Origin: Hamadaea tsunoensis DSM 44101
Lineage (GTDB): Bacteria > Actinomycetota > Actinomycetes > Mycobacteriales > Micromonosporaceae
Reading direction: 5' to 3'
NCBI RefSeq assembly: GCF_000428945.1
Contig: NZ_AUAX01000007.1
Coordinates: forward strand, 310,001-374,000
DNA length: 64,000 bases
The translations under genes and the position numbers were made by a program. Below, piece by piece: positions 1 through 64,000 of the stretch (position 1 is the stretch's first letter; each line of letters starts with the position of its first letter). The notes under the pieces are model-generated. The model saw only the letters and a program-made list of their open reading frames with translations, was not told the origin of the DNA and did not search any database.

Positions 1-393
1 GGCCTCGAACGAGCGGGCGAGGCCGAGCCGCGCGTCCGAACGCAGCAGGGGATCGAGGTCGGTGGCGCGCAGGGCGACGGTGAAGTGCTCGATCGCCTCT
101 TCGGGGCTGCCCGCTTCGAGGGCCAGCTGTCCGAAGCGGACGGACAAGGTGGACGGCCGGGTCGCCGCCGTCTCCACGTCGCCGCGCAGCTCCTCGACGG
201 TGCACGACAGCCGGAGGGCGAGCTGGCGCAGCACCTCGGGCCCGGGCTGCCGGCGGCCCGACTCCAGCAGCGAGACGTAGCTCACCGAGAGGGTGTCACC
301 GGCGAGTTCCCGCTGCGTGATGCCGCGCGCCTGGCGCAGGGCCCGCAGCCGCCGCGAGAACTCGAGGGGAGTCGATTGACTGGGTTCACTCAA
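1..393 (-). CDS. XRE-family regulator with TPR-like C-terminus, 3' part missing
   Basis: An N-terminal helix-turn-helix reads FSRRLRALRQARGITQRELA, followed by SVSYVSLLESGRRQPGPEV, a classic XRE/Cro fold that should bind operator DNA. From about residue 90 there is a TPR-like helical repeat (FGQLALEAGSPEEAIEHF, then LGLARSFEA), and the gene runs off the window. I chose a TTG start at 393 because AGGAG stands six bases upstream and the residues before the HTH are in frame. XRE-TPR proteins include the RRNPP peptide-sensing regulators and many actinobacterial developmental regulators. The divergent neighbour 57 bp away encodes a tiny exported peptide, which makes peptide sensing a fair guess but not a demonstrated one. 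Confidence 0.85.
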   Translation of the reverse strand, partial: MSEPSQSTPLEFSRRLRALRQARGITQRELAGDTLSVSYVSLLESGRRQPGPEVLRQLALRLSCTVEELRGDVETAATRPSTLSVRFGQLALEAGSPEEAIEHFTVALRATDLDPLLRSDARLGLARSFEA

Positions 394-450
394 GGGTGCT
401 CTCCTGACTTACCGGGCAGTGTAGCCCGTTCACGACAGTCGGGAGTCGTC

Positions 451-627
451 ATGAGACCCACGCGCGTATTGCTCGCGGCCCTGCTCGCCGTCGCCCTGTC
501 CGGTGCCGGAGCCGCGCTGTCCGGAGCCGTGCCGGGGGCCGGCCGGGCGGGCGCGGGGACCGGGTCCGCGACGGCCGACGTGGTGGCGCGGGCCGACGGC
601 GTGTGGTGCTGCTGGCCGCCGAAGTAG
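451..627 (+). CDS. small exported peptide precursor, 58 aa
   Basis: ATG start with GGGAG five bases upstream. The N-terminus MRPTRVLLAALLAVALSG is a signal peptide or membrane anchor, followed by an Ala/Gly-rich spacer, and the tail is DGVWCCWPPK with two adjacent cysteines and two tryptophans. It resembles no family I recognise. It is divergent from the XRE-TPR regulator and shares a 57-bp promoter region with it, the layout of a peptide pheromone and its receptor. It could equally be a small secreted structural peptide or a bacteriocin-like product. No modification enzymes adjoin it. Confidence 0.6.
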   Translation: MRPTRVLLAALLAVALSGAGAALSGAVPGAGRAGAGTGSATADVVARADGVWCCWPPK

Positions 628-648
628 GAACAGCGGGCAGAACGGCGG

Positions 649-993
649 CTACGGCTGGTCGGCCCAGGCCTGCCAGGGGAGCAGGTCCCGCCAGCCGGGC
701 TCGTCCGCCGCCCACGCCGTGAGCACCTGGGCGGCCCGCTCCGCCGTGGGTACGCCCGCGCGGAAGTGGCTGTCCGGACCGCCGGCGCGGTACTCGACCG
801 CGTAGCTGCCGTCGTCGTTGCGGTAGATCTGCATGTAGAACTGCCACAGGCTGGGGCCGTCGTGGCGTTCCAGGATGAGGAACCGGTTCGCCTCGTCGAG
901 GTCGCGCACGAGCGAGGCGAGCTTGTCGGGCTCGGGGTCGTCCCACGAGTCGCCGCTGGCCTCGGTGGCACGCAGGGTCGGCAGCCGCATCAT
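649..993 (-). CDS. conserved hypothetical protein (Imm1-like?)
   Basis: A 114-residue soluble protein without signal peptide or membrane segment. The middle reads FLILERHDGPSLWQFYMQIY and then YAVEYRAGGPDSHFRAG, and the C-terminus is tryptophan-rich (GWRDLLPWQAWADQP). The pattern of alternating strands around VEYR.G.pd.HF resembles small actinobacterial proteins sometimes classed with Imm1-type immunity proteins, but I cannot confirm that by eye. It begins with two ATG codons in a row, so the start is either 993 or 990. It converges on the small peptide gene, with 21 bp between the stops. Confidence 0.6.
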   Translation of the reverse strand: MMRLPTLRATEASGDSWDDPEPDKLASLVRDLDEANRFLILERHDGPSLWQFYMQIYRNDDGSYAVEYRAGGPDSHFRAGVPTAERAAQVLTAWAADEPGWRDLLPWQAWADQP

Positions 994-1093
994 GCGCAGA
1001 CGATAACCGACGGGTCCGACAGCCGGCCGCGCGTACCGGGGCGGGACGGTTCCGACGTGAGTTGTTGACCTTGTTGCCTTAGGTGCTCATGAA

Positions 1094-1149
1094 TTGACAT
1101 CAACCTATGGAGGCCCTACCGTCCCCGTAAAGTTCCGGAAGTGTTCCGG
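1094..1149 (+). promoter_or_regulatory. promoter and possible operator of the sugar ABC transporter
   Basis: TTGACA at 1094-1099 and TACCGT at 1117-1122 are 17 bp apart, a good vegetative promoter predicting a transcript start near 1129. Just downstream, GTTCCGG occurs at 1132-1138 and 1143-1149, and the first copy is part of the palindrome TTCCGGAA. The divisor-like 11-bp spacing and the position over the start of transcription fit an operator, possibly for the LacI protein encoded at 4630-5643. Confidence 0.5.
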
Positions 1150-1174
1150 TAATTTCGCGGGAGGCGATGCGCTC

Positions 1175-2083
1175 ATGCCCTGGCACCGCAGGTTGCTGCG
1201 TGATCGCGTACTGGTGCTCGTGGCGGTGCCGGGCGTCCTGGTCCTGCTCGTCTTCCACTACCTGCCGTGGCTCGGCAACATCATCGCGTTCAAGGACTAC
1301 CAGCCCTACCTGGGCATCAAGGACAGCCCATGGGTCGGCCTGGACAACTTCCACGTCCTCGTCGACGGCGACCCGGCGTTCCGCAACGCGCTCACCAACA
1401 CCCTGCTCATCACGCTGCTGCAGGTCGTCGTGGTGTTCCCGGTCCCGATCGCGCTGGCGCTGCTGCTGGACAGCCTCGCCTCCGAACGGCTCAAGCGGCT
1501 CACGCAGAGCGTGCTCTACCTGCCGCACTTCCTGTCCTGGGTGATCGTCATCGCCGTCTTCCAGGAGATGTTCGGCAACGCCGGCCTGCTGAACACGGTG
1601 CTGCGCCAGCACGACCTGGCCACGCTGAGCATCGTGGGCAACCCCGACCTGTTCAAGGCGGTCGTCACCAGCCAGGTGCTGTGGAAGGACGCCGGCTGGG
1701 CGACGATCCTCTTCCTCGCCGCGTTGTCGAGAATCGATCCGGAACTTTACGAAGCATCGGCGGTCGACGGCGCCGGGCGGATGCGCCAGCTGTGGCACGT
1801 GACCCTGCCGGGGCTGCGCCCGCTGATCGTCCTGCTGCTGATCCTGCGCCTCGGCGACTCGCTCAGCGTCGGCTTCGAGCAGATCCTCCTGCAGCAGCCC
1901 GCGGTCGGCCAGCACGCCAGCGAAGTGCTCGACACCTACGTCTACAACAACGGCATCCTCGCCGCCGACTGGGGCTCCAGCGCGGCCGTCGGCCTGATCA
2001 AGGGACTGGTCGGGCTGGTCCTCGTGCTCGGCGCCAACTCGCTCGCCCACCGCCTCGGCGAGCAGGGGGTCTACCAGCGATGA
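1175..2083 (+). CDS. carbohydrate ABC transporter permease (LplB type)
   Basis: A 302-residue inner-membrane permease with about six hydrophobic segments, beginning LVLVAVPGVLVLLVFHYLPW. The cytoplasmic EAA loop is clear (YEASAVDGAGRMRQLWHVTL), the site that contacts the ATPase. It belongs to the CUT1 LplB/YtcP branch, which imports oligosaccharides or breakdown products of polysaccharides. I chose ATG 1175, with GGGAGG ten bases upstream; the reading frame is open to 1094 but that extension is not hydrophobic or conserved-looking. It overlaps the next permease by ATGA, so the two are translationally coupled. No ATPase gene is nearby, so a shared MsiK-type ATPase is likely. Confidence 0.9.
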   Translation: MPWHRRLLRDRVLVLVAVPGVLVLLVFHYLPWLGNIIAFKDYQPYLGIKDSPWVGLDNFHVLVDGDPAFRNALTNTLLITLLQVVVVFPVPIALALLLDSLASERLKRLTQSVLYLPHFLSWVIVIAVFQEMFGNAGLLNTVLRQHDLATLSIVGNPDLFKAVVTSQVLWKDAGWATILFLAALSRIDPELYEASAVDGAGRMRQLWHVTLPGLRPLIVLLLILRLGDSLSVGFEQILLQQPAVGQHASEVLDTYVYNNGILAADWGSSAAVGLIKGLVGLVLVLGANSLAHRLGEQGVYQR

Positions 2084-2940
2084 GGTACGCCGTCCGGGCC
2101 GGCAAAGGCCTCATCCTGCTGCTGTGCTGCGCGGCCGTGGTGATCCCGTTCTTCGGCATCCTCGCGACCAGCCTCTCCGACCGGGCGCAGGTCACCGAGG
2201 CGGGCGGGTTCGTACTCTTCCCGAAGCGGGTCACGTTCGCGGCGTACCAGGCGATGCTGTCGGGCGGCGTGGTCACCCGGGCCGTGCTCGTCAGCCTCCT
2301 CATCACCGGCGCCGGTACGCTGCTCAGCCTCACCGCGACCGCGCTGCTCGCGTACGGGCTGAGCCGGCGGGGAACCTTCGGCCACCGGCCGCTGCTGATG
2401 ATCGTGCTGTTCGCGCTGCTGTTCACCCCCGGGATCATCCCGAGCTACCTCGTCGTGAAGGACCTCGGCCTGCTGGAGAGCTACTGGTCGCTGATCCTGC
2501 CCGGAATGATCAACGCGTTCAACGTGATCGTCCTGCGGGCCTTCTTCATGGAACTGCCGAACGAGGTGCTCGACAGCGCCCGGGTCGACGGGGCCGGCGA
2601 TTTCACCATCCTGTGGCGCATCGTGCTGCCGCTGTCGCGGGCCGCGCTCGCCGTCATCGGCCTGTTCTACGCGGTCGCGTACTGGAACTCGTTCTTCGCG
2701 GCCCTGCTCTACCTCAACGATTCGACCATGTGGCCGCTGCAGCTGGTGCTGCGCACGTACGTGGTCAACCCGAACCAGCTCGGCGTCGATCAAGTGGGAG
2801 TGTCCGGCGCCGAGCTGCCTCCTCAGGAGGCGATCCAGATGGCGATCCTCGTCCTGTCCATCCTGCCGATCCTGCTCGTCTATCCGTTCGTCCAGCGGCA
2901 CTTCGCCAAGGGCGTCCTGATCGGCGCGGTGAAGGGATAG
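2080..2940 (+). CDS. carbohydrate ABC transporter permease (YtcP/AraQ type)
   Basis: A 286-residue permease and partner of the preceding gene. The first membrane helix is LILLLCCAAVVIPFFGILAT, and the EAA loop reads LDSARVDGAGDFTILWRIVL near the middle. The insertion ELPPQEAIQMAILVL before the last helix is typical of the YtcP branch. Its ATG overlaps the stop of the first permease by four bases. With the binding protein 52 bp downstream it forms an import operon for an unidentified glycan-derived sugar. Confidence 0.9.
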   Translation: MRYAVRAGKGLILLLCCAAVVIPFFGILATSLSDRAQVTEAGGFVLFPKRVTFAAYQAMLSGGVVTRAVLVSLLITGAGTLLSLTATALLAYGLSRRGTFGHRPLLMIVLFALLFTPGIIPSYLVVKDLGLLESYWSLILPGMINAFNVIVLRAFFMELPNEVLDSARVDGAGDFTILWRIVLPLSRAALAVIGLFYAVAYWNSFFAALLYLNDSTMWPLQLVLRTYVVNPNQLGVDQVGVSGAELPPQEAIQMAILVLSILPILLVYPFVQRHFAKGVLIGAVKG

Positions 2941-2992
2941 CGGGCGAGGGTCCCGCCCCGTCCAGATCCACACCCGTTCCAGGAGGGAAGCG

Positions 2993-4633
2993 ATGACATA
3001 CACGTTCGACCGGCGCCGGTTGCTCGGCGCCGCCCTGCTCACCGCCGGTGGGGCCGCCGCGCCCGGACTGCTCGCCGGCTGCTCCTCCGACACCCCGCCG
3101 GCCAACACCGCGGCCAAGAACAGCGAGGTGAAGCTGCCGGCCTACACGCCGTTCGCGGGGGCGCAAGCGGACCTGCCCGGCAACGCCGACGGGCTGCTGG
3201 ACGCGTACACGAAGTATCCGGACCCGCCCGCCAAGCTGACCTCGGGCCCGCCCGGCAAGGGCGGCACCGTCTCGGCGTTCGTGCTCACCGGTTCGCCGAT
3301 CCCGCCGGGAGTGGACGCGAACGCGTACTGGCAGGAACTGAACAAGCGGCTGGGCGTGGACCTGAAGCTGACGATCACGCCGAGCGGCGACATGGCGACG
3401 AAGTTCGCCGCCCTGGTGGCGGGCGACGACCTGCCGGACTTCATCGTGCCGGCGCTGTTCACGCCGACGGGCCTGGGCGCGGGCATCGGCAACCTGCCGC
3501 AGTGGCTGTCGGCGAAGTGCCAGGACCTGACCGAGTTCCTCTCCGGTGACGCGATCAAGGAGTGGCCGTTCCTGGCCAACATCCCCAGCGCCGCCTGGAA
3601 GACGTGTGTCTACAACGGAGGGATCTACGGCCTGCCGGTGCCCCGCGGCGTCGGCGGTACGCTGCTGTTCCGCCGCGACGACCTCGTCGCTCAGCTGGGC
3701 GTGCAGCCGGATCCGACGAGTTTCGCGGAGTTCCGCCAGTTCTGCGCCTCGGTCACCGATCCGAAGAAGAGCCGGTGGGCGGCGACGAGCGGCGGCCTGA
3801 TGTCGTTCGTCCAGCAGATGGCCGGCGCGCCGAACAAGTGGCGGGTCGACGGCGGCAAGCTGACGTTCGTGGCCGAAACCGACGAGTTTCGGAAAGCGCT
3901 GTCCGACGTGGCCGCGATGGTCAAGGACGGCCTCGCCCACCCGGACAGCAACATCGCGAACGCGCCGGTCAAGAAGTGGTTCAACGCCGGGAACATCGTG
4001 CTCAACCCGGACCGCTACACCGCCTGGCCGCAGTACTACGCGGACAACATCGCGGGCGCCACGTTCAAGATCAGCGGCATGCGCCCGCCGAAGTACGACG
4101 GCGGCGGCTTCGCCGGCACCTGGCAGGCGGACCCGACGAACAACTTCACCGCGCTGAAGAAGGCCGACAAGGGCCGCATCCGGGACCTGCTGGCCATCGC
4201 GAACTGGATGGCGGCGCCGTTCGGCAGCGAGGAGTGGCTGTTCCGCCGGTTCGGCGTCGCCGGCACGCACTACAACATGGTCGACGGCAGCCCGGTGCAG
4301 ACGCAGGCCGGCATCACGCAGACGGTACTCGGCATCCGGTACATCGTGGACGCCCCCGATGTGATCTTCGTGCCGGGCAACGCCGGCGCGACGAAGACGT
4401 CGTACGAGTACCAGAAGTCGATCATTCCGACGTCGGTCAAGGATCCCACCGTCGGGCTGTTCTCCGACACCTGGTCGCGCAAGCGGGCGGCGCTCGACAC
4501 GATCGTCAACACGGCGCAGGGGGACGTGCTGGCCGGGCGTACGCCGATCTCCGCGTGGGACCAGACGATCGCGCAGTGGAAGTCGGCGGGCGGCGACCAG
4601 GTCCGCGCGGAATTCGAGAAGCAGCTGTCTTAA
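2993..4633 (+). CDS. extracellular sugar-binding lipoprotein of the ABC importer
   Basis: A 546-residue solute-binding protein. The N-terminus has a twin-arginine type leader (DRRRLLGAALL) and a lipobox LLAGC with the lipidated cysteine at residue 30, so the mature protein should be anchored on the outer face of the membrane. The length and the tryptophan-rich middle match the long LipO/YtcQ binding proteins that accompany LplB/YtcP permeases. GGAGG precedes the ATG. The last codons overlap the 3' end of the convergent lacI-type gene by four bases. The ligand cannot be read from sequence; the downstream oxidoreductase genes suggest a plant-polysaccharide sugar. Confidence 0.9.
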   Translation: MTYTFDRRRLLGAALLTAGGAAAPGLLAGCSSDTPPANTAAKNSEVKLPAYTPFAGAQADLPGNADGLLDAYTKYPDPPAKLTSGPPGKGGTVSAFVLTGSPIPPGVDANAYWQELNKRLGVDLKLTITPSGDMATKFAALVAGDDLPDFIVPALFTPTGLGAGIGNLPQWLSAKCQDLTEFLSGDAIKEWPFLANIPSAAWKTCVYNGGIYGLPVPRGVGGTLLFRRDDLVAQLGVQPDPTSFAEFRQFCASVTDPKKSRWAATSGGLMSFVQQMAGAPNKWRVDGGKLTFVAETDEFRKALSDVAAMVKDGLAHPDSNIANAPVKKWFNAGNIVLNPDRYTAWPQYYADNIAGATFKISGMRPPKYDGGGFAGTWQADPTNNFTALKKADKGRIRDLLAIANWMAAPFGSEEWLFRRFGVAGTHYNMVDGSPVQTQAGITQTVLGIRYIVDAPDVIFVPGNAGATKTSYEYQKSIIPTSVKDPTVGLFSDTWSRKRAALDTIVNTAQGDVLAGRTPISAWDQTIAQWKSAGGDQVRAEFEKQLS

Positions 4634-5643
4634 TGGTGCGCAGCGACGCTGTCGCGGACGACGAGGTGGGTGGCGAGCTCGACGCGCGGGCTCTCCACCG
4701 CCTCGCCGGCCGCGAGCCGCAGCACGGTACGCGCCGCCACCATCCCCATCTCCGACAGCGGCTGGCGGACGGAGGTGAGCGGCGGCGAGGACCACTGGGC
4801 CTCGGGCAGGTCGTCGAAGCCGATCACGCTGACGTCCTCCGGTACGCGCAGCCGCCGGCGGCGGACGGCCTCGTAGACGCCGAAGGCCATCTGGTCGCTG
4901 GAGGCGAAGATCGCGGTGGGGCGGTCGGGCAGGTCGAGCAGGGCGGCGCCGGAGTCGAAGCCGGACTGGTGGTAGAAGTCGCCGGGCCGCACGAGTTCCT
5001 CGTCGAGGGAGACGCCGGCCGCCTCCAGTGCGGCCCGGTACCCGTCGAGGCGCGCTCGGCTGCACAGCAGCTGGCGGGGGCCGGCGATGAAGCCGATCCG
5101 GCGGTGGCCGAGTTTGATCAGGTGCTCGGTGGCGGCCAGGCCGCCGGCCCAGTTGGTGGCGCCGATGGTCGGCACGTCGGCCGAGGCGCCGCCGGCCGGG
5201 TCGACCACGACCACGGGCACGGACATGCTGCGCAGCTCGGCGGAGAACCGGCTGTCGAGCGCGGAGGTGACCAGGATGACGCCGTCGGAGGCGCGGGCGC
5301 GCAGGTTCTGCAGCCACTGGCGGACCGAGTCGGAGCGGCGGTGGATGGCCGACACGACGGTGCCGACCCCGGCGGCGTGGGTGACCTCCTCGACGCCGCG
5401 CAGGATCTCGACCGCCCAGGGACTGTCCAGGTCGTTGAACACGAGGTCGATGAGGGCCGCGGTGGTCCGCGACCGGGCGCCGCGGCGGCGGTAGCCGTGC
5501 AGGCGCAGCAGCTCCTCGACGCGCTGGCGGGTGGCGGGGGAGACGTCCATCCGTCCATTGAGGACACGCGAGACCGTGGGCACCGAAACGCCCGCCTCCC
5601 GCGCGATGGCGGTGATCGTCACCCGCCCGTCGTCCACCGTCAC
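4630..5643 (-). CDS. LacI-family transcriptional regulator
   Basis: A 337-residue repressor. The HTH and hinge helix occupy residues 9-30 (ITAIAREAGVSVPTVSRVLN), followed by a periplasmic-binding-like effector domain with the usual TNWAGGLAATEHLIKLGHRR and VIGFDDLPEAQWSSPPLTSV blocks. It converges on the importer operon and lies between that operon and the sugar-oxidation operon at 6564. The likely targets are the tandem AAGCGCTTTCC sites at 6505-6532 and the promoter near 1100. Direct repeats TTCAAGA(T/G)CATTTT just upstream of its own start may be autoregulatory. Confidence 0.92.
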   Translation of the reverse strand: MTVDDGRVTITAIAREAGVSVPTVSRVLNGRMDVSPATRQRVEELLRLHGYRRRGARSRTTAALIDLVFNDLDSPWAVEILRGVEEVTHAAGVGTVVSAIHRRSDSVRQWLQNLRARASDGVILVTSALDSRFSAELRSMSVPVVVVDPAGGASADVPTIGATNWAGGLAATEHLIKLGHRRIGFIAGPRQLLCSRARLDGYRAALEAAGVSLDEELVRPGDFYHQSGFDSGAALLDLPDRPTAIFASSDQMAFGVYEAVRRRRLRVPEDVSVIGFDDLPEAQWSSPPLTSVRQPLSEMGMVAARTVLRLAAGEAVESPRVELATHLVVRDSVAAHH

Positions 5644-5712
5644 AGCAGAAACGATATCCTGCCGCCCGTCAAAATCAAGTTCAAGATCATTTTCGGGTCA
5701 TCTTCAAGAGCA

Positions 5713-5840
5713 TTTTGTCCCGGGTTCGTCGATCTCACCTCCGCTCCTCCCGCGGGAGACCGCTCCGGCCCCTCCGCTTCGCTCCAGGGCCTCCGCTGCC
5801 AGGTGGGTGGGGCGAAGCATCGCCCGCCGTCGCCGGGTCG
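5713..5840. repeat. family C intergenic repeat, copy 1 (reverse orientation)
   Basis: The core at 5713-5769 matches, on the opposite strand, copies at 28091-28144 and 45586-45641. The shared consensus begins CCGGARCGGTCTCCCGCG and ends with CCGGGACAAAA. Similarity to copy 3 extends further, through GCTGCCAG and the GGCGAAGCATCGCC stretch near 5812-5825. It sits in the upstream region of the lacI-type gene. No transposase is present. Confidence 0.7.
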
Positions 5841-5846
5841 CCGTCG

Positions 5847-5926
5847 CATGATCAGTGCGCTGGTCGGAGTCGCGTCCTGGGTGTCCCTGCACCCCTATGG
5901 CGACTGTGATCAGCGCGCTGATCATG
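5847..5926. repeat. 16-bp inverted repeat around a hyphenated palindrome
   Basis: CATGATCAGTGCGCTG at 5847-5862 pairs with CAGCGCGCTGATCATG at 5911-5926 at 15 of 16 positions. The right arm is itself within the perfect palindrome TGATCAGCGCGCTGATCA (5908-5925). No gene overlaps it. It may be an operator or the end of a small non-autonomous element. Confidence 0.6.
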
Positions 5927-6056
5927 AAGTGAACGGCGTACGGACATCGAGGTCCCGACAAACCGGGCAAGATGCAGCCCATCTGCATGATCGAGACGAA
6001 GAACCAGGCATACGGCTCTCCGCTGGCGGGTGTGGGTTGGCGAGGTCTACCAGTGG

Positions 6057-6203
6057 TGATCGTTTACGGGTGAGGTGTGAAAACGGCCGGCTAGTGCATG
6101 ATCGTTTACGGTTCCGGGATGCGCATACGGCTCCTGGCTGCACCAGACGCGTAAACGATCATGCGGTGTGGACCGGAAATGACACCCCACCCGTAAATGA
6201 TCA
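6057..6203. repeat. nested inverted repeats carrying four TGATC(G/A)TTTACG sites
   Basis: The outer arms at 6057-6078 and 6182-6203 match at 20 of 22 positions; the inner arms CATGATCGTTTACG (6097-6110) and CGTAAACGATCATG (6150-6163) are a perfect 14 bp. All four arms carry the same 12-bp motif, two in each orientation. The remaining gene-free sequence up to 6500 holds only shorter repeats around GATGTAGAA (near 6302 and 6343) and a matching TACATCCC near 6366. Confidence 0.65.
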
Positions 6204-6504
6204 AGAACACGGCGGCTGCGGTTCACCTGCCGGAAGATCGTTCCCGCATCGCGGACATCGGACATCGGCGGAGCGGCTCGGATGTGATCCACAGCGGCCG
6301 GGATGTAGAAGTCTGGCCCTCGCCCAAGATCCAAGGCGCTCCAGATGTAGAAAACCGGCCTCTACCTACATCCCAGCCGCAATTGATCGAGGGAGTAGAC
6401 CTGAAACTGCATCCCGCCCGCCGACGATCACCGGCTTCGCCGGCATCCGGGCCCGACGGATTCGGGTCTCGTTCACGATCGTGGGGCGCGGTACGCTCCT
6501 CGCG

Positions 6505-6532
6505 GCAAGCGCTTTCCAAGCAAGCTCTTTCC
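6505..6532 (+). promoter_or_regulatory. tandem LacI-type operator of the sugar-oxidation operon
   Basis: GCAAGCGCTTTCC (6505-6517) and GCAAGCTCTTTCC (6520-6532) are 13-bp direct repeats 15 bp apart. The first contains the palindrome AAGCGCTT, the core of many LacI-family operators. They end about 30 bp before the GTG start at 6564. The LacI protein encoded 0.9 kb upstream is the obvious candidate ligand; this is inference. Confidence 0.6.
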
Positions 6533-6563
6533 CCACCGAGTCCCGCACTTCCTGGAGGACTGC

Positions 6564-7628
6564 GTGATCAGTGTCGCTATCGTCGGTACGGGTGGAATCG
6601 CCCGGGCGCACGCAGAGGCGGTCGCCGCCTGGCCGGAACGCGCGCGGTTGACCGCCATCGCCGAGCCCGACGAGGACCGGCGGGCCGCGTTCGGTGATCT
6701 TCATGGCGTCGAGCACCGGTACGCGTCCCTCGACGACCTTCTCTCGGCGGGCGTACCGGACCTGATCTGCCTGTGTACGCCGCCCGGCACGCACCTCCCG
6801 CTTGCGACCACCGCCCTGGCGGCCGGGGCGACGGTGTTGTGCGAGAAGCCGCCGACGGTCACGCTGGCCGAGCTGGACTCGATCGTCGCCGCCGGTGGCG
6901 ACCGGTTCGCCACCGTCTTCCAGCACCGGTTCGGCGGCGGCGCCGCCCAGCTGCGTACGCTGGCCGGGTCGGGGGTGCTCGGCGCGCCGATGACGGCCGT
7001 GTGCGACACGCTGTGGTTCCGGCCGGACGAGTACTTCGCCGTCCCGTGGCGGGGGAACTGGGACATCGAGGGCGGCGGCCCGACCCTCGGCCACGGCATC
7101 CACCAGATGGATCTCCTGCTGTCGGTCCTCGGCCCGTGGCAGGAGGTCGTCGCGGTCGCCGCCCGCCGGGACCGGCCGACCGCCACCGAGGACCTGTCCG
7201 CCGCGATCGTCACCTTCGCGTCCGGCGCGGTCGCCACCGTCGTCAACAGCCTGCTGTCCGCCCGCGAGGAGAGCTACCTGCGGTTCGACTACCGGCACGC
7301 GACCGTCGAGCTGCGCCACCTCTACGGGTACGGCGACGACAACTGGACGGTCACCGGCGCGCCCGGCCACGAGGACGTCGCCGAGGTGTGGAAAGCCGGG
7401 CGGCAGGGCGTCAACAGCGGCCACACCGCCCAGTTCGGTGCCGTCTTCACCGCCCTGGAGACCGGCGCGTCCGTCCCCGTCGCGGCCACCGAAGCCCGCG
7501 CCACCCTCGACCTGGTCACCTCGATCTACGCCTCGGCGTTCACGCGTACGCCGGTCGCGGCCGGGTCGATCGGTCCAGATTCGCCCTTCTACCACCGTCT
7601 CGATGGAACCGGAGCACCCTGGCAATGA
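6564..7628 (+). CDS. Gfo/Idh/MocA-family sugar oxidoreductase
   Basis: A 354-residue NAD(P)-dependent dehydrogenase. The Rossmann fold starts VAIVGTGGIARAHAEAV, and the family signature CEKPPTVTLAEL places the catalytic lysine of the EKP motif near residue 95. The C-terminal sheet domain carries GGGPTLGHGIHQMDLLLSVL, with the histidine used in this family for substrate and proton transfer. GTG start, with GGAGGA four bases upstream. It overlaps the next gene by four bases. With a PmoA-like protein and a cupin it probably oxidises a sugar or uronate derived from the imported glycan. Confidence 0.92.
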   Translation: MISVAIVGTGGIARAHAEAVAAWPERARLTAIAEPDEDRRAAFGDLHGVEHRYASLDDLLSAGVPDLICLCTPPGTHLPLATTALAAGATVLCEKPPTVTLAELDSIVAAGGDRFATVFQHRFGGGAAQLRTLAGSGVLGAPMTAVCDTLWFRPDEYFAVPWRGNWDIEGGGPTLGHGIHQMDLLLSVLGPWQEVVAVAARRDRPTATEDLSAAIVTFASGAVATVVNSLLSAREESYLRFDYRHATVELRHLYGYGDDNWTVTGAPGHEDVAEVWKAGRQGVNSGHTAQFGAVFTALETGASVPVAATEARATLDLVTSIYASAFTRTPVAAGSIGPDSPFYHRLDGTGAPWQ

Positions 7629-8545
7629 CCCTGAGTCTCGACACGCGGCCCGAGGAACTCGTCGTCCGGCACGGCGAGCAGGAACTCTTCCGCTACGTCT
7701 ACGTCCCGCACGACGCGCAGCGCGAGTCGCCCCGGCCCTACTTCCACCCGATCCGCACCCTCACCGGCGACGTCGTCAGCCTCTACCGCCCGCACGACCA
7801 CGTGTGGCACAAGGGCATCGCCCTCTCGCTGCCCAACGTGGGCGACGCGAACTTCTGGGGCGGCGTCACCTACGTCCGCGACCAGGGCTACGTGCAACTG
7901 CCCAACGACGGCGCCATGGTCCACACCGGCTTCGACGTGCTCGAGGCCGACGACGCGGGGGTACGCGTACAGGAGCGCCTGATCTGGGTCACGCAGCAGG
8001 GCGAGCACTGGTTCACCGAGATCCGCTCGATCGCGGTGACGGCCGACGAGGCGGCCGGCGCGTGGACCCTCGCGTTCGCGACGACCTTCCGCAACGTGTC
8101 CGGCGCCGAGGTCGTCATGGGCAGCCCGACGACGCAGGGCCGGGAGAACGCGGGCTACGGCGGCCTGTTCTGGCGGGGGCCGCGCTCGTTCACCGGCGGC
8201 CGCGTCTACGTCCCCGGTCAGCAGGGCGGCGACGATCTCATGGGCGTACGCGCGCCGTGGCTGGCCTTCGCCGGCGACCACGACGAGAAGACGGGATCGT
8301 CCACACTGGTCTTCGTCGAGGCGCCGGAGAACCCGGACACCCCGGCGAAGTGGTTCGTCCGCTCGACCCCGTTCGCGGCCGTGTGCCCGGCCCCGTTCTT
8401 CGACGTCGAGGTCCCCGTGGCCGACGGCGGATCGCTGTCGTACGCGTACGCGGTGGTGGTCGCGGACGGCGACGGCGGCCTGGCCGGTGCCGAGGCGCTG
8501 GCGAAGATCGGCGAGCAGGCCCTGATCCGGCCCGTGGAGCTGTGA
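7625..8545 (+). CDS. PmoA-like protein (DUF6807 family)
   Basis: A 306-residue soluble protein beginning MTLSLDTRPEELVVRHG. The stretches YFHPIRTLTGDVVSLYRPHD and HVWHKGIALSLPNVGDANFW are hallmarks of the DUF6807/PmoA family, with conserved histidines that may bind metal or sugar. The family name comes from a distant similarity and it is not a methane monooxygenase. These genes usually accompany Gfo/Idh/MocA dehydrogenases and sugar ABC importers, as here. Its start overlaps the upstream stop (ATGA) and its stop overlaps the next start, so it is translationally coupled on both sides. The biochemical role is unknown. Confidence 0.88.
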   Translation: MTLSLDTRPEELVVRHGEQELFRYVYVPHDAQRESPRPYFHPIRTLTGDVVSLYRPHDHVWHKGIALSLPNVGDANFWGGVTYVRDQGYVQLPNDGAMVHTGFDVLEADDAGVRVQERLIWVTQQGEHWFTEIRSIAVTADEAAGAWTLAFATTFRNVSGAEVVMGSPTTQGRENAGYGGLFWRGPRSFTGGRVYVPGQQGGDDLMGVRAPWLAFAGDHDEKTGSSTLVFVEAPENPDTPAKWFVRSTPFAAVCPAPFFDVEVPVADGGSLSYAYAVVVADGDGGLAGAEALAKIGEQALIRPVEL

Positions 8546-9234
8546 TGGACTGGTTCCCCGGCGGCACCGCCGTGTCGGTGGTCGCCGTCTACGACTGGCC
8601 GGCGGTCGACGGCCATCTCGGCGGCTCGCCGCACCTGCACACCGCGTCGGCCGAGGGCTACGTCGTGCTCGGCGGCTCGGGCACCCTGGAGACCCTGAGC
8701 TCCGCCGGGTACGCCGAGCGCCCGCTGGCCGAGGGCACGGTCCTGTGGTTCACCCCCGGAACCGTGCACCGGCTGGTCAACGGCGACGGCAAGCTGCGCA
8801 TCCTGGTCGTCATGCAGAACGCCGGCCTGCCCGAGGCGGGGGACGCGGTGTTCACCTTCCCGCCCGAGATCCTCGCCGACGCGAGCGCGTACGCGGAGAA
8901 GAAGGTCATGGAGACGCGGGCCCGGCGCGACCTGGCGCTGGCCGGCTACCTGGAACTGCGCTCGGCCGTCCAGGAACGCGGCCCCGAAGCCCTCGACCCC
9001 CTGTACGCGGCCGCGGCCCGGCTGGTGGGCGACAGGACGGAAGAGTGGCGCAAGCTGTGGCGGGAGCGGGTGCTCGACCAGGCGCAGCGGACCGACGAGC
9101 AGCTGACCGCCCTGGCCGCGGGGAAGTACGACCACCTGCGACGGTCCACGGTGAACGACGCCCGGCCGGCGGAACCGCGCAACGGCATGTGCGGCCGCCT
9201 GTCCGTGTGGGAGTTCGGCCGCCCGACTCCCTAA
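8545..9234 (+). CDS. cupin-domain sugar-locus protein
   Basis: A 229-residue protein with an N-terminal cupin barrel: motif 1 is PHLHTASAEGYVVLGGSG (metal-ligand histidines), motif 2 is PGTVHRLVN. The C-terminal 120 residues are a helical, charged region (AEKKVMETRARRDLALAGYL) not typical of simple cupins. The ATG overlaps the upstream stop (TGATG). It closes the three-gene sugar operon. A role as isomerase, epimerase or sensor for the same substrate is possible; nothing in the sequence decides between them. Confidence 0.85.
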   Translation: MDWFPGGTAVSVVAVYDWPAVDGHLGGSPHLHTASAEGYVVLGGSGTLETLSSAGYAERPLAEGTVLWFTPGTVHRLVNGDGKLRILVVMQNAGLPEAGDAVFTFPPEILADASAYAEKKVMETRARRDLALAGYLELRSAVQERGPEALDPLYAAAARLVGDRTEEWRKLWRERVLDQAQRTDEQLTALAAGKYDHLRRSTVNDARPAEPRNGMCGRLSVWEFGRPTP

Positions 9235-9265
9235 ACCGGCATCACGATCCGCATTCGTTGACGCA

Positions 9266-9285
9266 TGTCCATTGATCAATGGACA
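9266..9285. promoter_or_regulatory. perfect 20-bp palindrome
   Basis: TGTCCATTGATCAATGGACA is fully self-complementary with no loop, the form of a dimeric repressor site. It lies 32 bp after the cupin stop and 100 bp before the secreted-protein gene at 9387. TTGACG at 9258-9263 could be a -35 element overlapping its edge, but no convincing -10 follows. Confidence 0.5.
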
Positions 9286-9386
9286 GCCGGACGATGCCGA
9301 GCCCGGCCCCGCCGCCACTACCGTAGGCCACCAGTTGGTCACGGGGAGGCATCGGGCCGCCCCGTGCTGGACGAACGGAGGACGCG

Positions 9387-9902
9387 GTGACGCGTACCGC
9401 ACGAGTCGTGCTCGCCCTGATGATGGCCTTCAGCATCGCCGGTACGGCGACGCCGGCCCTGGCATCGGAGCCGGACTGCCCCCTCGACGGCTGCGGTGGC
9501 GGCGAGCTCCCGCCCCCGCCCGGCGGCGGGGGCGGCCCGACCTACGTCCTGCAGGGCGTCATCCAGAAGATCGACGAGGCGCACGAGGGCGCCTGGCCGA
9601 GCCGGCTCGGCACCATCCAGATCCGCGGCTACTCCCGGCTGGCCAACGCGAACAACGACCGTATCGACGCCGACTACATCAACGTACGGTGCTACGCGAA
9701 CGTGCTCGCCTACTCCACGACCGACTACGACTCCGAGAACAACGGCGCGCTCGTCGACGTCCACTTCTGGTCGCCGAAGGTACCCACCTCGGGCGTACCC
9801 GCCGCGTCCCGGACGGTCACCGTCACGTGCAGTCACCACGCCGAGAAGAACGGCGTCAGCTACGACACCACGAGCAGCGCCCAGTTCGTGATCGCCGAAT
9901 GA
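9387..9902 (+). CDS. secreted protein of unknown function
   Basis: A 171-residue protein with a signal peptide (RVVLALMMAFSIAGTATPALA, cut expected near residue 26). A short acidic cysteine-bearing segment (EPDCPLDGCGGG) and a proline/glycine linker lead into a domain of about 125 residues rich in beta-strand patterns with two cysteines (NVRCYAN and VTVTCSHH) that may pair outside the cell. GTG start, with GGAGG about nine bases upstream. I do not recognise the family. A strong hairpin follows the stop. Confidence 0.8.
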   Translation: MTRTARVVLALMMAFSIAGTATPALASEPDCPLDGCGGGELPPPPGGGGGPTYVLQGVIQKIDEAHEGAWPSRLGTIQIRGYSRLANANNDRIDADYINVRCYANVLAYSTTDYDSENNGALVDVHFWSPKVPTSGVPAASRTVTVTCSHHAEKNGVSYDTTSSAQFVIAE

Positions 9903-9907
9903 CCGCG

Positions 9908-9954
9908 GTCGTGGCCCCGCCCACCGTCGCCGACGCGGATCGGGGCCACGACCG
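9908..9954 (+). terminator. hairpin terminator of the secreted-protein gene
   Basis: GGTCGTGGCCCC (9908-9919) and GGGGCCACGACC (9943-9954) are perfect 12-bp arms starting five bases after the stop codon. There is no U-run, which is usual for actinobacterial terminators. Confidence 0.7.
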
Positions 9955-10007
9955 GTCACCGTACGTGTGATCGCGGATCCCCCAGAAGCGGCTCGGTGCG
10001 CAGACGA

Positions 10008-10043
10008 CGGCAGGGCCGCCCGGTGCCCCGGACGGCCCTGCCG
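10008..10043 (-). terminator. hairpin terminator of the small minus-strand gene
   Basis: CGGCAGGGCCG (10008-10018) and CGGCCCTGCCG (10033-10043) form perfect 11-bp arms, 15 bp beyond the stop of the gene at 10059-10265. Confidence 0.65.
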
Positions 10044-10058
10044 GTTGTAGCCCCGTTA

Positions 10059-10265
10059 TCAGTCGGCCAGGGCGACGATCGCCTGCGCCCACTTGAAGTG
10101 CTTCTGCTTCGCCAGGTCACGGATGGTCTTGATGCCGAAGGCCTTGTCGAGGAACTCGGCGTCCTCCTTGGTCAGTCCCTCGAGGGCGGTGACCGGGGCC
10201 TCCGCGAGCTCCTGGGCCGACTTGCCCTCCCACTGCTTCATCAGCTTCTTCTCGAGTCCCAGCAT
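10059..10265 (-). CDS. small conserved actinobacterial protein, 68 aa
   Basis: A basic and acidic helical protein, MLGLEKKLMKQWEGKSAQEL, then APVTALEGLTKEDAEFLDKA and FGIKTIRDLAKQKHFKWAQA. The second half looks like a helix-hairpin-helix (GLTKEDAEFL...GIKTIRDLA), a fold that often binds nucleic acid without sequence specificity. AGGAG precedes the ATG. It has its own terminator and stands alone. The function is unknown; a small DNA-binding or chromatin-associated role is the best guess. Confidence 0.75.
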   Translation of the reverse strand: MLGLEKKLMKQWEGKSAQELAEAPVTALEGLTKEDAEFLDKAFGIKTIRDLAKQKHFKWAQAIVALAD

Positions 10266-10424
10266 GGGAGTCTCCTGTTCGTCGTCGAACCGGGCCGCGC
10301 GGGGTCGCGGCGGCACACCGGCGCATCCTAGAGCGGTCAGGTGACGGCCGGGCAGCCTGCTGACCAACAGCCGACAGAACCCCCGGCGACAGAATCCCAG
10401 GTCATATCCAAGATCGCGCATTCC

Positions 10425-11435
10425 TCACGGGGTCGCCGCGGCCAGCGTGAAGGAGGCCGAGGCGCCGGGGCCGAACCGGCAGCCCGCGCAGGACGCGGCG
10501 TGCGGCGTCAGCCGGATCGTCCCCGTACGCACGGTCGGCGGCACCGCGAACGCGATGAGCGTCCCGGAGCCGCCCGTCGTGCCGAACTCGTACAGCGGCA
10601 GGGCCCGCGCCTGCGCCGGGTACGCGTGCCCGCCCGCGACCAGGGTGAAGCTGCGCCGTGCGTCCAGAGTGGAGTCCGTGACGTGGCCGGAGTACCGCTG
10701 AAGACTCGTGTCGAGGACGGCGAACGCCTGCCCGGCCGGTGCCCAGCCGTCCTTCGGCGTCCACGGGACCAGCCGGAGCGGCCCGTGCAGGACGAGGTTG
10801 CCGCCGCCGCCGACCGAGCGCAGTTCGATCTCGTCACCCGCGAACGGGTGGTAGAACAGGTCGACCGCGTCCGCCGCCCGCTGGCCGGTACGCAGGTCGA
10901 GGGTCTGCGTACGGCCCTGGTCGGTGACGGCCAGCGCGATCGGGGCGCCCTTCGGGACGACCGCGACGAGCGTGCGCTCCGGGTCGGGGGCCGCCCCGTC
11001 GAGAGGGCGCGGGTGACCGTCGACGAGCAGGTTCGCGGTGGCGCCCGGGAAGTCGGCCGGAATGTTGAGGGTGCCGGGCTGCCGTTCGGCCACGTGGGCC
11101 AGGAAGATCTCCTGTCCCGCCGGGGCGGCCACCGGGCGCGGGAAGCCCAGCCGGGTGGCGTCGTCCACCGTCAGGCGGTCGGTGGTCGCCGTCCAGTCGT
11201 AGCGGGTCGCGTACGTGGGGCCGATCAGGAGCGCCTGGGCGGGATCGAAGGCCCGGCGCACGCCCGCGACCGGACCGTCGGCCGCCGGCTCGCCGCCGAT
11301 CACCTTGGCGTACGCGGCGTCGAGCAGGTCGCCCGGCGGCGACGGCGGCCCGGCCGGCCCCGGATTCTGCGTACCGCACGCCATGAGCAGCAGCACCGTC
11401 AACCCGGCAGCCGTCAACCCGGCGTACCTGCGCAT
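10425..11435 (-). CDS. lipoprotein of unknown function
   Basis: A 336-residue exported protein with signal sequence MRRYAGLTAAGLTVLLLMAC, in which LLLMAC is the lipobox. The mature part begins with a proline-rich linker and contains two or three beta-rich domains, including a C-terminal stretch with a Cys pair (SCAGCRFGPGASASF). I chose the ATG at 11435 because GGGGG lies five bases before it; an in-frame ATG at 11441 would overlap that site. It follows the MmcQ/YjbR gene by 56 bp on the same strand. I recognise no family. Confidence 0.75.
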   Translation of the reverse strand: MRRYAGLTAAGLTVLLLMACGTQNPGPAGPPSPPGDLLDAAYAKVIGGEPAADGPVAGVRRAFDPAQALLIGPTYATRYDWTATTDRLTVDDATRLGFPRPVAAPAGQEIFLAHVAERQPGTLNIPADFPGATANLLVDGHPRPLDGAAPDPERTLVAVVPKGAPIALAVTDQGRTQTLDLRTGQRAADAVDLFYHPFAGDEIELRSVGGGGNLVLHGPLRLVPWTPKDGWAPAGQAFAVLDTSLQRYSGHVTDSTLDARRSFTLVAGGHAYPAQARALPLYEFGTTGGSGTLIAFAVPPTVRTGTIRLTPHAASCAGCRFGPGASASFTLAAATP

Positions 11436-11491
11436 CGTCATCCCCCGAATGTGTCGCTTGTGGACGTCGGGGATCGTACCCAGGATTCGCC

Positions 11492-11854
11492 CTACACGGT
11501 GGGCCGCTCCCGTTTGGGCAGCTTCGCGACGATGGCCGCGTACGAGTCGTCGATCGCCTCGCGGATCTCGGCGTCCGGGATCGCCCCGCCGGTGCGCAGC
11601 GTGTTCCACCCCGACCGCCCGATGTACGCCATCACGGCCGCGTCGTCCGGATAGCGCAGCACCCATTCGTCGGCGATCTCGCGGCTCGGGCCGCACTTGA
11701 GGCCGACCGAGGCGTGGGCGGCGTCCCGGCCGCCGAGGAACGCGAAGATCTTGCCCGACGTGCCCACCTTGACGACGAAGTCGCCCTCCCAGGGCTGATC
11801 CTCCCAGGCGCCCGGCTTGCCGAGGCAGTACTTGCGCAGCGCGGCCCACTTCAT
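11492..11854 (-). CDS. MmcQ/YjbR family protein
   Basis: A 120-residue protein with the CyaY-like fold typical of MmcQ/YjbR: MKWAALRKYCLGKPGAWEDQ at the N-terminus, FVVKVGTSGKIFAFLGGRD in the first sheet, and a C-terminal IDDSYAAIVAKLPKRER that matches the family's conserved helix. The family is often called DNA-binding on thin evidence; many members are of unknown role. GGAAGGGGG precedes the ATG. It is divergent from the amidohydrolase at 11930. Confidence 0.9.
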   Translation of the reverse strand: MKWAALRKYCLGKPGAWEDQPWEGDFVVKVGTSGKIFAFLGGRDAAHASVGLKCGPSREIADEWVLRYPDDAAVMAYIGRSGWNTLRTGGAIPDAEIREAIDDSYAAIVAKLPKRERPTV

Positions 11855-11929
11855 ACGACGACCCCCTTCCGCACCGATGATCGCAGAAGCCGTGGACGAG
11901 GGCCGGGACGCGTCGGGCATACTCGCTGG

Positions 11930-13567
11930 GTGATCTCCGCCGACGCGCCCGCCGACCTGCTCTTCCGCGGTGGTCCGGTGTTCTCGGCCGGCACCGTGAT
12001 CCCGGCCGGCGCCGTCGCGGTCTCGGGCGGCCGGATCGCCGCGCTCGGACCGGCCGCCGAGGCGCTGGCCGGCACGCGTACGGAGGTCGTGGAACTGGCC
12101 GGCCGGCTGCTGCTGCCCGGCTTCGTCGACGCGCACGTGCACCCGGGCAGCGCCGGGCTGGAACGGCTGCGCTGCGACCTGTCCGCGTACCGGACCAGGG
12201 CGGCGTACCTCGACGCGATCGGCGCGTACGCGGCCGAGCACCCCGGCCGGGAGTGGATCCTCGGCGGCGGCTGGGCGATGGACCAGTTCCCGGGCGGTAC
12301 GCCGCGCCGCGAGGACCTCGACGCGATCGTGGCGGACCGGCCGGTGTTCCTGCCGAACCGGGACCACCACGCGGTCTGGGTGAACTCCGAGGCGCTGCGC
12401 CGGGCCGGCATCGACGCGCGTACGCCCGACCCGGCCGACGGGCGGATCGAACGCGACCCCGACGGGCGGCCGACCGGCACGCTGCACGAGGGCGCCGCCG
12501 CGCTGGTCGGCCGGCTCGTCGGCGAACCCACGCCGGCCGAACTGCTCGACGGGCTGCGGGAGGGGCAGCGCGTACTGCATTCGTTCGGGATCACCGCGTG
12601 GCAGGACGCCATCGTCGGCGCGTACGACAGCCTGCCGGACGTCTTCGACACCTACCGCGAGCTGGAGGACCGGGGCGAGCTGACCGGGCGCGTGGTGGGC
12701 GCGCTGTGGTGGGAGCGCGAGCGGGGGCTCGACCAGCTGCCGTTCCTGCTGGAACGGCGGCGGGCGACCGAGGGGCGGCGGTTCCGGGCGACGGCCGTGA
12801 AGATGATGCTCGACGGCGTCTGCGAGACGTTCACCGCGAGCATGCACGAGCCCTACGTCGGCCACGGCGGCCAGGGCCTGGACTTCATCGACCCCGGCGA
12901 GCTCGCCGGATACGTGACCGCGCTCGACGCCGCCGGCTTCCAGGTGCACTTCCACGCCATCGGCGACCGGGCCGTCAGCCACGCGCTCGACGCGGTCGCC
13001 GCGGCCCGCTCCGCGAACAACTCCATGCTGCGCCACCACATCGCGCACGTCCAGGTCGTGCGCCCCGAAGATCTGCCCCGCTTCCGTACGCTCGGCGTCG
13101 CGGCGACCGTCCAGGCGCTCTGGGCCTGCCACGAACCGCAGATGACGGAGCTGACCCTGCCCGTCCTCACCGCGGAGCGCGCGGGCTGGCAGTACCCCTT
13201 CGGTTCGTTCGCCCGGTCCGGCGTACGCCTGGCGTTCGGCAGCGACTGGCCGGTGTCCTCGCCCGACCCGCTGCAGGCGGTCCACGTGGCCGTGCACCGG
13301 ACCGTCCCGCCGAGCGGGGACACCGGGGATCCGGTGCAGCGCCGGCCGTTCCTGCCCGAGCAGCGGCTGGACCTGGCGACCGCGCTGACCGGCTACACCC
13401 AGGGATCCGCCTGGGTCAACGGGATGGACGCGAGCGCCGGCGAGATCGCGGTCGGCCGGCCCGCCGACCTCGTCCTGCTCGACCGGGACGTCTTCAGCGC
13501 ACCGGTCGCCGCCGCGGCCGTGGAGCGTACGCTCGCCGCCGGCCAGACCGTCTACTCACGACAGTGA
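11930..13567 (+). CDS. YtcJ-type amidohydrolase
   Basis: A 545-residue metal-dependent hydrolase of the amidohydrolase_3/YtcJ family. The metal site is LPGFVDAHVHPGSAGL near residue 65; further histidines lie in FQVHFHAIGDRAVSHALDAV and RHHIAHVQVV, and the C-terminal GSDWPVSSPDPLQAVHVAV carries the catalytic aspartate. Family members hydrolyse amide or imine bonds in N-acyl and formamide compounds. The chosen GTG follows CATACT by six bases, so the transcript may be leaderless. The 3' end overlaps a possible GTG of the next gene. Confidence 0.9.
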   Translation: MISADAPADLLFRGGPVFSAGTVIPAGAVAVSGGRIAALGPAAEALAGTRTEVVELAGRLLLPGFVDAHVHPGSAGLERLRCDLSAYRTRAAYLDAIGAYAAEHPGREWILGGGWAMDQFPGGTPRREDLDAIVADRPVFLPNRDHHAVWVNSEALRRAGIDARTPDPADGRIERDPDGRPTGTLHEGAAALVGRLVGEPTPAELLDGLREGQRVLHSFGITAWQDAIVGAYDSLPDVFDTYRELEDRGELTGRVVGALWWERERGLDQLPFLLERRRATEGRRFRATAVKMMLDGVCETFTASMHEPYVGHGGQGLDFIDPGELAGYVTALDAAGFQVHFHAIGDRAVSHALDAVAAARSANNSMLRHHIAHVQVVRPEDLPRFRTLGVAATVQALWACHEPQMTELTLPVLTAERAGWQYPFGSFARSGVRLAFGSDWPVSSPDPLQAVHVAVHRTVPPSGDTGDPVQRRPFLPEQRLDLATALTGYTQGSAWVNGMDASAGEIAVGRPADLVLLDRDVFSAPVAAAAVERTLAAGQTVYSRQ

Positions 13568-13581
13568 ATTCGGGGATACTC

Positions 13582-14106
13582 ATGGAAACGTTGCTGTTCC
13601 GCACCGCCACCGCCGAGGACGTGCCCGCCGTCGTACGCCTCGTCGAATCGGCGTACCGGGGCGACGCCAGCCGGGCGGGCTGGACCACCGAGGCCGACAT
13701 CCTCGACGGCCAGCGTACCGACGCCGCGGCGGTCGCCGCCCTGATCGACGATCCGCTGGCCCGGCTGCTGCTCGCCGTCCGCGACGCCGAGATCGTCGCC
13801 TGCTGCCACCTCGAAGACCGGGGCGAGTACGCGTACTTCGGGATGTTCGCGGTACGCCCCACCGAGCAGGGCGGCGGGCTCGGCCGGGCGGTGATGGCCG
13901 AGGCCGAGCGCTTCGCCCGCGACGAGTGGCACGTGGCCCGGATGCACATGACCGTCATCTCCGTACGCGACGAACTCATCGCCTGGTACGAGCGGCGCGG
14001 GTACCGGCGTACGGGGGAGATGTCGCCGTTCCCGTACGGCGACGAGCGGTTCGGCGTGCCCCGCCGCGACGACCTGCGCTTCGAACTCCTCGTGAAGGAC
14101 CTGTAG
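13582..14106 (+). CDS. GNAT-family N-acetyltransferase
   Basis: A 174-residue acetyltransferase. The acetyl-CoA site reads YFGMFAVRPTEQGGGLGRAV, with the (Q/R)xxGxG-like pyrophosphate loop in the EQGGGLGRAV segment, and YERRGYRRTGEMSPFPYGDE is the final conserved strand-helix of many small-molecule or peptide acetyltransferases. I chose the ATG, with CGGGGA upstream; a GTG at 13564 overlapping the previous stop is possible but has no ribosome binding site. It lies 14 bp after the amidohydrolase, so the two are probably one transcript. The substrate is unknown. Confidence 0.88.
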   Translation: METLLFRTATAEDVPAVVRLVESAYRGDASRAGWTTEADILDGQRTDAAAVAALIDDPLARLLLAVRDAEIVACCHLEDRGEYAYFGMFAVRPTEQGGGLGRAVMAEAERFARDEWHVARMHMTVISVRDELIAWYERRGYRRTGEMSPFPYGDERFGVPRRDDLRFELLVKDL

Positions 14107-14117
14107 TCGCTTGCTCT

Positions 14118-14198
14118 CAAGATCCCGTGTGGATCAGGTTTTCGCACGTAATCTTGGCCCAAGATTCGGGTGATTTCCCTGATCCAAACGGAATCTTG
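14118..14198. repeat. family A nested palindrome, copy 1
   Basis: Outer arms begin CAAGATCCCGTGTGGATCAG and end CTGATCCAAACGGAATCTTG. The inner hairpin is AATCTTGG-C-CCAAGATT. It starts 12 bp after the acetyltransferase stop. This copy belongs to the subtype with GGTTTTCGCACG between outer and inner stems, like copy 3. Confidence 0.85.
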
Positions 14199-14252
14199 GG
14201 ACGGCGCAAGGTCGAGTCGTCGGCGGCAGGAAGGCTGTGCTCTCATAGTGCG

Positions 14253-15314
14253 ATGGCGCACATCCGGGACTGGCTGATCTACGGGGCCAACGGGTACACC
14301 GGCGAGCTGATCGCCCGCGCGGCGGCCGAGCGCGGTCTCGCGCCGGTCCTGGCCGGGCGCTCGGTCGGCAAGGTCGAGCCGCTCGCCCGGGAACTGGGCC
14401 TGCGCTGGCGGGCGTTCGACCTGGCCAGCCCCGCGCGGATCGCCACCGAGCTCGACGGGATCGGTCTCGTGCTGCACTGCGCGGGCCCCTTCTCGGCCAC
14501 CAGCGCCCCGATGATCGAGGGCTGCCTGAAGGCGCGCGTGCACTATCTCGACATCACCGGCGAGATCGACGTGTTCGAGCACGCGTACGCGTTGGACGAG
14601 CGGGCCCGCTCCAGCGGTGTCGTGCTGTGCCCGGGGGTCGGGTTCGACGTGATCCCCACCGATTGCGTGGCCGCCGCCCTGGCCGAGTCCCTGCCCGACG
14701 CGACGCATCTCGCGCTCGGCTTCGACACCCGGGCCGGCATGTCCCCGGGCACGCTCAAGACCTCGATCGAGGGCATCGGGACCGCCGGACGCGTACGCCG
14801 TGACGGGCGCATCGTCCGCGTCGGCCACGGCCGGATCGTGCGGCGGGTCGACTTCGGGGCGGGGGAGAAGGACGCGGCCGCCATCCCGTGGGGTGACGTC
14901 GCCAGCGCGTACCGGACGACGGGGATCCCGAACATCGAGGTGTTCATCCCGACCTCGCGCAAGCGCGTCCGCTCGATGCGCCTGGCCAACGCGGCCCGGC
15001 CGATCCTGCGCCTCGGCCCGGTACGCCGTTTCCTGCAGCGGCGCGTCGAGCGTACGGTGCCGGGGCCGAGCGCCGAGCAGCGCGCGCGGCACACCACGTT
15101 CGTCTGGGGCGAGGCCGTCAACGCCGCCGGAGCCCGCCGCACCGCCCGGATCACCACCGCGAACGGCTACGACCTGACGGTCGCGGGCGCGCTCGCGGCG
15201 GTGGACGCGCTCCTCGCGGATCGGCCGGCGGGCGGCGCGTACACGCCGTCCCAACTGCTCGGGGCGGATCTCGTGACGCGCCTGCCCGGCTCCGGGGACC
15301 TGGTGCTCAGCTGA
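14253..15314 (+). CDS. saccharopine dehydrogenase-like trans-acting enoyl reductase
   Basis: A 353-residue NADP-binding protein. The Rossmann start is WLIYGANGYTGELIARAAAE, with GANGYTG as the dinucleotide loop; VHYLDITGEIDVFEHAYALD and CPGVGFDVIPTDCVAAALAE are characteristic of the family containing the mycobacterial trans-acting enoyl reductase Rv2953 and many saccharopine dehydrogenase-like proteins. It is not one of the saccharopine-forming enzymes found at 25.7-28.0 kb. ATG 14253 has no strong ribosome binding site. The 3' end overlaps the convergent lipoprotein gene by eight bases. The substrate is unknown. Confidence 0.82.
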   Translation: MAHIRDWLIYGANGYTGELIARAAAERGLAPVLAGRSVGKVEPLARELGLRWRAFDLASPARIATELDGIGLVLHCAGPFSATSAPMIEGCLKARVHYLDITGEIDVFEHAYALDERARSSGVVLCPGVGFDVIPTDCVAAALAESLPDATHLALGFDTRAGMSPGTLKTSIEGIGTAGRVRRDGRIVRVGHGRIVRRVDFGAGEKDAAAIPWGDVASAYRTTGIPNIEVFIPTSRKRVRSMRLANAARPILRLGPVRRFLQRRVERTVPGPSAEQRARHTTFVWGEAVNAAGARRTARITTANGYDLTVAGALAAVDALLADRPAGGAYTPSQLLGADLVTRLPGSGDLVLS

Positions 15315-15900
15315 GCTTCACCGGGTCCGAGCAGTACAGGTGCTGCACCGCCGTCGTCGAGGACAGGTGCGGCAGCCGCACCTCGTCGCCCGCCGCCAGG
15401 GTCGCCTTCACCTCGGTCTCGCGTACGGCGCCGAGGCAGAAGACCACCTCCCGCACCGGGTCCGGCAGCGCGATCGTCCCGTCGCCGTAGTCGTCCCCGT
15501 ACGGGTGGTTGCGCTTGAGGGGCAGCGGCACGGTCAGCGTCCGCTCGATCCGGTCGCCGTCCTTCACGCGTACGCCGTCGGCGAAGTTCGGGTGGCTCCA
15601 GGTCTTGCCGCCCTCGGGCATGGTGAACGCGCGCTGCCCGATCTGGACCCGGCCGGACGTCTGACCCACGACGTACGCCGGGTCGACCCGGCTGAGCACG
15701 ACGAGCGTGCCGCCGGACCGGTTGACCAGCGTGTACGCGACCTTGACCGCCCCGTCGCCCACGGTGACGTCGGCGCTGAACTCGGCCGCCGGGGCGGTGC
15801 CGGCGGGTTGCGGGTCCGCCGGCTCGCCCTGTTTCGCCGCGCAGCCGCCGGACCCGACGGCCAGCGCCAGCCCCGCCGCCAGCAAAGCCCTAGTACGCAT
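15307..15900 (-). CDS. lipoprotein downstream of the RTX metallopeptidase; possible antidote
   Basis: A 197-residue lipoprotein: signal MRTRALLAAGLALAVGSGGC with the lipidated cysteine at residue 20, then a short linker and a beta-sandwich-like domain (VKVAYTLVNRSGGTLVVLSR). Cysteines at VVFCLG and LYCSDP could pair. The ATG lies inside the 3' end of the toxin-like gene, an 11-bp overlap, so the two are translated together. A membrane-anchored exported protein encoded immediately after a secreted protease is the usual position for an immunity protein or inhibitor. That is inference; no known immunity family is recognisable. Confidence 0.75.
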   Translation of the reverse strand: MRTRALLAAGLALAVGSGGCAAKQGEPADPQPAGTAPAAEFSADVTVGDGAVKVAYTLVNRSGGTLVVLSRVDPAYVVGQTSGRVQIGQRAFTMPEGGKTWSHPNFADGVRVKDGDRIERTLTVPLPLKRNHPYGDDYGDGTIALPDPVREVVFCLGAVRETEVKATLAAGDEVRLPHLSSTTAVQHLYCSDPVKLS

Positions 15901-17725
15901 CACGGTGCGGCGCGCCCATCTCATCGCGGAGTCCGTTCTCGGTGAGGTCGTACGGGTGCTTGGAGTAGATCTGGTTGGGCGTCTTCGGGTCGTTGTCCTC
16001 GTCGATCGGCAGGCCGGCCGCCTCGCGCTCCTTGTTCGGCACGTCCTCGTCCGGCCCGTGGTAGTCGCCCGGCGCGAGCGTGTCGTGCTCGTAGTCGTAC
16101 ACGTGCGCCATCTCGTGGTAGAGCACGGCGACCGGCGGACCGTCCACAGTGGTCCCGTTCCCGAGCGACAGGTTGTCCAGATGCACGTTGTACGCGATCG
16201 TGTTGTCGCGGCCGCTGTGCGTGGCGGTGCTGTTGTTCGGATCCGACGGGTCGTCGTACTCCTTGATGGTCAGCGAGTCGCCGTCGTGGTGCCAGAGCCA
16301 CCAGCCGCCCTCGCCCTGGTCGTGGCCCTGCTGCAGCTGGGTCAGCATCTCCTGGCCGCGCGGCGAGGACGCGAGCATGTCGAGGTCGGCGTTGACCCGC
16401 GCCTGGAACTCCGGCGAGCCCTCGACCTTGATGAAGGTCTGGAAGTCCTTGATCTCGACGGTCACGTTCTGCTCGGCGCCGACGGAGGTGTCGCCCTTCT
16501 CGCCGAACACCTTGTCGGTACCCGAGCCGCCGTCGGACAGGTCGGTGCCCCGGCCGGCGTACACGACGTCGTCCCCGGCACCGCCGCGCATCGTGTCGTC
16601 GCCGCGGCCGCCGGAGATGATGTCGTTGCCCGCGTTGCCGTACACGGTGTCGTTGCCCTCGGCGCCCTCCAGGTAGTCCTGGCCCTCGCCGCCGCTGATC
16701 TGGTCGTTGCCGCCGAGGCCGTAGACCGTGTCGTCGCCCATGCCGCCGGACAGGACGTCGTCGCCGCCCTGCCCGTCCACATAGTCCCGGCCGGCGCCGG
16801 CCGAGATCCGGTCGTTGCCGTCGCCGCCGTAGAGCCGGTCGTTGCCGTCGAGGCCGAGGACGGTCTCGTTGCCGCCACCGCCGTGGATCTCGTCGTCGCC
16901 CATGCCGCCGATCAGCGTCACGTGCACGTTCGTCCCGGGCGCAACGGTGATCTTGTCGTTGCCCTCGCCGCCGCGGACCACGATGTCGGCGCCCGCGGGG
17001 AAGAAGTACTGCTGGCCGTTGACCGTGACGACCTGCAGGCCCGTCTTCGGGTCGATGCTGATCTGCACGTCGTCGTTGCCGGTGCCGGTGTTCACGATGA
17101 CGTGGTCGCCGTCGTAGATGACCGACGTTCCCGCCGTCTCGGCCGGCATCGTGAACGGGTCGAGGATCCCGAGAGCGATGTCCTCCCAGGCCGCGGCGAT
17201 CTGCTGGAAACGCGCCCGGGCCTTCTCGAACAGGACCACATCGTCGGCGAGCTGCTTGTCGAGATCGTCGCGGATGGCCGAGCACCGGCTCATCGAGTCG
17301 GTCACGATCTTCGTCTGCGCGTCGTCCTTCGGGCTGAACAGCAGATGCTTCGGCTGGTCGTAGGTGAGCTGGACCGCGACGACCTTGCCCCACTCGTCGG
17401 TGAGGTGCGACTGCGCCGTGCGGATCGAGCCCGCGGCCTTCTCCAGCGCACCGGCGACGTCGTCCGCCCGCGCCTCGATGTCGTCCAGGTGCGCGACGAG
17501 ATGCTTGCGATGCGCGTCGAAGGAGTCCGCCGCGGGACCCTCCCAAGGTCCGTTGACGATCGCCTTGGACGGCGCGTCCACGTCGTCGGCGGCACCTTTG
17601 ACCGCCTTGGCGGCGGCCCGCCAGGCGGCCGCGGCGGCGTCGACCTGGTCGGCGCGGTGGTGCAGATCCCAGACGTCGGGGGTCATGATCTGCGCGGGTG
17701 GGACGGTGGGCTCCGGCGGGATCAT
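15890..17725 (-). CDS. WXG-RTX-M91-like metallopeptidase, putative type VII effector
   Basis: A 611-residue protein in three parts. Residues 1-200 are helical and contain W61-E62-G63 (NGPWEGPAADSFDAHRKHL), the WxG turn of ESX/type VII substrates. Residues about 210-400 hold some fourteen RTX nonapeptides (GGDGNDRIS, GGEGQDYLE, GGRGDDTMR), a calcium-binding beta-roll. The C-terminus has HEMAH at 537-541 followed by NKEREAAGLP around residue 566, the zinc site and third ligand pattern of M91 (NleD-like) peptidases. There is no signal peptide, so export would depend on type VII secretion. It lies between a WXG100-like gene and an overlapping lipoprotein gene. Confidence 0.85.
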   Translation of the reverse strand: MIPPEPTVPPAQIMTPDVWDLHHRADQVDAAAAAWRAAAKAVKGAADDVDAPSKAIVNGPWEGPAADSFDAHRKHLVAHLDDIEARADDVAGALEKAAGSIRTAQSHLTDEWGKVVAVQLTYDQPKHLLFSPKDDAQTKIVTDSMSRCSAIRDDLDKQLADDVVLFEKARARFQQIAAAWEDIALGILDPFTMPAETAGTSVIYDGDHVIVNTGTGNDDVQISIDPKTGLQVVTVNGQQYFFPAGADIVVRGGEGNDKITVAPGTNVHVTLIGGMGDDEIHGGGGNETVLGLDGNDRLYGGDGNDRISAGAGRDYVDGQGGDDVLSGGMGDDTVYGLGGNDQISGGEGQDYLEGAEGNDTVYGNAGNDIISGGRGDDTMRGGAGDDVVYAGRGTDLSDGGSGTDKVFGEKGDTSVGAEQNVTVEIKDFQTFIKVEGSPEFQARVNADLDMLASSPRGQEMLTQLQQGHDQGEGGWWLWHHDGDSLTIKEYDDPSDPNNSTATHSGRDNTIAYNVHLDNLSLGNGTTVDGPPVAVLYHEMAHVYDYEHDTLAPGDYHGPDEDVPNKEREAAGLPIDEDNDPKTPNQIYSKHPYDLTENGLRDEMGAPHRDAY

Positions 17726-17757
17726 CGCCAGACTCCTTCTCGGGTCTGTACTGCGGC

Positions 17758-18099
17758 TCAGAACGGGATGTTGTGCCCGTGGGGCATCGACTGCTGGGCC
17801 TTGCGGGCGGCGTCGTCGTCGGCCTTCTTGTACGCGAACGCGATGCGGTACAACCGGTCCATGTCGCCTTCGAGGACGGCGACCAGCCGGCCGATCGCCA
17901 GGTCGGCGTCGTCGGCGCTGCCCTCGTGGGCGTTGTGCACGCCCGCGGCCCCGGCGGAGTCGCCGAACGCGGCCTGGCTCAGCGAGATCGCCGCCTGCGC
18001 CGCCCGCCAGGCGTCCGAGATGTGCTGCGAGGCGGTCAGCATCGTGTCGGCCAGCCGGGTCAGCTCGACGGGGTCGGCGCGTACTTCGGGGGGTGGCAT
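17758..18099 (-). CDS. WXG100-like small helical protein, putative secretion partner
   Basis: A 113-residue helical protein, MPPPEVRADPVELTRLADTM, then ISDAWRAAQAAISLSQAAFG and DADLAIGRLVAVLEGDMDRL. The size, the helical hairpin and the tryptophan in the first helix are those of ESX/WXG100-superfamily proteins, though the exact W-x-G is replaced by W-R-A. The C-terminal YKKADDDAARKAQ is close to the YxxxD/E export signal in spacing. It ends 32 bp before the WXG-RTX protein and is probably co-transcribed, serving as its chaperone or dimer partner. Confidence 0.75.
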   Translation of the reverse strand: MPPPEVRADPVELTRLADTMLTASQHISDAWRAAQAAISLSQAAFGDSAGAAGVHNAHEGSADDADLAIGRLVAVLEGDMDRLYRIAFAYKKADDDAARKAQQSMPHGHNIPF

Positions 18100-18175
18100 G
18101 CGGCCGAGCCTAACCCCGATAGTCCATTTCGTCCCGCCCCCCAGGATCGCCTGTGGATAACTATGGTGATCCCCT

Positions 18176-19471
18176 GTGCTGATCAATGGGAACTACCGCC
18201 GGCTCTGGCTCGGCCAGACGATCTCCGTGGTCGGGGACGAGGTCTTCGACACCACCCTCCTGCTGTGGGTGGGCAGCGTCCTCCTGGCCGGTCGCGCGTA
18301 CGCCCCGGCGGTCTCCAGCACGGTCCTCGTCATCACGTCGGCCGTCATCATCGGGCTCGGCCCGGTCGCCGGCGTGTTCGTGGACCGGTGGAGCAAGCAG
18401 CGCACGATGATGCGTACCGACCTGATCCGGGCCGGGCTGGTCGGCCTGCTGATCGTCGTGAGCCTGGAAGCGCGGCACCTGCCGCTGGGCGTGACCATCG
18501 CGATCATCGGGGTGATCGTCGCCGGGACCACGGCCGCGTCCCAGTTCTTCGGCCCCGCCCGCATGGTGATGATCGCCGACATCGTGCCGGCGGAGCACCA
18601 GGGCCGCGCCAGCAGCTACCTGCAGTCGGCGGGCGCGCTCGCGGGGATCGTCGGGCCGCCGCTGGCCGCCCCGCTGCTCGTCGGGGTCGGCGTCCCGTGG
18701 GCCATCGCGATCGACGCGGTGTCCTTCCTCCTGTCGTACTCGCTGATCCGGGCGATCCGCGTACCGGTGGCGGAACCGGCCGCCCCGGTGTCGGGGGAGC
18801 GGACCCTGCGGCGGGACCTGGTCGAGGGGCTGCGCTACATGGTGCGCGAGCCGATCGTCCGTGCCGTGCTCGTCACGGCCGTCGTGGTGAACCTCGGCCT
18901 CGGCACGATCATCGCCCTCGACCTCTACTTCGTCTCGGAGAACCTGCACGCCGCCGCGAAATGGTTCGGCCTGCTCAACGGGGCGTTCGCGGTCGGCGTC
19001 CTCGGCGGGGCGTCGATCGGCGGCGTCCTGGGCGACAGGCTCGGCAACGTACGCGTCGTCACGGCCGGCCTCGCCGGGATGGGCCTGATGTTCGCGGTGT
19101 ACTCGCGGCTCGGGTCGGTGTGGCCGGCCCTGCCGGTGCTGGCGCTGGTCGGGTTCTTCCTCGGCGCCCTCAACGCGGCGATCGTGCCGGTGGTCCTCGC
19201 GGCCGTGCCGCGCGAGTTCCTCGGCCGGGTGATGGCCGTGATCACGCCGGCCAACCGGCTCGGCTTCATCGTGTCGGTCGGGGTCAGCAGCCTGCTCGTC
19301 AGCACCGTCCTGCGTGGACTGGACTGGCACGTGCTGGGCCTGCGGTTCGGCCGGATCGACGTCACGTTCTTCGTCGGCGGCCTGGTGTCGATGGTCAGCG
19401 CGGCCTACTTCGCTTCCGCCGCCCGCGGCCTGGGCACGGCCCCCGCCGTCGCCGACCCCGTCAGCGCGTAA
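18176..19471 (+). CDS. MFS exporter
   Basis: A 431-residue membrane protein with about twelve hydrophobic segments. It opens LINGNYRRLWLGQTISVVGD, the hallmark of the macrolide-efflux (MFS_3, MefA-like) branch, and loop 2-3 has GPVAGVFVDRWSKQRTMMRT. It probably exports a hydrophobic drug or metabolite by proton antiport. I use GTG 18176; no strong ribosome binding site is present. It is divergent from the toxin-like locus, with 76 bp between. A family A palindrome follows the stop by 39 bp. Confidence 0.88.
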   Translation: MLINGNYRRLWLGQTISVVGDEVFDTTLLLWVGSVLLAGRAYAPAVSSTVLVITSAVIIGLGPVAGVFVDRWSKQRTMMRTDLIRAGLVGLLIVVSLEARHLPLGVTIAIIGVIVAGTTAASQFFGPARMVMIADIVPAEHQGRASSYLQSAGALAGIVGPPLAAPLLVGVGVPWAIAIDAVSFLLSYSLIRAIRVPVAEPAAPVSGERTLRRDLVEGLRYMVREPIVRAVLVTAVVVNLGLGTIIALDLYFVSENLHAAAKWFGLLNGAFAVGVLGGASIGGVLGDRLGNVRVVTAGLAGMGLMFAVYSRLGSVWPALPVLALVGFFLGALNAAIVPVVLAAVPREFLGRVMAVITPANRLGFIVSVGVSSLLVSTVLRGLDWHVLGLRFGRIDVTFFVGGLVSMVSAAYFASAARGLGTAPAVADPVSA

Positions 19472-19510
19472 CCCCTCGCACCTCCCGTCCTGCCGCACCC
19501 CGGCCCCGCC

Positions 19511-19593
19511 CCAAGATCCCGTTTGGATCAGGGAAACCACCCGAATCTTGGCCCAAGATTACGTGGCGATCCCTGATCCAAACGGGATCTTGG
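19511..19593. repeat. family A nested palindrome, copy 2
   Basis: Perfect 24-bp outer arms at 19511-19534 (starting CCAAGATCCCGTTTGGATCA) and 19570-19593, with the inner hairpin AATCTTGG-C-CCAAGATT. It is in reverse orientation relative to copies 1, 4 and 5. It follows the MFS stop. Confidence 0.9.
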
Positions 19594-19838
19594 CGTCCGG
19601 GGGCCGCCCCGGCGGGGCGGTCCGGCGTGCGGGCAGGGGTCGGTCGCGGCGCGGCCGGTCCTGCCGTGCACACCCCACGAAGCCCAGGACCGGCCGCGGC
19701 GCCACCCACCCCGCCGCACGTCACGCACATTCTTTGCGATGTGATCATCAGCTTGTTGCGTACAGAAATCTAAGTATTGCAGAAATGTGTCGCTGACTGG
19801 AAGTATGACGGCCACCTGAACCAGAGGGGAGTGTCCAT
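19594..19838 (+). promoter_or_regulatory. gene-free leader of the glycoside hydrolase, with TTGCAG box
   Basis: No gene in 19472-19838. TATTGCAGAAATGTGTCGCT at 19775-19794 matches 17 of 20 bases at 62630-62649 in the biosynthetic cluster. TTGCAG (19777-19782) and AAGTAT near 19801 have promoter-like spacing of 18 bp. GAGGGGA stands about nine bases before the ATG. Confidence 0.4.
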
Positions 19839-22217
19839 ATGGCAATCTCACGCCGGAGCTTCGTGGCCTCGGTCGCGTCCGGTACCGCCCTCGCCGCCGC
19901 CGGTGAGCTCCTGCCCGCCGGAGCCTCCGTCGCGGCCGCCGCCAGCCCGCCCGGGGACGTCGTCGGCAAGATCACCGTCGGCTACCAGGGCTGGTTCGCC
20001 TGCATCGGCGACGGCGCCCCGATCAACGGCTGGTGGCACTGGTCGAGCAACTGGGGCCAGGCGCCGTCGCCGAGCAACAACGGCACCCTGCGCGCGTGGC
20101 CCGACATGCGCGAGTACACCCACGGGTATCAGACCGCGTACGCGAACCTGGGCAACGGCCAGCCGGCGACCCTGTTCTCGTCCTACGACCAGCAGACGGT
20201 CGACACGCATTTCCTGTGGATGCAGCAGAACAACATCGACACGGCCGCCCTGCAGCGGTTCAACCCGAACGGCGGCGAGGGCGCGACCCGCGACGCGATG
20301 GCCCAGAAGGTACGCAACGCGGCCGAGGCGAACAGCCGCAAGTTCTACATCATGTACGACGTCACCAACTGGACGAACATGCAGTCGGAGATCAAGACCG
20401 ACTGGACGAACAAGATGTCGGCCCACACCGCGAGCAGCGCGTACGCGCGCCAGAACGGCAAGCCGGTCGTGTGCATCTGGGGTTTCGGCTTCGCCGACGA
20501 CGCCCGCCCGTTCGCCGCGGCGAACTGCCTCGACGTGGTGAACTGGTTCAAGGCCCAGGGCTGCTACGTGATCGGCGGCGTGCCGACCTACTGGCGGCAG
20601 GGGATCAACGACTCGCGGGCCGGGTTCAGCGCGGTCTACCACGCGTTCAACATGATCTCGCCGTGGATGGTCGGCCGGATCGGCAACGTCGGCGACGTCG
20701 ACAGCTTCTATGCCAACGTCCAGACGCCCGACCAGGCGGAGTGCAACGCCAGCGGGATCGACTACCAGCCGTGCTGCCTGCCCGGCGACGTGACCGCGCG
20801 CCAGCGGCAGCACGGCGACTTCATGTGGCGGCAGTTCTACAACCTGGTACGCGTCGGCGCCCAGGGCATCTACATCTCCATGTACGACGAGTTCAACGAG
20901 GGCAACCAGATCCTCAAGACAGCCGAGTCGCAGGCGTTCATCCCCACCAACTCCGGCCTGCTCGGGCTGGACGAGGATGGGACGGCCTGCTCGTCGGACT
21001 ACTACCTGCGGCTGACCGGTGACGGCGGCCGGATGCTCAAGGGCCAGATCGCGTTGACGGCCACCCGCCCGACCCAGCCGAACGGCGGCACGACCCCGCC
21101 GCCGACCGGCAACCTGGCCCGGGGCAAGGCGACCAACGAGAGCAGCCACAATCAGTCGTACGCCAGCGCGAACATCGTCGACGGCAACGCCGAGACCTAC
21201 TGGGAATCGGCCAACAACACGTTCCCGCAATGGGTGCAGGTCGACCTGGGCGCGGTCTACGCGGTCAACAAGATCGTGCTCAAGCTCCCGTCCGGCTGGG
21301 GTACGCGTACGGAGACGCTGACCGTGACCAGCAGCACGGACGGCGGCACCTTCGGCACGCTCGCCGGGTCGGGCACCTACTCCTTCAACCCGGCGGCCGG
21401 CAACGCCGTGAACCTGCCCGTCACGCAGACGAACGCCCGCTACATCCGGGTGACGTTCTCGGCCAACTCCGGCTGGCCGGCGGCGCAACTGTCCGAACTG
21501 GAGGTCTACGGGCCGACGACCGGCGGCGACACCCAGGCGCCCAGCGCGCCCGGCAACCTCACCGTCACCGGGCACACCGCGAACTCCGTCTCGCTGTCGT
21601 GGACCGCCTCGGCCGACAACGTGGGCGTCACCGCGTACCAGGTGCGGCAGGGCGGGTCGGTGGTCGCCACCACCGCCGCGACGAGCTTCACGGTGAGCGG
21701 GCTCAACCCGTCGACCGCGTACAGCTTCACGGTCACGGCGTCCGACGCCGCGGGCAACACCTCCGGCGCCTCGAACACGGCCACCGCCACCACCGACGCC
21801 GCGCCCAACACCAACCTCGCGCGGGGCAAGGCCACGTCCGAGAGCAGCCACACCCAGGCGTACGCGTCGGGCAACACGGTCGACGGCAACCAGGACACCT
21901 ACTGGGAGTCGGCCAACAACGCCTTCCCGCAGTGGCTGCAGGTCGACCTCGGCTCGGCGACCGCGGTCGGGCGCGTCGTGCTGAAGTTGCCGGCGGCCTG
22001 GGGCGCGCGTACGCAGACCCTGTCGGTGACCGGGAGCACGGACGGGTCGTCGTTCTCGACCCTGAAGGCGTCGGCCGGCTACGCGTTCAACCCATCGGGT
22101 AACTCCGTCACTATCAGCTTTACCGTGACTACTGCCCGTTACGTTCGGTTGATCTTCACGGCCAACACCGGATGGCCGGCGGGCCAGCTCAGTGAATTCG
22201 AGGTGTACGCCGCATAG
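19839..22217 (+). CDS. secreted GH71/GH99-like glycoside hydrolase with two discoidin domains
   Basis: A 792-residue exported enzyme with a Tat signal (ISRRSFVASVASGTALAAAG). Residues about 45-410 are a GH99/GH71-like barrel starting VGYQGWFACIGDGAPINGWW; the segment YISMYDEFNEGNQILKTAES holds candidate catalytic acids. Then come a discoidin/F5-8C domain (ARGKATNESSHNQSYASANI), one fibronectin III domain (APGNLTVTGHTANSVSLSWT) and a second discoidin (ARGKATSESSHTQAYASGNT). The two discoidins are near copies, so one arose by duplication. The discoidins are CBM32-like and should hold the enzyme on a polysaccharide. Substrate: probably an alpha-glucan or mannan; not determinable here. Confidence 0.88.
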   Translation: MAISRRSFVASVASGTALAAAGELLPAGASVAAAASPPGDVVGKITVGYQGWFACIGDGAPINGWWHWSSNWGQAPSPSNNGTLRAWPDMREYTHGYQTAYANLGNGQPATLFSSYDQQTVDTHFLWMQQNNIDTAALQRFNPNGGEGATRDAMAQKVRNAAEANSRKFYIMYDVTNWTNMQSEIKTDWTNKMSAHTASSAYARQNGKPVVCIWGFGFADDARPFAAANCLDVVNWFKAQGCYVIGGVPTYWRQGINDSRAGFSAVYHAFNMISPWMVGRIGNVGDVDSFYANVQTPDQAECNASGIDYQPCCLPGDVTARQRQHGDFMWRQFYNLVRVGAQGIYISMYDEFNEGNQILKTAESQAFIPTNSGLLGLDEDGTACSSDYYLRLTGDGGRMLKGQIALTATRPTQPNGGTTPPPTGNLARGKATNESSHNQSYASANIVDGNAETYWESANNTFPQWVQVDLGAVYAVNKIVLKLPSGWGTRTETLTVTSSTDGGTFGTLAGSGTYSFNPAAGNAVNLPVTQTNARYIRVTFSANSGWPAAQLSELEVYGPTTGGDTQAPSAPGNLTVTGHTANSVSLSWTASADNVGVTAYQVRQGGSVVATTAATSFTVSGLNPSTAYSFTVTASDAAGNTSGASNTATATTDAAPNTNLARGKATSESSHTQAYASGNTVDGNQDTYWESANNAFPQWLQVDLGSATAVGRVVLKLPAAWGARTQTLSVTGSTDGSSFSTLKASAGYAFNPSGNSVTISFTVTTARYVRLIFTANTGWPAGQLSEFEVYAA

Positions 22218-22279
22218 CTTCCGCACAGCGGCGCGTACGCGAGATCGCAGCGCCGGTGGGACCCGGGTAGGATGAATCG

Positions 22280-23608
22280 ATGCCCTCGAAAGACGCAGCG
22301 CCCTCTCCTGACGCATCGATGACCCGCCCCTGGACCCGCCGGCGCGCGTTGAGCGCGCTGGGCCTCACCGGCGCGGCGGTGACCGGGCTGGCCGCATGTA
22401 CCAGCAAGTCCGGTTCCCCGACGCTGGTCGGCCCGTCGGGCAGCGCCGCCCCCTCGCCGACCGAGGTGAAGAACGGCAAGGCGACTGTGTCGATCACCAG
22501 TCCGAAGGACGGCGCCGACGACGCGCCCGCCGGGCTCGACGTGGTCTTCACCGCGCAGGACGCGTCCTCGACCAAGGTGGAGCTGGTCGACGCCGAGGGC
22601 AACGCGGTCGACGGCGACATGCACCCCGACGGCACCAGCTGGATTCCGGCCAAGATGCTGCAGTGGGGCACCAACTACAAGGTGACGGTCACGGCGACCG
22701 ACGCCGACGGCAAGACCACGATCGGCACCTCGGCGTTCGCCACGATGGCCAAGCCGTCGAAGACGGTGGGCTTCTCCAGCTTCCTGGCCGACGGACAGGT
22801 CGTCGGCGTGGGCATGCCGATGATCATCCGGCTGAGCCGGGCGATCGAGTCCGGCGACCGGGCCGAGGTGCAGCGCCGCCTGCTGGTCACCACGACCCCG
22901 GCCCAGGAGGGCACCTGGACCTGGTACAGCGCGACCGAGCTGCACTGGCGGCCGAAGGAGTTCTGGCAGGCCGGCACCAAGGTCTTCGTGGACGTCCGGA
23001 TCGGCGGCGCGCCGGTCGGGGGCGGCTACTTCGGCCGCTCGGACCTGACCCTCGACTGCACGATCGGCCCGTCGCTGGTCATGACGATCGACGACCGGGC
23101 GAAGCCCAAGGTCATGCACGTCATCAAGGACGGCAAGACCATCCGGACGATCCCGGTCAGCCTCGGCCGCCCGACCATGCCCTCGTCGAGCGGCACGACG
23201 GTGATCATCGAGAAGCTGGCCAACACGGTCTTCGACACGATGGACGACCCGAACCCGGCCAACCGCTACAAGACGCCGATCCAGTTCGCCCAGCGCCTCA
23301 CCTGGGGCGGCGAGTTCATCCACGCGGCGCCGTGGTCCGTGTCCGACCAGGGCAAGCGCAACGTGTCCCACGGCTGTGTGAACATGTCGCTGGCCAACGC
23401 GCAGTGGCTGTTCTCGCAGACGCTCATCGGCTCGCCGCTGACGGTCAAGGGCACGGCCCGCGCGCTGCAGTGGAACAACGGCTGGACCGACTGGGACCGG
23501 CCGTGGGACGAGTACGTCAAGGGCAGCGCGATCCCGTACGCGCCGCCGGCGCCACCGTCCGCCGATCCGTCGGGCGCGCCGTCGGCCTCGCCGAGCACGA
23601 CCGGCTGA
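22280..23608 (+). CDS. L,D-transpeptidase lipoprotein (Ig-YkuD)
   Basis: A 442-residue cell-wall enzyme. A Tat-type lipoprotein signal (RRRALSALGLTGAAVTGLAA, then C) is followed by two Ig-like domains and a YkuD domain from about residue 250. The active site is WGGEFIHAAPWSVSDQGKRN followed by VSHGCVNMS, with the nucleophilic Cys in HGC and the His in FIHAA. It forms 3-3 crosslinks in peptidoglycan, like mycobacterial LdtB. The C-terminus is a proline/serine tail. TAGGAT ends six bases before the ATG, so the mRNA may be leaderless. Confidence 0.93.
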   Translation: MPSKDAAPSPDASMTRPWTRRRALSALGLTGAAVTGLAACTSKSGSPTLVGPSGSAAPSPTEVKNGKATVSITSPKDGADDAPAGLDVVFTAQDASSTKVELVDAEGNAVDGDMHPDGTSWIPAKMLQWGTNYKVTVTATDADGKTTIGTSAFATMAKPSKTVGFSSFLADGQVVGVGMPMIIRLSRAIESGDRAEVQRRLLVTTTPAQEGTWTWYSATELHWRPKEFWQAGTKVFVDVRIGGAPVGGGYFGRSDLTLDCTIGPSLVMTIDDRAKPKVMHVIKDGKTIRTIPVSLGRPTMPSSSGTTVIIEKLANTVFDTMDDPNPANRYKTPIQFAQRLTWGGEFIHAAPWSVSDQGKRNVSHGCVNMSLANAQWLFSQTLIGSPLTVKGTARALQWNNGWTDWDRPWDEYVKGSAIPYAPPAPPSADPSGAPSASPSTTG

Positions 23609-23626
23609 TCCGCCGGCCGCTCGTCC

Positions 23627-24067
23627 TCAGGACGCGAACAGCAGGACCACGGCGGCCGTACCGCAGAGGGTGCGGACGCCGTGCCAGCGTCGCCACGGCT
23701 TCTCGAACCAGTCCCGCAACCCGGCCGTATCCTCCGTCGCGTCGAGGCGGTTGTTGAGCGGGATGTTGCCGAAGATCGTCACCCCCACCACGCCGACGAT
23801 GTAGAGCACCGCGGCCGCGATCGGCGGTACGCGTCCACCGTCGTGCGCCACGGCCGCCCAGGGCAGCAGGATCACCGGTCCGAGGAACGCCGTCAGGAAC
23901 ACGGGGTTCTGGATCACGCGGTTGATCGAGCGCATCGCCGCCGCGTACGCGTGATCGTCGAGCCGGGCGAGCCCGGGCGTCACCGCGAACGAGAAGGCGA
24001 ACATCACACCGGTGCTCAGCGCGGCCAGGGTCGCACCGATCACGAAGACGGCGCCGGAGAGCGTCAT
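23627..24067 (-). CDS. DUF1772 membrane protein
   Basis: A 146-residue protein with four hydrophobic helices (VFVIGATLAALSTGVMFAFS, then FLTAFLGPVILLPWAAVA, IAAAVLYIVGVVGVTIFGNI, LCGTAAVVLLFAS). The motif FGNIPLNNRLD and the final WFEKPWRRWHGVRTLCG are diagnostic of the DUF1772/anthrone oxygenase-like family. Its function in actinobacteria is unknown. It converges on the L,D-transpeptidase gene, 18 bp away, and follows the PPTase gene on the same strand by 17 bp. Confidence 0.85.
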   Translation of the reverse strand: MTLSGAVFVIGATLAALSTGVMFAFSFAVTPGLARLDDHAYAAAMRSINRVIQNPVFLTAFLGPVILLPWAAVAHDGGRVPPIAAAVLYIVGVVGVTIFGNIPLNNRLDATEDTAGLRDWFEKPWRRWHGVRTLCGTAAVVLLFAS

Positions 24068-24084
24068 CCCGCCAGCGTACGGCG

Positions 24085-24819
24085 TCAGGCGGCCGGCAGC
24101 TCGCAGCGGACGATCTCGGTGACCGGCGCCGTCGACGCGAGAGCCGCCGGCTGGCGGGACCCGGTCGGCAGGTCGGTCAGGTGGATCGGGCCGGCCGGCC
24201 AGCCGCGCGGCGGGTCGGTGATCTCCGCGACGTCGTCGATCACGTCCAGCCGGTCGAGCTCGGTGGCCAGGCCGTGGCCGGTGAGCTTGACGGTGGCCTC
24301 CTTGCGCGTCCACAGCCGCAGGAACCAGGGGCCGCGCTCGGCCTCCGGGACCTGGCTGAACCGGTACTTCTCGCGCAGGCTCAGCGTGTGCGCGGCGACG
24401 TCGTCCAGCGACCGGCGCGCGTCGAGGTCTTCGAGGTCGACGCCGACCCGGCCGCCGCCCACCACGGCGATGAGCAGCCAGCGCTGGCTGTGCGAGACGC
24501 TGAAGTCCAGCGGCGCGTTCTCGATCCGCGGCCGGCCGTGGTCCTTGCCGCAGTGCTCGCAGCCGCGCGAGATCTTCACGTCGTGCGGGTCGATGCCGAG
24601 ATAGTGGGCGAGGACGAGGCGCTGGGCCGCGCGCGAGGTGGTGAAGATCTGCCGCGGCCCGGGTACGCGGAACTGTGTCGCCCGCTCCAGCTCGTCCGGC
24701 GGCAGCAGTGCTGTCCACTGTGGCCGGTCGGCGATGGAGATCGGCCACACGTGACAGGTTCCCGCCGGTACGCGGGCCCCCGGCACGGGGAGCGTCGCAG
24801 GGCCGGCCCATTCGTCCAT
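24085..24819 (-). CDS. Sfp-type 4'-phosphopantetheinyl transferase
   Basis: A 244-residue enzyme that attaches the CoA-derived arm to carrier proteins. The signature motifs are present: VSHSQRWLLIAVVGGGRVGVDLEDLD (shown here across residues 122-147; the magnesium-binding GVDLED is the key part) and LWTRKEATVKLTGHGL, with the catalytic Glu of WxxKE. It has no carrier-protein neighbour; the nearest NRPS/ACP genes lie 33 kb away (57.0-61.2 kb) and could be its clients, along with siderophore or polyketide systems elsewhere. GTG and ATG starts are both possible; ATG 24819 is used. Confidence 0.93.
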   Translation of the reverse strand: MDEWAGPATLPVPGARVPAGTCHVWPISIADRPQWTALLPPDELERATQFRVPGPRQIFTTSRAAQRLVLAHYLGIDPHDVKISRGCEHCGKDHGRPRIENAPLDFSVSHSQRWLLIAVVGGGRVGVDLEDLDARRSLDDVAAHTLSLREKYRFSQVPEAERGPWFLRLWTRKEATVKLTGHGLATELDRLDVIDDVAEITDPPRGWPAGPIHLTDLPTGSRQPAALASTAPVTEIVRCELPAA

Positions 24820-24915
24820 GCCGAAACCCTACCCGCAGACGCCCGGCGACCGGACCCCGGGAACCCGCCGGGGGACATGTCCACCTGGGACCCCGGATCG
24901 TGTGAGGATCACGGG

Positions 24916-25746
24916 ATGACCGATCAGCGTACGCGCGCCGAAGCGTTCCGGGCCCTGCACGACGGGCCGACGTTCGTGCTGCCGAACCCGTGGGACGCCG
25001 GGTCGGCCCGCGTACTGGCCGGGCTCGGGTTTCCGGCGCTGGCGACCACGAGCGGCGGGCTCGCCTTCGGACTCGGCCGCCGGGACGGCGCCAACCTCGT
25101 GAGCCGCGACGAGACGCTCGCCAACATCCGCACGATCGCCGACGCCACCCACCTTCCGGTCGCCGCCGATCTGGAGAGCGGCTTCGGCCCGGACTCGGCC
25201 GACGTCGCCGAGACGATCCGGCTGGCCGCCGCGGCCGGTGCCGTCGGCGGCTCCATCGAGGACGCGACCGGCGACCCGCGGCGGCCGATCTTCGACCTGC
25301 CCGAAGCCGTCGAACGCGTACGCGCGGCGGTGGCGGCCGCCCGGGCGCTGCCGTTCCCGTTCACGTTCGCCGCCCGGGCCGAGAACTTCCTCTACGGCCG
25401 GCCCGATCTCGACGACACGATCGAGCGGCTGCGCGCGTACGAGGCGGCGGGGGCCGATGTGCTCTACGCGCCCGGGCTGCCGCTGGACGCCGTCCGCCGG
25501 GTCTGCTCCTCGGTCGGCCGGCCGGTCAACGCGCTGGCGGGCGGGTCGGCCCCGGTCACCGTCGCCGACCTGGCCGCGGCGGGCGTACGCCGGGTCAGCC
25601 TCGGCTCGGCGTTGGCACGGGTCGCGTTGAGTGCCATGATCGACGCGGCAACCGAGATCCACAACTCGGGGACCTTCTCGTTCGCCCCCGGCGTGCGCAC
25701 GTACGCTCAGGTCAACGCATTGTGGGAAACGACGGAGAACGCATGA
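24916..25746 (+). CDS. isocitrate lyase/PEP mutase superfamily enzyme
   Basis: A 276-residue TIM barrel. PTFVLPNPWDAGSARVLAGL at the N-terminus and PVAADLESGFG and GSIEDATGDPRRP further on are typical of the ICL/PEPM family, with the magnesium-binding aspartates. The true isocitrate lyase loop KKCGH is absent, so it is one of the short uncharacterised members that may act on a 2-methylcitrate-like, oxaloacetate-like or phosphonate-like substrate. GAGGAT lies six bases before the ATG. It overlaps the following saccharopine dehydrogenase by four bases, hinting at a shared pathway. Confidence 0.88.
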   Translation: MTDQRTRAEAFRALHDGPTFVLPNPWDAGSARVLAGLGFPALATTSGGLAFGLGRRDGANLVSRDETLANIRTIADATHLPVAADLESGFGPDSADVAETIRLAAAAGAVGGSIEDATGDPRRPIFDLPEAVERVRAAVAAARALPFPFTFAARAENFLYGRPDLDDTIERLRAYEAAGADVLYAPGLPLDAVRRVCSSVGRPVNALAGGSAPVTVADLAAAGVRRVSLGSALARVALSAMIDAATEIHNSGTFSFAPGVRTYAQVNALWETTENA

Positions 25747-26768
25747 GCCAGCAGCCGCGCCTGTGGGTGCGCCACGAGACCCGGCCGACCGAACGCCGGG
25801 CCCCGGTCGTGCCCGACGACGCCCGCCGGCTGGTCGGCAAGGGGTTCGCGGTCACGGTCGAGGAGTCCGCCCAGCGGGCCTTCCCGATCAGCGCGTACGC
25901 CGACGCCGGCTGCCGGATCGTGCCCGCCGGATCCTGGGCGGACGCCGGCCGGGACGAGATCATCGTCGGGCTCAAGGAACTGCCGGACACCCCGGACGCC
26001 CTGGTCCACCGGCACGTGTTCTTCGGGCACGCGTACAAGGGGCAGGACGGGGCGGCCGCGCTGCTGGGCCGGTTCGCGGCGGGCGGCGGGACCCTGCTGG
26101 ACATGGAGTACCTGGTCGACGATGCAGGCCGGCGGCTGGCGGCGTTCGGCTACTGGGCCGGATACGTCGGCGCGGCCCTTGCCGTGCTGCAGAGCCGCGG
26201 CGAGCTCACGGTTCCGCTGGCGCCCCGGTCGCAGGCCGAGCTCGACGCCGAACTCGCCCGCGGGGCGGCCGGTCCGCAGCCGCGCGTACTCGTGATCGGG
26301 GCTTTGGGGCGGTGTGGCCAGGGCGCCCGCGCGGCGCTGGAGGTCGCCGGGATCACGCCGACCGGCTGGGACGTCGCGGAGACCCGCGACCTGGACAAGG
26401 CCGCGCTGCTGGCGCACGACGTGCTGGTCAACACGGTGCTGACCACGCGCCCGGTGCCGCCGTTCGTGACCCCCGAGGACCTGGACACCGGCCCGCGGCT
26501 GTCGCTGATCTGCGACGTGACCTGCGACGTCACCTCGGCGCTCAACGTGCTGCCGATCTACACCAGCGTCACCAGCTGGCCGGAGCCGGTACGCCGGCTG
26601 CGCGAGGGCGTCGACCTGATCGCGATCGACAACCTGCCGTCGCTGCTGCCCGCGGAGGCGAGCGTCGCGTTCTCGGGCGAACTCACCGAGCAGCTCCTGA
26701 GTCTCGGCAATCCGGTCTGGGATCGGTGTGAGGCTGTGTACCGCAAGGCACAGAATGCACAGATGTGA
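25743..26768 (+). CDS. saccharopine dehydrogenase, lysine-forming type (LYS1-like)
   Basis: A 341-residue NAD-dependent enzyme. WVRHETRPTERRAPVVPDDA carries the conserved H-E-x-K/R-x-x-E-x-R region of alanine dehydrogenase/LYS1 proteins; HVFFGHAYKGQDGAAALLGR is the FxHxFKxQ-like block, and RVLVIGALGRCGQGARAALE is the dinucleotide site. VTCDVTSALNVLPIYTSVTS near the C-terminus matches the fungal enzyme's substrate site. It should interconvert lysine plus 2-oxoglutarate and saccharopine. It overlaps the preceding gene by four bases and is followed by a LYS9-like partner. Confidence 0.88.
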   Translation: MSQQPRLWVRHETRPTERRAPVVPDDARRLVGKGFAVTVEESAQRAFPISAYADAGCRIVPAGSWADAGRDEIIVGLKELPDTPDALVHRHVFFGHAYKGQDGAAALLGRFAAGGGTLLDMEYLVDDAGRRLAAFGYWAGYVGAALAVLQSRGELTVPLAPRSQAELDAELARGAAGPQPRVLVIGALGRCGQGARAALEVAGITPTGWDVAETRDLDKAALLAHDVLVNTVLTTRPVPPFVTPEDLDTGPRLSLICDVTCDVTSALNVLPIYTSVTSWPEPVRRLREGVDLIAIDNLPSLLPAEASVAFSGELTEQLLSLGNPVWDRCEAVYRKAQNAQM

Positions 26769-26769
26769 C

Positions 26770-26840
26770 GCGGGCGCTTGCGCCCGCCCGGATCGGCCAC
26801 ACGTGTGTGCGCCGAACGTGATTGCGGGCGCCTGCGTCCT
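26770..26840. repeat. family B repeat, single copy with second hairpin
   Basis: GCGGGCGCTTGCGCCCGC forms a hairpin at 26770-26787, followed by CCGGATCGGCCACACGTGTG and TGCGCCGAACGTGATT, then a second hairpin half GCGGGCGCCTGCGTCCTGC. The reverse complement of the 35312-35438 array matches this unit almost throughout. It begins one base after the LYS1-like stop and ends about 20 bp before the LYS9-like start. Confidence 0.75.
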
Positions 26841-26857
26841 GCAAGGAATGAAGGAGG

Positions 26858-28006
26858 ATGGCGATGCCCAGCGCTAGCGGCAAGGTGCACTGGATCGGCA
26901 CGGGGCTGTCCACCGGCAGCGGCCTGGCCCTGCTGTGCGACCGCGCGGACGTCACGGTCTGGGGCCGCACGGCCGAGAAGGCCGCCGCCTGCCTGGAGCG
27001 CAACGGCCTCACCGGCCGCGCCGCCGTCGGCGCGCTGGAAGACCTCGACCAGGCCGTCGGCGCCGGCGACGTGGTCGTCTCCATGCTGCCCGCCACCGAA
27101 CACCCCGCCCTGGTACGCCTCGCGCTGAGCCGTGGCGCGCACTTCGCGTGTTCGAGCTACACCTCGGACGAGATCGCGGCGTACGCGCCGGACGCGGTGC
27201 GGGCGGACGTCGTGGTGCTCACCGAGGCGGGGCTCGACCCGGGCATCGACCACATCCTGGCGCACTCGCTCGTCGCCCGGGCCCGCGCGGCGGTCGGCGA
27301 CGGGCCGGCGCAGGCCTGGTTCACGTCGTACTGCGGCGGCGTACCGGCGGAGCCGAACGACTTCCGCTACCGGTTCAGCTGGGCGCCGCGCGGGGTGCTG
27401 TCGGCCCTCTGCTCACCCGCGCGGTCCATCGTGGACGGTGAGGCCACGGTCGCGGCCCGGCCCTGGGAGGCCACCGCGCCGCACGTGCTGGGCGGCGAGA
27501 CCTTCGAGGTCTACCCCAACCGCGACAGCCTGCCCTTCCTCGCCCAGTACGCGTTCCCGGCCGGCTGGCGTACGCGGGAGTTCGTCCGGGGGACCCTGCG
27601 GCTCGACGGCTGGCGGGCGGCCTGGGCGCCGGTCTTCGAGGTGCTCAAGACCGGCGACGGCAGCCTGATCGACGCGCTCGCCGCCGACCTGGCCGCCACC
27701 TATCCGACCACGGCCGCCGACCGGGACCGCGTGGTGCTGTCGGTCGCCCTGCGCGTCCAGGTCGACGGCGGCGCCGACTGGTCCGGGGCGTACCTGCTGG
27801 ACATGGTCGGCACCGCGGCTAAGGACGGTGGAGAGAACGCGATGGCGAAGACGGTGTCGGTGCCGCTCGCGCTGGGCGTGGCCGACATCCTCGACGGGCG
27901 CACGCCCCCGGGCCTGCACAAGGCCCTCGCCGACCACGCCGACGCGGATCGCTGGCTCGACGCCCTGCGCGCCCAGGGCATCGACTGCCGCCTGATCGAG
28001 CCGTAA
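26858..28006 (+). CDS. saccharopine dehydrogenase, glutamate-forming type (LYS9-like)
   Basis: A 382-residue NADP-dependent enzyme. The N-terminal Rossmann domain (VHWIGTGLSTGSGLALLCDR) lacks the usual GxGxxG at the first turn but keeps GTGLSTG. The catalytic domain has SYTSDEIAAYAPDAVRADVV, LTEAGLDPGIDHILAHSLVA and WFTSYCGGVPAEPNDFRYRF, blocks shared with yeast Lys9 and the plant/animal LKR-SDH C-terminal half. It should convert between saccharopine and glutamate plus 2-aminoadipate semialdehyde. AAGGAGG stands just before the ATG at 26858 (an in-frame ATG follows at 26864). A family B repeat separates it from the LYS1-like gene. Confidence 0.88.
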   Translation: MAMPSASGKVHWIGTGLSTGSGLALLCDRADVTVWGRTAEKAAACLERNGLTGRAAVGALEDLDQAVGAGDVVVSMLPATEHPALVRLALSRGAHFACSSYTSDEIAAYAPDAVRADVVVLTEAGLDPGIDHILAHSLVARARAAVGDGPAQAWFTSYCGGVPAEPNDFRYRFSWAPRGVLSALCSPARSIVDGEATVAARPWEATAPHVLGGETFEVYPNRDSLPFLAQYAFPAGWRTREFVRGTLRLDGWRAAWAPVFEVLKTGDGSLIDALAADLAATYPTTAADRDRVVLSVALRVQVDGGADWSGAYLLDMVGTAAKDGGENAMAKTVSVPLALGVADILDGRTPPGLHKALADHADADRWLDALRAQGIDCRLIEP

Positions 28007-28024
28007 ACGACTCGGTGGCCTGCA

Positions 28025-28087
28025 TGATCATGTGATGCGCATACGTCGCCGGACTGGGGTTTTCGACATATACGCATCACATGATCA
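28025..28087. repeat. 19-bp inverted repeat after the LYS9-like gene
   Basis: TGATCATGTGATGCGCATA (28025-28043) pairs with TATACGCATCACATGATCA (28069-28087) at 18 of 19 positions around a 25-base loop. It begins 18 bp after the stop, so it may terminate transcription. The GATGCGCATACG part also occurs near 6119 in the 5.7-6.2 kb island. Confidence 0.7.
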
Positions 28088-28090
28088 AGG

Positions 28091-28144
28091 CCGGAGCGGT
28101 CTCCCGCGCGAGGAGCGGAGGTGAGATCGACGGATCCGGGACAA
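28091..28144. repeat. family C intergenic repeat, copy 2
   Basis: Begins CCGGAGCGGTCTCCCGCGCG and ends GGATCCGGGACAA. It differs from copies 1 and 3 mainly in the last ten bases. It directly abuts the 19-bp inverted repeat on its left and ends 26 bp before the purU stop. Confidence 0.75.
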
Positions 28145-28170
28145 GGTTCTTTACATGATCTTGATTTGCG

Positions 28171-29013
28171 TCAGAAGACGACCACCGTGTTGCCGTGCCG
28201 GAGCAGGCGGTCCTCGCAGTGCCACTGGACCGCCCGCGCCAGCACCGTTCGCTCGATGTCGGCGCCGAGCCGGGCGAGGCCCTGGGCGTTCTCGCGGTGT
28301 GTCACGCGGATGACGTCCTGCTCGATGATCGGCCCCTCGTCGAGGTCCTCGGTGACGTAGTGCGCGGTGGCGCCGATCAGCTTCACGCCGCGCTGCCGCG
28401 CCCGCTCGTAGGGGCCGGCACCGGGGAACGCCGGCAGGAAGGAGTGGTGAATGTTGATCACCGGTACGCCGATCTTGGCCAGGAAGTCCCCGGAGAGGAT
28501 CTGCATGTAGCGGGCGAGGACGACGAGGTCGCAGCCTTCCAGCAGATCGGCCAGGCGCGCCTCGGCGTCGTCCTTGCGGCCGGACTCGACCGCGACGTGG
28601 TGATAGGGCAGGCCGAACGGCTCCACCTCGCCCCGCAGGTCGTCGTGGTTGGCGGCGACCAGCGCGATCTCGGCGCCGAGCGTACCGCGCCGCCAGCGCC
28701 AGAGCAGGTCGACGAGGCAGTGGTCGGCCTTGGAGGCCAGCACCGCGATCCGCTTCGGGACGGCCGAGTCGGCGATGTGCCAGTTCATGTCGAACGGGAT
28801 CGCCACCCGGGCCGCGAACGCGTCCAGCAGGTCGCCGCGTTCGCCGTCCGGCAGGTCGAACTCCATGCGCAGGAAGAAGGTCCCGCCCGCCGGGTCGGAC
28901 GTGTGCTGCGCGGAGTGCACGATGTTCGCTCCGCGCTCGAACAAGAATCCCGACACGGCGCTGACGATGCCGGGGCGGTCCGGGCAGGAGACGAGCAGGC
29001 GCAGCGTACTCAC
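28171..29013 (-). CDS. purU: formyltetrahydrofolate deformylase
   Basis: A 280-residue enzyme that hydrolyses 10-formyl-THF to THF and formate, feeding purine synthesis and balancing the one-carbon pool. The N-terminal ACT domain is [20 protein letters not shown]; the C-terminal formyltransferase-like domain has [20 protein letters not shown] and [20 protein letters not shown], with catalytic Asn and His in NIHHSFLP and the Asp in the later [14 protein letters not shown] start with GGAGGT seven bases upstream. It stands alone. Confidence 0.96.
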
Positions 29014-29078
29014 GGGCGTTACCTCCGGGTGCGCGGGTCCGGCGGCCCGGCTCGCCGCTGAGCCGCCGACCGGAGACC

Positions 29079-29867
29079 CTAGATCAGCTCCACATGGTGG
29101 GCCGGTGCCGACGCGGTGAGCGTACGCAGCAGGTCGGCCACGGCCCGCGGGCGCTGCTGGAAGTAGAAGTGCCCGCCGGGCGCCCAATGGTACGCGGGCG
29201 TCTCGACGGTCTCGTCGCGCCACGGCAGCAGCGCGGCCGGGTCGGTGCCCGAGTCTTGCCCATTGATGAGGGTGAGGCCGATCGTCAGCGGCGAGGCCGA
29301 CCGGTACTCGTACTCGGCGGCGAGCCGGAAGTCCGCCTGCAGACCCGGCAGCAGCAGGTCGTGCAGCTGTTCGGCGGCGACGATCTCCGGCGGCAGCCCG
29401 CCCGACAGCGCGACCGCGTCCGCGAACTCCCGCCCGCGCAGCCCGGCGGTCCGCATCGTCCGGTTCGACGGCAGCGACGAGGGCGCCAGGCAGCCGGAGG
29501 CGATCAGGTGCCGCACCCCCGGTACGCCGCGCAGCCGCCGCGCGGTCTCGAAGGCGACCACGGCGCCGAGGCCGTGGCCGAACAGGTAGGCCGGATGCTC
29601 GCCGGCGACCCGGGCGATGGCCTCGGCCGCCCCGTCGGCCAGATCGGTCACGCTCGTGGTCGGCAGCTCGTGGGCCCGGTGGCCGCGGCTGGGCATGCCG
29701 ACGACCACGATCCGGGGTGTGCATCCGTCGCCGGGGCTCTCCAGCAGCGGCTGCCAGCTCAGGAACGTACGCGGATTGCCGCCGGCATGCGGGAAGCAGA
29801 ACACTCGCGGCCCAGGCGGCACCTCGTCGAGGGCGGGATGGAACCAGCGTGCAGGATGACCGGGCAA
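29079..29867 (-). CDS. type II thioesterase-like hydrolase lacking the nucleophile serine
   Basis: A 262-residue alpha/beta hydrolase of the GrsT/RifR type II thioesterase family. [20 protein letters not shown] is the conserved oxyanion-side start, and the His of the triad is in [11 protein letters not shown] near the C-terminus. The nucleophile elbow, normally GHSMGA, reads GHGLGA at residues 97-102, so the serine is glycine. Such enzymes normally remove wrong acyl groups from NRPS/PKS carrier proteins. This one may be inactive, a binding protein, or use another residue. TTG start with CGGAG seven bases before; GGTATCTATACC (29891-29902) upstream may be an operator. Confidence 0.85.
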
Positions 29868-30068
29868 CGTGACACTCCGCTAGATTGCTTGGTATCTATA
29901 CCGAGCCACCGTATCGCGCGGCGGTCGCCGGCTGCCAGGGTGATCTAGTGACGAGAACATGACGACCTGCCGAAGCCTCAATGTCCACTCAGGACGGGCA
30001 GTACCGGAGGGTAGAACCGCACGGTAACTCGGTCGCGCGCACAGTTTACACGCGGTTACCGTTTCGTC

Positions 30069-30584
30069 ATGACGGGTGACACGCGCGTGGTTTACACGAA
30101 GTACGACGGCTCCCTGCACTGGCACAAGAGGATGCACCGGCTCGGCGAGGACGCGTACGGCGTCTGGCTCGGCGCCCGGGCCGGGTTGATCGAGCAGAAG
30201 GGGCATGACGGGCCGCTGGTCGAGCTCGGCTTCGACCATGTGATTCTGTGCCCCCACGAGGGCTGGTACACGGCGGCCTTCAACGCTCCGTCCGCCACTC
30301 ACCAGACCGAGATCTACTGCGACATCACGACGCCCGTCCAGTGGCCGTCGACCGGCGAGGTCACCATGGTGGACCTCGATCTCGACGTGATCCGCCTCCG
30401 GCCGGACGGCCGCGTCATCCTCGACGACGAGGACGAGTTCGCCGAACACCAGGTGCGGTACGCGTACCCGGCCGAGGTGATCGCGTCGGCGGCCGAGGCG
30501 GCGGCGTGGCTGATGGCCGAGGTCACCGCCCGCCGCGAACCGTTCGACCAGGTAGGCCCCGCCTGGCTCACCCGCCTCCCTTAA
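30069..30584 (+). CDS. DUF402 family protein
   Basis: A 171-residue soluble protein with the DUF402/FomD-like barrel. KYDGSLHWHKRMHRLGEDAY and VILCPHEGWYTAAFNAP lead to the signature IYCDITTPVQWPSTGEVTMVD, then DLDLDVIRLRPDGRVILDDEDEF with the acidic residues that bind divalent metal in relatives acting on nucleoside phosphates. The exact substrate is unknown. TACCGT ends six bases before the ATG, and ACGGTAAC (30021-30028) with GTTACCGT (30055-30062) flank the promoter as 8-bp inverted arms. Confidence 0.85.
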   Translation: MTGDTRVVYTKYDGSLHWHKRMHRLGEDAYGVWLGARAGLIEQKGHDGPLVELGFDHVILCPHEGWYTAAFNAPSATHQTEIYCDITTPVQWPSTGEVTMVDLDLDVIRLRPDGRVILDDEDEFAEHQVRYAYPAEVIASAAEAAAWLMAEVTARREPFDQVGPAWLTRLP

Positions 30585-30617
30585 CTTTTCCCCCGCCCCG
30601 CCCCGCCCCGCCCCGCC

Positions 30618-30700
30618 CCAAGATCCGGTTTGGATCAGGGAAATCACCCGAATCATGGGCCATGATTACGTGCGAAAACCTGATCCAAACGGGATCTTGG
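30618..30700. repeat. family A nested palindrome, copy 3, with compensatory change
   Basis: Outer arms begin CCAAGATCCGGTTTGGATCA and end with GGGATCTTGG. The inner hairpin is AATCATGG-G-CCATGATT: relative to the other copies a T in the left stem became A and the paired A in the right stem became T. Reverse orientation; it follows the DUF402 gene by 33 bp, after a run of CCCCG repeats. Confidence 0.9.
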
Positions 30701-30763
30701 GGCGCGCCCGCGCGGGATCTTGGAGCGCGGGCGAGTGCGGGTGTGCGGGTGCGGTGGGTGCGG

Positions 30764-31303
30764 TTACAGGGTCGGGCCTTGGCGGCGGAGGTCGTCCACC
30801 GCGCCCATGGCCGACCGCAGCTGCGTGAGCCACTCGTCGGCGTGCTCGCCCACGAGGCGTACGCACCAGGCGAGGGCGTCCGACCGGGACCGGGCCACCC
30901 CGGCGTCCACGAGCGTGTCGAGCACCTGCCGTTCGGGCTGGCGTAGCCGGGTCATCACCGGCGCCGACAGCGTCGTGAACAACTCGGTCGTCCCGCCGGC
31001 CTTCGCGCCCCAGGCGACCTTCCGCTGGTAGGTGTGCTCGATCTGGCGGGCGTACCGGATGCGTTGCTCCCGGGTGGTCTCCCGGAATCCGGAGATGCGG
31101 CCGCGTTCGGCCACGGCCCGGTCGGCCTCGGTCGCTTCCGCGGCGTGGGCCGGTTCGGCGAGCGTACCGATGATGAGGATCTCGTCGCGATCGATGGTGA
31201 CGTCGGGACGTCCGGTGAACCACTCGTCGGGCAGCAGCCCGGTGATCCACGCGGGGGCGTCGTCGGCGGTGGGCGGTTCGCCGCGCCCGGCAACTCTGAT
31301 CAT
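30764..31303 (-). CDS. conserved actinobacterial hypothetical protein
   Basis: A 179-residue soluble protein. The N-terminal half has strands WFTGRPDVTIDRDEILIIGT; the centre has RISGFRETTREQRIRYARQI, and the C-terminus is helical with a ribbon-helix-helix-like stretch (TLVDAGVARSRSDALAWCVR). I have seen this pattern in uncharacterised actinobacterial proteins. A DNA- or RNA-binding role is possible but unsupported. It stands alone between a family A repeat and the 31.4-kb gene. Confidence 0.75.
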   Translation of the reverse strand: MIRVAGRGEPPTADDAPAWITGLLPDEWFTGRPDVTIDRDEILIIGTLAEPAHAAEATEADRAVAERGRISGFRETTREQRIRYARQIEHTYQRKVAWGAKAGGTTELFTTLSAPVMTRLRQPERQVLDTLVDAGVARSRSDALAWCVRLVGEHADEWLTQLRSAMGAVDDLRRQGPTL

Positions 31304-31428
31304 GTCCTGCCTCTCCTCTCCCGCTGGTCGTGCGAAGGATGATTACATGATTACGCCATTACAGCTGCAATGGCGAGGGCTTACGCCGAGAGCGGAGAAC
31401 GACCAGCGGATCATGAGGGTTGACGCGA

Positions 31429-31950
31429 TCAGCGGGTCTCCGCGATGCCGCCGTAGGTCAGGAAGATCGAGCGCATGGATCCCATGCCGTAGCGGTTCTC
31501 GTCGCTCGACATCGCCGCCACCTCCGCCAGCGCCGGACGCGGATCGATCCCGGCCCGGCGGGCCTGCTCGCACAGGCCCTGCAGTTCGAGGATCTCGTCG
31601 CGGGTGTCGGCGCCCTGGTCGCGTACGGACAGGTGGATGAGGTGAGCGCGGAACTCCTCCGGGCTGTCCCAGGTGGACGGGAGGTGGGCGGCCCAGCGGA
31701 ACGCCGTGTAGCGGTCGAACAGCCCGCGCAGGCTGCTCCGGGTCCGTTCGTCACCGGAGGCGTACAGGTCGAGGACGGCGCGCAGGACGACCTGCGCCTG
31801 CTCGTCGACGCCCAGGGCGGCGAGCTCGGCGGTGACCCGCTCGCCGAGGGTGTCCAGCGCGCCGAGGTCGACCGGCCCCGTGCTGACCGGCCGGTACGCG
31901 GCGTCCAGTGTGGCCATGCGGCGTTCGAGTTCGGAGAGGTCCATGTCCAT
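31429..31950 (-). CDS. hypothetical helical protein
   Basis: A 173-residue helical, acidic protein, MDMDLSELERRMATLDAAYR, then ALDTLGERVTAELAALGVDE and LRGLFDRYTAFRWAAHLPST. No signal peptide or membrane segment. I do not recognise the family; the DEILELQGLCEQARRAGIDP stretch suggests a small HEAT-like or four-helix fold. GGGAGAAG lies about 12 bases upstream of the chosen ATG, rather far. It is divergent from the small HTH gene, and the operator pair at 31975-32018 lies between them, so both may be controlled together. Confidence 0.65.
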   Translation of the reverse strand: MDMDLSELERRMATLDAAYRPVSTGPVDLGALDTLGERVTAELAALGVDEQAQVVLRAVLDLYASGDERTRSSLRGLFDRYTAFRWAAHLPSTWDSPEEFRAHLIHLSVRDQGADTRDEILELQGLCEQARRAGIDPRPALAEVAAMSSDENRYGMGSMRSIFLTYGGIAETR

Positions 31951-31974
31951 CGTTGTAGCACTTCTCCCGCCGTC

Positions 31975-32018
31975 GTCAGCTTTTGTTGACGTGGTCGGGC
32001 CTGTCAGCATATGCTGAC
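31975..32018 (+). promoter_or_regulatory. promoter with two GTCAGC-N4-GTTGAC operators
   Basis: GTCAGCATATGCTGAC (32003-32018) is a perfect 16-bp palindrome; GTCAGCTTTTGTTGAC (31975-31990) is a second, imperfect site 28 bp upstream. TTGACG at 31986-31991 and TATGCT at 32010-32015 (18-bp spacer) are -35 and -10 boxes that overlap one site each. The transcript would start at the A of the ATG at 32022, so it would be leaderless. Confidence 0.7.
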
Positions 32019-32021
32019 GAC

Positions 32022-32237
32022 ATGTCCGCGCTCACCGACCTCGAACCGGCCGTCTACAGCGGCGATGTCGACGCCGCGTTGCGGGCGGTCGCCCGGCTGC
32101 GCCACCTGGTCGAGCAGCTGGAGGCGGAGCAGATCGCGACGGCCCGCCGGGCGGGCTGGTCCTGGCAGGACATCGCTGAGCGGCTCGGCGTCACCAAGCA
32201 GACCGTCCACCGCAAGCACCGCCCGCAGTCCCGGTAG
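32022..32237 (+). CDS. small HTH regulator, 71 aa, probably self-repressing
   Basis: A 71-residue protein. The N-terminal half is helical (DAALRAVARLRHLVEQLEAE) and could dimerise; the C-terminus is a compact helix-turn-helix, GWSWQDIAERLGVTKQTVHR, ending KHRPQSR. Operators overlap both boxes of its own promoter, which suggests autorepression. These small HTH proteins often precede a Clp N-terminal-domain protein in actinobacteria, as here with 25 bp between, so the two probably work together. Confidence 0.8.
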   Translation: MSALTDLEPAVYSGDVDAALRAVARLRHLVEQLEAEQIATARRAGWSWQDIAERLGVTKQTVHRKHRPQSR

Positions 32238-32262
32238 TTCCGCCGGCCGCGAAGGGGGCATC

Positions 32263-32955
32263 GTGTTCCGAGGTGACCATCCCGAGGTCGACCGGGTGAT
32301 CGGCCGTTCCATCGCCGCCGCCCGCGATCTCGGCCATCCGCGTACGGGCAGCGAGCACCTGCTGCTGGCGTCGACGACGGCCGGCGACGTCGCCGAACTC
32401 CTCGCCCGGCACGGCCTGACCAGGGACGCCGTTCTCGTCGCCGTACGCGAGGCCGCCCCGATGGGGGCCGGGTTCGCGGCCGACCGGGAGACCCTGGCAC
32501 CGCTGGGGATCGACGTCGCGGCGCTGGTGGGACCGGCTGGTCCGGCCGCGCTGGACCGGATGATCCGGCGGGAACCGTTGCTGCCGTGGGGTTCCGCCCG
32601 CGCCCGCCGCCGCTGTGCGCGCTTCGAGCCGCCGCTCGGCCTGGACGCGCAGGCCGCGTACGAGGCGTCGCTGCGGCTGGCGCTGGCCCGCCGGGAAGGC
32701 GAGCACCGGGTGGAGCATCTCGTCCTGACGCTGCTCGCCCTCGATCCCGGTGCGGCGTGGGTGATGCGCCGGCTCGGCGTCGACGCGCGGGAGCCGCTGG
32801 ACGCGCTGCGGGACGCGTTCCCGCCGCCGCACCGCAACGCCCTCCTGCGGGCAGACCGCCGGTGGGGCGCACGATCGCGTTCGGCCGAGATCGTGCGCCG
32901 CTACCAGCGGACCACCGGCCGATCGGTCAGCGGCGGCGTGCTCGCCTACCTGTAA
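32263..32955 (+). CDS. double Clp N-terminal-domain protein without ATPase
   Basis: A 230-residue soluble protein with two Clp-N repeats. The first is VDRVIGRSIAAARDLGHPRT followed by GSEHLLLASTTAGDVAELLA; the second is LDAQAAYEASLRLALARREG followed by VEHLVLTLLALDPGAAWVMR. No Walker A or B motif is present, so it cannot unfold proteins itself. It may be an adaptor that brings substrates to ClpC, or a binding partner of the upstream regulator. GTG start with GAAGGGGG five bases before. Co-transcribed with the HTH gene. Confidence 0.85.
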   Translation: MFRGDHPEVDRVIGRSIAAARDLGHPRTGSEHLLLASTTAGDVAELLARHGLTRDAVLVAVREAAPMGAGFAADRETLAPLGIDVAALVGPAGPAALDRMIRREPLLPWGSARARRRCARFEPPLGLDAQAAYEASLRLALARREGEHRVEHLVLTLLALDPGAAWVMRRLGVDAREPLDALRDAFPPPHRNALLRADRRWGARSRSAEIVRRYQRTTGRSVSGGVLAYL

Positions 32956-33009
32956 GCCCGCAACCGAGCTTCGTGACCGAGGCCCGGAAGGCGGTCCTCA
33001 GAGAAGGCT

Positions 33010-33651
33010 TCAGGACCGGGCGATGACGATGCCGCCGGGACGCTCGCTGAGCGGCTGCAGGGCGATCTCCGTCTCGACCGTGAAGCCCGCCGACACCAGG
33101 AGGCCGGACAGCTCGGCGATGCCGCGCCGGTAGACGTGCACGTCCATCGGATGCCCGCCGTACCCCTCGGTCTTGTGCCGCGAACCCGAGCCCACGTGGA
33201 AGCCGAGCAGCACCACGCCGCCGGGGCGCACGACGCGACGGAACTCGGCCATGATCGACGGGAGCGCCTCGTCGGGCACGTGCACGAGGGACCACCAGGC
33301 GAGCAGGCCGGCCAGCGAGGCGGCGGGGAGGTCGAGCGCGGTCATCGTGCCCACCTCGAACCGCAGGCCGGGATGGTCACGGCGGGCGACCTCGATCATC
33401 CCGGGGGACAGGTCGACGCCGAACGCGTCCACGCCGAGCCCGGCCAGGTGGGCGGTCACGTGCCCCGGCCCGCAGCCGGCGTCCAGCACCGGCCCGCCGC
33501 CGTCGGAGCCGCCGGCCGTCAGGTCGGCGAAGAGCCGCAGCACGCCCCGCAGGTACGCGTCCGTGCCGAAGATCCCCCGCACGATCGTCGCGTAATCGGC
33601 CGCGACGGTGTCGTAGGAGGTCCTGGTGTCGGCGAGCCAGTCGGCGGTCAT
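33010..33651 (-). CDS. SAM-dependent methyltransferase
   Basis: A 213-residue class I methyltransferase. Motif I is VLDAGCGPGHVTAHLAGLGV, motif II is FGVDLSPGMIEVARRDHPGL and motif IV includes LLAWWSLVHVPDEALPSIMA, which fits small-molecule Methyltransf_11 members. The C-terminus ends with a beta-strand typical of the fold. The ATG lies three bases downstream of the RidA stop, so it is the third gene of an operon with the amidohydrolase and RidA. The substrate is unknown. Confidence 0.9.
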   Translation of the reverse strand: MTADWLADTRTSYDTVAADYATIVRGIFGTDAYLRGVLRLFADLTAGGSDGGGPVLDAGCGPGHVTAHLAGLGVDAFGVDLSPGMIEVARRDHPGLRFEVGTMTALDLPAASLAGLLAWWSLVHVPDEALPSIMAEFRRVVRPGGVVLLGFHVGSGSRHKTEGYGGHPMDVHVYRRGIAELSGLLVSAGFTVETEIALQPLSERPGGIVIARS

Positions 33652-33654
33652 GGC

Positions 33655-34032
33655 TCAGCCGAGGTAGAGGACGGCGTCGACCTCGATGTCGAAGCCGTTG
33701 AGGGCCACCGGAATCGTCGTCCGCGCGGGCAGCCCCTCCGGCCCGAAGTACTGCACGTAGACCTCGTTCATGGCCGGGAAGTCCGCCCAGTCGCGCAGGT
33801 AGACGCCGACGCGTACGACCTGGTCGAGGGAGCCGCCGGCGGCCTCGGCGACGTTCTTCAGGTTGGTGAACGCGGCGTGCGCCTGGTCGGTGAAGTCGCC
33901 CCGGACCCAGGTGCCGTCGGGGCGTACCGGGCAGGCGCCGGCGAGGTAGACGTGGTCGCCGGCGATGACGGCCTGGGAGTACGGGCCGCCGGGCAGCGCC
34001 GCGTTCTCGGTGGACACGATCTTCTTGGGCAT
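33655..34032 (-). CDS. RidA-family enamine/imine deaminase
   Basis: A 125-residue YjgF/YER057c/UK114 protein. GGPYSQAVIAGDHVYLAGAC at the start and the C-terminal PVALNGFDIEVDAVLYLG keep the fold, while TWVRGDFTDQAHAAFTNLKN and PARTTIPVAL are the substrate-side segments; the arginine in LPARTTIP corresponds to the carboxylate-binding arginine. It hydrolyses reactive enamines and imines released by PLP dehydratases. It lies five bases after the amidohydrolase gene and the divergent neighbour is such a dehydratase, which gives it a likely job. Confidence 0.9.
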   Translation of the reverse strand: MPKKIVSTENAALPGGPYSQAVIAGDHVYLAGACPVRPDGTWVRGDFTDQAHAAFTNLKNVAEAAGGSLDQVVRVGVYLRDWADFPAMNEVYVQYFGPEGLPARTTIPVALNGFDIEVDAVLYLG

Positions 34033-34037
34033 GCTTG

Positions 34038-35282
34038 TCACTCCTGTCGGCGGAACTGTTCGTCGAGGCCGTCGGCGGCCACGAGCGGCTGGGTGAGCAG
34101 GTCGCGGAAGATCCGCGTACGCGCGTCGAGGGCGGCCCGCTGGGCGCCGGTCAGCGGAATCCAGGGCGGCGGGCCGGGCGGGAGCAGCGGCGGCAGCAGT
34201 GCACCGTCCACATAGGTCGCGACGTTGGCCAGCCGCCGCGGCGCCGTGCGTACGGTCAGGTGCACGTCGGCCACGTCGAACGGCTCCTCGGTCACGGCGA
34301 AGACCGCGATGTCCGCCGGCCCGCCGACCGTCAGCGTTCCGCCCGGCAGGCCGAGCGCGCGGGCGGGGCGGACGGTCGCCGCCGCGATCACGTCCGCGAG
34401 CGGCAGGCCCGCCGCGAGCAGCTTCGCCATCGTCGTGGGCAGGTCGAACACCGGGCCGAACACCGACCGCGCGTGCAGGTCGGTCGAGACCGTGTGCGGC
34501 GGCAGGCCCGCCGCCAGCAGCGCGTCCAGCGTCGCGAACGAGAAGCCGCCGGCACCGTGGCCCAGATCGAAGAGCACCCCCCGGGCGTACGCGTCCACGA
34601 CTGCCCGGCTCGGCCGGCCACCGTCCAGCAGCCCTTCGGCGAGGCCGCTGGCGCAGTGCGTGACGATGTCGCCGGGGCGCAGCAGGTCCAGCACCTCGTC
34701 CGCGCGCGGGGGAGCGACGCCGATGTGCGCCATGACGGGCAGGCCGCCGGCCTCGGCGACGGTGAGCGCGCGCCGCAACGGTTCCAGGCTGCCGGCCGCG
34801 CCGCTGTCCAGGCGGGCCTTCACTCCGACGATCACGTCGCGGTTGCCCAGGACGGTCGCGATCGCGGCGTCGACGTCCAGCGCGGCGGGATCGCGCCCCT
34901 CGCCGGTCTGCCCGGCCAGTCCCGGCCCGGCCACGTTGAGCAGCGCCGGCGTGCGTACGCGTCGCGTCTGCGCGTACGCACGGAAGGCCCGGAACGTGTA
35001 CGCGCCCGCCGAACCGGCGTCGACCCACGTGGTGACCCCGGTGCACCAGGCGACCGGGTCCGGGTCGATGCCCCAGTAGCCGATCCCGACATGGGTGTGC
35101 AGATCGACGAGGCCCGGGGTGACGACGAGACCGGAGACGTCGGCGACCTCGCGGGCACCGGCCGGATCCAGACCGGGTTCGACCGCCGCGATCCGGCCCG
35201 CCCGCACGCCGACGTCGAGGGCGGCGGACCGGCCGCCGGGGTCGATCACCTCACCGCCGCGCAGCAGCAGGTCGAAGCGCAT
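34038..35282 (-). CDS. amidohydrolase/deacetylase family metallohydrolase (EF_0837/AHA_3915-like)
   Basis: A 414-residue amidohydrolase. The metal site is TPGLVDLHTHVGIGYWGIDP (HxH), then a lysine segment VGVKARLDSGAAGSLEPLRR that may be carboxylated, the histidines of LPVMAHIGVAPP and DIVTHCASG, and the aspartate of VSTDLHA. It resembles enzymes annotated as EF_0837/AHA_3915 deacetylases that accompany PLP enzymes of amino-acid breakdown. It probably deacylates an N-acyl amino acid. A family B repeat array lies upstream, starting 30 bp from its ATG. Confidence 0.85.
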   Translation of the reverse strand: MRFDLLLRGGEVIDPGGRSAALDVGVRAGRIAAVEPGLDPAGAREVADVSGLVVTPGLVDLHTHVGIGYWGIDPDPVAWCTGVTTWVDAGSAGAYTFRAFRAYAQTRRVRTPALLNVAGPGLAGQTGEGRDPAALDVDAAIATVLGNRDVIVGVKARLDSGAAGSLEPLRRALTVAEAGGLPVMAHIGVAPPRADEVLDLLRPGDIVTHCASGLAEGLLDGGRPSRAVVDAYARGVLFDLGHGAGGFSFATLDALLAAGLPPHTVSTDLHARSVFGPVFDLPTTMAKLLAAGLPLADVIAAATVRPARALGLPGGTLTVGGPADIAVFAVTEEPFDVADVHLTVRTAPRRLANVATYVDGALLPPLLPPGPPPWIPLTGAQRAALDARTRIFRDLLTQPLVAADGLDEQFRRQE

Positions 35283-35311
35283 GGTTGACTCCCGTCGGGC
35301 TGTAGTACCTT

Positions 35312-35438
35312 GCGGAACGCAGGCGTCCGCAATCACGTTCGGCGCACACACGTGTGGCCGAGCCGGGCGGACGCAGGCGTCCGCAATCACGTTCGGCGCA
35401 CACACGTGTGGCCGAGCCGGGCGGACGCAGGCGCCCGC
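35312..35438. repeat. family B repeat array, 2.3 tandem 54-bp units
   Basis: Units start at 35312 (one extra base), 35367 and a truncated one at 35421. Each has GCGGACGCAGGCGTCCGC, a hairpin, followed by AATCACGTTCGGCGCACACA and CGTGTGGCCGAGCCGG; CACACGTGTG is a palindrome. It fills most of the space between two divergent genes. The reverse complement matches 26770-26840. Confidence 0.85.
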
Positions 35439-35465
35439 AGAGCAGCATACGAGAGTGGGGACGGC

Positions 35466-36689
35466 GTGACCGGCGAGATCGACTGGCGTACGAAGGGCTT
35501 CTGGAACCCCGGACCGCCCGTCCCGGACGAGGAGTTCGCCGCCGCGCGGCACAACCTGTTCGGGGGCGCGTTCACCTGGCCCGTCCTGATCGCCCGCCGG
35601 GACGCGATCGACGCGAATGTGCGTACGATGGCGGATTTCGCGGAGCGGCACGGGCTGAGCCTCGCGCCGCACGGCAAGACCACGATGGCGCCCGCGTTGT
35701 TCACCGCGCAGCTGGCGGCGGGCGCGTGGGCGATCACCGCGGCGACCGCGAACCAGGTGCTGGCCTACCGCGCGTGGGGTGTGCCGCGCGTCCTGCTGGC
35801 GAACGAGGTGCTGGACCCGGTGGTGCTGCGGTGGTTCGCCGCGGAGGTGGCCGCGGGCTTCGACCTGTTGTGCTACGCGGACTCGGTGGCGGGCGTGGCG
35901 GCACTGGCCGACGCGATGGCGACCGTGCCCGGATCGAGGCCGCTGCGCGTGCTCGCCGAGTGGGGGTACGCCGGCGGGCGCACCGGCTGCCGCACCGTCG
36001 AGCAGCTGACGGCGGTGGCGCAGGCGGTGGCCGCGGCACCCGGCCTGCAACTGGCCGGGGTGGCCGGATTCGAGGGCAGCCTGCCGGACCTGGCCGCGGC
36101 CGACGAGTTCGCGGCGTCGCTGCGGGCCGCCGCCGAGCAGATCGCGCACCACTTCGAGGGCGAGGAGGCGATCCTCAGCGCCGGCGGCAGCGCCTTCTTC
36201 GACGTCGTCCTCCAGCGCCTGACCGGCGACCGGATCGGCGGCCGTCCACTGCGGACGGTGCTGCGCAGCGGGGCGTACATCTCGCACGACCACGAGCACT
36301 ACGCGCAGACCACGCCGTTCGGACGGCTCGCCGGGGAAGGGTCGCTGACCGCCGCGCTGGAGATCTGGGCGCAGGTCACCTCCACTCCCGAACCCGGTCT
36401 CGCCCTCGTCGGCATGGGCAAGCGCGAGGCGCCCTACGACCTGGGACTGCCGGTGCCGCTGCGCGTACGCCGCCCGTCCGGGGCGGTCGAGGCGGCGACC
36501 GGACTGTCCGTGCTGCGCCTCAACGACCACCACGCGTACGTGTCGGTGGCCGGTCCCCTCGAACTGGCGCCCGGGGACCTCGTCGGCTTCGGGATCTCCC
36601 ATCCCTGTACGGCATTCGACAGATGGTCGGCGATCCCGCTGGTGGCGGCCGACGACACGGTCACCGGGGTGATCCGGACCTACTTCTGA
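35466..36689 (+). CDS. D-threonine aldolase/D-serine dehydratase-like PLP enzyme
   Basis: A 407-residue fold-type III PLP enzyme. The lysine that binds PLP is in LAPHGKTTMAPALFTAQLAA, followed by an alanine-racemase-like barrel. The C-terminal metal-binding part has VGFGISHPCTAFDRWSAIPL, with His and Cys typical of eukaryotic-type D-serine dehydratases and D-threonine aldolases. It should cleave or dehydrate a D-amino acid, releasing an enamine that RidA (33655-34032) could clear. GTG start with a weak GTGGGGA before it. Divergent from the amidohydrolase-RidA operon, with the family B array between them. Confidence 0.85.
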   Translation: MTGEIDWRTKGFWNPGPPVPDEEFAAARHNLFGGAFTWPVLIARRDAIDANVRTMADFAERHGLSLAPHGKTTMAPALFTAQLAAGAWAITAATANQVLAYRAWGVPRVLLANEVLDPVVLRWFAAEVAAGFDLLCYADSVAGVAALADAMATVPGSRPLRVLAEWGYAGGRTGCRTVEQLTAVAQAVAAAPGLQLAGVAGFEGSLPDLAAADEFAASLRAAAEQIAHHFEGEEAILSAGGSAFFDVVLQRLTGDRIGGRPLRTVLRSGAYISHDHEHYAQTTPFGRLAGEGSLTAALEIWAQVTSTPEPGLALVGMGKREAPYDLGLPVPLRVRRPSGAVEAATGLSVLRLNDHHAYVSVAGPLELAPGDLVGFGISHPCTAFDRWSAIPLVAADDTVTGVIRTYF

Positions 36690-36789
36690 GAGTCGCTTCA
36701 TTGACTTCGGGAGGGCTCCCACTGGGCGTATAGTCCGGGCACCAAGGTGACCAGCCCCGAGGACACCGAGGCGACGGCGGGAGCCCGAC

Positions 36790-37248
36790 GTGATGGAAGA
36801 AGAGCACGGCTGGACGCTCGGCGATCCGCCGCAGTCGATGCCCGTGCCGCCGTCGGCGCCGGACGACGCCGAGATCGTCACCTTCGGGACCGAGCCGTAC
36901 GCACTGCGGGGCGTGCGCGACATCGTCAAGCGGTACGCGCTCAAGGTCGGCCTGTCCGCCGAGGGCGCCGACGATCTCGTCATGGCAGTCAACGAGGTGG
37001 CCACGAACAGCCTCGCCCACGGCGGCGGCAGCGGAACCGTGCTGCTCTGGATCGACGGCGGCTTCCTCGTCTGCGAGGTACGCGACCGCGGCCGCATGCC
37101 GTCCCAGCGCCGCCCCGGCCGGCATCGTCCCGGACTGGAACAGCTCGGCGGCCGGGGCTTGTGGATGGCCGGGCAGCTGTGCGACCTGGTGCGCATCCGC
37201 ACTTCGTCGACCGGCACGAGCGTACGCCTGCACAAGCGCCTGCCCTGA
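36790..37248 (+). CDS. RsbW-like ATP-binding anti-sigma/regulatory kinase
   Basis: A 152-residue HATPase_c_2 protein. YALRGVRDIVKRYALKVGLS leads to the N box, DDLVMAVNEVATNSLAHGGG (VNEVATN with the Mg-binding Asn), then the G1 box VCEVRDRGRMPSQ and the G2 region LGGRGLWMAGQLCDLVRIRT. It belongs to the large actinobacterial set of RsbW/PrsR-type regulators that switch sigma factors through phosphorylation of an STAS partner, none of which is adjacent. GTG 36790 with GGGAG seven bases upstream; ATG 36793 is nearly as good. TATAGT at 36730 is a likely -10 box. Confidence 0.88.
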   Translation: MMEEEHGWTLGDPPQSMPVPPSAPDDAEIVTFGTEPYALRGVRDIVKRYALKVGLSAEGADDLVMAVNEVATNSLAHGGGSGTVLLWIDGGFLVCEVRDRGRMPSQRRPGRHRPGLEQLGGRGLWMAGQLCDLVRIRTSSTGTSVRLHKRLP

Positions 37249-37318
37249 GGAACAGGCGCCCCGAAGAACGCAGCCGCCCTGAGATGCGGCCGCCTGAGAG
37301 ACCCGGCCACCGGAAAGG

Positions 37319-39196
37319 CTAAGCGGGCCGGCCGATGAAGGCCCGGGCCTTCGCCGACTTGACCGCCGACGTCAGCGATTCGATGTCGTACGCGCCGTGG
37401 TGGCGCAGGCCGTTGATGAAGAAGGTCGGCGTTCCGGAGACCCCGCTCAGGTCGGCCGAGTCGACGTCCTCGGCCACGCGGGCGGCCCCGCTGCGCTGCT
37501 GCAGGTCCTTCTCGAAGCGGTCGACGTCGAGGCCGAGGTCGGCGGCGTACCCGGCGAGGTCCTCGGGGGTCAGATCCTCCTGGTGGGTCAGCAGCACGTC
37601 GTGCATCTCCCAGAAGGCGTCCTGGTCGGCGGCGGCCTCGGCGGCCTCGGCCGCGAGCTGGGCGCGCGGGTGCACGTCGGTCAGCGGCAGGTGCCGCCAC
37701 ACGTAGGTGACGTCGGCGAAGTCGGCGAGCAGCGCGCGGACGATGGGTTCGGCCTGGCCGCAGTGGGGGCATTCGAAGTCGCCGTATTCCACCACGGTGA
37801 CCGGGGAGTCGACCGGGCCCCGGATGTGGTCGCGCTCCGGGTCGACCTGCACTTCCAGGTCGACGATGGACTCCGCCTGGCCGATGAGCGCCTCGGCCCG
37901 CCGCCGCGGCGAGAGCATGCTCGTCACCCGGAACACCACCCAGGTCAGCAGGGAGGCCACCAGCGCCGCCGTGAGCACGCCGAGCTTCGCCTGCTCCAGC
38001 TGCTCGCCCGAGAACGCGATCGTCGAGATGAGCAGCGACACCGTGAACCCGATGCCCGCGATCGTCCCGGCGCCCGCGACCGCGACCCAGCCGACCGGCG
38101 TACGCAGGCGGCCGCGGGACAGCTTCGTCACCAGCCACGTGCCGCCGACCACGCCGATCGGCTTGCCGAGGACGTAGCCGACGATGATGCCGATCGTGAT
38201 CGGTGACGCGTACGCCGCCGCGAGGAACGAGCCGTTGATCGCGATTCCGGCGTTGGCCAGGGCGAACAGCGGCACGATGACGTAGCTCGTCCACGGGTGG
38301 AACAGCGCCTGCAGCCGCTCGTTGGGCGACACCGCCGACGCGAGCCCGGAACGGGCCGTGCGCTCCAGTTCCGGTGTCGGCTGCTCCCGGAACGTGCGGA
38401 ACAGGTCGGTCGCGCGTTCCAGCTCCGACCGCGACGACGGGTACGCGTACGTCAGCAGGCCCATCGCGAGGCCGACCACGACGGGGTCGACGCCGGACGC
38501 GGTGACCGCGATCCACGCGGTGACACCGAGCAGCAGGTAGAGCAGGCCGTAGCGGACGCGACCGGCGCGCGCGGCGAGGGCGAGGACGAGCACGCCGACC
38601 GCGAACAGCAGCGGCCCGAGCTGGACGTCGCTGCTGTACGCGAACGCGATCACGCACAGCGCGAGCAGGTCGTCCACCACGGAGACGGTGAGCAGGAAGG
38701 CGCGCAGCCGGGTGGGGAAGCGCGGCCCGACGAGGGCCAGCATGCCCAGCGCGAACGCGGTGTCGGTGGACATCGCCGCGCCCCAGCCGTGCGCGGAGTC
38801 CTTGCCGCCGTTGAAGACGAGGAAGACGGCGATCGGGATGAGGATGCCGGCGAGGCCCGCGCCGATCGGCAGCGCGAACCGCCGCCGTTCCCGCAGCTCG
38901 CCGATGTCGAACTCGCGCCGCGCCTCCAGCCCCACGATGAAGAAGAAGAACGTCATCAGGCCGCTGTTGATCCACTCGCGCAGGTCCATGCCCACGCTCC
39001 ACCGGCCCAGCGTCAGCGAGAAGTGCGTCTCCCACACCGCCTGGTACGAGTGCTGGTCGATGTTGACCCACAGCAGGGCGACGAGGGTGGCGCCGAGCAG
39101 GATCGCCGCGCCACCCGTCTCCGTCCGCAGGAACCGCCGCAGCGGTGTGTCGACGTTGCGCGTCCATGCCGTGTGCGCCGACCACCCGTTCGCCAT
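37319..39196 (-). CDS. nhaA: NhaA Na+/H+ antiporter fused to a thioredoxin-like DsbA domain
   Basis: A 625-residue fusion. Residues about 20-400 are NhaA, with FFFFIVGLEARREFDIGELR, the TDTAFALGMLALVG segment and VSVVDDLLALCVIAFAYSSD carrying the two adjacent transport aspartates. From about residue 440 a DsbA-type thioredoxin domain follows, with CPHC in VVEYGDFECPHCGQAEPIVR and the cis-Pro loop SGVSGTPTFFINGLRHHGAY. It exports sodium or lithium for protons; the appended redox domain could sense thiols or fold a partner. The upstream GTG at 39202 is an alternative start; neither has a clear ribosome binding site. Confidence 0.92.
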   Translation of the reverse strand: MANGWSAHTAWTRNVDTPLRRFLRTETGGAAILLGATLVALLWVNIDQHSYQAVWETHFSLTLGRWSVGMDLREWINSGLMTFFFFIVGLEARREFDIGELRERRRFALPIGAGLAGILIPIAVFLVFNGGKDSAHGWGAAMSTDTAFALGMLALVGPRFPTRLRAFLLTVSVVDDLLALCVIAFAYSSDVQLGPLLFAVGVLVLALAARAGRVRYGLLYLLLGVTAWIAVTASGVDPVVVGLAMGLLTYAYPSSRSELERATDLFRTFREQPTPELERTARSGLASAVSPNERLQALFHPWTSYVIVPLFALANAGIAINGSFLAAAYASPITIGIIVGYVLGKPIGVVGGTWLVTKLSRGRLRTPVGWVAVAGAGTIAGIGFTVSLLISTIAFSGEQLEQAKLGVLTAALVASLLTWVVFRVTSMLSPRRRAEALIGQAESIVDLEVQVDPERDHIRGPVDSPVTVVEYGDFECPHCGQAEPIVRALLADFADVTYVWRHLPLTDVHPRAQLAAEAAEAAADQDAFWEMHDVLLTHQEDLTPEDLAGYAADLGLDVDRFEKDLQQRSGAARVAEDVDSADLSGVSGTPTFFINGLRHHGAYDIESLTSAVKSAKARAFIGRPA

Positions 39197-39212
39197 GGAC
39201 ACACTTTAACGA

Positions 39213-39986
39213 TCAACCACGGGCGGCCGGGCCGCTGGTGGCTTCGCGCCGCGGCCCTCGCAAGGCCGGCGGCTCGCCTTTCTCCTTCACCGGTACGCGG
39301 AGCGCGTCCCACCGCGCCCGCAGCGCATCGGCGTGTTCCCGCAGCTCGTCCACGCGATCCTGGATCGTCGCCGGCTCGGGCACGGGTGCCGCCTCGGCCC
39401 GGGCGACCCCGCTGGGCTTCGGTGTCGCAGTCGCTGTCGGCGACACGCTCAGCGCCGGGCCGCAGCCGCCGCAGGTGTAGTACAGGATGTCCCAGTGGGA
39501 CCCCTCGTCGGTGTAGAGGTTCCCCGACGGCGCCCGGAACTGCTCGCCCCACCCGGCGATGTAGCCGAGATCGGCGAAGTACCGCCGGATGTACGCCGAC
39601 ACGCACGCCCAGCGCGCGATGTCGACCTTCCAGCCGTTCCAGTGCGTGTATCCCGGGCCGTTGCCGTGCCCGGTCTCGGTGCCGCCCGTGATCATGATCG
39701 GGCAGCCGCTCGCCTGCTTCAGCGTGATCACGCCGTCCAGCGTGCTCGTCCGCAGGTACTGGAACGAGGTGCAGTTCGGGTTGCCCCGGTCGGAGCAGTT
39801 GCCCGAGGACCACCAGGTGATCCCGGCCGCCGCGAGCCTGAACTCGACCTGGGCCTGGGACTGGTAGATCGCGGCGGCCCCGGCCGGGGCGGCGTACGCG
39901 AACATCGTGAGGACGGTGGTGAGAAGGGTCGTGAGGGCCGGAAGGGTCGCCGGCATCAGGCGACGGAAGATCACCGGATCGGACAT
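39213..39986 (-). CDS. secreted protein of unknown function with C-terminal coiled region
   Basis: A 257-residue exported protein. The signal is LMPATLPALTTLLTTVLTMF followed by AYAAPAGA. The mature domain has AGITWWSSGNCSDRGNPNCT, FQYLRTSTLDGVITLKQASG and TGGTETGHGNGPGYTHWNGW, a pattern of paired cysteines and H-x-N/G residues seen in a family of secreted actinobacterial proteins; it recalls DD-carboxypeptidase-like folds (THWNGWKVDIA), but I cannot confirm the metal triad. The tail is Ala/Pro-rich and then helical (DRVDELREHADALRARWDAL). It lies 16 bp upstream of nhaA on the same strand. Confidence 0.7.
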   Translation of the reverse strand: MSDPVIFRRLMPATLPALTTLLTTVLTMFAYAAPAGAAAIYQSQAQVEFRLAAAGITWWSSGNCSDRGNPNCTSFQYLRTSTLDGVITLKQASGCPIMITGGTETGHGNGPGYTHWNGWKVDIARWACVSAYIRRYFADLGYIAGWGEQFRAPSGNLYTDEGSHWDILYYTCGGCGPALSVSPTATATPKPSGVARAEAAPVPEPATIQDRVDELREHADALRARWDALRVPVKEKGEPPALRGPRREATSGPAARG

Positions 39987-40139
39987 GAACGAACAATAGC
40001 GACTTTCACCTTGAAACAGGTCGAGAACCGGTAGATCGCTCAACCGGGGTCCGGCATCCGTGTTCGCCCGGACGGTCGCTGCTCGCCGGGGGCACGATCC
40101 GGTCGCTTCATCTCATAGCCGGGTGGTGGGATAGGCGTC

Positions 40140-40910
40140 ATGAATCTGCCGAAGGCCGTCGCGGGAACGCTGGCACGCTACCTGTCGGCCGTGGACGCAT
40201 CCCGGCCCGGCCTCGTCGAAGGCTTGTATGTGACGGGTTCGGTGGCGCTGGACGCGTACCGGCCGGGGCGCAGCGACATCGACACGGTCATCGTCACCAG
40301 CCGTCCGCTCGGCGCCGGCGACATCGAGCCGGTACGCGCGGCGCACACCGGCTTCGACGGCGTCTACCTGGACCGCGAGACGTTCGACCGGTTCCCGGCC
40401 GACCAGCCGGTGGTCCCGTTCGTCGTCGGCGGCGAGCTGGTGACCGACCGGCCGTGCGGCGAGCTGCATCCGGTGCTGTGGCTGCTGCTGGCCCGCCACG
40501 GCATCGGCGTACGCGGTCCGGCCCCGGCGGAGCTCGCGATCCCGTTCGACGCGGCGGCGCTGCGCCGGTACAACCTGACCAACCTGCACGAGTACTGGGA
40601 ACCGCTGGCCGCCCAGGTACGCGCGGCCACCGACGGCGTCGACGACGGCGAATCGGTTCCGGCGGACAGCGTCGACTGGATGATCCTCGGTCCGGGGCGG
40701 CTGCACTACACCCTCGCGTACGAGGCGATCGTCGGGAAACCGGGCGTGGCCGCGTACCTCGGAGAGTTCTTTCCACAGTGGAGCGACCTCGCGGAACGCG
40801 CGGTCCGGTGGCGGGCGGGGGAGGAGGCGGCCTTCACCGTGCGCGATCTGCGGGCGGCGGCCGACGCGGCGGCCGCGGTCATCGCCGACGCCGACCGGCG
40901 CTTCGGCTGA
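40140..40910 (+). CDS. nucleotidyltransferase-fold protein (aminoglycoside adenylyltransferase-like)
   Basis: A 256-residue protein. The nucleotidyltransferase core is LYVTGSVALDAYRPGRSDID, with the GS and the DxD-like pair (SDIDTVI), followed by a helical C-terminal domain (LTNLHEYWEPLAAQVRAATD) like the DUF4111 domain of ANT(3'')-type enzymes. It may adenylylate an aminoglycoside or a related small molecule; such genes are common in actinobacteria without demonstrated resistance. It is not necessarily a resistance determinant. A strong terminator follows. Confidence 0.85.
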   Translation: MNLPKAVAGTLARYLSAVDASRPGLVEGLYVTGSVALDAYRPGRSDIDTVIVTSRPLGAGDIEPVRAAHTGFDGVYLDRETFDRFPADQPVVPFVVGGELVTDRPCGELHPVLWLLLARHGIGVRGPAPAELAIPFDAAALRRYNLTNLHEYWEPLAAQVRAATDGVDDGESVPADSVDWMILGPGRLHYTLAYEAIVGKPGVAAYLGEFFPQWSDLAERAVRWRAGEEAAFTVRDLRAAADAAAAVIADADRRFG

Positions 40911-40922
40911 CGGGGGGCCCGG

Positions 40923-40957
40923 CATCCGCGGCCCCGGTCTGCGCGGGGCCGCGGATG
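40923..40957. terminator. bidirectional hairpin terminator
   Basis: CATCCGCGGCCCC (40923-40935) and GGGGCCGCGGATG (40945-40957) are perfect 13-bp arms between two convergent genes. Confidence 0.75.
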
Positions 40958-40971
40958 AGGACTTCAGCAGG

Positions 40972-41316
40972 TCAGGCGCTGATCAGCCCGACCGTGTTGC
41001 CGTCCGGGTCGGTGAAGGCCGCGATCCGGCCGGTCGGCGTGGCCTGCGCCGCCATGACGCGCGTCGCGCCGAGCTTCTCGGCCCGGTCGAGCGCCTCGGC
41101 GACGTCGTCCACCCGGAAGTAGACGACGAGCCCGGTGTACGGGCTGCCCGGCCCCGCCTGGCCGATGCCCCCGACCGGTGCGCCGCCGTCCCCGCCGACC
41201 AGGGCGTACGTGTCGTCGAGGACCTGGACGGGCCAGCCGAACAGGTCACCGTAGAAACCCCGGGCGCGGGGCGCGTCGGGCGTCGATATGTCGAACCAGC
41301 CGGGTGTGACGGACAA
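40972..41316 (-). CDS. VOC (glyoxalase/bleomycin-resistance) family protein
   Basis: A 114-residue protein with two beta-alpha-beta-beta-beta units. The first begins GWFDISTPDAPRARGFYGDL and FGWPVQVLD; the second ends GRIAAFTDPDGNTVGLISA, the typical VOC finish with D and N. Glutamate ligands are not obvious, so it may bind a ligand without metal. I chose a TTG start at 41316 because GAGGAGG lies five bases upstream. It is divergent from the sigma factor gene at 41386 and may be its target. Confidence 0.85.
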   Translation of the reverse strand: MSVTPGWFDISTPDAPRARGFYGDLFGWPVQVLDDTYALVGGDGGAPVGGIGQAGPGSPYTGLVVYFRVDDVAEALDRAEKLGATRVMAAQATPTGRIAAFTDPDGNTVGLISA

Positions 41317-41385
41317 GGGTGCCTCCTCGATGCGTTGATCACTCACACCGGATGTGACTCGCGCCGTGCGGCACAATCGTCGCTC

Positions 41386-42342
41386 GTGACGGAAAAACTT
41401 TCCGACGACGCGTTCGCCGAGCTGGTCGCCCCGCTGCGCGGAGAGCTGCGCGCGCACTGCTACCGCATGCTCGGCTCCGTGCACGACGCCGACGACGCGT
41501 TGCAGGAAGCCCTGCTGCGCGCCTGGCGCGGCTTCGACGGCTACGCCGGCCGCGGTTCCCTGCGCGCTTGGCTGTACACCGTCGCCACCCGCTGCAGCCT
41601 CGACGTCATCGCCGCCCGGGGACGCCGCGCGCTGCCCGCCGACCTCGGCCCCGCCAGCGCGTACGCCGTCCTCGACCAGGGTCCGGCGACGGAGATCGCC
41701 TGGCTGACCGCGTACCCGGACACGGAACTCGCCGCGGAGCGGCGCGAAACGGTCGAGCTGGCGTTCGTCGCCGCGCTGCAGCACCTGCCGGGCAACCAGC
41801 GCGCGGTGCTGCTGCTGTTCGAGGTGCTCGGCTTCTCGGCCGCCGAGATCGCCGAGATGATGGCCACGTCGACCACTGCGGTGAATTCGGCACTGGCCCG
41901 CGCCCGCCGGGTCCTCGCGGAGAAGAGCCCCGAGATCAGCCGGCAGCGGGCGCTGCGGACCCTCACCGACACCGGCGTACGCGCACTCGTCACCGCGTTC
42001 GCCGACGCGTTCGAGCGGCGCGACACGGATGCGCTGGTGGCTCTGCTGACCGAGGACGTCACCTGGTCGATGCCGCCGCTCACCGCCTGGTACGCCGGCC
42101 GCGCCGCCGTGGCCGACTTCGCCGCCCGGATGCCGTTCACGCTGTGCCCCAGCTGGCGATGGCGGCCCGCGGGCGCGAACGGGCAACCGGCGATCGCGTT
42201 CTACGTGGGGGAGAGCCCCGAAGCGGAGCACACGGCGTTCGCGCTGACCGTGTTGACCGTACGCGGGGACCGGGTCTCGGCGATCACCTCGTTCCTCGGC
42301 GACGAGTTCACCGGGCCGTTCGGGTTCCCGAAGTCCGTCTGA
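41386..42342 (+). CDS. ECF sigma factor with C-terminal SnoaL-like domain
   Basis: A 318-residue extracytoplasmic-function sigma factor. Region 2 reads LRGELRAHCYRMLGSVHDAD and DALQEALLRAWRGFDGYAGR; region 4 is LQHLPGNQRAVLLLFEVLGF followed by SAAEIAEMMATSTTAVNSAL. After that a SnoaL-like NTF2 domain of about 120 residues begins ALVTAFADAFERRDTDALVA. This is the SigG/TIGR02960 group, in which the fused domain replaces the anti-sigma factor as the regulator. GTG start; CACAAT lies eight bases upstream. Targets probably include the divergent VOC gene. Confidence 0.92.
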   Translation: MTEKLSDDAFAELVAPLRGELRAHCYRMLGSVHDADDALQEALLRAWRGFDGYAGRGSLRAWLYTVATRCSLDVIAARGRRALPADLGPASAYAVLDQGPATEIAWLTAYPDTELAAERRETVELAFVAALQHLPGNQRAVLLLFEVLGFSAAEIAEMMATSTTAVNSALARARRVLAEKSPEISRQRALRTLTDTGVRALVTAFADAFERRDTDALVALLTEDVTWSMPPLTAWYAGRAAVADFAARMPFTLCPSWRWRPAGANGQPAIAFYVGESPEAEHTAFALTVLTVRGDRVSAITSFLGDEFTGPFGFPKSV

Positions 42343-42449
42343 CCCGCTGCCGGGCCCGTGGGCGGGTGTGCGCTGAGCAGGTGGACGCGCCCGTCGGCGT
42401 CGCTGTTTTCGGGGTGCGGCAGTCAGCCGGCGTCTGGCATCATGGGCCC

Positions 42450-42509
42450 ATGCCGCCGTACCTCCTGGGAATGATGCGCCCCGTCACGGGGCCTGTCGGC
42501 GTGCGTTAA
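42450..42509 (+). CDS. Met-Met leader peptide of methionyl-tRNA synthetase
   Basis: A 19-residue reading frame, MPPYLLGMMRPVTGPVGVR, 79 bp upstream of the metG start. Two consecutive ATG codons (8 and 9) precede a hairpin in the coding sequence itself (GCCCCGTCACGGGGC). CATCAT at 42438-42443 ends six bases before the ATG, so the mRNA may be leaderless and the ribosome would load at once. Stalling at Met-Met when charged tRNA is short would open or close the hairpins downstream, a classic attenuation layout. Supported only by position and codon content. Confidence 0.5.
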   Translation: MPPYLLGMMRPVTGPVGVR

Positions 42510-42521
42510 CCCGCCACTACC

Positions 42522-42540
42522 AGCCCCTGCTGCAGGGGCT
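42522..42540 (+). promoter_or_regulatory. attenuator-like hairpin in the metG leader
   Basis: AGCCCCTG-CTG-CAGGGGCT is a perfect stem 12 bp after the leader-peptide stop. CTGCAGGG within it can also pair with CCCTGCG near 42557-42563, giving an alternative fold before the metG start. No T-box consensus sequence and no S-box is visible. Confidence 0.55.
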
Positions 42541-42588
42541 GTCGGGCGCGATCTGTCCCTGCGTAGCGGGCGCGGATCGGAGATCGTC

Positions 42589-44103
42589 ATGAGTCAGGCC
42601 AACGGTTTCTATGTCACCACGGCCATCCCGTACGTCAATGCCGCACCGCATCTCGGTCACGCGTTGGAGTTGGTGCAGGCGGACGTCCTCGCCCGGCATC
42701 GACGCCTGCGCGGTCAGCCCGTCCGGTTTCTGACCGGTACCGACGAGAACGCGCTGAAGAACGTGACCGCCGCGAAGGCCGCGGGACTGGACGTCGCAGC
42801 CTTCGTGGCGGCGAACGCGGACCGGTTCGCCGAGCTCCGGGAGGTGCTGGAGCTGTCGTTCGACGACTTCATCCGCACGAGCAGCGACCGCCGTCACGCG
42901 CCAGGGGTGCAGCGGTTGTGGCTGCAGAGCGCGGCCCGAGGCGACTTCTATCGGCGCCGCTACGACGGTTTGTACTGCCAGGGCTGTGAACAGTTCTACC
43001 CGCCGGCGGAGCTTCCGGCCGGCCGGTGCCCGGAGCACGGCGTCGTACCTGAGCGGGTGGCCGAGTCCAACTGGTTCTTTCGACTCTCCGATTACGGTGA
43101 CAGGATCCTGCACGCGCTCGAGTCCGGAGCCGTACGCATCGAGCCCGCGGCCAAGCGCAACGAGGTGCTGTCCTTTGTGCGTGCCGGGCTGCAGGACATC
43201 AGCGTCTCGCGGCCGGCGGCGCGCGCCGCGGGTTGGGGCATCCCGGTGCCCGGCGACCCTGAGCAGGTCGTCTACGTGTGGTGGGACGCGCTTGCCAACT
43301 ACGTGACAGCGCTGGGCTACGGCGGCGACGACCGGGCCTACCAGCAGTGGTGGGTCGAGGCGGCGGAACGGGTGCACGTCATCGGCAAGGGCATCGTGCG
43401 GTTCCACGCCGTGTACTGGCTGGCATTGCTGCTGTCCACCGGTCAGCCCTTGCCCGACGCCATCTTCGTGCACGAGTACCTCACCGTGGACAAGGCCAAG
43501 CTGTCCAAGACCGCCGGCAATGCCGTTGACCCGGTCGATCTGGTCGAGCGATACGGCGACGACGCACTGCGTTGGTGGCTCCTGCGCGAGGTCGCCGGCC
43601 TCGGCGACACGGATTTCACGGAGGAGCGGCTACGTGCCCGGTACCACCACGACCTCGCCAACGACCTGGGCAACCTCGTCAACCGCACAGTGTCACTGAT
43701 CCACAAGTACCGCCACGGAACCGTCGGCGACCAGAGCCCCGCAGTCGACGTCGGGAGCGACCTCATCCACCTGTGCGCTGAGCTACCCGCCGACATCGAC
43801 CGTGCCCTGGCAGCGTTCGACCTCCGTGCCGCCACCGACGCGATCTGGGTGGTCGTCGCAGCAGCCAACCGCCTCGTCGAAGCGGAACGGCCATGGGAAC
43901 TCGCGCGACGCGAGCAGGCCGGTGATGACGTCGCCGGCGAGCGGCTTGACGCCGTGCTCACAACGCTGATCACCGCGTGCCGCATCCTCACCCACGAGCT
44001 GACGCCCTTCCTGCCCACGGGCTCGGCCAAACTCGCCGCGCAGCTGGGTGAAGGGCGACAGGTCCCGACCCCGCAGCCGGTCTTTCCGCGACTTGACCCA
44101 TGA
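42589..44103 (+). CDS. metG: methionyl-tRNA synthetase
   Basis: A 504-residue class I synthetase that charges tRNA-Met. The HIGH-type motif is YVNAAPHLGHALELVQADVL; one zinc knuckle is CQGCEQFYPPAELPAGRCPEH; the signature KMSKS loop reads KAKLSKTAGNAVDPVDLVER, that is KLSKT, a permitted variant. The anticodon-binding helices follow (LGNLVNRTVSLIHKYRHGTV). It lacks the extra C-terminal dimerisation domain, like many actinobacterial enzymes. GGAG stands six bases before the ATG. The codon usage is less biased towards GTACG than its neighbours, so it may be acquired or a second copy. Confidence 0.95.
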   Translation: MSQANGFYVTTAIPYVNAAPHLGHALELVQADVLARHRRLRGQPVRFLTGTDENALKNVTAAKAAGLDVAAFVAANADRFAELREVLELSFDDFIRTSSDRRHAPGVQRLWLQSAARGDFYRRRYDGLYCQGCEQFYPPAELPAGRCPEHGVVPERVAESNWFFRLSDYGDRILHALESGAVRIEPAAKRNEVLSFVRAGLQDISVSRPAARAAGWGIPVPGDPEQVVYVWWDALANYVTALGYGGDDRAYQQWWVEAAERVHVIGKGIVRFHAVYWLALLLSTGQPLPDAIFVHEYLTVDKAKLSKTAGNAVDPVDLVERYGDDALRWWLLREVAGLGDTDFTEERLRARYHHDLANDLGNLVNRTVSLIHKYRHGTVGDQSPAVDVGSDLIHLCAELPADIDRALAAFDLRAATDAIWVVVAAANRLVEAERPWELARREQAGDDVAGERLDAVLTTLITACRILTHELTPFLPTGSAKLAAQLGEGRQVPTPQPVFPRLDP

Positions 44104-44211
44104 CCATCCCATCAGCTGCCATCTCGTCCCACCACTACCGCCGAGCGGCTCCGACGACCCACCGAAGGTGTGGAGTCGCACGTGCGTACGAAGGGGGCGT
44201 ATGCTGCCGGG

Positions 44212-44856
44212 ATGACCGGCGCATTCCAGGGCTCGCTCTTCGACGTCGGGCAGGAGATCCGGCTCGGCCCGCTCGACGGCGCCGTGGAGCGCGTGCCGCT
44301 GAGCTTCGGGGCGTGGATCGACCTGCGGCCGGGCTGGATGACCGGCGCCGACGAGCTGTTCCTGCGGCTGGAGCGCGACGTCCCCTGGCGGGCCGAACGC
44401 CGGCAGATGTACGAGCGGGTCGTCGACGTGCCGCGGCTGCTCTGCTTCTACGACGAGGGGCAGGCCCTGCCCGACCCGTCGCTCGACGAGGCGAAGGCGC
44501 TGCTCGACGCGTACTACGCGGCCGAGCTGGGGGAGCCGTTCCGCACCGCCGGGCTGTGCCTCTACCGCGACGGCAAGGACAGCGTCGCCTGGCACGGCGA
44601 CACGGTCGGCCGGGGCGGCACCGACGACACCATGGTCGCCATCCTGTCGGTCGGCGACCCCCGCGCCCTCGCCCTGCGGCCGCGGCCCGAACTCGCCCGG
44701 GGCGGCGGCGAGACGCTGCGCTACGAGCTCGGGCACGGCGACCTGATCGTCATGGGCGGCAGCTGCCAGCGCACGTGGGAGCACGCCATCCCCAAGACGG
44801 CCCGGCCGGCGGGCCCCCGCATCAGCATCCAGTTCCGCGTACGCGGGGTGCGGTGA
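44212..44856 (+). CDS. AlkB-like 2-oxoglutarate/Fe(II) dioxygenase
   Basis: A 214-residue repair dioxygenase. The iron ligands are H and D of SVAWHGDTVGRGGTDDTMVA (HxD) and the H of WEHAIPKTARP; the 2-oxoglutarate arginines are in PRISIQFRVRG (RxSxxxR). AlkB proteins remove methyl groups from N1-methyladenine and N3-methylcytosine in DNA or RNA by oxidation. TATGCT ends six bases before the ATG, so the mRNA is probably leaderless. It converges on the MarR gene, with seven bases between the stops. Confidence 0.92.
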   Translation: MTGAFQGSLFDVGQEIRLGPLDGAVERVPLSFGAWIDLRPGWMTGADELFLRLERDVPWRAERRQMYERVVDVPRLLCFYDEGQALPDPSLDEAKALLDAYYAAELGEPFRTAGLCLYRDGKDSVAWHGDTVGRGGTDDTMVAILSVGDPRALALRPRPELARGGGETLRYELGHGDLIVMGGSCQRTWEHAIPKTARPAGPRISIQFRVRGVR

Positions 44857-44862
44857 CGCGTA

Positions 44863-45294
44863 CTACTCGGTGAGGTTCGCGAGCATGCGGCGCAGCAGCG
44901 TCCTGACCTGCTCGACCTCGGCGGCGCTGAAGCCGGTGAAGGCCCGAGTCGAGACCTCGCCGAACAGCGGCGGCAGGTGCGGCACGAGCGCCTTGCCCGC
45001 GTCGGTGAGCGCGACGACGACGGCACGGCGGTCGGTGCCGTGCCGCTCGCGTCGCAGGAGACCCTTGGCCTCCAGCCGATCCAGCAGGCGGGTCACGCCC
45101 GCGGTGTCGGTGCCGATGTCGTCCTTGAGCCGGCTCGGGCTCGATTCGAGGTGGGCGTACACCAGCAGCGCGGCCTGCTGCATGGTCAGATCGTGCGCCG
45201 CGAGCCGGCGGTCGGTGGCGGCGGCCAGCTCGCGGCCTATCTGGTAGAGCAGGGAGCCGCCGCCGAGAACGAGGGCAATGGGGATGTCGGTCAT
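44863..45294 (-). CDS. MarR-family transcriptional regulator
   Basis: A 143-residue winged-helix regulator. LTMQQAALLVYAHLESSPSR and LKDDIGTDTAGVTRLLDRLE form the recognition helix region, and GLLRRERHGTDRRAVVVALT is the wing with the family's D-R-R signature. MarR proteins are dimers that release DNA on binding small aromatic ligands. No divergent target gene adjoins; upstream is a 370-bp intergenic region with an unusual 23-bp inverted repeat, so its targets are unclear. Confidence 0.92.
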   Translation of the reverse strand: MTDIPIALVLGGGSLLYQIGRELAAATDRRLAAHDLTMQQAALLVYAHLESSPSRLKDDIGTDTAGVTRLLDRLEAKGLLRRERHGTDRRAVVVALTDAGKALVPHLPPLFGEVSTRAFTGFSAAEVEQVRTLLRRMLANLTE

Positions 45295-45390
45295 GAGCTC
45301 ACACTAGCTGCTCCAGCAGTAACTGTCACGACAGCGAAATGACGGCTGGGCAGGTCGATTCGCCGGTGATCGCCAGCGGCTGGGTGGCGA

Positions 45391-45466
45391 TCGACGATCT
45401 TGCGCGAATGTCCGGGCATTCCTGGTATTTCGGACGAAATTCGGGACATTCGCGCAAGATCGTCGA
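45391..45466. repeat. perfect 23-bp inverted repeat in a gene-free region
   Basis: Left arm 45391-45413 starts TCGACGATCTTGCGCGAATG; right arm 45444-45466 is its exact complement. The 30-base loop has further partial symmetry around CATTCCTGGTATTTCGGACG. The region 45295-45663 holds no gene I can support. Confidence 0.85.
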
Positions 45467-45534
45467 GCCTGTCGGGTACGAGTCGGACAGTCGCGACAAA
45501 GGCCCGGGGGTGACGGGTGAAGCGGCGACCGGAC

Positions 45535-45645
45535 CACGGTGAAGGATGCGTCGCCCCACTGTGCTGGCAGTGGAGGCGCCCCGCGCCGGAACGGTCTCCC
45601 GCGCGAGGAGCGGAAGTGAGATCGACGAGCCCGGGACAAAAGGCT
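45535..45645. repeat. family C intergenic repeat, copy 3
   Basis: Core 45586-45641 begins CCGGAACGGTCTCCCGCGCG and ends CCGGGACAAAA. Upstream similarity to copy 1 covers GATGCGTCGCCCCAC and CTGGCAGTGGAGGC. It lies just before the stop of the convergent lipoprotein gene. Confidence 0.75.
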
Positions 45646-45663
45646 CTTGATCTTTTGGGACCT

Positions 45664-46542
45664 TCAGGGGCGCTCATGGGCGATGAAAAGGTGTTGTTCC
45701 AGGACTTCCGGGTCGGTCGAGAGCGTGGCGAGGACGAGCTCCTTGCCCGACTGGTAGATGAGCAGCGAGCGGACGCCGAACGACGGCTTGCCGGCGACCG
45801 TCTTGAATGCGAGGACCACCGACGTCGCGGCGCCGTTCGGGTCGTGCTGCGGAGGACTGGTCTTCCACGTTCCCGTCGCGGTGATCGGATCCGTTTCGGT
45901 GACGTTGTAGGGCAGGAGCCGCCCCGTCGCGACGTACGCCCACCGCACGTCCTCCGCGGTGAAGGTGCCGTCCGGTCGCAGGACGAGGGCGGTGCGGTGC
46001 TGGTCCCGCCAGGTCCCGGCGAGATCCGTCGCCGCCGTGAGCTTGCCGGGCTTCGGCCGGCCGGGGGCGACGGGCGGGCAGTCGCCGCATTTCGCGAAGC
46101 TCTCGAAGACGCCGGGCGACTGGCGGCCCATGTCGACCGACAGGCGCAGGCCCTGGTCGGTGTTGATGGCGAGGAAGGTGCTGAGCGAGATGGCGACCGG
46201 CTGGTTCGCGACGACGTCGAACGTCACCTCGCCGAACGAGTGCCGGCCGTCCGACAGCGGCCGGGCGAGCTGCCATCGGCCGGAGGCCATGCCGGCGCCC
46301 TGTGTCATGTCGACGGCGTCGCGCATGTCGTCACCGGCGAAGAGATAGTCGAGATCCTTGCCGTAGAACTCGCCGTCGGCGGTGAACTCGAACCGGTGGC
46401 CGTGGTCGCCCTGCCAGACGCCGACCAGTTCCGGTCCGGACAGGTCGGCCCAGCGGGAGTCGTCGGGCGCGTTGAGGATGTCGCCGAGGCTGCAGCCCGC
46501 GGCCAGCACCGCGACGGCGACGAAGAGGAGGGTTCTGCGCAT
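45664..46542 (-). CDS. lipoprotein of unknown function
   Basis: A 292-residue exported protein with the signal RRTLLFVAVAVLAAGC (lipobox LAAGC). Two lipocalin-like repeats can be seen: ELVGVWQGDHGHRFEFTADG and later LAGTWRDQHRTALVLRPDGT, each a G-x-W start followed by beta-strands, plus a Cys pair in FAKCGDCPPVA. A ligand-binding role outside the membrane is plausible. It follows the MerR gene by 36 bp and probably shares its transcript. Confidence 0.78.
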   Translation of the reverse strand: MRRTLLFVAVAVLAAGCSLGDILNAPDDSRWADLSGPELVGVWQGDHGHRFEFTADGEFYGKDLDYLFAGDDMRDAVDMTQGAGMASGRWQLARPLSDGRHSFGEVTFDVVANQPVAISLSTFLAINTDQGLRLSVDMGRQSPGVFESFAKCGDCPPVAPGRPKPGKLTAATDLAGTWRDQHRTALVLRPDGTFTAEDVRWAYVATGRLLPYNVTETDPITATGTWKTSPPQHDPNGAATSVVLAFKTVAGKPSFGVRSLLIYQSGKELVLATLSTDPEVLEQHLFIAHERP

Positions 46543-46578
46543 GTGTTCCCCCTGGGCCGAACGGTTGGGGAGACTCTG

Positions 46579-47391
46579 TCAGGTCGCGAAGGGAAACGCT
46601 ACGTCGCAGGCGTCGTTGTCCGCCGCGGCCGCGGCGAAGTCGGTGAAATAGACCTCGCGCGGCGAGGCCGTCATCTCGTGGCCGCGCTCGTCCAGCCATC
46701 TTTCGACCGCCTCGTACGCGCCGAGGATCTGCGGGAACGCGGTCTGCGCCTTGCGAATGCGCGTGTACGCCTCGACGCGGGCCGGTTCGAGCCGCGCGCC
46801 CGGCCCGGCCTCGGCCAGGGGTACGCCGACCGGCAGGCAGATCTCGACGGGGCCGTCGCTGTCCTCGTCGACCTGGCCGTGATAGATCACAAACGACGGT
46901 CCGGCCGGCCCGCCGAGCTTCTCCGCGTGGCGGTAGAGCCGCTCGCTGGCCGAGCCGATGAAGTCCACGAGTTCCGGGACGCGTACGCGGCGCTGCTCGG
47001 TGAGCACGACCTGCTCGGGGACGTCGCGTACGTGGACGGTGAAGTCCGGGACCGGTTCGCCGTCCATCCGCCGCCGCAGGTACGCCGCGAGTTCCCGCTG
47101 GTGCGCGATGCGGGTCTCGACCTGCGCCCAGTAGCCGGCGAGCAACCGTGCCCCGGCCGGACCGGGCGCGGCGAGCACCTCGGCGATCTCGGCCAGCGGC
47201 ATGTCCAGGCGGCGCAGCAGGGCGATCAGGCGGGCGTCGGCCAGCTGCGACTCGTCGTAGCGGCGGTACCCGTTGGCATCGTCCACATGGGCCGGTGGCA
47301 GCAGGCCGAGCCGGTCGTAGAGCCGCAGCGCCTTCGCCGACAGCCGGGACCGCCGGGCGAACGCCCCGATCGTCAGCAGCCGGTCAGGCAC
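46579..47391 (-). CDS. MerR-family regulator with effector-binding domain
   Basis: A 270-residue regulator. The N-terminal winged helix is LTIGAFARRSRLSAKALRLY with YDRLGLLPPAHVDDANGYRR (MerR hallmark), then a coiled linker and a GyrI/BltR-like effector domain (VVLTEQRRVRVPELVDFIGS, then VYFTDFAAAAADNDACDVAF). It should activate genes on binding a lipophilic drug. GTG start; its first codons overlap the last ones of the upstream NAD-binding gene by eight bases, so the two are co-translated. Confidence 0.9.
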   Translation of the reverse strand: MPDRLLTIGAFARRSRLSAKALRLYDRLGLLPPAHVDDANGYRRYDESQLADARLIALLRRLDMPLAEIAEVLAAPGPAGARLLAGYWAQVETRIAHQRELAAYLRRRMDGEPVPDFTVHVRDVPEQVVLTEQRRVRVPELVDFIGSASERLYRHAEKLGGPAGPSFVIYHGQVDEDSDGPVEICLPVGVPLAEAGPGARLEPARVEAYTRIRKAQTAFPQILGAYEAVERWLDERGHEMTASPREVYFTDFAAAAADNDACDVAFPFAT

Positions 47392-48052
47392 CGGCGCCCG
47401 CCTCGTTGATCGCGGGTACCTCCAGAACGCGGTCGGGCCAGCCGTCGCGGGCCACGGTCAGCATCGCCCGGCCGAGGATCTCCGTCGTGGTCACGAACTT
47501 CGGGGCGAGCCGCCGCAGCACCGGGTACAGCGGGGTCGTGATCGCGTACAGGGCGCGGTAGAGGCGGGTACGCGAGGTGATCCCGTGCAGCGGCTGAATG
47601 TAACCGGGCCGGAAGGCGTACGCGTGGAAGGGCAGCGCGAACAGGTCGTTCTCGGTCTTGCCCTTGACCCGCGCCCACATGGACCGGCCGCGTTCGGTGC
47701 CGTCGGTGCCGGCGCCCGAGACGTAGACGAAGGTGGCGTCCGGGTTCCCCTGGGCGATCGGCCGGGCCGCCGCCATCGTCAGGTCGTAGGTCACCTTCCG
47801 GTACGCGTCCTCCGCCATCCCGGCCGAGGAGACGCCGAGGCAGAAGAAGCACGCGTCGTACGCGGCCAGCCGGTCGGCCAGCGGGCTCAGGTCGGCCAGG
47901 TCGGCGTGCTCGATCTCGGTCAGCCTCGCGTGGTGCATCCGGGTCGCCTTGCGCCCGACGGTCAGCACCGCCTCGACGTCGTCGGCGAGCAGGGCTTCGC
48001 GCAGGACGCCCTGGCCGATCATGCCGGTGGCTCCGAAGACGACGACCTTCAT
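47384..48052 (-). CDS. NAD(P)-binding epimerase/oxidoreductase
   Basis: A 222-residue atypical short-chain dehydrogenase. The nucleotide site is MKVVVFGATGMIGQGVLREA; VYVSGAGTDGTERGRSMWAR holds the serine and the lysine (VKGKTEND) of the SDR-like segment, and LPFHAYAFRPGYIQPLHGIT is typical of NAD(P)H-binding epimerases of the YwnB/NmrA-like sort. The substrate is unknown. TACGGT lies seven bases before the ATG and there is no ribosome binding site, so the mRNA is probably leaderless. It starts the operon with merR and the lipoprotein. Confidence 0.85.
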   Translation of the reverse strand: MKVVVFGATGMIGQGVLREALLADDVEAVLTVGRKATRMHHARLTEIEHADLADLSPLADRLAAYDACFFCLGVSSAGMAEDAYRKVTYDLTMAAARPIAQGNPDATFVYVSGAGTDGTERGRSMWARVKGKTENDLFALPFHAYAFRPGYIQPLHGITSRTRLYRALYAITTPLYPVLRRLAPKFVTTTEILGRAMLTVARDGWPDRVLEVPAINEAGAGA

Positions 48053-48095
48053 GCCAGACACCGTACGCGGTTTTTCATGCCGGACACCGTACGCG
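48049..48095. repeat. 26-bp tandem duplication over a start codon
   Basis: TCATGCCAGACACCGTACGC at 48049 recurs at 48075 with one mismatch. On the minus strand this duplicates TACGGT-N7-ATG, that is both the -10 box and the start codon of the gene ending at 47384; the second ATG is out of frame. Confidence 0.7.
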
Positions 48096-48157
48096 CCGGG
48101 GCCGGAGCGGCGGCAGAGCCAGGCCGTCCGGCCGAGCGTTCTCTGCCCGGCGGGTAC

Positions 48158-48201
48158 TTGTATCAAGATCGTTTTTGTGGTATCATGCCCGGATACCACA
48201 A
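48158..48201 (+). promoter_or_regulatory. promoter with 10-bp-arm operator for the dienelactone hydrolase
   Basis: TTGTAT (48158-48163) and TATCAT (48181-48186) are 17 bp apart. TTGTGGTATC (48175-48184) and GATACCACAA (48192-48201) are perfect arms around a 7-base centre and cover the -10 and the predicted start near 48193. Confidence 0.65.
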
Positions 48202-48215
48202 TTAGCATCGGCCGC

Positions 48216-48977
48216 ATGTGTCATGACTCCGATGCCTCCCCGCCCGTCTTCGGGCCGCCCGTCAGCGCCGTCACGGCCGCCGGTGGCGTACTGACCTCCG
48301 TGGACGGGCAGCCGTTCGCCTCCTACCTCGCCGCTCCGCGGGAGCCGTCGGGCGCCGCCGTCGTCGTGCTGCCGGACAACCGCGGGCTGTCGGGCTTCTA
48401 CGAGCAGCTGTGCGTACGCCTCGCCGAGCAGGGGCACTGGGCGCTCGCGGTCGACTACTACAGCCGTACGGCCGGGCTGGAGTACGCGTCGCGTACCGGG
48501 TTCGACGATCTGGCGACGCTGATGCCGCATCTGATGGGGCTCAAGAAGGAGACGCTCTACGGCGACATCCAGACCGGGATCGACCACGTGCGCCGGCTGT
48601 CCGACCGGCCCGTCGCGACGGTCGGGTTCTGCGTCGGCGGCCGCTTCGCCTTCCTGACAGGCCGGCCCGAATTCGAGCTCGCCGGCGTCGCCGGGTTCTA
48701 CGGCGCCCTCGACCCGATCAACGGGGCACCCGGACCCATCCAGCTCGCGGCGGATCTGCGTACGCCGGTCCTGGGCTTGTTCGGCGGAGCCGACGAGGGC
48801 ATCCCGGCCGAGGCGGTCGCGCGGTTCGGCGCTGCGCTCGCGGCCGCCGGGGTGCGCCACGACCTCGTGACCTACCCCGGCGCGCCGCACAGCTTCTTCG
48901 ACCTGCACCAGGAGGAGCACCTCGCCGCATCGGCGGACGCGTGGCGGCGGCTCCTGGAGTTCCTGGGCGGCCTGTGA
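48216..48977 (+). CDS. dienelactone hydrolase family protein
   Basis: A 253-residue alpha/beta hydrolase. The nucleophile elbow is ATVGFCVGGRFAFLTG, with the cysteine in GFCVGG as in dienelactone hydrolases; the acid and base lie in FGGADEGIPAEAV and YPGAPHSFFDLHQEEH. These enzymes open lactones from chlorocatechol or related breakdown, but many act on general esters. It is divergent from the NAD-binding gene, and the palindromic operator at 48175-48201 should control it. A Rieske or catechol gene is not nearby. Confidence 0.92.
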   Translation: MCHDSDASPPVFGPPVSAVTAAGGVLTSVDGQPFASYLAAPREPSGAAVVVLPDNRGLSGFYEQLCVRLAEQGHWALAVDYYSRTAGLEYASRTGFDDLATLMPHLMGLKKETLYGDIQTGIDHVRRLSDRPVATVGFCVGGRFAFLTGRPEFELAGVAGFYGALDPINGAPGPIQLAADLRTPVLGLFGGADEGIPAEAVARFGAALAAAGVRHDLVTYPGAPHSFFDLHQEEHLAASADAWRRLLEFLGGL

Positions 48978-48978
48978 G

Positions 48979-49293
48979 CTACTCGCTCTTGGGGGGTTCT
49001 TCCTTCGGGGACTCCGGCTTGTCCTTGTTGATCCAGTCCCGGACCTCGTTGCTAGCCCGGTTCAGGTTGTTGGTCACCGCGTCGGCGAGCATGTGGCCGA
49101 CGTCCTTCAGGTCCGTCCGCACGGCGTCGTCCTTGACGGCGTTGCCGGCCGTCTTGAACAGGTCCTCCAGCGCGGTGCCCAGCTTGTTGAAGGCGTCCGG
49201 CATCTCGCTCGGGCCGGACTGCTCGTAGTGCAGCTTCAGCTTGAGGCCGAGGCCCTGCAGGCGCTCGCCGATCTCGTTCCACTCGTTGGCCAT
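48979..49293 (-). CDS. small conserved helical protein
   Basis: A 104-residue protein without signal peptide. ANEWNEIGERLQGLGLKLKL and ALEDLFKTAGNAVKDDAVRT are amphipathic helices; the tail DKPESPKEEPPKSE is acidic and disordered. I know this pattern from uncharacterised actinobacterial proteins; it may bind a membrane or another helix bundle. It converges on the dienelactone hydrolase gene with one base between stops. Upstream (49294-49476) there is no gene, only direct repeats of CGGCCCAACGGG. Confidence 0.7.
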   Translation of the reverse strand: MANEWNEIGERLQGLGLKLKLHYEQSGPSEMPDAFNKLGTALEDLFKTAGNAVKDDAVRTDLKDVGHMLADAVTNNLNRASNEVRDWINKDKPESPKEEPPKSE

Positions 49294-49476
49294 GCGTCCA
49301 GCATGCCCCGGCGGCGCCACCGCGTCCCGCGATCACGCCCCTGACTCTCCCCCCAATTCGCGCCCCCGCCGCCCCCTAAGCCCTGATCCCGCCGCGCGGC
49401 CCAACGGGATCATGCGCGGCCCAACGGGCGCGAGGCAGGCGGGTAGCCCCAACGGGCGGCCCGAGCGAGGTGGGGC

Positions 49477-49504
49477 GCCCGCGGCGGGAGATCCCGCCGC
49501 GGGC
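49477..49504 (-). terminator. hairpin terminator of the GH9 cellulase
   Basis: GCCCGCGGCGGGA (49477-49489) and TCCCGCCGCGGGC (49492-49504) form perfect 13-bp arms with a 2-base loop, 17 bp beyond the cellulase stop. Confidence 0.75.
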
Positions 49505-49521
49505 ATCTATGGGGTGGTGCT

Positions 49522-52440
<2,919 letters not shown>

Positions 52441-52545
52441 TCATGCGGCCGGATGCGCCGGGCCGCCGGGAGCGCGGTCGTCGCCCTGCCGCCGCCGGTG
52501 GCTTGGGCGAACCACGCGGAGGGGTTTCCGGCCGGCCCGAGCACC

Positions 52546-52569
52546 GATTCTGGGAGCGCTCCCAGAATC
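52546..52569. promoter_or_regulatory. perfect CebR-type operator
   Basis: The 24-bp palindrome contains TGGGAGCGCTCCCA at 52551-52564, identical to the consensus site of CebR, the LacI-family cellobiose repressor of Streptomyces and relatives. It lies between the divergent cellulase and acetyltransferase genes. Confidence 0.9.
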
Positions 52570-52689
52570 GAGACGGGACAATCCGTTGGGCTGATTCAAC
52601 CGCCCCCATCCGATTTTGGGAAGACCCGCATTTGTCCCGCCCCGCAAATTCGGATGCCGCGGCCCGGCCGGCTGCCTACCCTGACCGGC

Positions 52690-53649
52690 ATGTCACGCAT
52701 CCAGGTCCGGTCCTTCACCGCCGACGACATCGACGCCGCGGCCGGCCTGCTCGCCGCGCGCCACCGCGCCCACCGGCGTACCGCGCCGCTGCTGTCGCCC
52801 TCCTTCGAGGACCCGTCGGTCGCGGCGCAGGCCGTCGCCGCCGCCTTCGCGCAACCCGATGCCTCCGGGGCTTTCGGCGTACGCGACGGGCAGCCGGCCG
52901 GCTTCGTCCTCGGCGCCCCGAAAGGCAGCGAGCTGTGGGGGCCGAACGTCTGGGTCGAGTCGGCCGGCCACGCGTGCACCGACCCCGAAGACCTCCGCGA
53001 CCTGTACGCCGTGGCGGCCCAGCGCTGGGTCGACGAAGGGCGTACCGCGCACTACGCCCTCGCCCCGGCCGATCCGGCGCTGCTGAACTCCTGGTACCGC
53101 CTGGGCTTCGGCCAGCAGCATGCCCACGGGATCCGGGACACGGCCGTGGAAGTTACACCGTCGAAGGTCGCCGTACGCCCGGCCGTCCGCGCCGACATCC
53201 CCCTGCTGGCTCAGCTCGACCTCGAACTGCCGCACCACCAGGGCCGGTCGCCGGTGTTCTCGGCGGGCTCGACACCGGACCTCCAGGAGGCCCTGGACGA
53301 GTGGGAGTCCGACTTCGACGATCCCGAGTACGCGGTCTTCGTCGCCGAGCACGAGGGTGCCGTCATCGGTTCCGCGATCGGCTGCGCACTGAGCAAGTCC
53401 GGCTCGCACACGGCGCTCGCGCGTACCGAGAATGCGGGCTTCCTCGGATTCGCCGCGGTGCTGCCGGCCGCCCGCGGACTCGGCGCCGGACGGGCGCTGG
53501 GCGAGACGGTGTGCGTGTGGGCCCGGGATGCGGGGTTCACCAGCGTCGTCACGGACTGGCGCGTGACGAACCTGTTGTCGTCGCGAGCCTGGCCGGCGCT
53601 CGGCTTCGAGGAGACCTTCATCCGCGTCCACCGGGTGGTGGGCTACTGA
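52690..53649 (+). CDS. double GNAT-domain acetyltransferase
   Basis: A 319-residue protein. The N-terminal half is a degenerate GNAT (SFTADDIDAAAGLLAARHRA, GFVLGAPKGSELWGPN); the C-terminal half is complete, with AGFLGFAAVLPAARGLGAGR as the acetyl-CoA loop and WPALGFEETFIRVHRVVGY as the last strands. TACCCT lies seven bases before the ATG, so it may be leaderless. The CebR box between it and the cellulase is 121 bp upstream, so control by cellobiose is possible but not obvious. The substrate is unknown. Confidence 0.85.
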   Translation: MSRIQVRSFTADDIDAAAGLLAARHRAHRRTAPLLSPSFEDPSVAAQAVAAAFAQPDASGAFGVRDGQPAGFVLGAPKGSELWGPNVWVESAGHACTDPEDLRDLYAVAAQRWVDEGRTAHYALAPADPALLNSWYRLGFGQQHAHGIRDTAVEVTPSKVAVRPAVRADIPLLAQLDLELPHHQGRSPVFSAGSTPDLQEALDEWESDFDDPEYAVFVAEHEGAVIGSAIGCALSKSGSHTALARTENAGFLGFAAVLPAARGLGAGRALGETVCVWARDAGFTSVVTDWRVTNLLSSRAWPALGFEETFIRVHRVVGY

Positions 53650-53824
53650 TCGGATTGCCCAAGCTACTGACGGGTTTCGCTCACGCAGCGTCCGCATGCG
53701 ACGGACAATGGGCATATCGCGGACGGCTATCGTCGCGAATCTGTATCGGACGCCCGCCTGCGGTCCCGGCGCTGGACTAGTTCCGGCGCCGGGGAGGCGT
53801 CGGTCTCCGCTCTCGCCCCCCACC

Positions 53825-53907
53825 CCAAGATCCGGTTTGGATCAGGGATCGCCACGTAATCTTGGCCCAAGATTCGGGTGATTTCCCTGATCCAAGCGGG
53901 ATCTTGG
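53825..53907. repeat. family A nested palindrome, copy 4
   Basis: Outer arms begin CCAAGATCCGGTTTGGATCA and end with GCGGGATCTTGG; inner hairpin AATCTTGG-C-CCAAGATT. It lies between convergent genes, 175 bp after the acetyltransferase and 39 bp from the acyl-CoA dehydrogenase stop. No gene in 53650-53946. Confidence 0.9.
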
Positions 53908-53946
53908 ACCGACGGGCAGGGCGGGGGCAGGGCGGGGGCGGGGCGG

Positions 53947-55092
53947 TCACAGGCCCAGGGAGCGGCCGATGATCTCTTTCATGATCTCGTTGGTGCCGCC
54001 GTAGATCGGCATCATGCGGGTGTCCATGTACGCCCGTGCGACCGGATACTCGACCAGGTACCCGTAGCCGCCGTGCAGCTGGAGGCAGCGGTCGACGACC
54101 CGGCGCTGCAGGTCGGTCGTCCACCATTTCGCCCGGGCCGCCCCGACCTCGTCCAGCCGGCCGGCGACGTGGTCGAGGACGCACTGGTCGGCGTACGTGC
54201 GGGCGATCTCGACCTCGGTGGACATCTCGGCCAGCTCGAAGCGTACGTGCTGGAATTCGCCGAGGGTCCGGCCGAACACCCGGCGGTCGCGGCAGTAGGC
54301 GATCGTCTCGGCCAGCACCGCCTCGGCGGCGGCCACCGCGGCGACCGCGATGCTCAGCCGCTCCCGGGGCAGGTGGCGCATCAGGTACTGCCAGCCGCCG
54401 CCCTCGTCGCCGAGCCGGTTCGCGGCCGGTACGCGTACCTCGTCGAAGAACAGTTCGGCGGTGTCCTGGGCGTGCAGCCCGATCTTGCGCAGGGCCGGTC
54501 CGCGCGTGAAGCCGGGCATGTCCCGTTCGACCACGAGCAGGGTCAGCCGCCCGCGGGTCTGCCGGGCGGGATCGGTGACCGCCGCGACGAGCACGATGTC
54601 GGCCTGCAGGGCGTTGCTGATCAGCGTCTTGGACCCGGTGAGCACGTAGTCGTCGCCGTCCCGGCGGGCCGAGGTGCGTACGCCGGCCAGGTCGCTGCCC
54701 GCGCCGGGTTCGGTGAGCGCCAGGGCGGCCAGGGTCCCGCCGGAGCAGAAGCCGGGCAGCCAGCGTCCGCGCTGCTGCTGATCGGCCAGGCCGAGCAGGT
54801 AGGGGCCGATGATGTCGTTGTGCAGCGCGAGGGCGAACCCCGCCGTCCCGGTACGCGCCAGTTCCTCCGTGATCAGCGCGGCGAACCGGTAGTCGGCGCA
54901 GTCGCCGCCGCCGTACTCGGCCGGCATGTCGAGCCCGAGCAGGCCCTGCCGGCCGGCGGCCAGCCAGGCGGACCGGTCGACCCGGCCGGCCTCCTCCCAG
55001 GCGGGATAGTGCGGGAGGACTTCGCGGCGGACGAACGCGCGTACGGTGTCGCGGAACGCGAGCTGATCCTCGGTGAGGACGGCGTCCCTCAT
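53947..55092 (-). CDS. acyl-CoA dehydrogenase, last gene of the biosynthetic cluster
   Basis: A 381-residue FAD enzyme. LTEPGAGSDLAGVRTSARRD is the first family signature (FAD and acyl contacts), and LQLHGGYGYLVEYPVARAYM with MPIYGGTNEIMKEIIGRSLG the second, in which the catalytic base glutamate sits in GGTNEIMKE. It would introduce an alpha,beta double bond in an acyl-CoA or, as in several NRPS clusters, in a carrier-bound acyl or amino acid. It begins 31 bp after the E1 beta stop, with a 34-bp tandem duplication covering the junction. Confidence 0.93.
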   Translation of the reverse strand: MRDAVLTEDQLAFRDTVRAFVRREVLPHYPAWEEAGRVDRSAWLAAGRQGLLGLDMPAEYGGGDCADYRFAALITEELARTGTAGFALALHNDIIGPYLLGLADQQQRGRWLPGFCSGGTLAALALTEPGAGSDLAGVRTSARRDGDDYVLTGSKTLISNALQADIVLVAAVTDPARQTRGRLTLLVVERDMPGFTRGPALRKIGLHAQDTAELFFDEVRVPAANRLGDEGGGWQYLMRHLPRERLSIAVAAVAAAEAVLAETIAYCRDRRVFGRTLGEFQHVRFELAEMSTEVEIARTYADQCVLDHVAGRLDEVGAARAKWWTTDLQRRVVDRCLQLHGGYGYLVEYPVARAYMDTRMMPIYGGTNEIMKEIIGRSLGL

Positions 55093-55154
55093 GCGAGCGC
55101 TCCGGTGGCGAGGTCGGCGTGTCTCATGCGAGCGGTCCCGTGGCGAGGGCCGCG
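55088..55154. repeat. 34-bp tandem duplication at the E1 beta/acyl-CoA dehydrogenase junction
   Basis: CTCATGCGAGCGCTCCGGTG at 55088 recurs at 55122 as CTCATGCGAGCGGTCCCGTG; 29 of 33 positions agree. One copy holds the end of E1 beta, the other the start of the dehydrogenase gene. Confidence 0.75.
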
Positions 55155-56116
55155 TAGATCGTGTCGGCGCCCGCCACGACCTGGGCTTCGAGCTGCGGGG
55201 CGGCCGGGATGATCGAGTCCGCCGAGCTGACCAGGGTCACCGGGTGCCGCAGCCGGACGGCCGCGTTGATCCGCGCCGCGACGTGCTCGCCCCACGTGCC
55301 GCCGGCGGTGCTCTCCTCCACGACGGACACCCGGCCGGCGGCGGTCAGCAGCGGCAGCAGCGGGTCGAGGTCGAGCGGGTAGAGCCGGGACGGCACCACG
55401 ATCTGGGTGTTCTCCTCGCGGTCGAGCAGCAGCCGGCGGGCCGCCGCGAGCGTCCGGCCGAGCATCCCGCCCGGCGCGAGGACCAGGTGGTCCACGGGCA
55501 GGCTCCGGTCGGCGTACGCGCGGGCGTGCGTGCCGAGGCGGTCGAAGGAGAACAGGTCGTCGAGGCGGTCGCCGGCCGGCAGCCGCTCGCCGTAGAGGGA
55601 CTTGTCCTCGACGAACAGGCACGGGATCGCCGCCGCGGTCATCTCGGCGAACACCGCCGCGGCCGGGTGCAGCGGCGACAGCTCGTAGATCGCCAGGTCC
55701 GGTACGCCGATCAGGTGCTTCTGCGGGCTCTGGCTGTGCGTCGCGCCGTAGCCCCGGCGGCCGCCGGTCGGGCAGCGCACGATCAGGCGCATCGGCAGCC
55801 GCCGACCGTACATGCTGACGGACTTGGCCGCGAAGTTGACGATCTGGTCCAGCGCGAGGAAGAGGAAGTCGGCGAACATGATCTCGACGATCACCGTGTT
55901 CCCCGTCAGGGCCAGCCCGCAGGCCACGCCGGTGAAGCCGGCCTCGCTGATCGGCGTCGCGCGGACGCGGCCCGGGAAGCGGGTCGTCAGCCCCTTCGTG
56001 ATCTTGAAGGCGCCGCCGTACGGGTCGGCCACGTCCTCGCCCAGCAGGTACGCCGAGGGGTCCGCCTCGAACAGCTTGTGCAGTGCGGCGTTGAGGTCGT
56101 CCGCGACGCGGTTCAC
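55124..56116 (-). CDS. 2-oxoacid dehydrogenase E1 component, beta subunit
   Basis: A 330-residue transketolase-like subunit. LLGEDVADPYGGAFKITKGL is the conserved start of E1 beta, ATPISEAGFTGVACGLALTG holds the glutamate that activates thiamine diphosphate, and MRLIVRCPTGGRRGYGATHS matches acetoin/pyruvate-type E1 beta with the HSQS loop. With E1 alpha it decarboxylates a 2-oxo acid and reductively acylates the lipoyl group of E2. GTG start overlapping the E1 alpha stop (GTGA). Substrate not evident; acetoin- or pyruvate-dehydrogenase-like. Confidence 0.93.
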   Translation of the reverse strand: MNRVADDLNAALHKLFEADPSAYLLGEDVADPYGGAFKITKGLTTRFPGRVRATPISEAGFTGVACGLALTGNTVIVEIMFADFLFLALDQIVNFAAKSVSMYGRRLPMRLIVRCPTGGRRGYGATHSQSPQKHLIGVPDLAIYELSPLHPAAAVFAEMTAAAIPCLFVEDKSLYGERLPAGDRLDDLFSFDRLGTHARAYADRSLPVDHLVLAPGGMLGRTLAAARRLLLDREENTQIVVPSRLYPLDLDPLLPLLTAAGRVSVVEESTAGGTWGEHVAARINAAVRLRHPVTLVSSADSIIPAAPQLEAQVVAGADTIYAALATGPLA

Positions 56117-57039
56117 GCGGCGGCCCACTGCGTGCCGGCCCACTGCCCGGCGGGTTCGCGGTTCGCCACGTCCGCCAGGACCGCGGCCATCCGCGCCCGC
56201 TGCCGCTCGTCGATCTCGTCGAACGTGACCGGGTCCAGCGCGCGCGTGCGGGCGTACCAGTCCGCCGATCGCAGGGCCGCGAGCTCGGCCGGCGTACGCG
56301 AGTCGTCGCCCTTGCTGTGCGGGCCCAGCCGCCGGGTGCGGAACTCGACGATCAGCGGACCGCCGCCGTCGCGTACCGCCGCGAGGAGCGGGCCGACGGC
56401 CGACCGGATCTCGCCGACATCGTCCGTGTCGACACCCGCGTACGCGATCCCGAACGCCGCCGCGCGCCCGGCGATCGTTCCGGCGAGCTGCCGGTCGGTG
56501 GGTGTGGACTGCGCGATGCCGTTGTTCTCCACGAACAGCACGAGCGGCAGCCGCCACAGCGCGGCCAGGTTGAGCCCCTCGTACACGGCGCCCTCGCCGA
56601 ACGTGCCGTCGCCGACGAACGCCGCGGCCAGCTGCCCGCGCCCGGACTGCTGCAGGTGCAGCGCCACCCCGGCCGCCACCGGCACGCTCTGCCCCTGCAC
56701 GCCGGTAGACAGGTAGTCCGGCCGCCACAGGTGCTGGCTGCCGCCCACCCCGCCGCAGACCCCGCCGGCCCGGCCCATGATCTCGGCGAGCAGGCCCGCC
56801 GGATCGTCGTACCGGGCGAGGTAGTGGCCGTGTCCCCGGTGGTTGCTGAACACGTGGTCCCCGGCGAGCAGCGGCGCCAGCGCGACGGGGATGTACTCCT
56901 GGCCGAGGCAGGTGTGCGTGGTTCCGGCGACCCGGCCCTGCGCGAACAGCTCCAGCAGCGCGGTCTCGAAATGCCGGATGAACAGCAGCGCCGCGAGATC
57001 GGCCCGGGCGACGACGAGTGGGGGTGCCGGGTGCGCCAT
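56113..57039 (-). CDS. 2-oxoacid dehydrogenase E1 component, alpha subunit
   Basis: A 308-residue subunit. HVFSNHRGHGHYLARYDDPA is the pyrophosphate-side motif; the thiamine diphosphate/magnesium motif runs from AAAFVGDGTFGEGAVYEGLN to LFVENNGIAQS (GDG...NN). TRRLGPHSKGDDSRTPAELA is the regulatory loop region, which lacks the serine block of mammalian E1. It resembles AcoA-type short E1 alpha proteins. It overlaps the ACP gene by ATGA and the E1 beta gene by GTGA, so ACP, E1 alpha and E1 beta are made together. Confidence 0.93.
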   Translation of the reverse strand: MAHPAPPLVVARADLAALLFIRHFETALLELFAQGRVAGTTHTCLGQEYIPVALAPLLAGDHVFSNHRGHGHYLARYDDPAGLLAEIMGRAGGVCGGVGGSQHLWRPDYLSTGVQGQSVPVAAGVALHLQQSGRGQLAAAFVGDGTFGEGAVYEGLNLAALWRLPLVLFVENNGIAQSTPTDRQLAGTIAGRAAAFGIAYAGVDTDDVGEIRSAVGPLLAAVRDGGGPLIVEFRTRRLGPHSKGDDSRTPAELAALRSADWYARTRALDPVTFDEIDERQRARMAAVLADVANREPAGQWAGTQWAAA

Positions 57040-57266
57040 CAGGCGGCCACGCCCTTGCCCGCCAGCATCTCCCGCAGCCGCGCCACCGAGGTGCCGGACG
57101 CCATCTCGTCGCCGGTGAAGGTCACGTCGTAGGCGTCCTCCAGGGAGATCATGATCTGGACCTGCTTGATGCTCGTCCACTCGCCGTGCGTCGTGTGGCT
57201 GATCTCGCCCTGCGTGGCGGGGTCGATCTCCAGTACGTCGCAGACGATCTTCTCCAAGGTGGGCAT
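57039..57266 (-). CDS. acyl carrier protein
   Basis: A 75-residue ACP. The phosphopantetheine serine lies in THGEWTSIKQVQIMISLEDA; the usual DSL is replaced by TSI, and the following LEDAYDVTFTGDEMASGTSV is the normal helix II-III region. AGGAAG precedes the ATG. Its position between the exporter and E1 alpha suggests that it receives the acyl group produced by the E1/E2 enzymes. The TSI sequence may affect which PPTase recognises it. Confidence 0.9.
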   Translation of the reverse strand: MPTLEKIVCDVLEIDPATQGEISHTTHGEWTSIKQVQIMISLEDAYDVTFTGDEMASGTSVARLREMLAGKGVAA

Positions 57267-57277
57267 GTCTCTTCCTT

Positions 57278-58588
57278 TCATCGGATGCGGCGCCGGACCA
57301 TCGGTACCGCGCAGGCGAGGGCCAGCACGTTCACGACGGCCATCGTGGTGAAGAGCGGTTCGTAGTCGTGCCGGGCCAGGACCGCGCCGACGCCGATCGC
57401 CGCCGCGAAGTAGCAGAGGTTGAAGCTCAGTGCGACGAACCCCGACCCCGTCTGCTCCAGCACCGTCAGCAGGGTCAGCATGATCCCCACGCAGGCGAGT
57501 GAAGGACCTGTGATTTTCAGGAACTCGTAGGTCACGCGGGCTGTCTCCGCATCGGGCGCCGCCAGGTCCGCGATTCTTCCGGCGAACAACCACAGGAATA
57601 CGCTGATCGGGGCGTACATGAGTGTCGCCAGGGCCGCTCCGCGGCGGACGGTCGTGATGGGCGGGGTGCTCCGGTCCTGGTTCACCAGGATCGCCACTGC
57701 TGTTCCGAGGCCCATCGCGGGGACTATCAGAACGATCTGGGTGGTGCTGGCGATGCCGTAGCCGGCGACCGCTGCTTCGCCGAACCTGGCCAGGACGCGG
57801 ATGGTGGCGCTGTTGGCGAGGAAGAGGACGACGAAGGTGCCGCCCACGGGTACGCCGACCGCCGCCAGTGCTCTCCAGGCTTCGCCGTGGCCACCGTGAT
57901 CGGTGTGTCGGGTGTGGATGATCGCGCTCAGCAGCCCGTGCCGTTGCAGCAGGACGGCAGCCGCCGCCAGGCCGACAGCCGCCGACGCGGCGACGGCGAG
58001 CGGGAAGCCGTTCAATCCCAGGCCCAGTACGCCGCCGAAGACCGCAACTCCGGCCACCTGGATCACCATGACCGTGACCGCCACGCCGGACGCCTGGCCG
58101 GGGTGGCCGGTGGCGCGGAGCGCGGCGGTGAGGATCATGCACGGGACTTCGAGGACGACGACCAGGCACATCAGGCGCAGGAACGGGACGAAGGAAGTTC
58201 CGGGGTGGGCGCCGAGCGCGGCGGCGAGCGGGGCCGCGGCGGCCGCCACGAGCGCGGCGGCCGCGCCGATCGCGGTCAGGCCGGCGGTCAGGAGCGGCCG
58301 GACCGTGCGGCCGACCGCGCCGGGAGCCGTCCCCGCGCGCGCCACCGCCACCAGGGTGCTGATGTCGATGCCGACCTGGAAGGCCGACAGGATGAACGAC
58401 GCCGGTAGGTAGAGCGAGCGTACGTAGAGGGCCTCGGGACCGAAACGGCCGATGAGCACGACGATGAGCCACTGGGCGCTCAGCGCGAAGCCGTTCGCCA
58501 GCGCGAGGGGCGTCGCCAGCGCGACGATCCGCCGGTAGCCCGGGCCGTCGCGGACGGGGACGGCGGCGAGGGTGTCGGTGCCGCTCAT
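57278..58588 (-). CDS. MATE-type exporter
   Basis: A 436-residue membrane protein with about twelve hydrophobic segments. RIVALATPLALANGFALSAQ and YVRSLYLPASFILSAFQVGI open the first half; VGVPVGGTFVVLFLANSATI and VAGYGIASTTQIVLIVPAMG open the second, a typical MATE pseudo-repeat. It should export the product of the cluster by sodium or proton antiport. It lies two bases after the KASIII-like gene and eleven before the ACP gene. Confidence 0.9.
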   Translation of the reverse strand: MSGTDTLAAVPVRDGPGYRRIVALATPLALANGFALSAQWLIVVLIGRFGPEALYVRSLYLPASFILSAFQVGIDISTLVAVARAGTAPGAVGRTVRPLLTAGLTAIGAAAALVAAAAAPLAAALGAHPGTSFVPFLRLMCLVVVLEVPCMILTAALRATGHPGQASGVAVTVMVIQVAGVAVFGGVLGLGLNGFPLAVAASAAVGLAAAAVLLQRHGLLSAIIHTRHTDHGGHGEAWRALAAVGVPVGGTFVVLFLANSATIRVLARFGEAAVAGYGIASTTQIVLIVPAMGLGTAVAILVNQDRSTPPITTVRRGAALATLMYAPISVFLWLFAGRIADLAAPDAETARVTYEFLKITGPSLACVGIMLTLLTVLEQTGSGFVALSFNLCYFAAAIGVGAVLARHDYEPLFTTMAVVNVLALACAVPMVRRRIR

Positions 58589-58590
58589 CG

Positions 58591-59490
58591 TCAGTGCCGC
58601 AGGACCATGACCGAGGCGACCGTGTTGACCCCCGACGCCGTCATCATGTACGCGTCCCCGGGCCGCAGCCCGCCCGCGGCCGTCACATCGGCATAGTTGA
58701 TGAATGCGTCCGACGAGAACGAGTGCGCCTGCTTCGGCACGTTGTCGAGGAAGATCCGCTCGATCGGGAGGCCGAGCTGCCGGGCGATGCGTACCCACGA
58801 GACGCGGTTGACGTTGTGCGGCAGGACGACCGTGATGTCATCCCAGGTAAGCCCGGCCGTCGCGACCGCCTCGTTCATCGCGTCCACGAACACGTCGTGA
58901 TACGAGTCCTGATAGGACACGACCCCGTCGCCGGTACGCGACGCGTACGCGAGCACGCGGTCCCGGTCCCCGCCATCGCCCACCACGACGGCGGCGGCGC
59001 CCTCGGCCATGATGGTCTGGTTCGGGATGTGCTGGACCTCGGGCAGGCTCGCCTTCTCGCCGGTGAGGACGAGGGCGAGGCCCCCGGGCACCGCGTCGCG
59101 GGCGAGCAGCCGGCCGGCGGTGTGCACCGCGAGCAGGCCCGAGGCGCAGGCGTGCTCGGCCAGCGCGAAGCAGATCACGTCGTCGGGCAGCCCCAGCTTG
59201 GCCGCGATGTCATGCAGCGGGAACGGCCGGGTGTACGCCATCGGCAGCTCGCTGCGGGCCGCGATCACATACCGGATCCGGTCGGCGTACGCGGGCAGGC
59301 CGGTGAGGCGTTCGGCGGCGGCCAGGACCTGGTCGGGCCAGTCGGTCCCGGTCGCCATCGCGACGTCCCGCAGGCCGTGCAGGCGTTCGAAGACGCGTAC
59401 GTCCATGGGGGACAGTCCCAGGTGGTCGCCGAGGGAGGCCAGCGGCACCGACGGCGGGACGAACGCGGCCACCTCGTGCAGGGCGGTCAT
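58591..59490 (-). CDS. KASIII-like condensing or acyltransferase enzyme
   Basis: A 299-residue thiolase-fold protein. The nucleophile is C115 in FALAEHACASGLLAVHTAGR; H225 lies in VVLPHNVNRVSWVRIARQLG. Where normal KASIII has an Asn in GNTSSAS, this one reads AHSFSSDAFINYADVTAAGG, with D261 and N265 as candidates. It is shorter than FabH (about 317 residues). KASIII relatives such as CerJ transfer acyl groups to oxygen or nitrogen rather than making C-C bonds, and the altered site points that way. It overlaps the A-T gene by ATGA. Confidence 0.88.
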   Translation of the reverse strand: MTALHEVAAFVPPSVPLASLGDHLGLSPMDVRVFERLHGLRDVAMATGTDWPDQVLAAAERLTGLPAYADRIRYVIAARSELPMAYTRPFPLHDIAAKLGLPDDVICFALAEHACASGLLAVHTAGRLLARDAVPGGLALVLTGEKASLPEVQHIPNQTIMAEGAAAVVVGDGGDRDRVLAYASRTGDGVVSYQDSYHDVFVDAMNEAVATAGLTWDDITVVLPHNVNRVSWVRIARQLGLPIERIFLDNVPKQAHSFSSDAFINYADVTAAGGLRPGDAYMMTASGVNTVASVMVLRH

Positions 59491-61241
59491 CGCGCGCTCC
59501 GCAGGGCGCTCACGGCCGAGGCGAGGTCGGCGACGGTCTCGGTGTCGTAGAAGACGTCCGACGCGACCTCGACCCCCCAGCGGTCGGAGATCGCCGCCAC
59601 CACCCGCATGACGGCCAGCGAGTGGCCGCCGACCTCGAAGAAGTCGTCGGCGGGACCGACCCGCCCGGCGCCCAGCACCTCGGCGACGAGCGCGCAGAAC
59701 TCGGTGGTGAACGGGTCGGCGCCGGCCGGCGCGACCGGCGCCGCGGCGGCCACCGGGTTCACCTCGGCGAGCGCGGCCCGGTCGATCTTGCCGTTGGCGG
59801 TCAGCGGGAACTCCTTCAGCACCAGGATCGAGGTCGGCGTCATCGCGGAGGGCAGCGTCCGCGCGGCGTGGTCCCGGACGGCCGAGGGCGTGGGCGGGGC
59901 GTCCGGGTCGGCCGGCATCACGTACGCGATCAGTTCCTGGCCGCGGACGAGGGCGACGGCGGCCGCGACCTCGGGGCAGCGTTCCAGGCCGGCCTCGACC
60001 TCGCCGAGTTCCACCCGCTGGCCGCGGATCTTCACCTGGCTGTCGGACCGGCCGAGGTACTCCAGGTTCCCGTCGGTACGCCACCGGCAGCGGTCGCCGG
60101 TCCGGTACAGCCGGCCGAGCGGGTGCTCGACGAAGGCCGCGGCGGTCAGGTCGGGCGCGTCCGCGTACCCCCGGGCGACGCCGAGGCCGCCGATGTGCAG
60201 CTCGCCCGGCTCCCCGACGGCGGCCTCGGTCCCGTCCTCGGCGAGCACGAGTACGCGGGTGTTGGCGATCGGCCGGCCGATGCGGATCTCGCCGGGCTCG
60301 GCCGGTACCGGCCACACCGTCGACAGGATCGTCGTCTCCGTCGGCCCGTACGCGTTCACGAGGCCGCCGAGGCGCTGCGTCAACGCGGTCGCGAGGCGGG
60401 CCGGCAGCGCCTCGCCGCCGGTCATGCCGATCAGGTCCGGCGCGTGCAGGCCGGCGTCGACCAGGGCCTGCCACTGCGACGGGACGGCCTGCATCCGGGT
60501 CACGCCACCGGTCGCGGGCCGGCCGGCCGTGATCAGGCGGACCAGGCGGGCGGCGTCGCGTACCTCGGCGCGGGTCGTGATCGTCAGCGTGGCCCCCGTC
60601 GCCACCGGTACGCACAGCTCGGCGAGCGAGATGTCGAACGTGGGCGGGGCCATGCTCAGCCAGTGCTCGCCCGGCCCGACCCGCAGCACGGTCCCGAGTT
60701 CGGTGACGACGTTCAGCAGCGCGGCGTGGTCCACCTCGACCGCCTTGGGCCGCCCCGTCGACCCGGAGGTGTAGATGAGGTACGCCGGATCCGACGGCTG
60801 GGGCACGCGTACTCCCGGGGTGTGCCGCTCGTCGGGAGCGACCACCGGCAGGGGCGCGGGGACCGGGCGGTCGGCGACCACGGCGGCGGCCCGGGCGTCG
60901 GCGAGCAGGAAGGCGGTGCGGTCGGCCGGATGCTCGACGTCGAGCGGAAGGTAGACGCAGCCGGCCCGCCAGACGCCGAGCAGGGCGGCGAGCAGGCCCG
61001 CCGACCGGTCGACCAGGACGCCCACCCGGGCCCCCCGCTCCACCCCGTACGCCAGCAGGCGGCCGGCGATCGACCCGGCGGCGGCGTCGAGTTCGGCGTA
61101 GGTCAGCGTGGTATCTCCACTATGGACGGCGACCGCGTCCGGCGCGGTCGCCGCCCGGGCGGCGAACAGGTCGAGCACGGTGACGGGCGGCAGGGCGCGG
61201 GCGTCTCCCGCCGACCAGTCGGCGGGCACCAGTCCGGGCAT
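59487..61241 (-). CDS. NRPS module, adenylation-thiolation
   Basis: A 584-residue two-domain synthetase. The A domain has A3 AYLIYTSGSTGRPKAVEVDH, A4 PTFDISLAEL, A5 NAYGPTETTI, A7 LYRTGDRCRW, A8 GRSDSQVKIRGQRVELGEVE and A10 NGKIDR. The T domain has FFEVGGHSLAVMRV with the carrier serine. A hand alignment to GrsA gives the specificity code DIAQMGAILK, closest to glycine-type codes I know (6 of 10), but this needs a proper predictor. No C or TE domain is present; both functions must come from neighbours. Confidence 0.93.
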   Translation of the reverse strand: MPGLVPADWSAGDARALPPVTVLDLFAARAATAPDAVAVHSGDTTLTYAELDAAAGSIAGRLLAYGVERGARVGVLVDRSAGLLAALLGVWRAGCVYLPLDVEHPADRTAFLLADARAAAVVADRPVPAPLPVVAPDERHTPGVRVPQPSDPAYLIYTSGSTGRPKAVEVDHAALLNVVTELGTVLRVGPGEHWLSMAPPTFDISLAELCVPVATGATLTITTRAEVRDAARLVRLITAGRPATGGVTRMQAVPSQWQALVDAGLHAPDLIGMTGGEALPARLATALTQRLGGLVNAYGPTETTILSTVWPVPAEPGEIRIGRPIANTRVLVLAEDGTEAAVGEPGELHIGGLGVARGYADAPDLTAAAFVEHPLGRLYRTGDRCRWRTDGNLEYLGRSDSQVKIRGQRVELGEVEAGLERCPEVAAAVALVRGQELIAYVMPADPDAPPTPSAVRDHAARTLPSAMTPTSILVLKEFPLTANGKIDRAALAEVNPVAAAAPVAPAGADPFTTEFCALVAEVLGAGRVGPADDFFEVGGHSLAVMRVVAAISDRWGVEVASDVFYDTETVADLASAVSALRSAR

Positions 61242-61265
61242 GGGGGTGTCCTTGTCTCGTGTATG

Positions 61266-62579
61266 TCAGCGGGCCGCGGCCCGCACCATGAAGGCTTCGA
61301 TGTGGCGCAGCATGTCCGGACCGGCCGCCCGCCACGCGGTGTCGGCGTGGCAGGCCAGTGTCAGCAGCGCGCCGAGGGGCTGGTGCTGGACGGACAGGAT
61401 GAACCGGGAACCGCCGGGTCGCGGCGGGTCCTCGGTGACGGCACCCTGGACCGCCGGGTCGACGAAGCGGATGCCCTCGCCGCCCAGGGACGTGGTGTTG
61501 AGGTGGCCCGGCACGACCGAGTTGTCGAGGAAGTTGAACCGGGCCGCGGTGGGACCCTGATGCGCGTAGGCGCCCAGGAGTTCGGTGGCCAGGCCGGCGG
61601 CCACGGCCGGGTCGAGGTTGGCGAACCGGGCGCCGTCGAGCTGCTGGGCGCCGATCCCGGCCGGGTCCGCGCCGCGCCTGATCACCACCGGGGCGGGCAT
61701 GACGGCCTTGCGGACCGAGGCCTGCGTACCTTGGGTCAGCCGGTTCGCGTTCAGGGTCTGGACGCCGACGACAGCAGTGCCCTCGACCTCGCCGATCGCG
61801 TCCGCGAAGGCGGTCAGGTAGAGCGTGGCCGGGCGGATGCCGCGCGCCGCCAGCCCTTCAGCGGCATCGGCGGTCTTCCACGACGCCAGCCGGAAGGCGT
61901 GCAGCGTCTTTTCTCCCGCTCGGGGCGAGGGCGGCGGCGTCCAGCCGTCGAGTCCGTCGCGCAGGGTCTCGTACTGGCGTCGCCAGAAGGCGGTCGCGCG
62001 GCGGGCGTACCGGGCGCCGTCCGGGCCGGTCTCCCACAACGCGGTGTCGAGCGGCTGCTCCGGGTCGGCCTCCCACGGCTTGCCGTCACCGGCCCGCACC
62101 CGCAGCGCGGTGTCGAGGTCGGCGCCGAGGACCTTCCAGCCCCATGCGTCGATCACGGCGTGGTCGACGACCGTCCCGATGCGACGCACGACGCCGTCGC
62201 CGGTGGCGAGCACGAACCGCACCGGCCACTCGGCGGCGAGCCGGAACGGGGTGTCGCGCGCGGTCGCGTACGCCGCCTGCGCCTCGGGTCCGTCCGCGAC
62301 GATCCGCAGATACGTGTCACGGGATGCCCCGTCCACTGTGCAAGCGGTTTGCAAGCGCTGACCGTCCGGCTGACGCTCGATGAGCGTACGCAGTCCTTCA
62401 TGCCGGCTCAGGACATCCTGGACGGCGGCGGTGGCCACCTCGACCGGCAGCTCGTGCCCGGGGAACTCGACAGCCGCATTGGTCGCCGCTGACGAGGAGT
62501 TTTCCGCCTCGTCGCCGAGGTCGGCGTACCACTCGCGCTGCGCCCAGGTCAACGGGCCGGTGCGTGCCGGTAGCGCCAT
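61266..62579 (-). CDS. free-standing NRPS condensation domain
   Basis: A 437-residue condensation-fold protein. The motif normally HHxxxDG reads TVVDHAVIDAWGWKVLGADL: the first histidine is aspartate, the second (catalytic) histidine and the aspartate remain. SSAATNAAVEFPGHELPVEV and DVLSRHEGLRTLIERQPDGQ are the usual donor-side start, and RFNFLDNSVVPG is the later conserved strand. It should join the carrier-bound acyl group to the amino acid on the A-T protein. It starts the eight-gene minus-strand operon. Confidence 0.88.
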   Translation of the reverse strand: MALPARTGPLTWAQREWYADLGDEAENSSSAATNAAVEFPGHELPVEVATAAVQDVLSRHEGLRTLIERQPDGQRLQTACTVDGASRDTYLRIVADGPEAQAAYATARDTPFRLAAEWPVRFVLATGDGVVRRIGTVVDHAVIDAWGWKVLGADLDTALRVRAGDGKPWEADPEQPLDTALWETGPDGARYARRATAFWRRQYETLRDGLDGWTPPPSPRAGEKTLHAFRLASWKTADAAEGLAARGIRPATLYLTAFADAIGEVEGTAVVGVQTLNANRLTQGTQASVRKAVMPAPVVIRRGADPAGIGAQQLDGARFANLDPAVAAGLATELLGAYAHQGPTAARFNFLDNSVVPGHLNTTSLGGEGIRFVDPAVQGAVTEDPPRPGGSRFILSVQHQPLGALLTLACHADTAWRAAGPDMLRHIEAFMVRAAAR

Positions 62580-62763
62580 GAGTTACCCCCGAGTTTCCGT
62601 TTCGCGCTCCGCGACTCAGTAGATTGAAATATTGCAGACATCTGTCGGTTCGTGCCACCCTTTGCGTCAAGAATCTGCACGAGACCTTCCGGATCATGTT
62701 CGGCCCCGGGTGTGCGCGGCCGGACGCCGGAGGTCCCAAGGGGACGGACGGGAGCCGGGGACC
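62580..62763. promoter_or_regulatory. divergent promoter region of the cluster, with TTGCAG box
   Basis: TATTGCAGACATCTGTCGGT at 62630-62649 contains the inverted pair CAGA-CA-TCTG and matches 17 of 20 bases of the box upstream of the glycoside hydrolase at 19839. It lies 51 bp upstream of the condensation-domain gene and 115 bp upstream of the E2 gene, so a regulator bound here could control both. Confidence 0.45.
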
Positions 62764-63888
62764 GTGGCCGAGATACGGGTGCCCAAGCTGAACGCCAACG
62801 ACAGCGCGTACGTGCTGGTGGACTGGCTGGTCAAGGACGGCGAACCGGTACGCGCCGGCGCCGGGCTCGCCGAGGTCGAGACGTCGAAGGCGGTGGAGGA
62901 GATCCCCGCGCCGCAGGACGGCTACGTCGCGCACGCGGTGGCCGCCGGGGCCGAGGTCGAGCCCGGACAGGTGATCGCGCGGGTGTCCGCGAGCCCGGCC
63001 GGCGCGGCGGTCCCGGGCGTGCCCGTCCCGGATCGGTCCCCTGCGGAGGATCAGGCCGGCGGCGGTCAGCTGATCACCGCGCCGGCGCGGGCACGGATGG
63101 CAGAGCTCGGCGTCACCGAGGAGCAGGTACTGGCCCTGCCCGTGAAACTGGTACGCAGCGCGGACATCGAGACGCTGGCAGGCTCGCCGTCCGCGGCATC
63201 CCCGTCATCGGTGCGGGCGGACCCGGTGGAAGGCGAGCCGCTGTCGAGGGTGCAGCGTGCCGTGGGCTGGGCGGTGTCCACGTCGCACACGACCATCCCG
63301 GCCGCGTACACGGTGTCGAAGATCGACATGGGGGCGGCGCAGGAGCGGGCCCGCCGCCTCATCCGCCAGGTACGCCGCCCGGTCACGATCGCGAACCTGT
63401 TCATCGAGGCGGTCGCGGCGCTGCACGGGCGGTTCCCGGCGTTCTACTCCCGGTTGACCGCCGACGGCTCGGCCGTGATCCCGGCCGAGGCACCGCACAT
63501 CGGCGTCACCGTCGACGTCGGCACCGGCCTGTTCGTGCCCGTGCTGCGGAACGCCGCCCGGCTGTCCACCGAGGAGATCGCGACCCGGCTCGCCGACCTG
63601 CGTACGCGGGCCGCCGAAGGCGCGTTCCGCCCAGCCGAGCTGGAAGGGGCGAACATTGGCGTCACTCTGCATACGGAGGCGGACGTCGTCCTGGCGATCC
63701 CGTTCATCTTCCCCGGCCAGGTGTGCGCGCTCGCGTTGACGACACCGCAGGCGGAGCTCTACCTCACCGACGACGGCGACGTGGCCCGGCGCTGGGTCGC
63801 GTACGTGGGACTCGCGTACGACCACCGGGTGATCAACGGCCGCGAAGCCGCCCAGTACCTCGACGCCCTCCGCGCGATCCTCGCGTAG
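62764..63888 (+). CDS. 2-oxoacid dehydrogenase E2, dihydrolipoyl acyltransferase
   Basis: A 374-residue E2. The lipoyl domain is residues 1-78, with the modified lysine in AEVETSKAVEEIPAPQDGYV; a peripheral-subunit-binding domain (LITAPARARMAELGVTEEQV) follows an Ala/Pro linker, and the catalytic domain ends YVGLAYDHRVINGREAAQYL. The usual DHRxxDG is DHRVING, as in Azotobacter E2p, so activity is expected. GTG start. It is divergent from the eight-gene operon but matches its E1 subunits; no E3 gene is present in the window, so the housekeeping E3 must serve. Confidence 0.94.
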   Translation: MAEIRVPKLNANDSAYVLVDWLVKDGEPVRAGAGLAEVETSKAVEEIPAPQDGYVAHAVAAGAEVEPGQVIARVSASPAGAAVPGVPVPDRSPAEDQAGGGQLITAPARARMAELGVTEEQVLALPVKLVRSADIETLAGSPSAASPSSVRADPVEGEPLSRVQRAVGWAVSTSHTTIPAAYTVSKIDMGAAQERARRLIRQVRRPVTIANLFIEAVAALHGRFPAFYSRLTADGSAVIPAEAPHIGVTVDVGTGLFVPVLRNAARLSTEEIATRLADLRTRAAEGAFRPAELEGANIGVTLHTEADVVLAIPFIFPGQVCALALTTPQAELYLTDDGDVARRWVAYVGLAYDHRVINGREAAQYLDALRAILA

Positions 63889-63896
63889 CGCGCCCC

Positions 63897-63977
63897 CAAG
63901 ATCCCGTTTGGATCAGGGATCGCCACGTCATCTTAGGCCAAGATTCGGGTGATTTCCCTGATCCCAACGGGATCTTG
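63897..63977. repeat. family A nested palindrome, copy 5
   Basis: Begins CAAGATCCCGTTTGGATCAG eight bases after the E2 stop and ends with CGGGATCTTG; a few mismatches in both stems (ATCTTAGGCCAAGAT inside). The rest of the window, to 64000, is GC-rich and without a gene. Confidence 0.85.
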
Positions 63978-64000
63978 AAGCGGGGCGGGGTCGGCGGCGC

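Follow-up and report, generated by a model that had tools for sequence, protein, structure and literature searches.

Gene content of the locus

The DNA analyzed here, hereafter the window, is a 64,000-nt stretch of the genome of Hamadaea tsunoensis DSM 44101 (NZ_AUAX01000007.1, positions 310,001-374,000), and the coordinates below are counted within it. Inspection of the open reading frames and Pfam searches confirmed the placement, domains and tight packing of nine genes at 53947-63888 (Table 1), eight on the minus strand and a divergent E2 gene on the plus strand, as listed in an earlier sequence-only reading. Judging from the gene ends, the condensation (C) domain gene is separated from the A-T gene by 24 bases, the KASIII-like gene from the MATE gene by 2, the MATE gene from the ACP gene by 11, and the E1beta gene from the acyl-CoA dehydrogenase-like (ACAD) gene by 31; the A-T and KASIII-like genes overlap by 4 bases, as do the E1alpha and E1beta genes, and the ACP stop and E1alpha start have one base in common. 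The weakest Pfam family calls in the cluster are those of the ACP, which is present in a single discrete copy among the called genes, and of the C domain.

Table 1 Genes of the cluster, with coordinates counted within the window
Feature	Coordinates	Strand	Domains and motifs
ACAD-like flavoenzyme	53947..55092	-	PF02771/02770/00441
E1beta (transketolase-type beta subunit)	55124..56116	-	PF02779, PF02780; DPYGGAF, RGYGATHSQ
E1alpha (NapB/RenH-type)	56113..57039	-	PF00676 (150.9 bits)
Discrete ACP	57039..57266	-	PF00550 (19.5 bits, below the 20.8 cut-off); WTSI serine motif
MATE-family exporter	57278..58588	-	PF01554 (55 bits)
KASIII-like enzyme	58591..59490	-	PF08541 (46.7 bits); C115/H225/H256/D261
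A-T didomain NRPS	59487..61241	-	PF00501 (239.5 bits), PF00550 (52.7), PF13193 (38.9)
Free-standing C domain	61266..62579	-	PF00668 (46.9 bits, cut-off 30.6); VVDHAVIDA
E2	62764..63888	+	PF00364 (48.3 bits), PF00198 (135.9); lipoyl (ETSK) and acyltransferase (DHRVING) domains

This small, antibiotic-type cluster runs beyond the end of the window: the 4.5 kb that follow on the contig (L009) encode a methyltransferase, a second A domain, an alpha/beta hydrolase and a TetR regulator. The earlier statement that a thioesterase and a regulator are lacking thus holds inside the window but not just beyond its end, where the alpha/beta hydrolase (thioesterase-like) and the TetR regulator are found. No E3 gene was recognized by eye among the open reading frames of the window and flank.

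A recurrent E1-E2 gene set and its ACP

A search of 394 genomes with E1alpha gave 23 matches in 16 other genomes at 56-68% identity. We fetched 30 loci, 20 of them picked from the 23 E1alpha matches with no regard to E2 and 10 from 32 other match rows of E2 with no regard to E1alpha, and in all of them the E1alpha, E1beta and E2 genes adjoin on the same strand. An A domain (200 or more aligned residues) is encoded at 26 of the 30 loci, with Gly-type A domains at L202, L205 and L220, and four loci showed none. E1beta and E2 are likewise present in four of four plasmid records. A related set adjoins PKS genes on a Paenibacillus plasmid. E1beta and E2, which are separate genes in the window, form a single frame in L201, L203 and L204. 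The proposed link of E1/E2 to the cluster and to an ACP is supported. The overlap of the ACP and E1alpha genes and the A domains near 26 of the 30 relatives argue against E1/E2 being ordinary metabolic makers of acyl-CoA that came to lie here by chance: the catalytic domain of E2 is indeed a PF00198 acyltransferase, but the genome has further E1_dh copies (C6, 237 bits; C28, 175 bits; versus 150.9 for the cluster E1alpha), and we consider a chance location extremely improbable.

The gene set, the family placement and the motifs are read directly from the sequence. The E1alpha tree, for which rows were selected by similarity to the window sequence, joins the window protein, the 30 cassette E1alphas, four plasmid-record rows and RenH of the renieramycin pathway in a single clade (100/99); 15 KASIII-linked E1alphas form a separate group (100/97), and five other E1 rows also fall outside the cassette clade. 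Long branches, including that of RenH, were flagged in this tree, to which two own-genome E1 rows and L040 contributed no row. Furthermore, the E1beta motifs RGYG[PA]THSQ and YGGAF, which were derived in the present analysis rather than taken from the literature, are common to the E1betas of all 30 cassettes and RenH, are absent from both controls (0/2), and were not found in 11 readable E1betas from 17 KASIII-linked loci.

DHRxxDG is the E2 motif of the canonical PDH and BCKDH complexes. The window E2, 54% identical to the E2 of G105, lacks this motif and carries DHRVING instead; DHRxxNG is present in the E2 of all 30 cassettes, whereas DHRAIDG stands in the E2 of the Novosphingobium control (that of Shinella is truncated by the end of its stretch). 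An E3-binding (peripheral subunit) domain was not detected in the window E2 with Pfam (E ≤ 0.01), which has lipoyl and catalytic domains only. The ACP is 36-39% identical to ACPs in 7 of 35 E1-bearing loci (L201, L203, L204, L222, L224, L231 and L233), with 36-38% for L201, L203 and L204.

These placements bear on the donor. The sequence-only reading had an acyl starter made from a 2-oxo acid, pyruvate or branched, decarboxylated by E1/E2 and put on the ACP. The top-scoring models for E1alpha are indeed those of pyruvate dehydrogenase E1alpha (NCBIfam TIGR03182, 184 bits; human PDHA1 structure, 126 bits), and a lipoyl E2 is the usual partner in oxidative decarboxylation. However, the phylogeny and the E1beta motifs side with RenH and the cassette E1s, away from the control E1s, and the relative for which a description is available takes a ketose (PMC7570522), so that a 2-oxo acid donor is possible but unlikely. 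The E1/E2/ACP set is of the NapB/C/D, DinU/T/S and RenH kind; therefore, a glycolyl unit from a ketose phosphate is a likelier starter than a 2-oxo-acid acyl group.

The KASIII-like enzyme, NRPS domains and other partners

The AlphaFold2 model of the KASIII-like enzyme (pLDDT 93.9) has the KASIII fold. C115, H256 and D261 are kept in 27 of 27 aligned KASIII-like sequences, and H225, counted by eye, in 26. FabH (KAS III) has a Cys-His-Asn triad; here, H256 occupies the position of Asn in two aligned FabH rows, and the Cys-His-Asn triad is not found. Because Cys-His-His and Asp are kept, condensation is possible. From the published residues and an alignment with CerJ, the window enzyme has in common with ChlB3 and CerJ a Cys and a His followed five positions later by an Asp (C113, H296 and D301 in ChlB3), but in the acyltransferases CerJ and Pau29 the first His is replaced (by Val and Asn), whereas H225 is kept here, and the earlier proposal that this enzyme releases the product is not supported.

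By motif and by eye, the A-T code reads DIAQMGAILK, for which we assume the position numbering, and is Gly-like, glycine being the substrate suggested earlier; it departs from the Gly code of L202 (DILQLGVIWK) in four of its ten residues, with a smaller side chain at three of those.

The NRPS condensation domain motif is HHxxxDG. In the window C domain (DHAVIDA) the second His and the Asp are retained and the first His and the Gly are not; L220 and L221 have DHSAVDG. In the C domain tree, the window protein and the C proteins encoded close to E1/E2 at these two loci form one group (100/100), at 50-51% identity. The C domain lineage is found near the cassette in two Dactylosporangium genomes. 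The presence of a free C domain that may join the loaded unit to an aminoacyl-T, as proposed earlier, is supported.

The ACAD best matches PDB entry 2pg0 (390 bits) and scores 370 bits to the LCAD 8w0t; its base, of the long-chain/isovaleryl type, lies in the motif PRERL. It is 63% identical to an ACAD near A-T and KASIII-like genes in L097. The best PDB match of the flanking methyltransferase is 5wmm, which we take to be TioS (138 bits over residues 27-420), an NRPS with an interrupted adenylation domain, to which both the methyltransferase and its A-domain remnants align; unlike 5wmm, the flank protein is separate, lacks the A-domain core and adjoins a complete A domain.

The KASIII-like/A-T/ACAD/MATE half is part of a broad class of actinomycete clusters. 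An E2 match was found at none of 130 KASIII-like loci, and a window-type KASIII at none of the 30 cassette loci apart from weak fragments of 22-27% identity. In none of the 12 other family genomes with both KASIII and E2 matches, and in none of the 4 other class genomes with both KASIII and E1alpha matches, do the two lie less than 25 kb apart on the same contig. The loading set represents a known type, but its combination with the neighboring genes was not seen among the other genomes examined. Such separate recurrence would fit two adjoining clusters or a recent fusion with no common pathway, the KASIII-like half making its own product and the cassette and C domain serving the second A domain and methyltransferase. 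Yet the halves are interleaved on the same strand, at the MATE-ACP and E1beta-ACAD junctions, and a single discrete ACP was found among the called genes, which makes this arrangement improbable.

Proposed pathway

From the sequence, we consider it fairly probable that ACP-E1alpha-E1beta-E2 is a transketolase-ACP cassette of the NapB/C/D kind, which would load a ketose-derived glycolyl unit that the C domain joins to an amino acid. The donor, the unit, the order of steps and the product are inferred as follows. E1 would take a two-carbon unit off a ketose phosphate as dihydroxyethyl-thiamine diphosphate and transfer it with oxidation to the lipoyl group of E2, from which the discrete ACP would receive glycolyl (hydroxyacetyl). 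An amide bond formed by the free C domain would then link glycolyl-ACP and the A-T-bound amino acid, which would be Gly or another small residue. An N-methyl amino acid is probably supplied by the second A domain together with the stand-alone methyltransferase, which seems to derive from an interrupted A domain; the ACAD would desaturate a carrier-bound intermediate; and the KASIII-like enzyme would form a further bond, either condensing two carbons or transferring an acyl group. Release may fall to the alpha/beta hydrolase and export to the MATE protein. A bolder version, which we regard as improbable, has the cluster as a minimal type II line, all of its proteins discrete, in which sugar-derived glycolyl-ACP is amidated to an aminoacyl-T by the free C domain and C-C cyclization by the KASIII-like enzyme (Cys-His-His and Asp) gives a small ring of a kind unmade by known transketolase-ACP pathways.

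Transketolase-ACP loading is known from a few antitumor alkaloids. Our results suggest that it recurs as a cassette across actinomycete NRPS clusters and can be paired with a very different module of KASIII, A-T and ACAD. Searching genomes for the cassette motifs could reveal more clusters of this type. As the proteins are small and separate, mass spectrometry could directly show whether the donor is a ketose or a 2-oxo acid and whether the acyl group goes to the ACP or to CoA.

Comparison with known systems

The absence of any characterized cluster with such an E1/E2/ACP/NRPS set, as claimed earlier, is not supported in view of NapB/C/D, DinU/T/S and RenH. NapB/NapC/NapD of naphthyridinomycin and DinU/DinT/DinS of dnacin, the closest system with a description, are presented as a two-component transketolase-ACP cassette that moves two carbons of a ketose onto the ACP; DinS and DinU are homologous to NapD and NapB, and the hydroxyethyl unit of xylulose 5-phosphate goes to DinT (PMC7570522). 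The dnacin table gives 336 aa for DinQ, 754 for DinS, 76 for DinT and 306 for DinU (PMC7570522), and L203 and L204 encode, besides E1alpha and an ACP of the WSS type, a KASIII of 336 aa and a single E1beta-E2 frame (called at 749 and 779 aa). The window is tied to NapB/C/D through RenH, gene architecture and this one table, and is set beside NapB by description.

A direct transfer of the C2 unit by E1alpha/beta to a small-molecule acceptor, with E2 and ACP incidental, has a precedent in the two-subunit transketolase Rif15, which moves a ketose C2 unit to rifamycin S (PMC6002545), and is proposed for AviB1/AviB2 and for Pau11/Pau12, which resemble them (PMC4425429). By description, these are two-subunit E1-like thiamine enzymes for which movement of a two-carbon unit is shown (Rif15) or proposed, but the available accounts name no E2 or ACP for them, whereas the window encodes an E2 with a lipoyl domain as well as an ACP coupled to E1alpha, and E2 accompanies E1 at 30 of 30 cassette loci; direct transfer here is very improbable.

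RenH (Candidatus Endohaliclona) is 44% identical to the window E1alpha and 32% to E1beta and has both cassette E1beta motifs, but fuses the two subunits that are separate genes in the window; RenI is E2-like, with only 22% identity to the window E2 and DHRVLTG in place of DHRVING. A NapE/DinQ-type KASIII accompanies the naphthyridinomycin and dnacin cassettes as described, whereas the window KASIII is of another subfamily, matching the KASIII of L201, L203 and L204 at only 22-27% over 110-139 residues. According to the published description (PMC7570522), the NapB/C/D and DinU/T/S sets share with the window NRPS partners, the functions of E1beta and E2, an E1alpha of about 306 aa and a separate ACP of some 76 aa; the length of DinS fits E1beta and E2 in one protein, and the two are separate in the window. 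The naphthyridinomycin and dnacin B1 cassettes, as described, feed multimodular NRPSs, whereas the enzymes seen in the window cluster are all single-module.

Gene content and limits of the cluster

The nine genes of the sequence-only reading (C domain, A-T, KASIII-like, MATE, ACP, E1alpha, E1beta, ACAD and E2) were confirmed in place, with families and spacing in agreement. The eight minus-strand genes, from C to ACAD, are at most 31 bases apart, with three overlaps. The contig extends past the end of the window (310001-374000) to 383907, and its stretch 366001-383907 (L009) continues the cluster with four further genes, the last of which, the TetR regulator, is followed by ahcY-like and htpG-like genes (by eye). 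The sequence-only reading had reported no TE or regulator because the window edge cuts the cluster; an alpha/beta hydrolase and the TetR regulator do exist beyond it. Both the acetyltransferase and the cellulase, the latter with cellulose-binding and fibronectin-like parts, were recognized by eye from translations; they adjoin the cluster and are probably not part of it.

Coordinates of the cluster-limiting, additional and adjoining genes
Feature	Sequence	Position	Strand	Remark
GH9-type cellulase	window	49522-52386	minus	secreted; adjoins cluster
GNAT-type acetyltransferase	window	~52.7-53.6 kb	plus	adjoins cluster
ACAD	window	53947-55092	minus	last of eight minus-strand genes
C domain	window	61266-62579	minus	first of eight minus-strand genes
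E2	window	62764-63888	plus	divergent from other eight genes
Methyltransferase	L009	8015-9280	minus	
Second A domain (A2)	L009	9290-10954	minus	
Alpha/beta hydrolase	L009	11003-11872	minus	
TetR regulator	L009	11908-12495	plus	

The methyltransferase is a stand-alone protein with A-domain remnants, as if excised from an interrupted adenylation domain, and adjoins a complete A domain. Its best relative of solved structure is the NRPS 5wmm, which we take to be an interrupted, N-methylating A domain.

The E1/E2/ACP cassette

The ACP, E1alpha, E1beta and E2 genes very probably form a cassette of the NapB/C/D type, a two-component transketolase-ACP system for which the primary paper is reportedly Peng et al. 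2012. Across 394 genomes of the class, E1alpha produced 24 matches (E <= 1e-60) in 17 genomes, its own included, the other 23 matches showing 56-68% identity; E2 matched (E <= 1e-25) in 29 of 300 family genomes, again counting its own. Of the 23 other E1alpha matches, 20 were examined in stretches of ~20 kb, as were 10 places chosen among the 32 remaining rows of E2 matches; two places in G516 and a contig-end place in G279 were omitted. All 30 cassette loci hold E1alpha, E1beta and E2 as a group on a single strand; because each locus was chosen by one subunit only, the co-occurrence of the remaining subunits is an independent result. An A domain is present within 26 of the 30 stretches and absent from those of L204, L213, L222 and L226. 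Each of four plasmid records matched through E1alpha also contains E1beta and E2; the annotation of a Streptomyces plasmid lists ACP, E1alpha, a transketolase C-terminal protein and E2, the same set as in the window. The Paenibacillus polymyxa plasmid p-YT9A (L233) carries E1alpha (47%), E1beta (42%), E2 (28%) and ACPs beside PKS genes, a related cassette outside actinomycetes.

In the E1alpha tree, the window protein falls into a clade (100/99) with the 30 cassette rows, the four plasmid-record rows and RenH, the fused E1alpha-E1beta protein of renieramycin, whereas 15 E1alphas of KASIII-linked clusters form a separate clade (100/97) and five other E1 rows, some annotated as acetoin- or pyruvate-dehydrogenase, also stand apart. 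The program flagged long branches, the rows were picked by similarity and three loci (two own-genome E1 loci and L040) have no row, so the tree counts as support for this grouping rather than proof. The E1beta motifs YGGAF and RGYG[PA]THSQ are conserved in the window, all 30 cassettes and RenH; both are missing from two control E1betas and, among 17 KASIII-linked loci, from all 11 E1betas that could be read (the other six loci gave no E1beta match). All 30 cassette E2s contain the motif DHRxxNG, a form not present in the E2-like renieramycin protein RenI, and 28 the lipoyl motif E-T/S-S/D-K (exceptions, L227 and L229). The window ACP is 36-39% identical to ACPs (W-T/S-S motif) of L201, L203, L204, L222, L224, L231 and L233, that is, in 7 of the 35 E1-bearing loci tested; in L202, an ordinary GGHS carrier precedes E1alpha in its place.

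The KASIII-like half

The genome contigs searched yielded 233 relatives from the subfamily to which the KASIII-like gene belongs; 80 were kept. After removal of five near-identical and three duplicate loci, 130 non-redundant KASIII loci of up to ~20 kb (37 kb for L077; several end at contig ends) were probed with the window proteins by tblastn at 1e-6. Matches numbered 61 for ACAD, 54 for A-T, 38 for C, 37 for A2, 21 for MATE, 16 for E1alpha (none at 55% or above) and 11 for E1beta. None of the 130 loci matched E2, the methyltransferase, the hydrolase or TetR at this threshold, nor the ACP, a short and diverged query. The Streptacidiphilus jiangxiensis locus L097 combines ACAD (63%), A-T (47%), KASIII (44%), MATE (35%) and C (30%) with no E1/E2 match. 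The window therefore joins two recurrent modules, the cassette and the KASIII half. KASIII and E2 matches co-occur in 12 other family genomes (on different contigs in 6), and KASIII and E1alpha matches in four other class genomes (on different contigs in three); in none of these 16 are the two within 25 kb on one contig.

In several KASIII loci, among them L035 and L050, the neighbours of KASIII include E1alpha/E1beta, an ACP, an AMP ligase and a free C domain, with no E2 match in the stretch; the E1alphas of these loci constitute a separate clade in the E1alpha tree. L035 also encodes a glyoxalase/dioxygenase-family protein, together with an aminotransferase and an FMN oxidase recognized by eye. 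Of 125 KASIII-like loci, 96 have a member of a family of ~285 aa (e.g., L105:10950-11804, plus strand), encoded on the KASIII strand in all 64 where both were called; the family is possibly a partner of this subfamily. The one member tested had no Pfam match, and no member was seen among the window genes. Distant KASIII relatives (27-33%) reside on plasmids of Rahnella (L078), Agrobacterium vitis (L079) and Gemmobacter (L080). Their clusters also hold carrier/ligase genes and acyl-CoA dehydrogenases and, in L078 and L079, a gene annotated as diaminopimelate decarboxylase.

Specificity and proposed pathway

The window C domain (motif DHAVIDA) groups with free C proteins encoded close to the cassette in L220 (G105) and L221 (G044), two genomes under one genus label (50-51% identity, 100/100), and not with the C proteins of KASIII loci taken into the tree. 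Glycine-type A domains are found in L202 (DILQLGVIWK), L205 and L220. The A-T code read from motifs, DIAQMGAILK, differs from that of L202 in four positions, three of them to smaller side chains, so that glycine would be a guess as the substrate and a larger residue is possible.

From the observed gene set, spacing, families, motifs and company of genes, a pathway can be proposed in which a ketose would supply E1 with a C2 unit, E2 would oxidize this unit and deliver it to the ACP, and the C domain would link it to the A-T-bound amino acid. The joined product may then be processed by ACAD and the KASIII-like enzyme, extended with an N-methyl residue by the second A domain and the methyltransferase, released by the hydrolase and exported by MATE; we consider the steps that follow ACP loading doubtful. 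The sequence-only proposal that E1/E2 serve the ACP and the NRPS holds, whereas the 2-oxo acid it assumed as the donor is probably wrong, a ketose donor and a glycolyl unit being the likelier choice; the release it ascribed to the KASIII-like enzyme is hypothetical.

Comparison with known systems

The closest described system to the E1/E2/ACP half is that of the dnacin paper (PMC7570522), excerpts of which present DinU (306 aa) and DinS (754 aa) as homologues of NapB and NapD that are said to use xylulose 5-phosphate as the source of a hydroxyethyl unit and pass this unit to the ACP DinT (76 aa), and DinQ (336 aa) as a KASIII resembling NapE. L203 and L204 match the arrangement given in these excerpts, with a 336-aa KASIII, E1beta and E2 sharing one frame, an ACP and E1alpha. 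The novelty initially attributed to the E1/E2/ACP half is thus probably unfounded, the dnacin/naphthyridinomycin cassette, as those excerpts portray it, having already been described.
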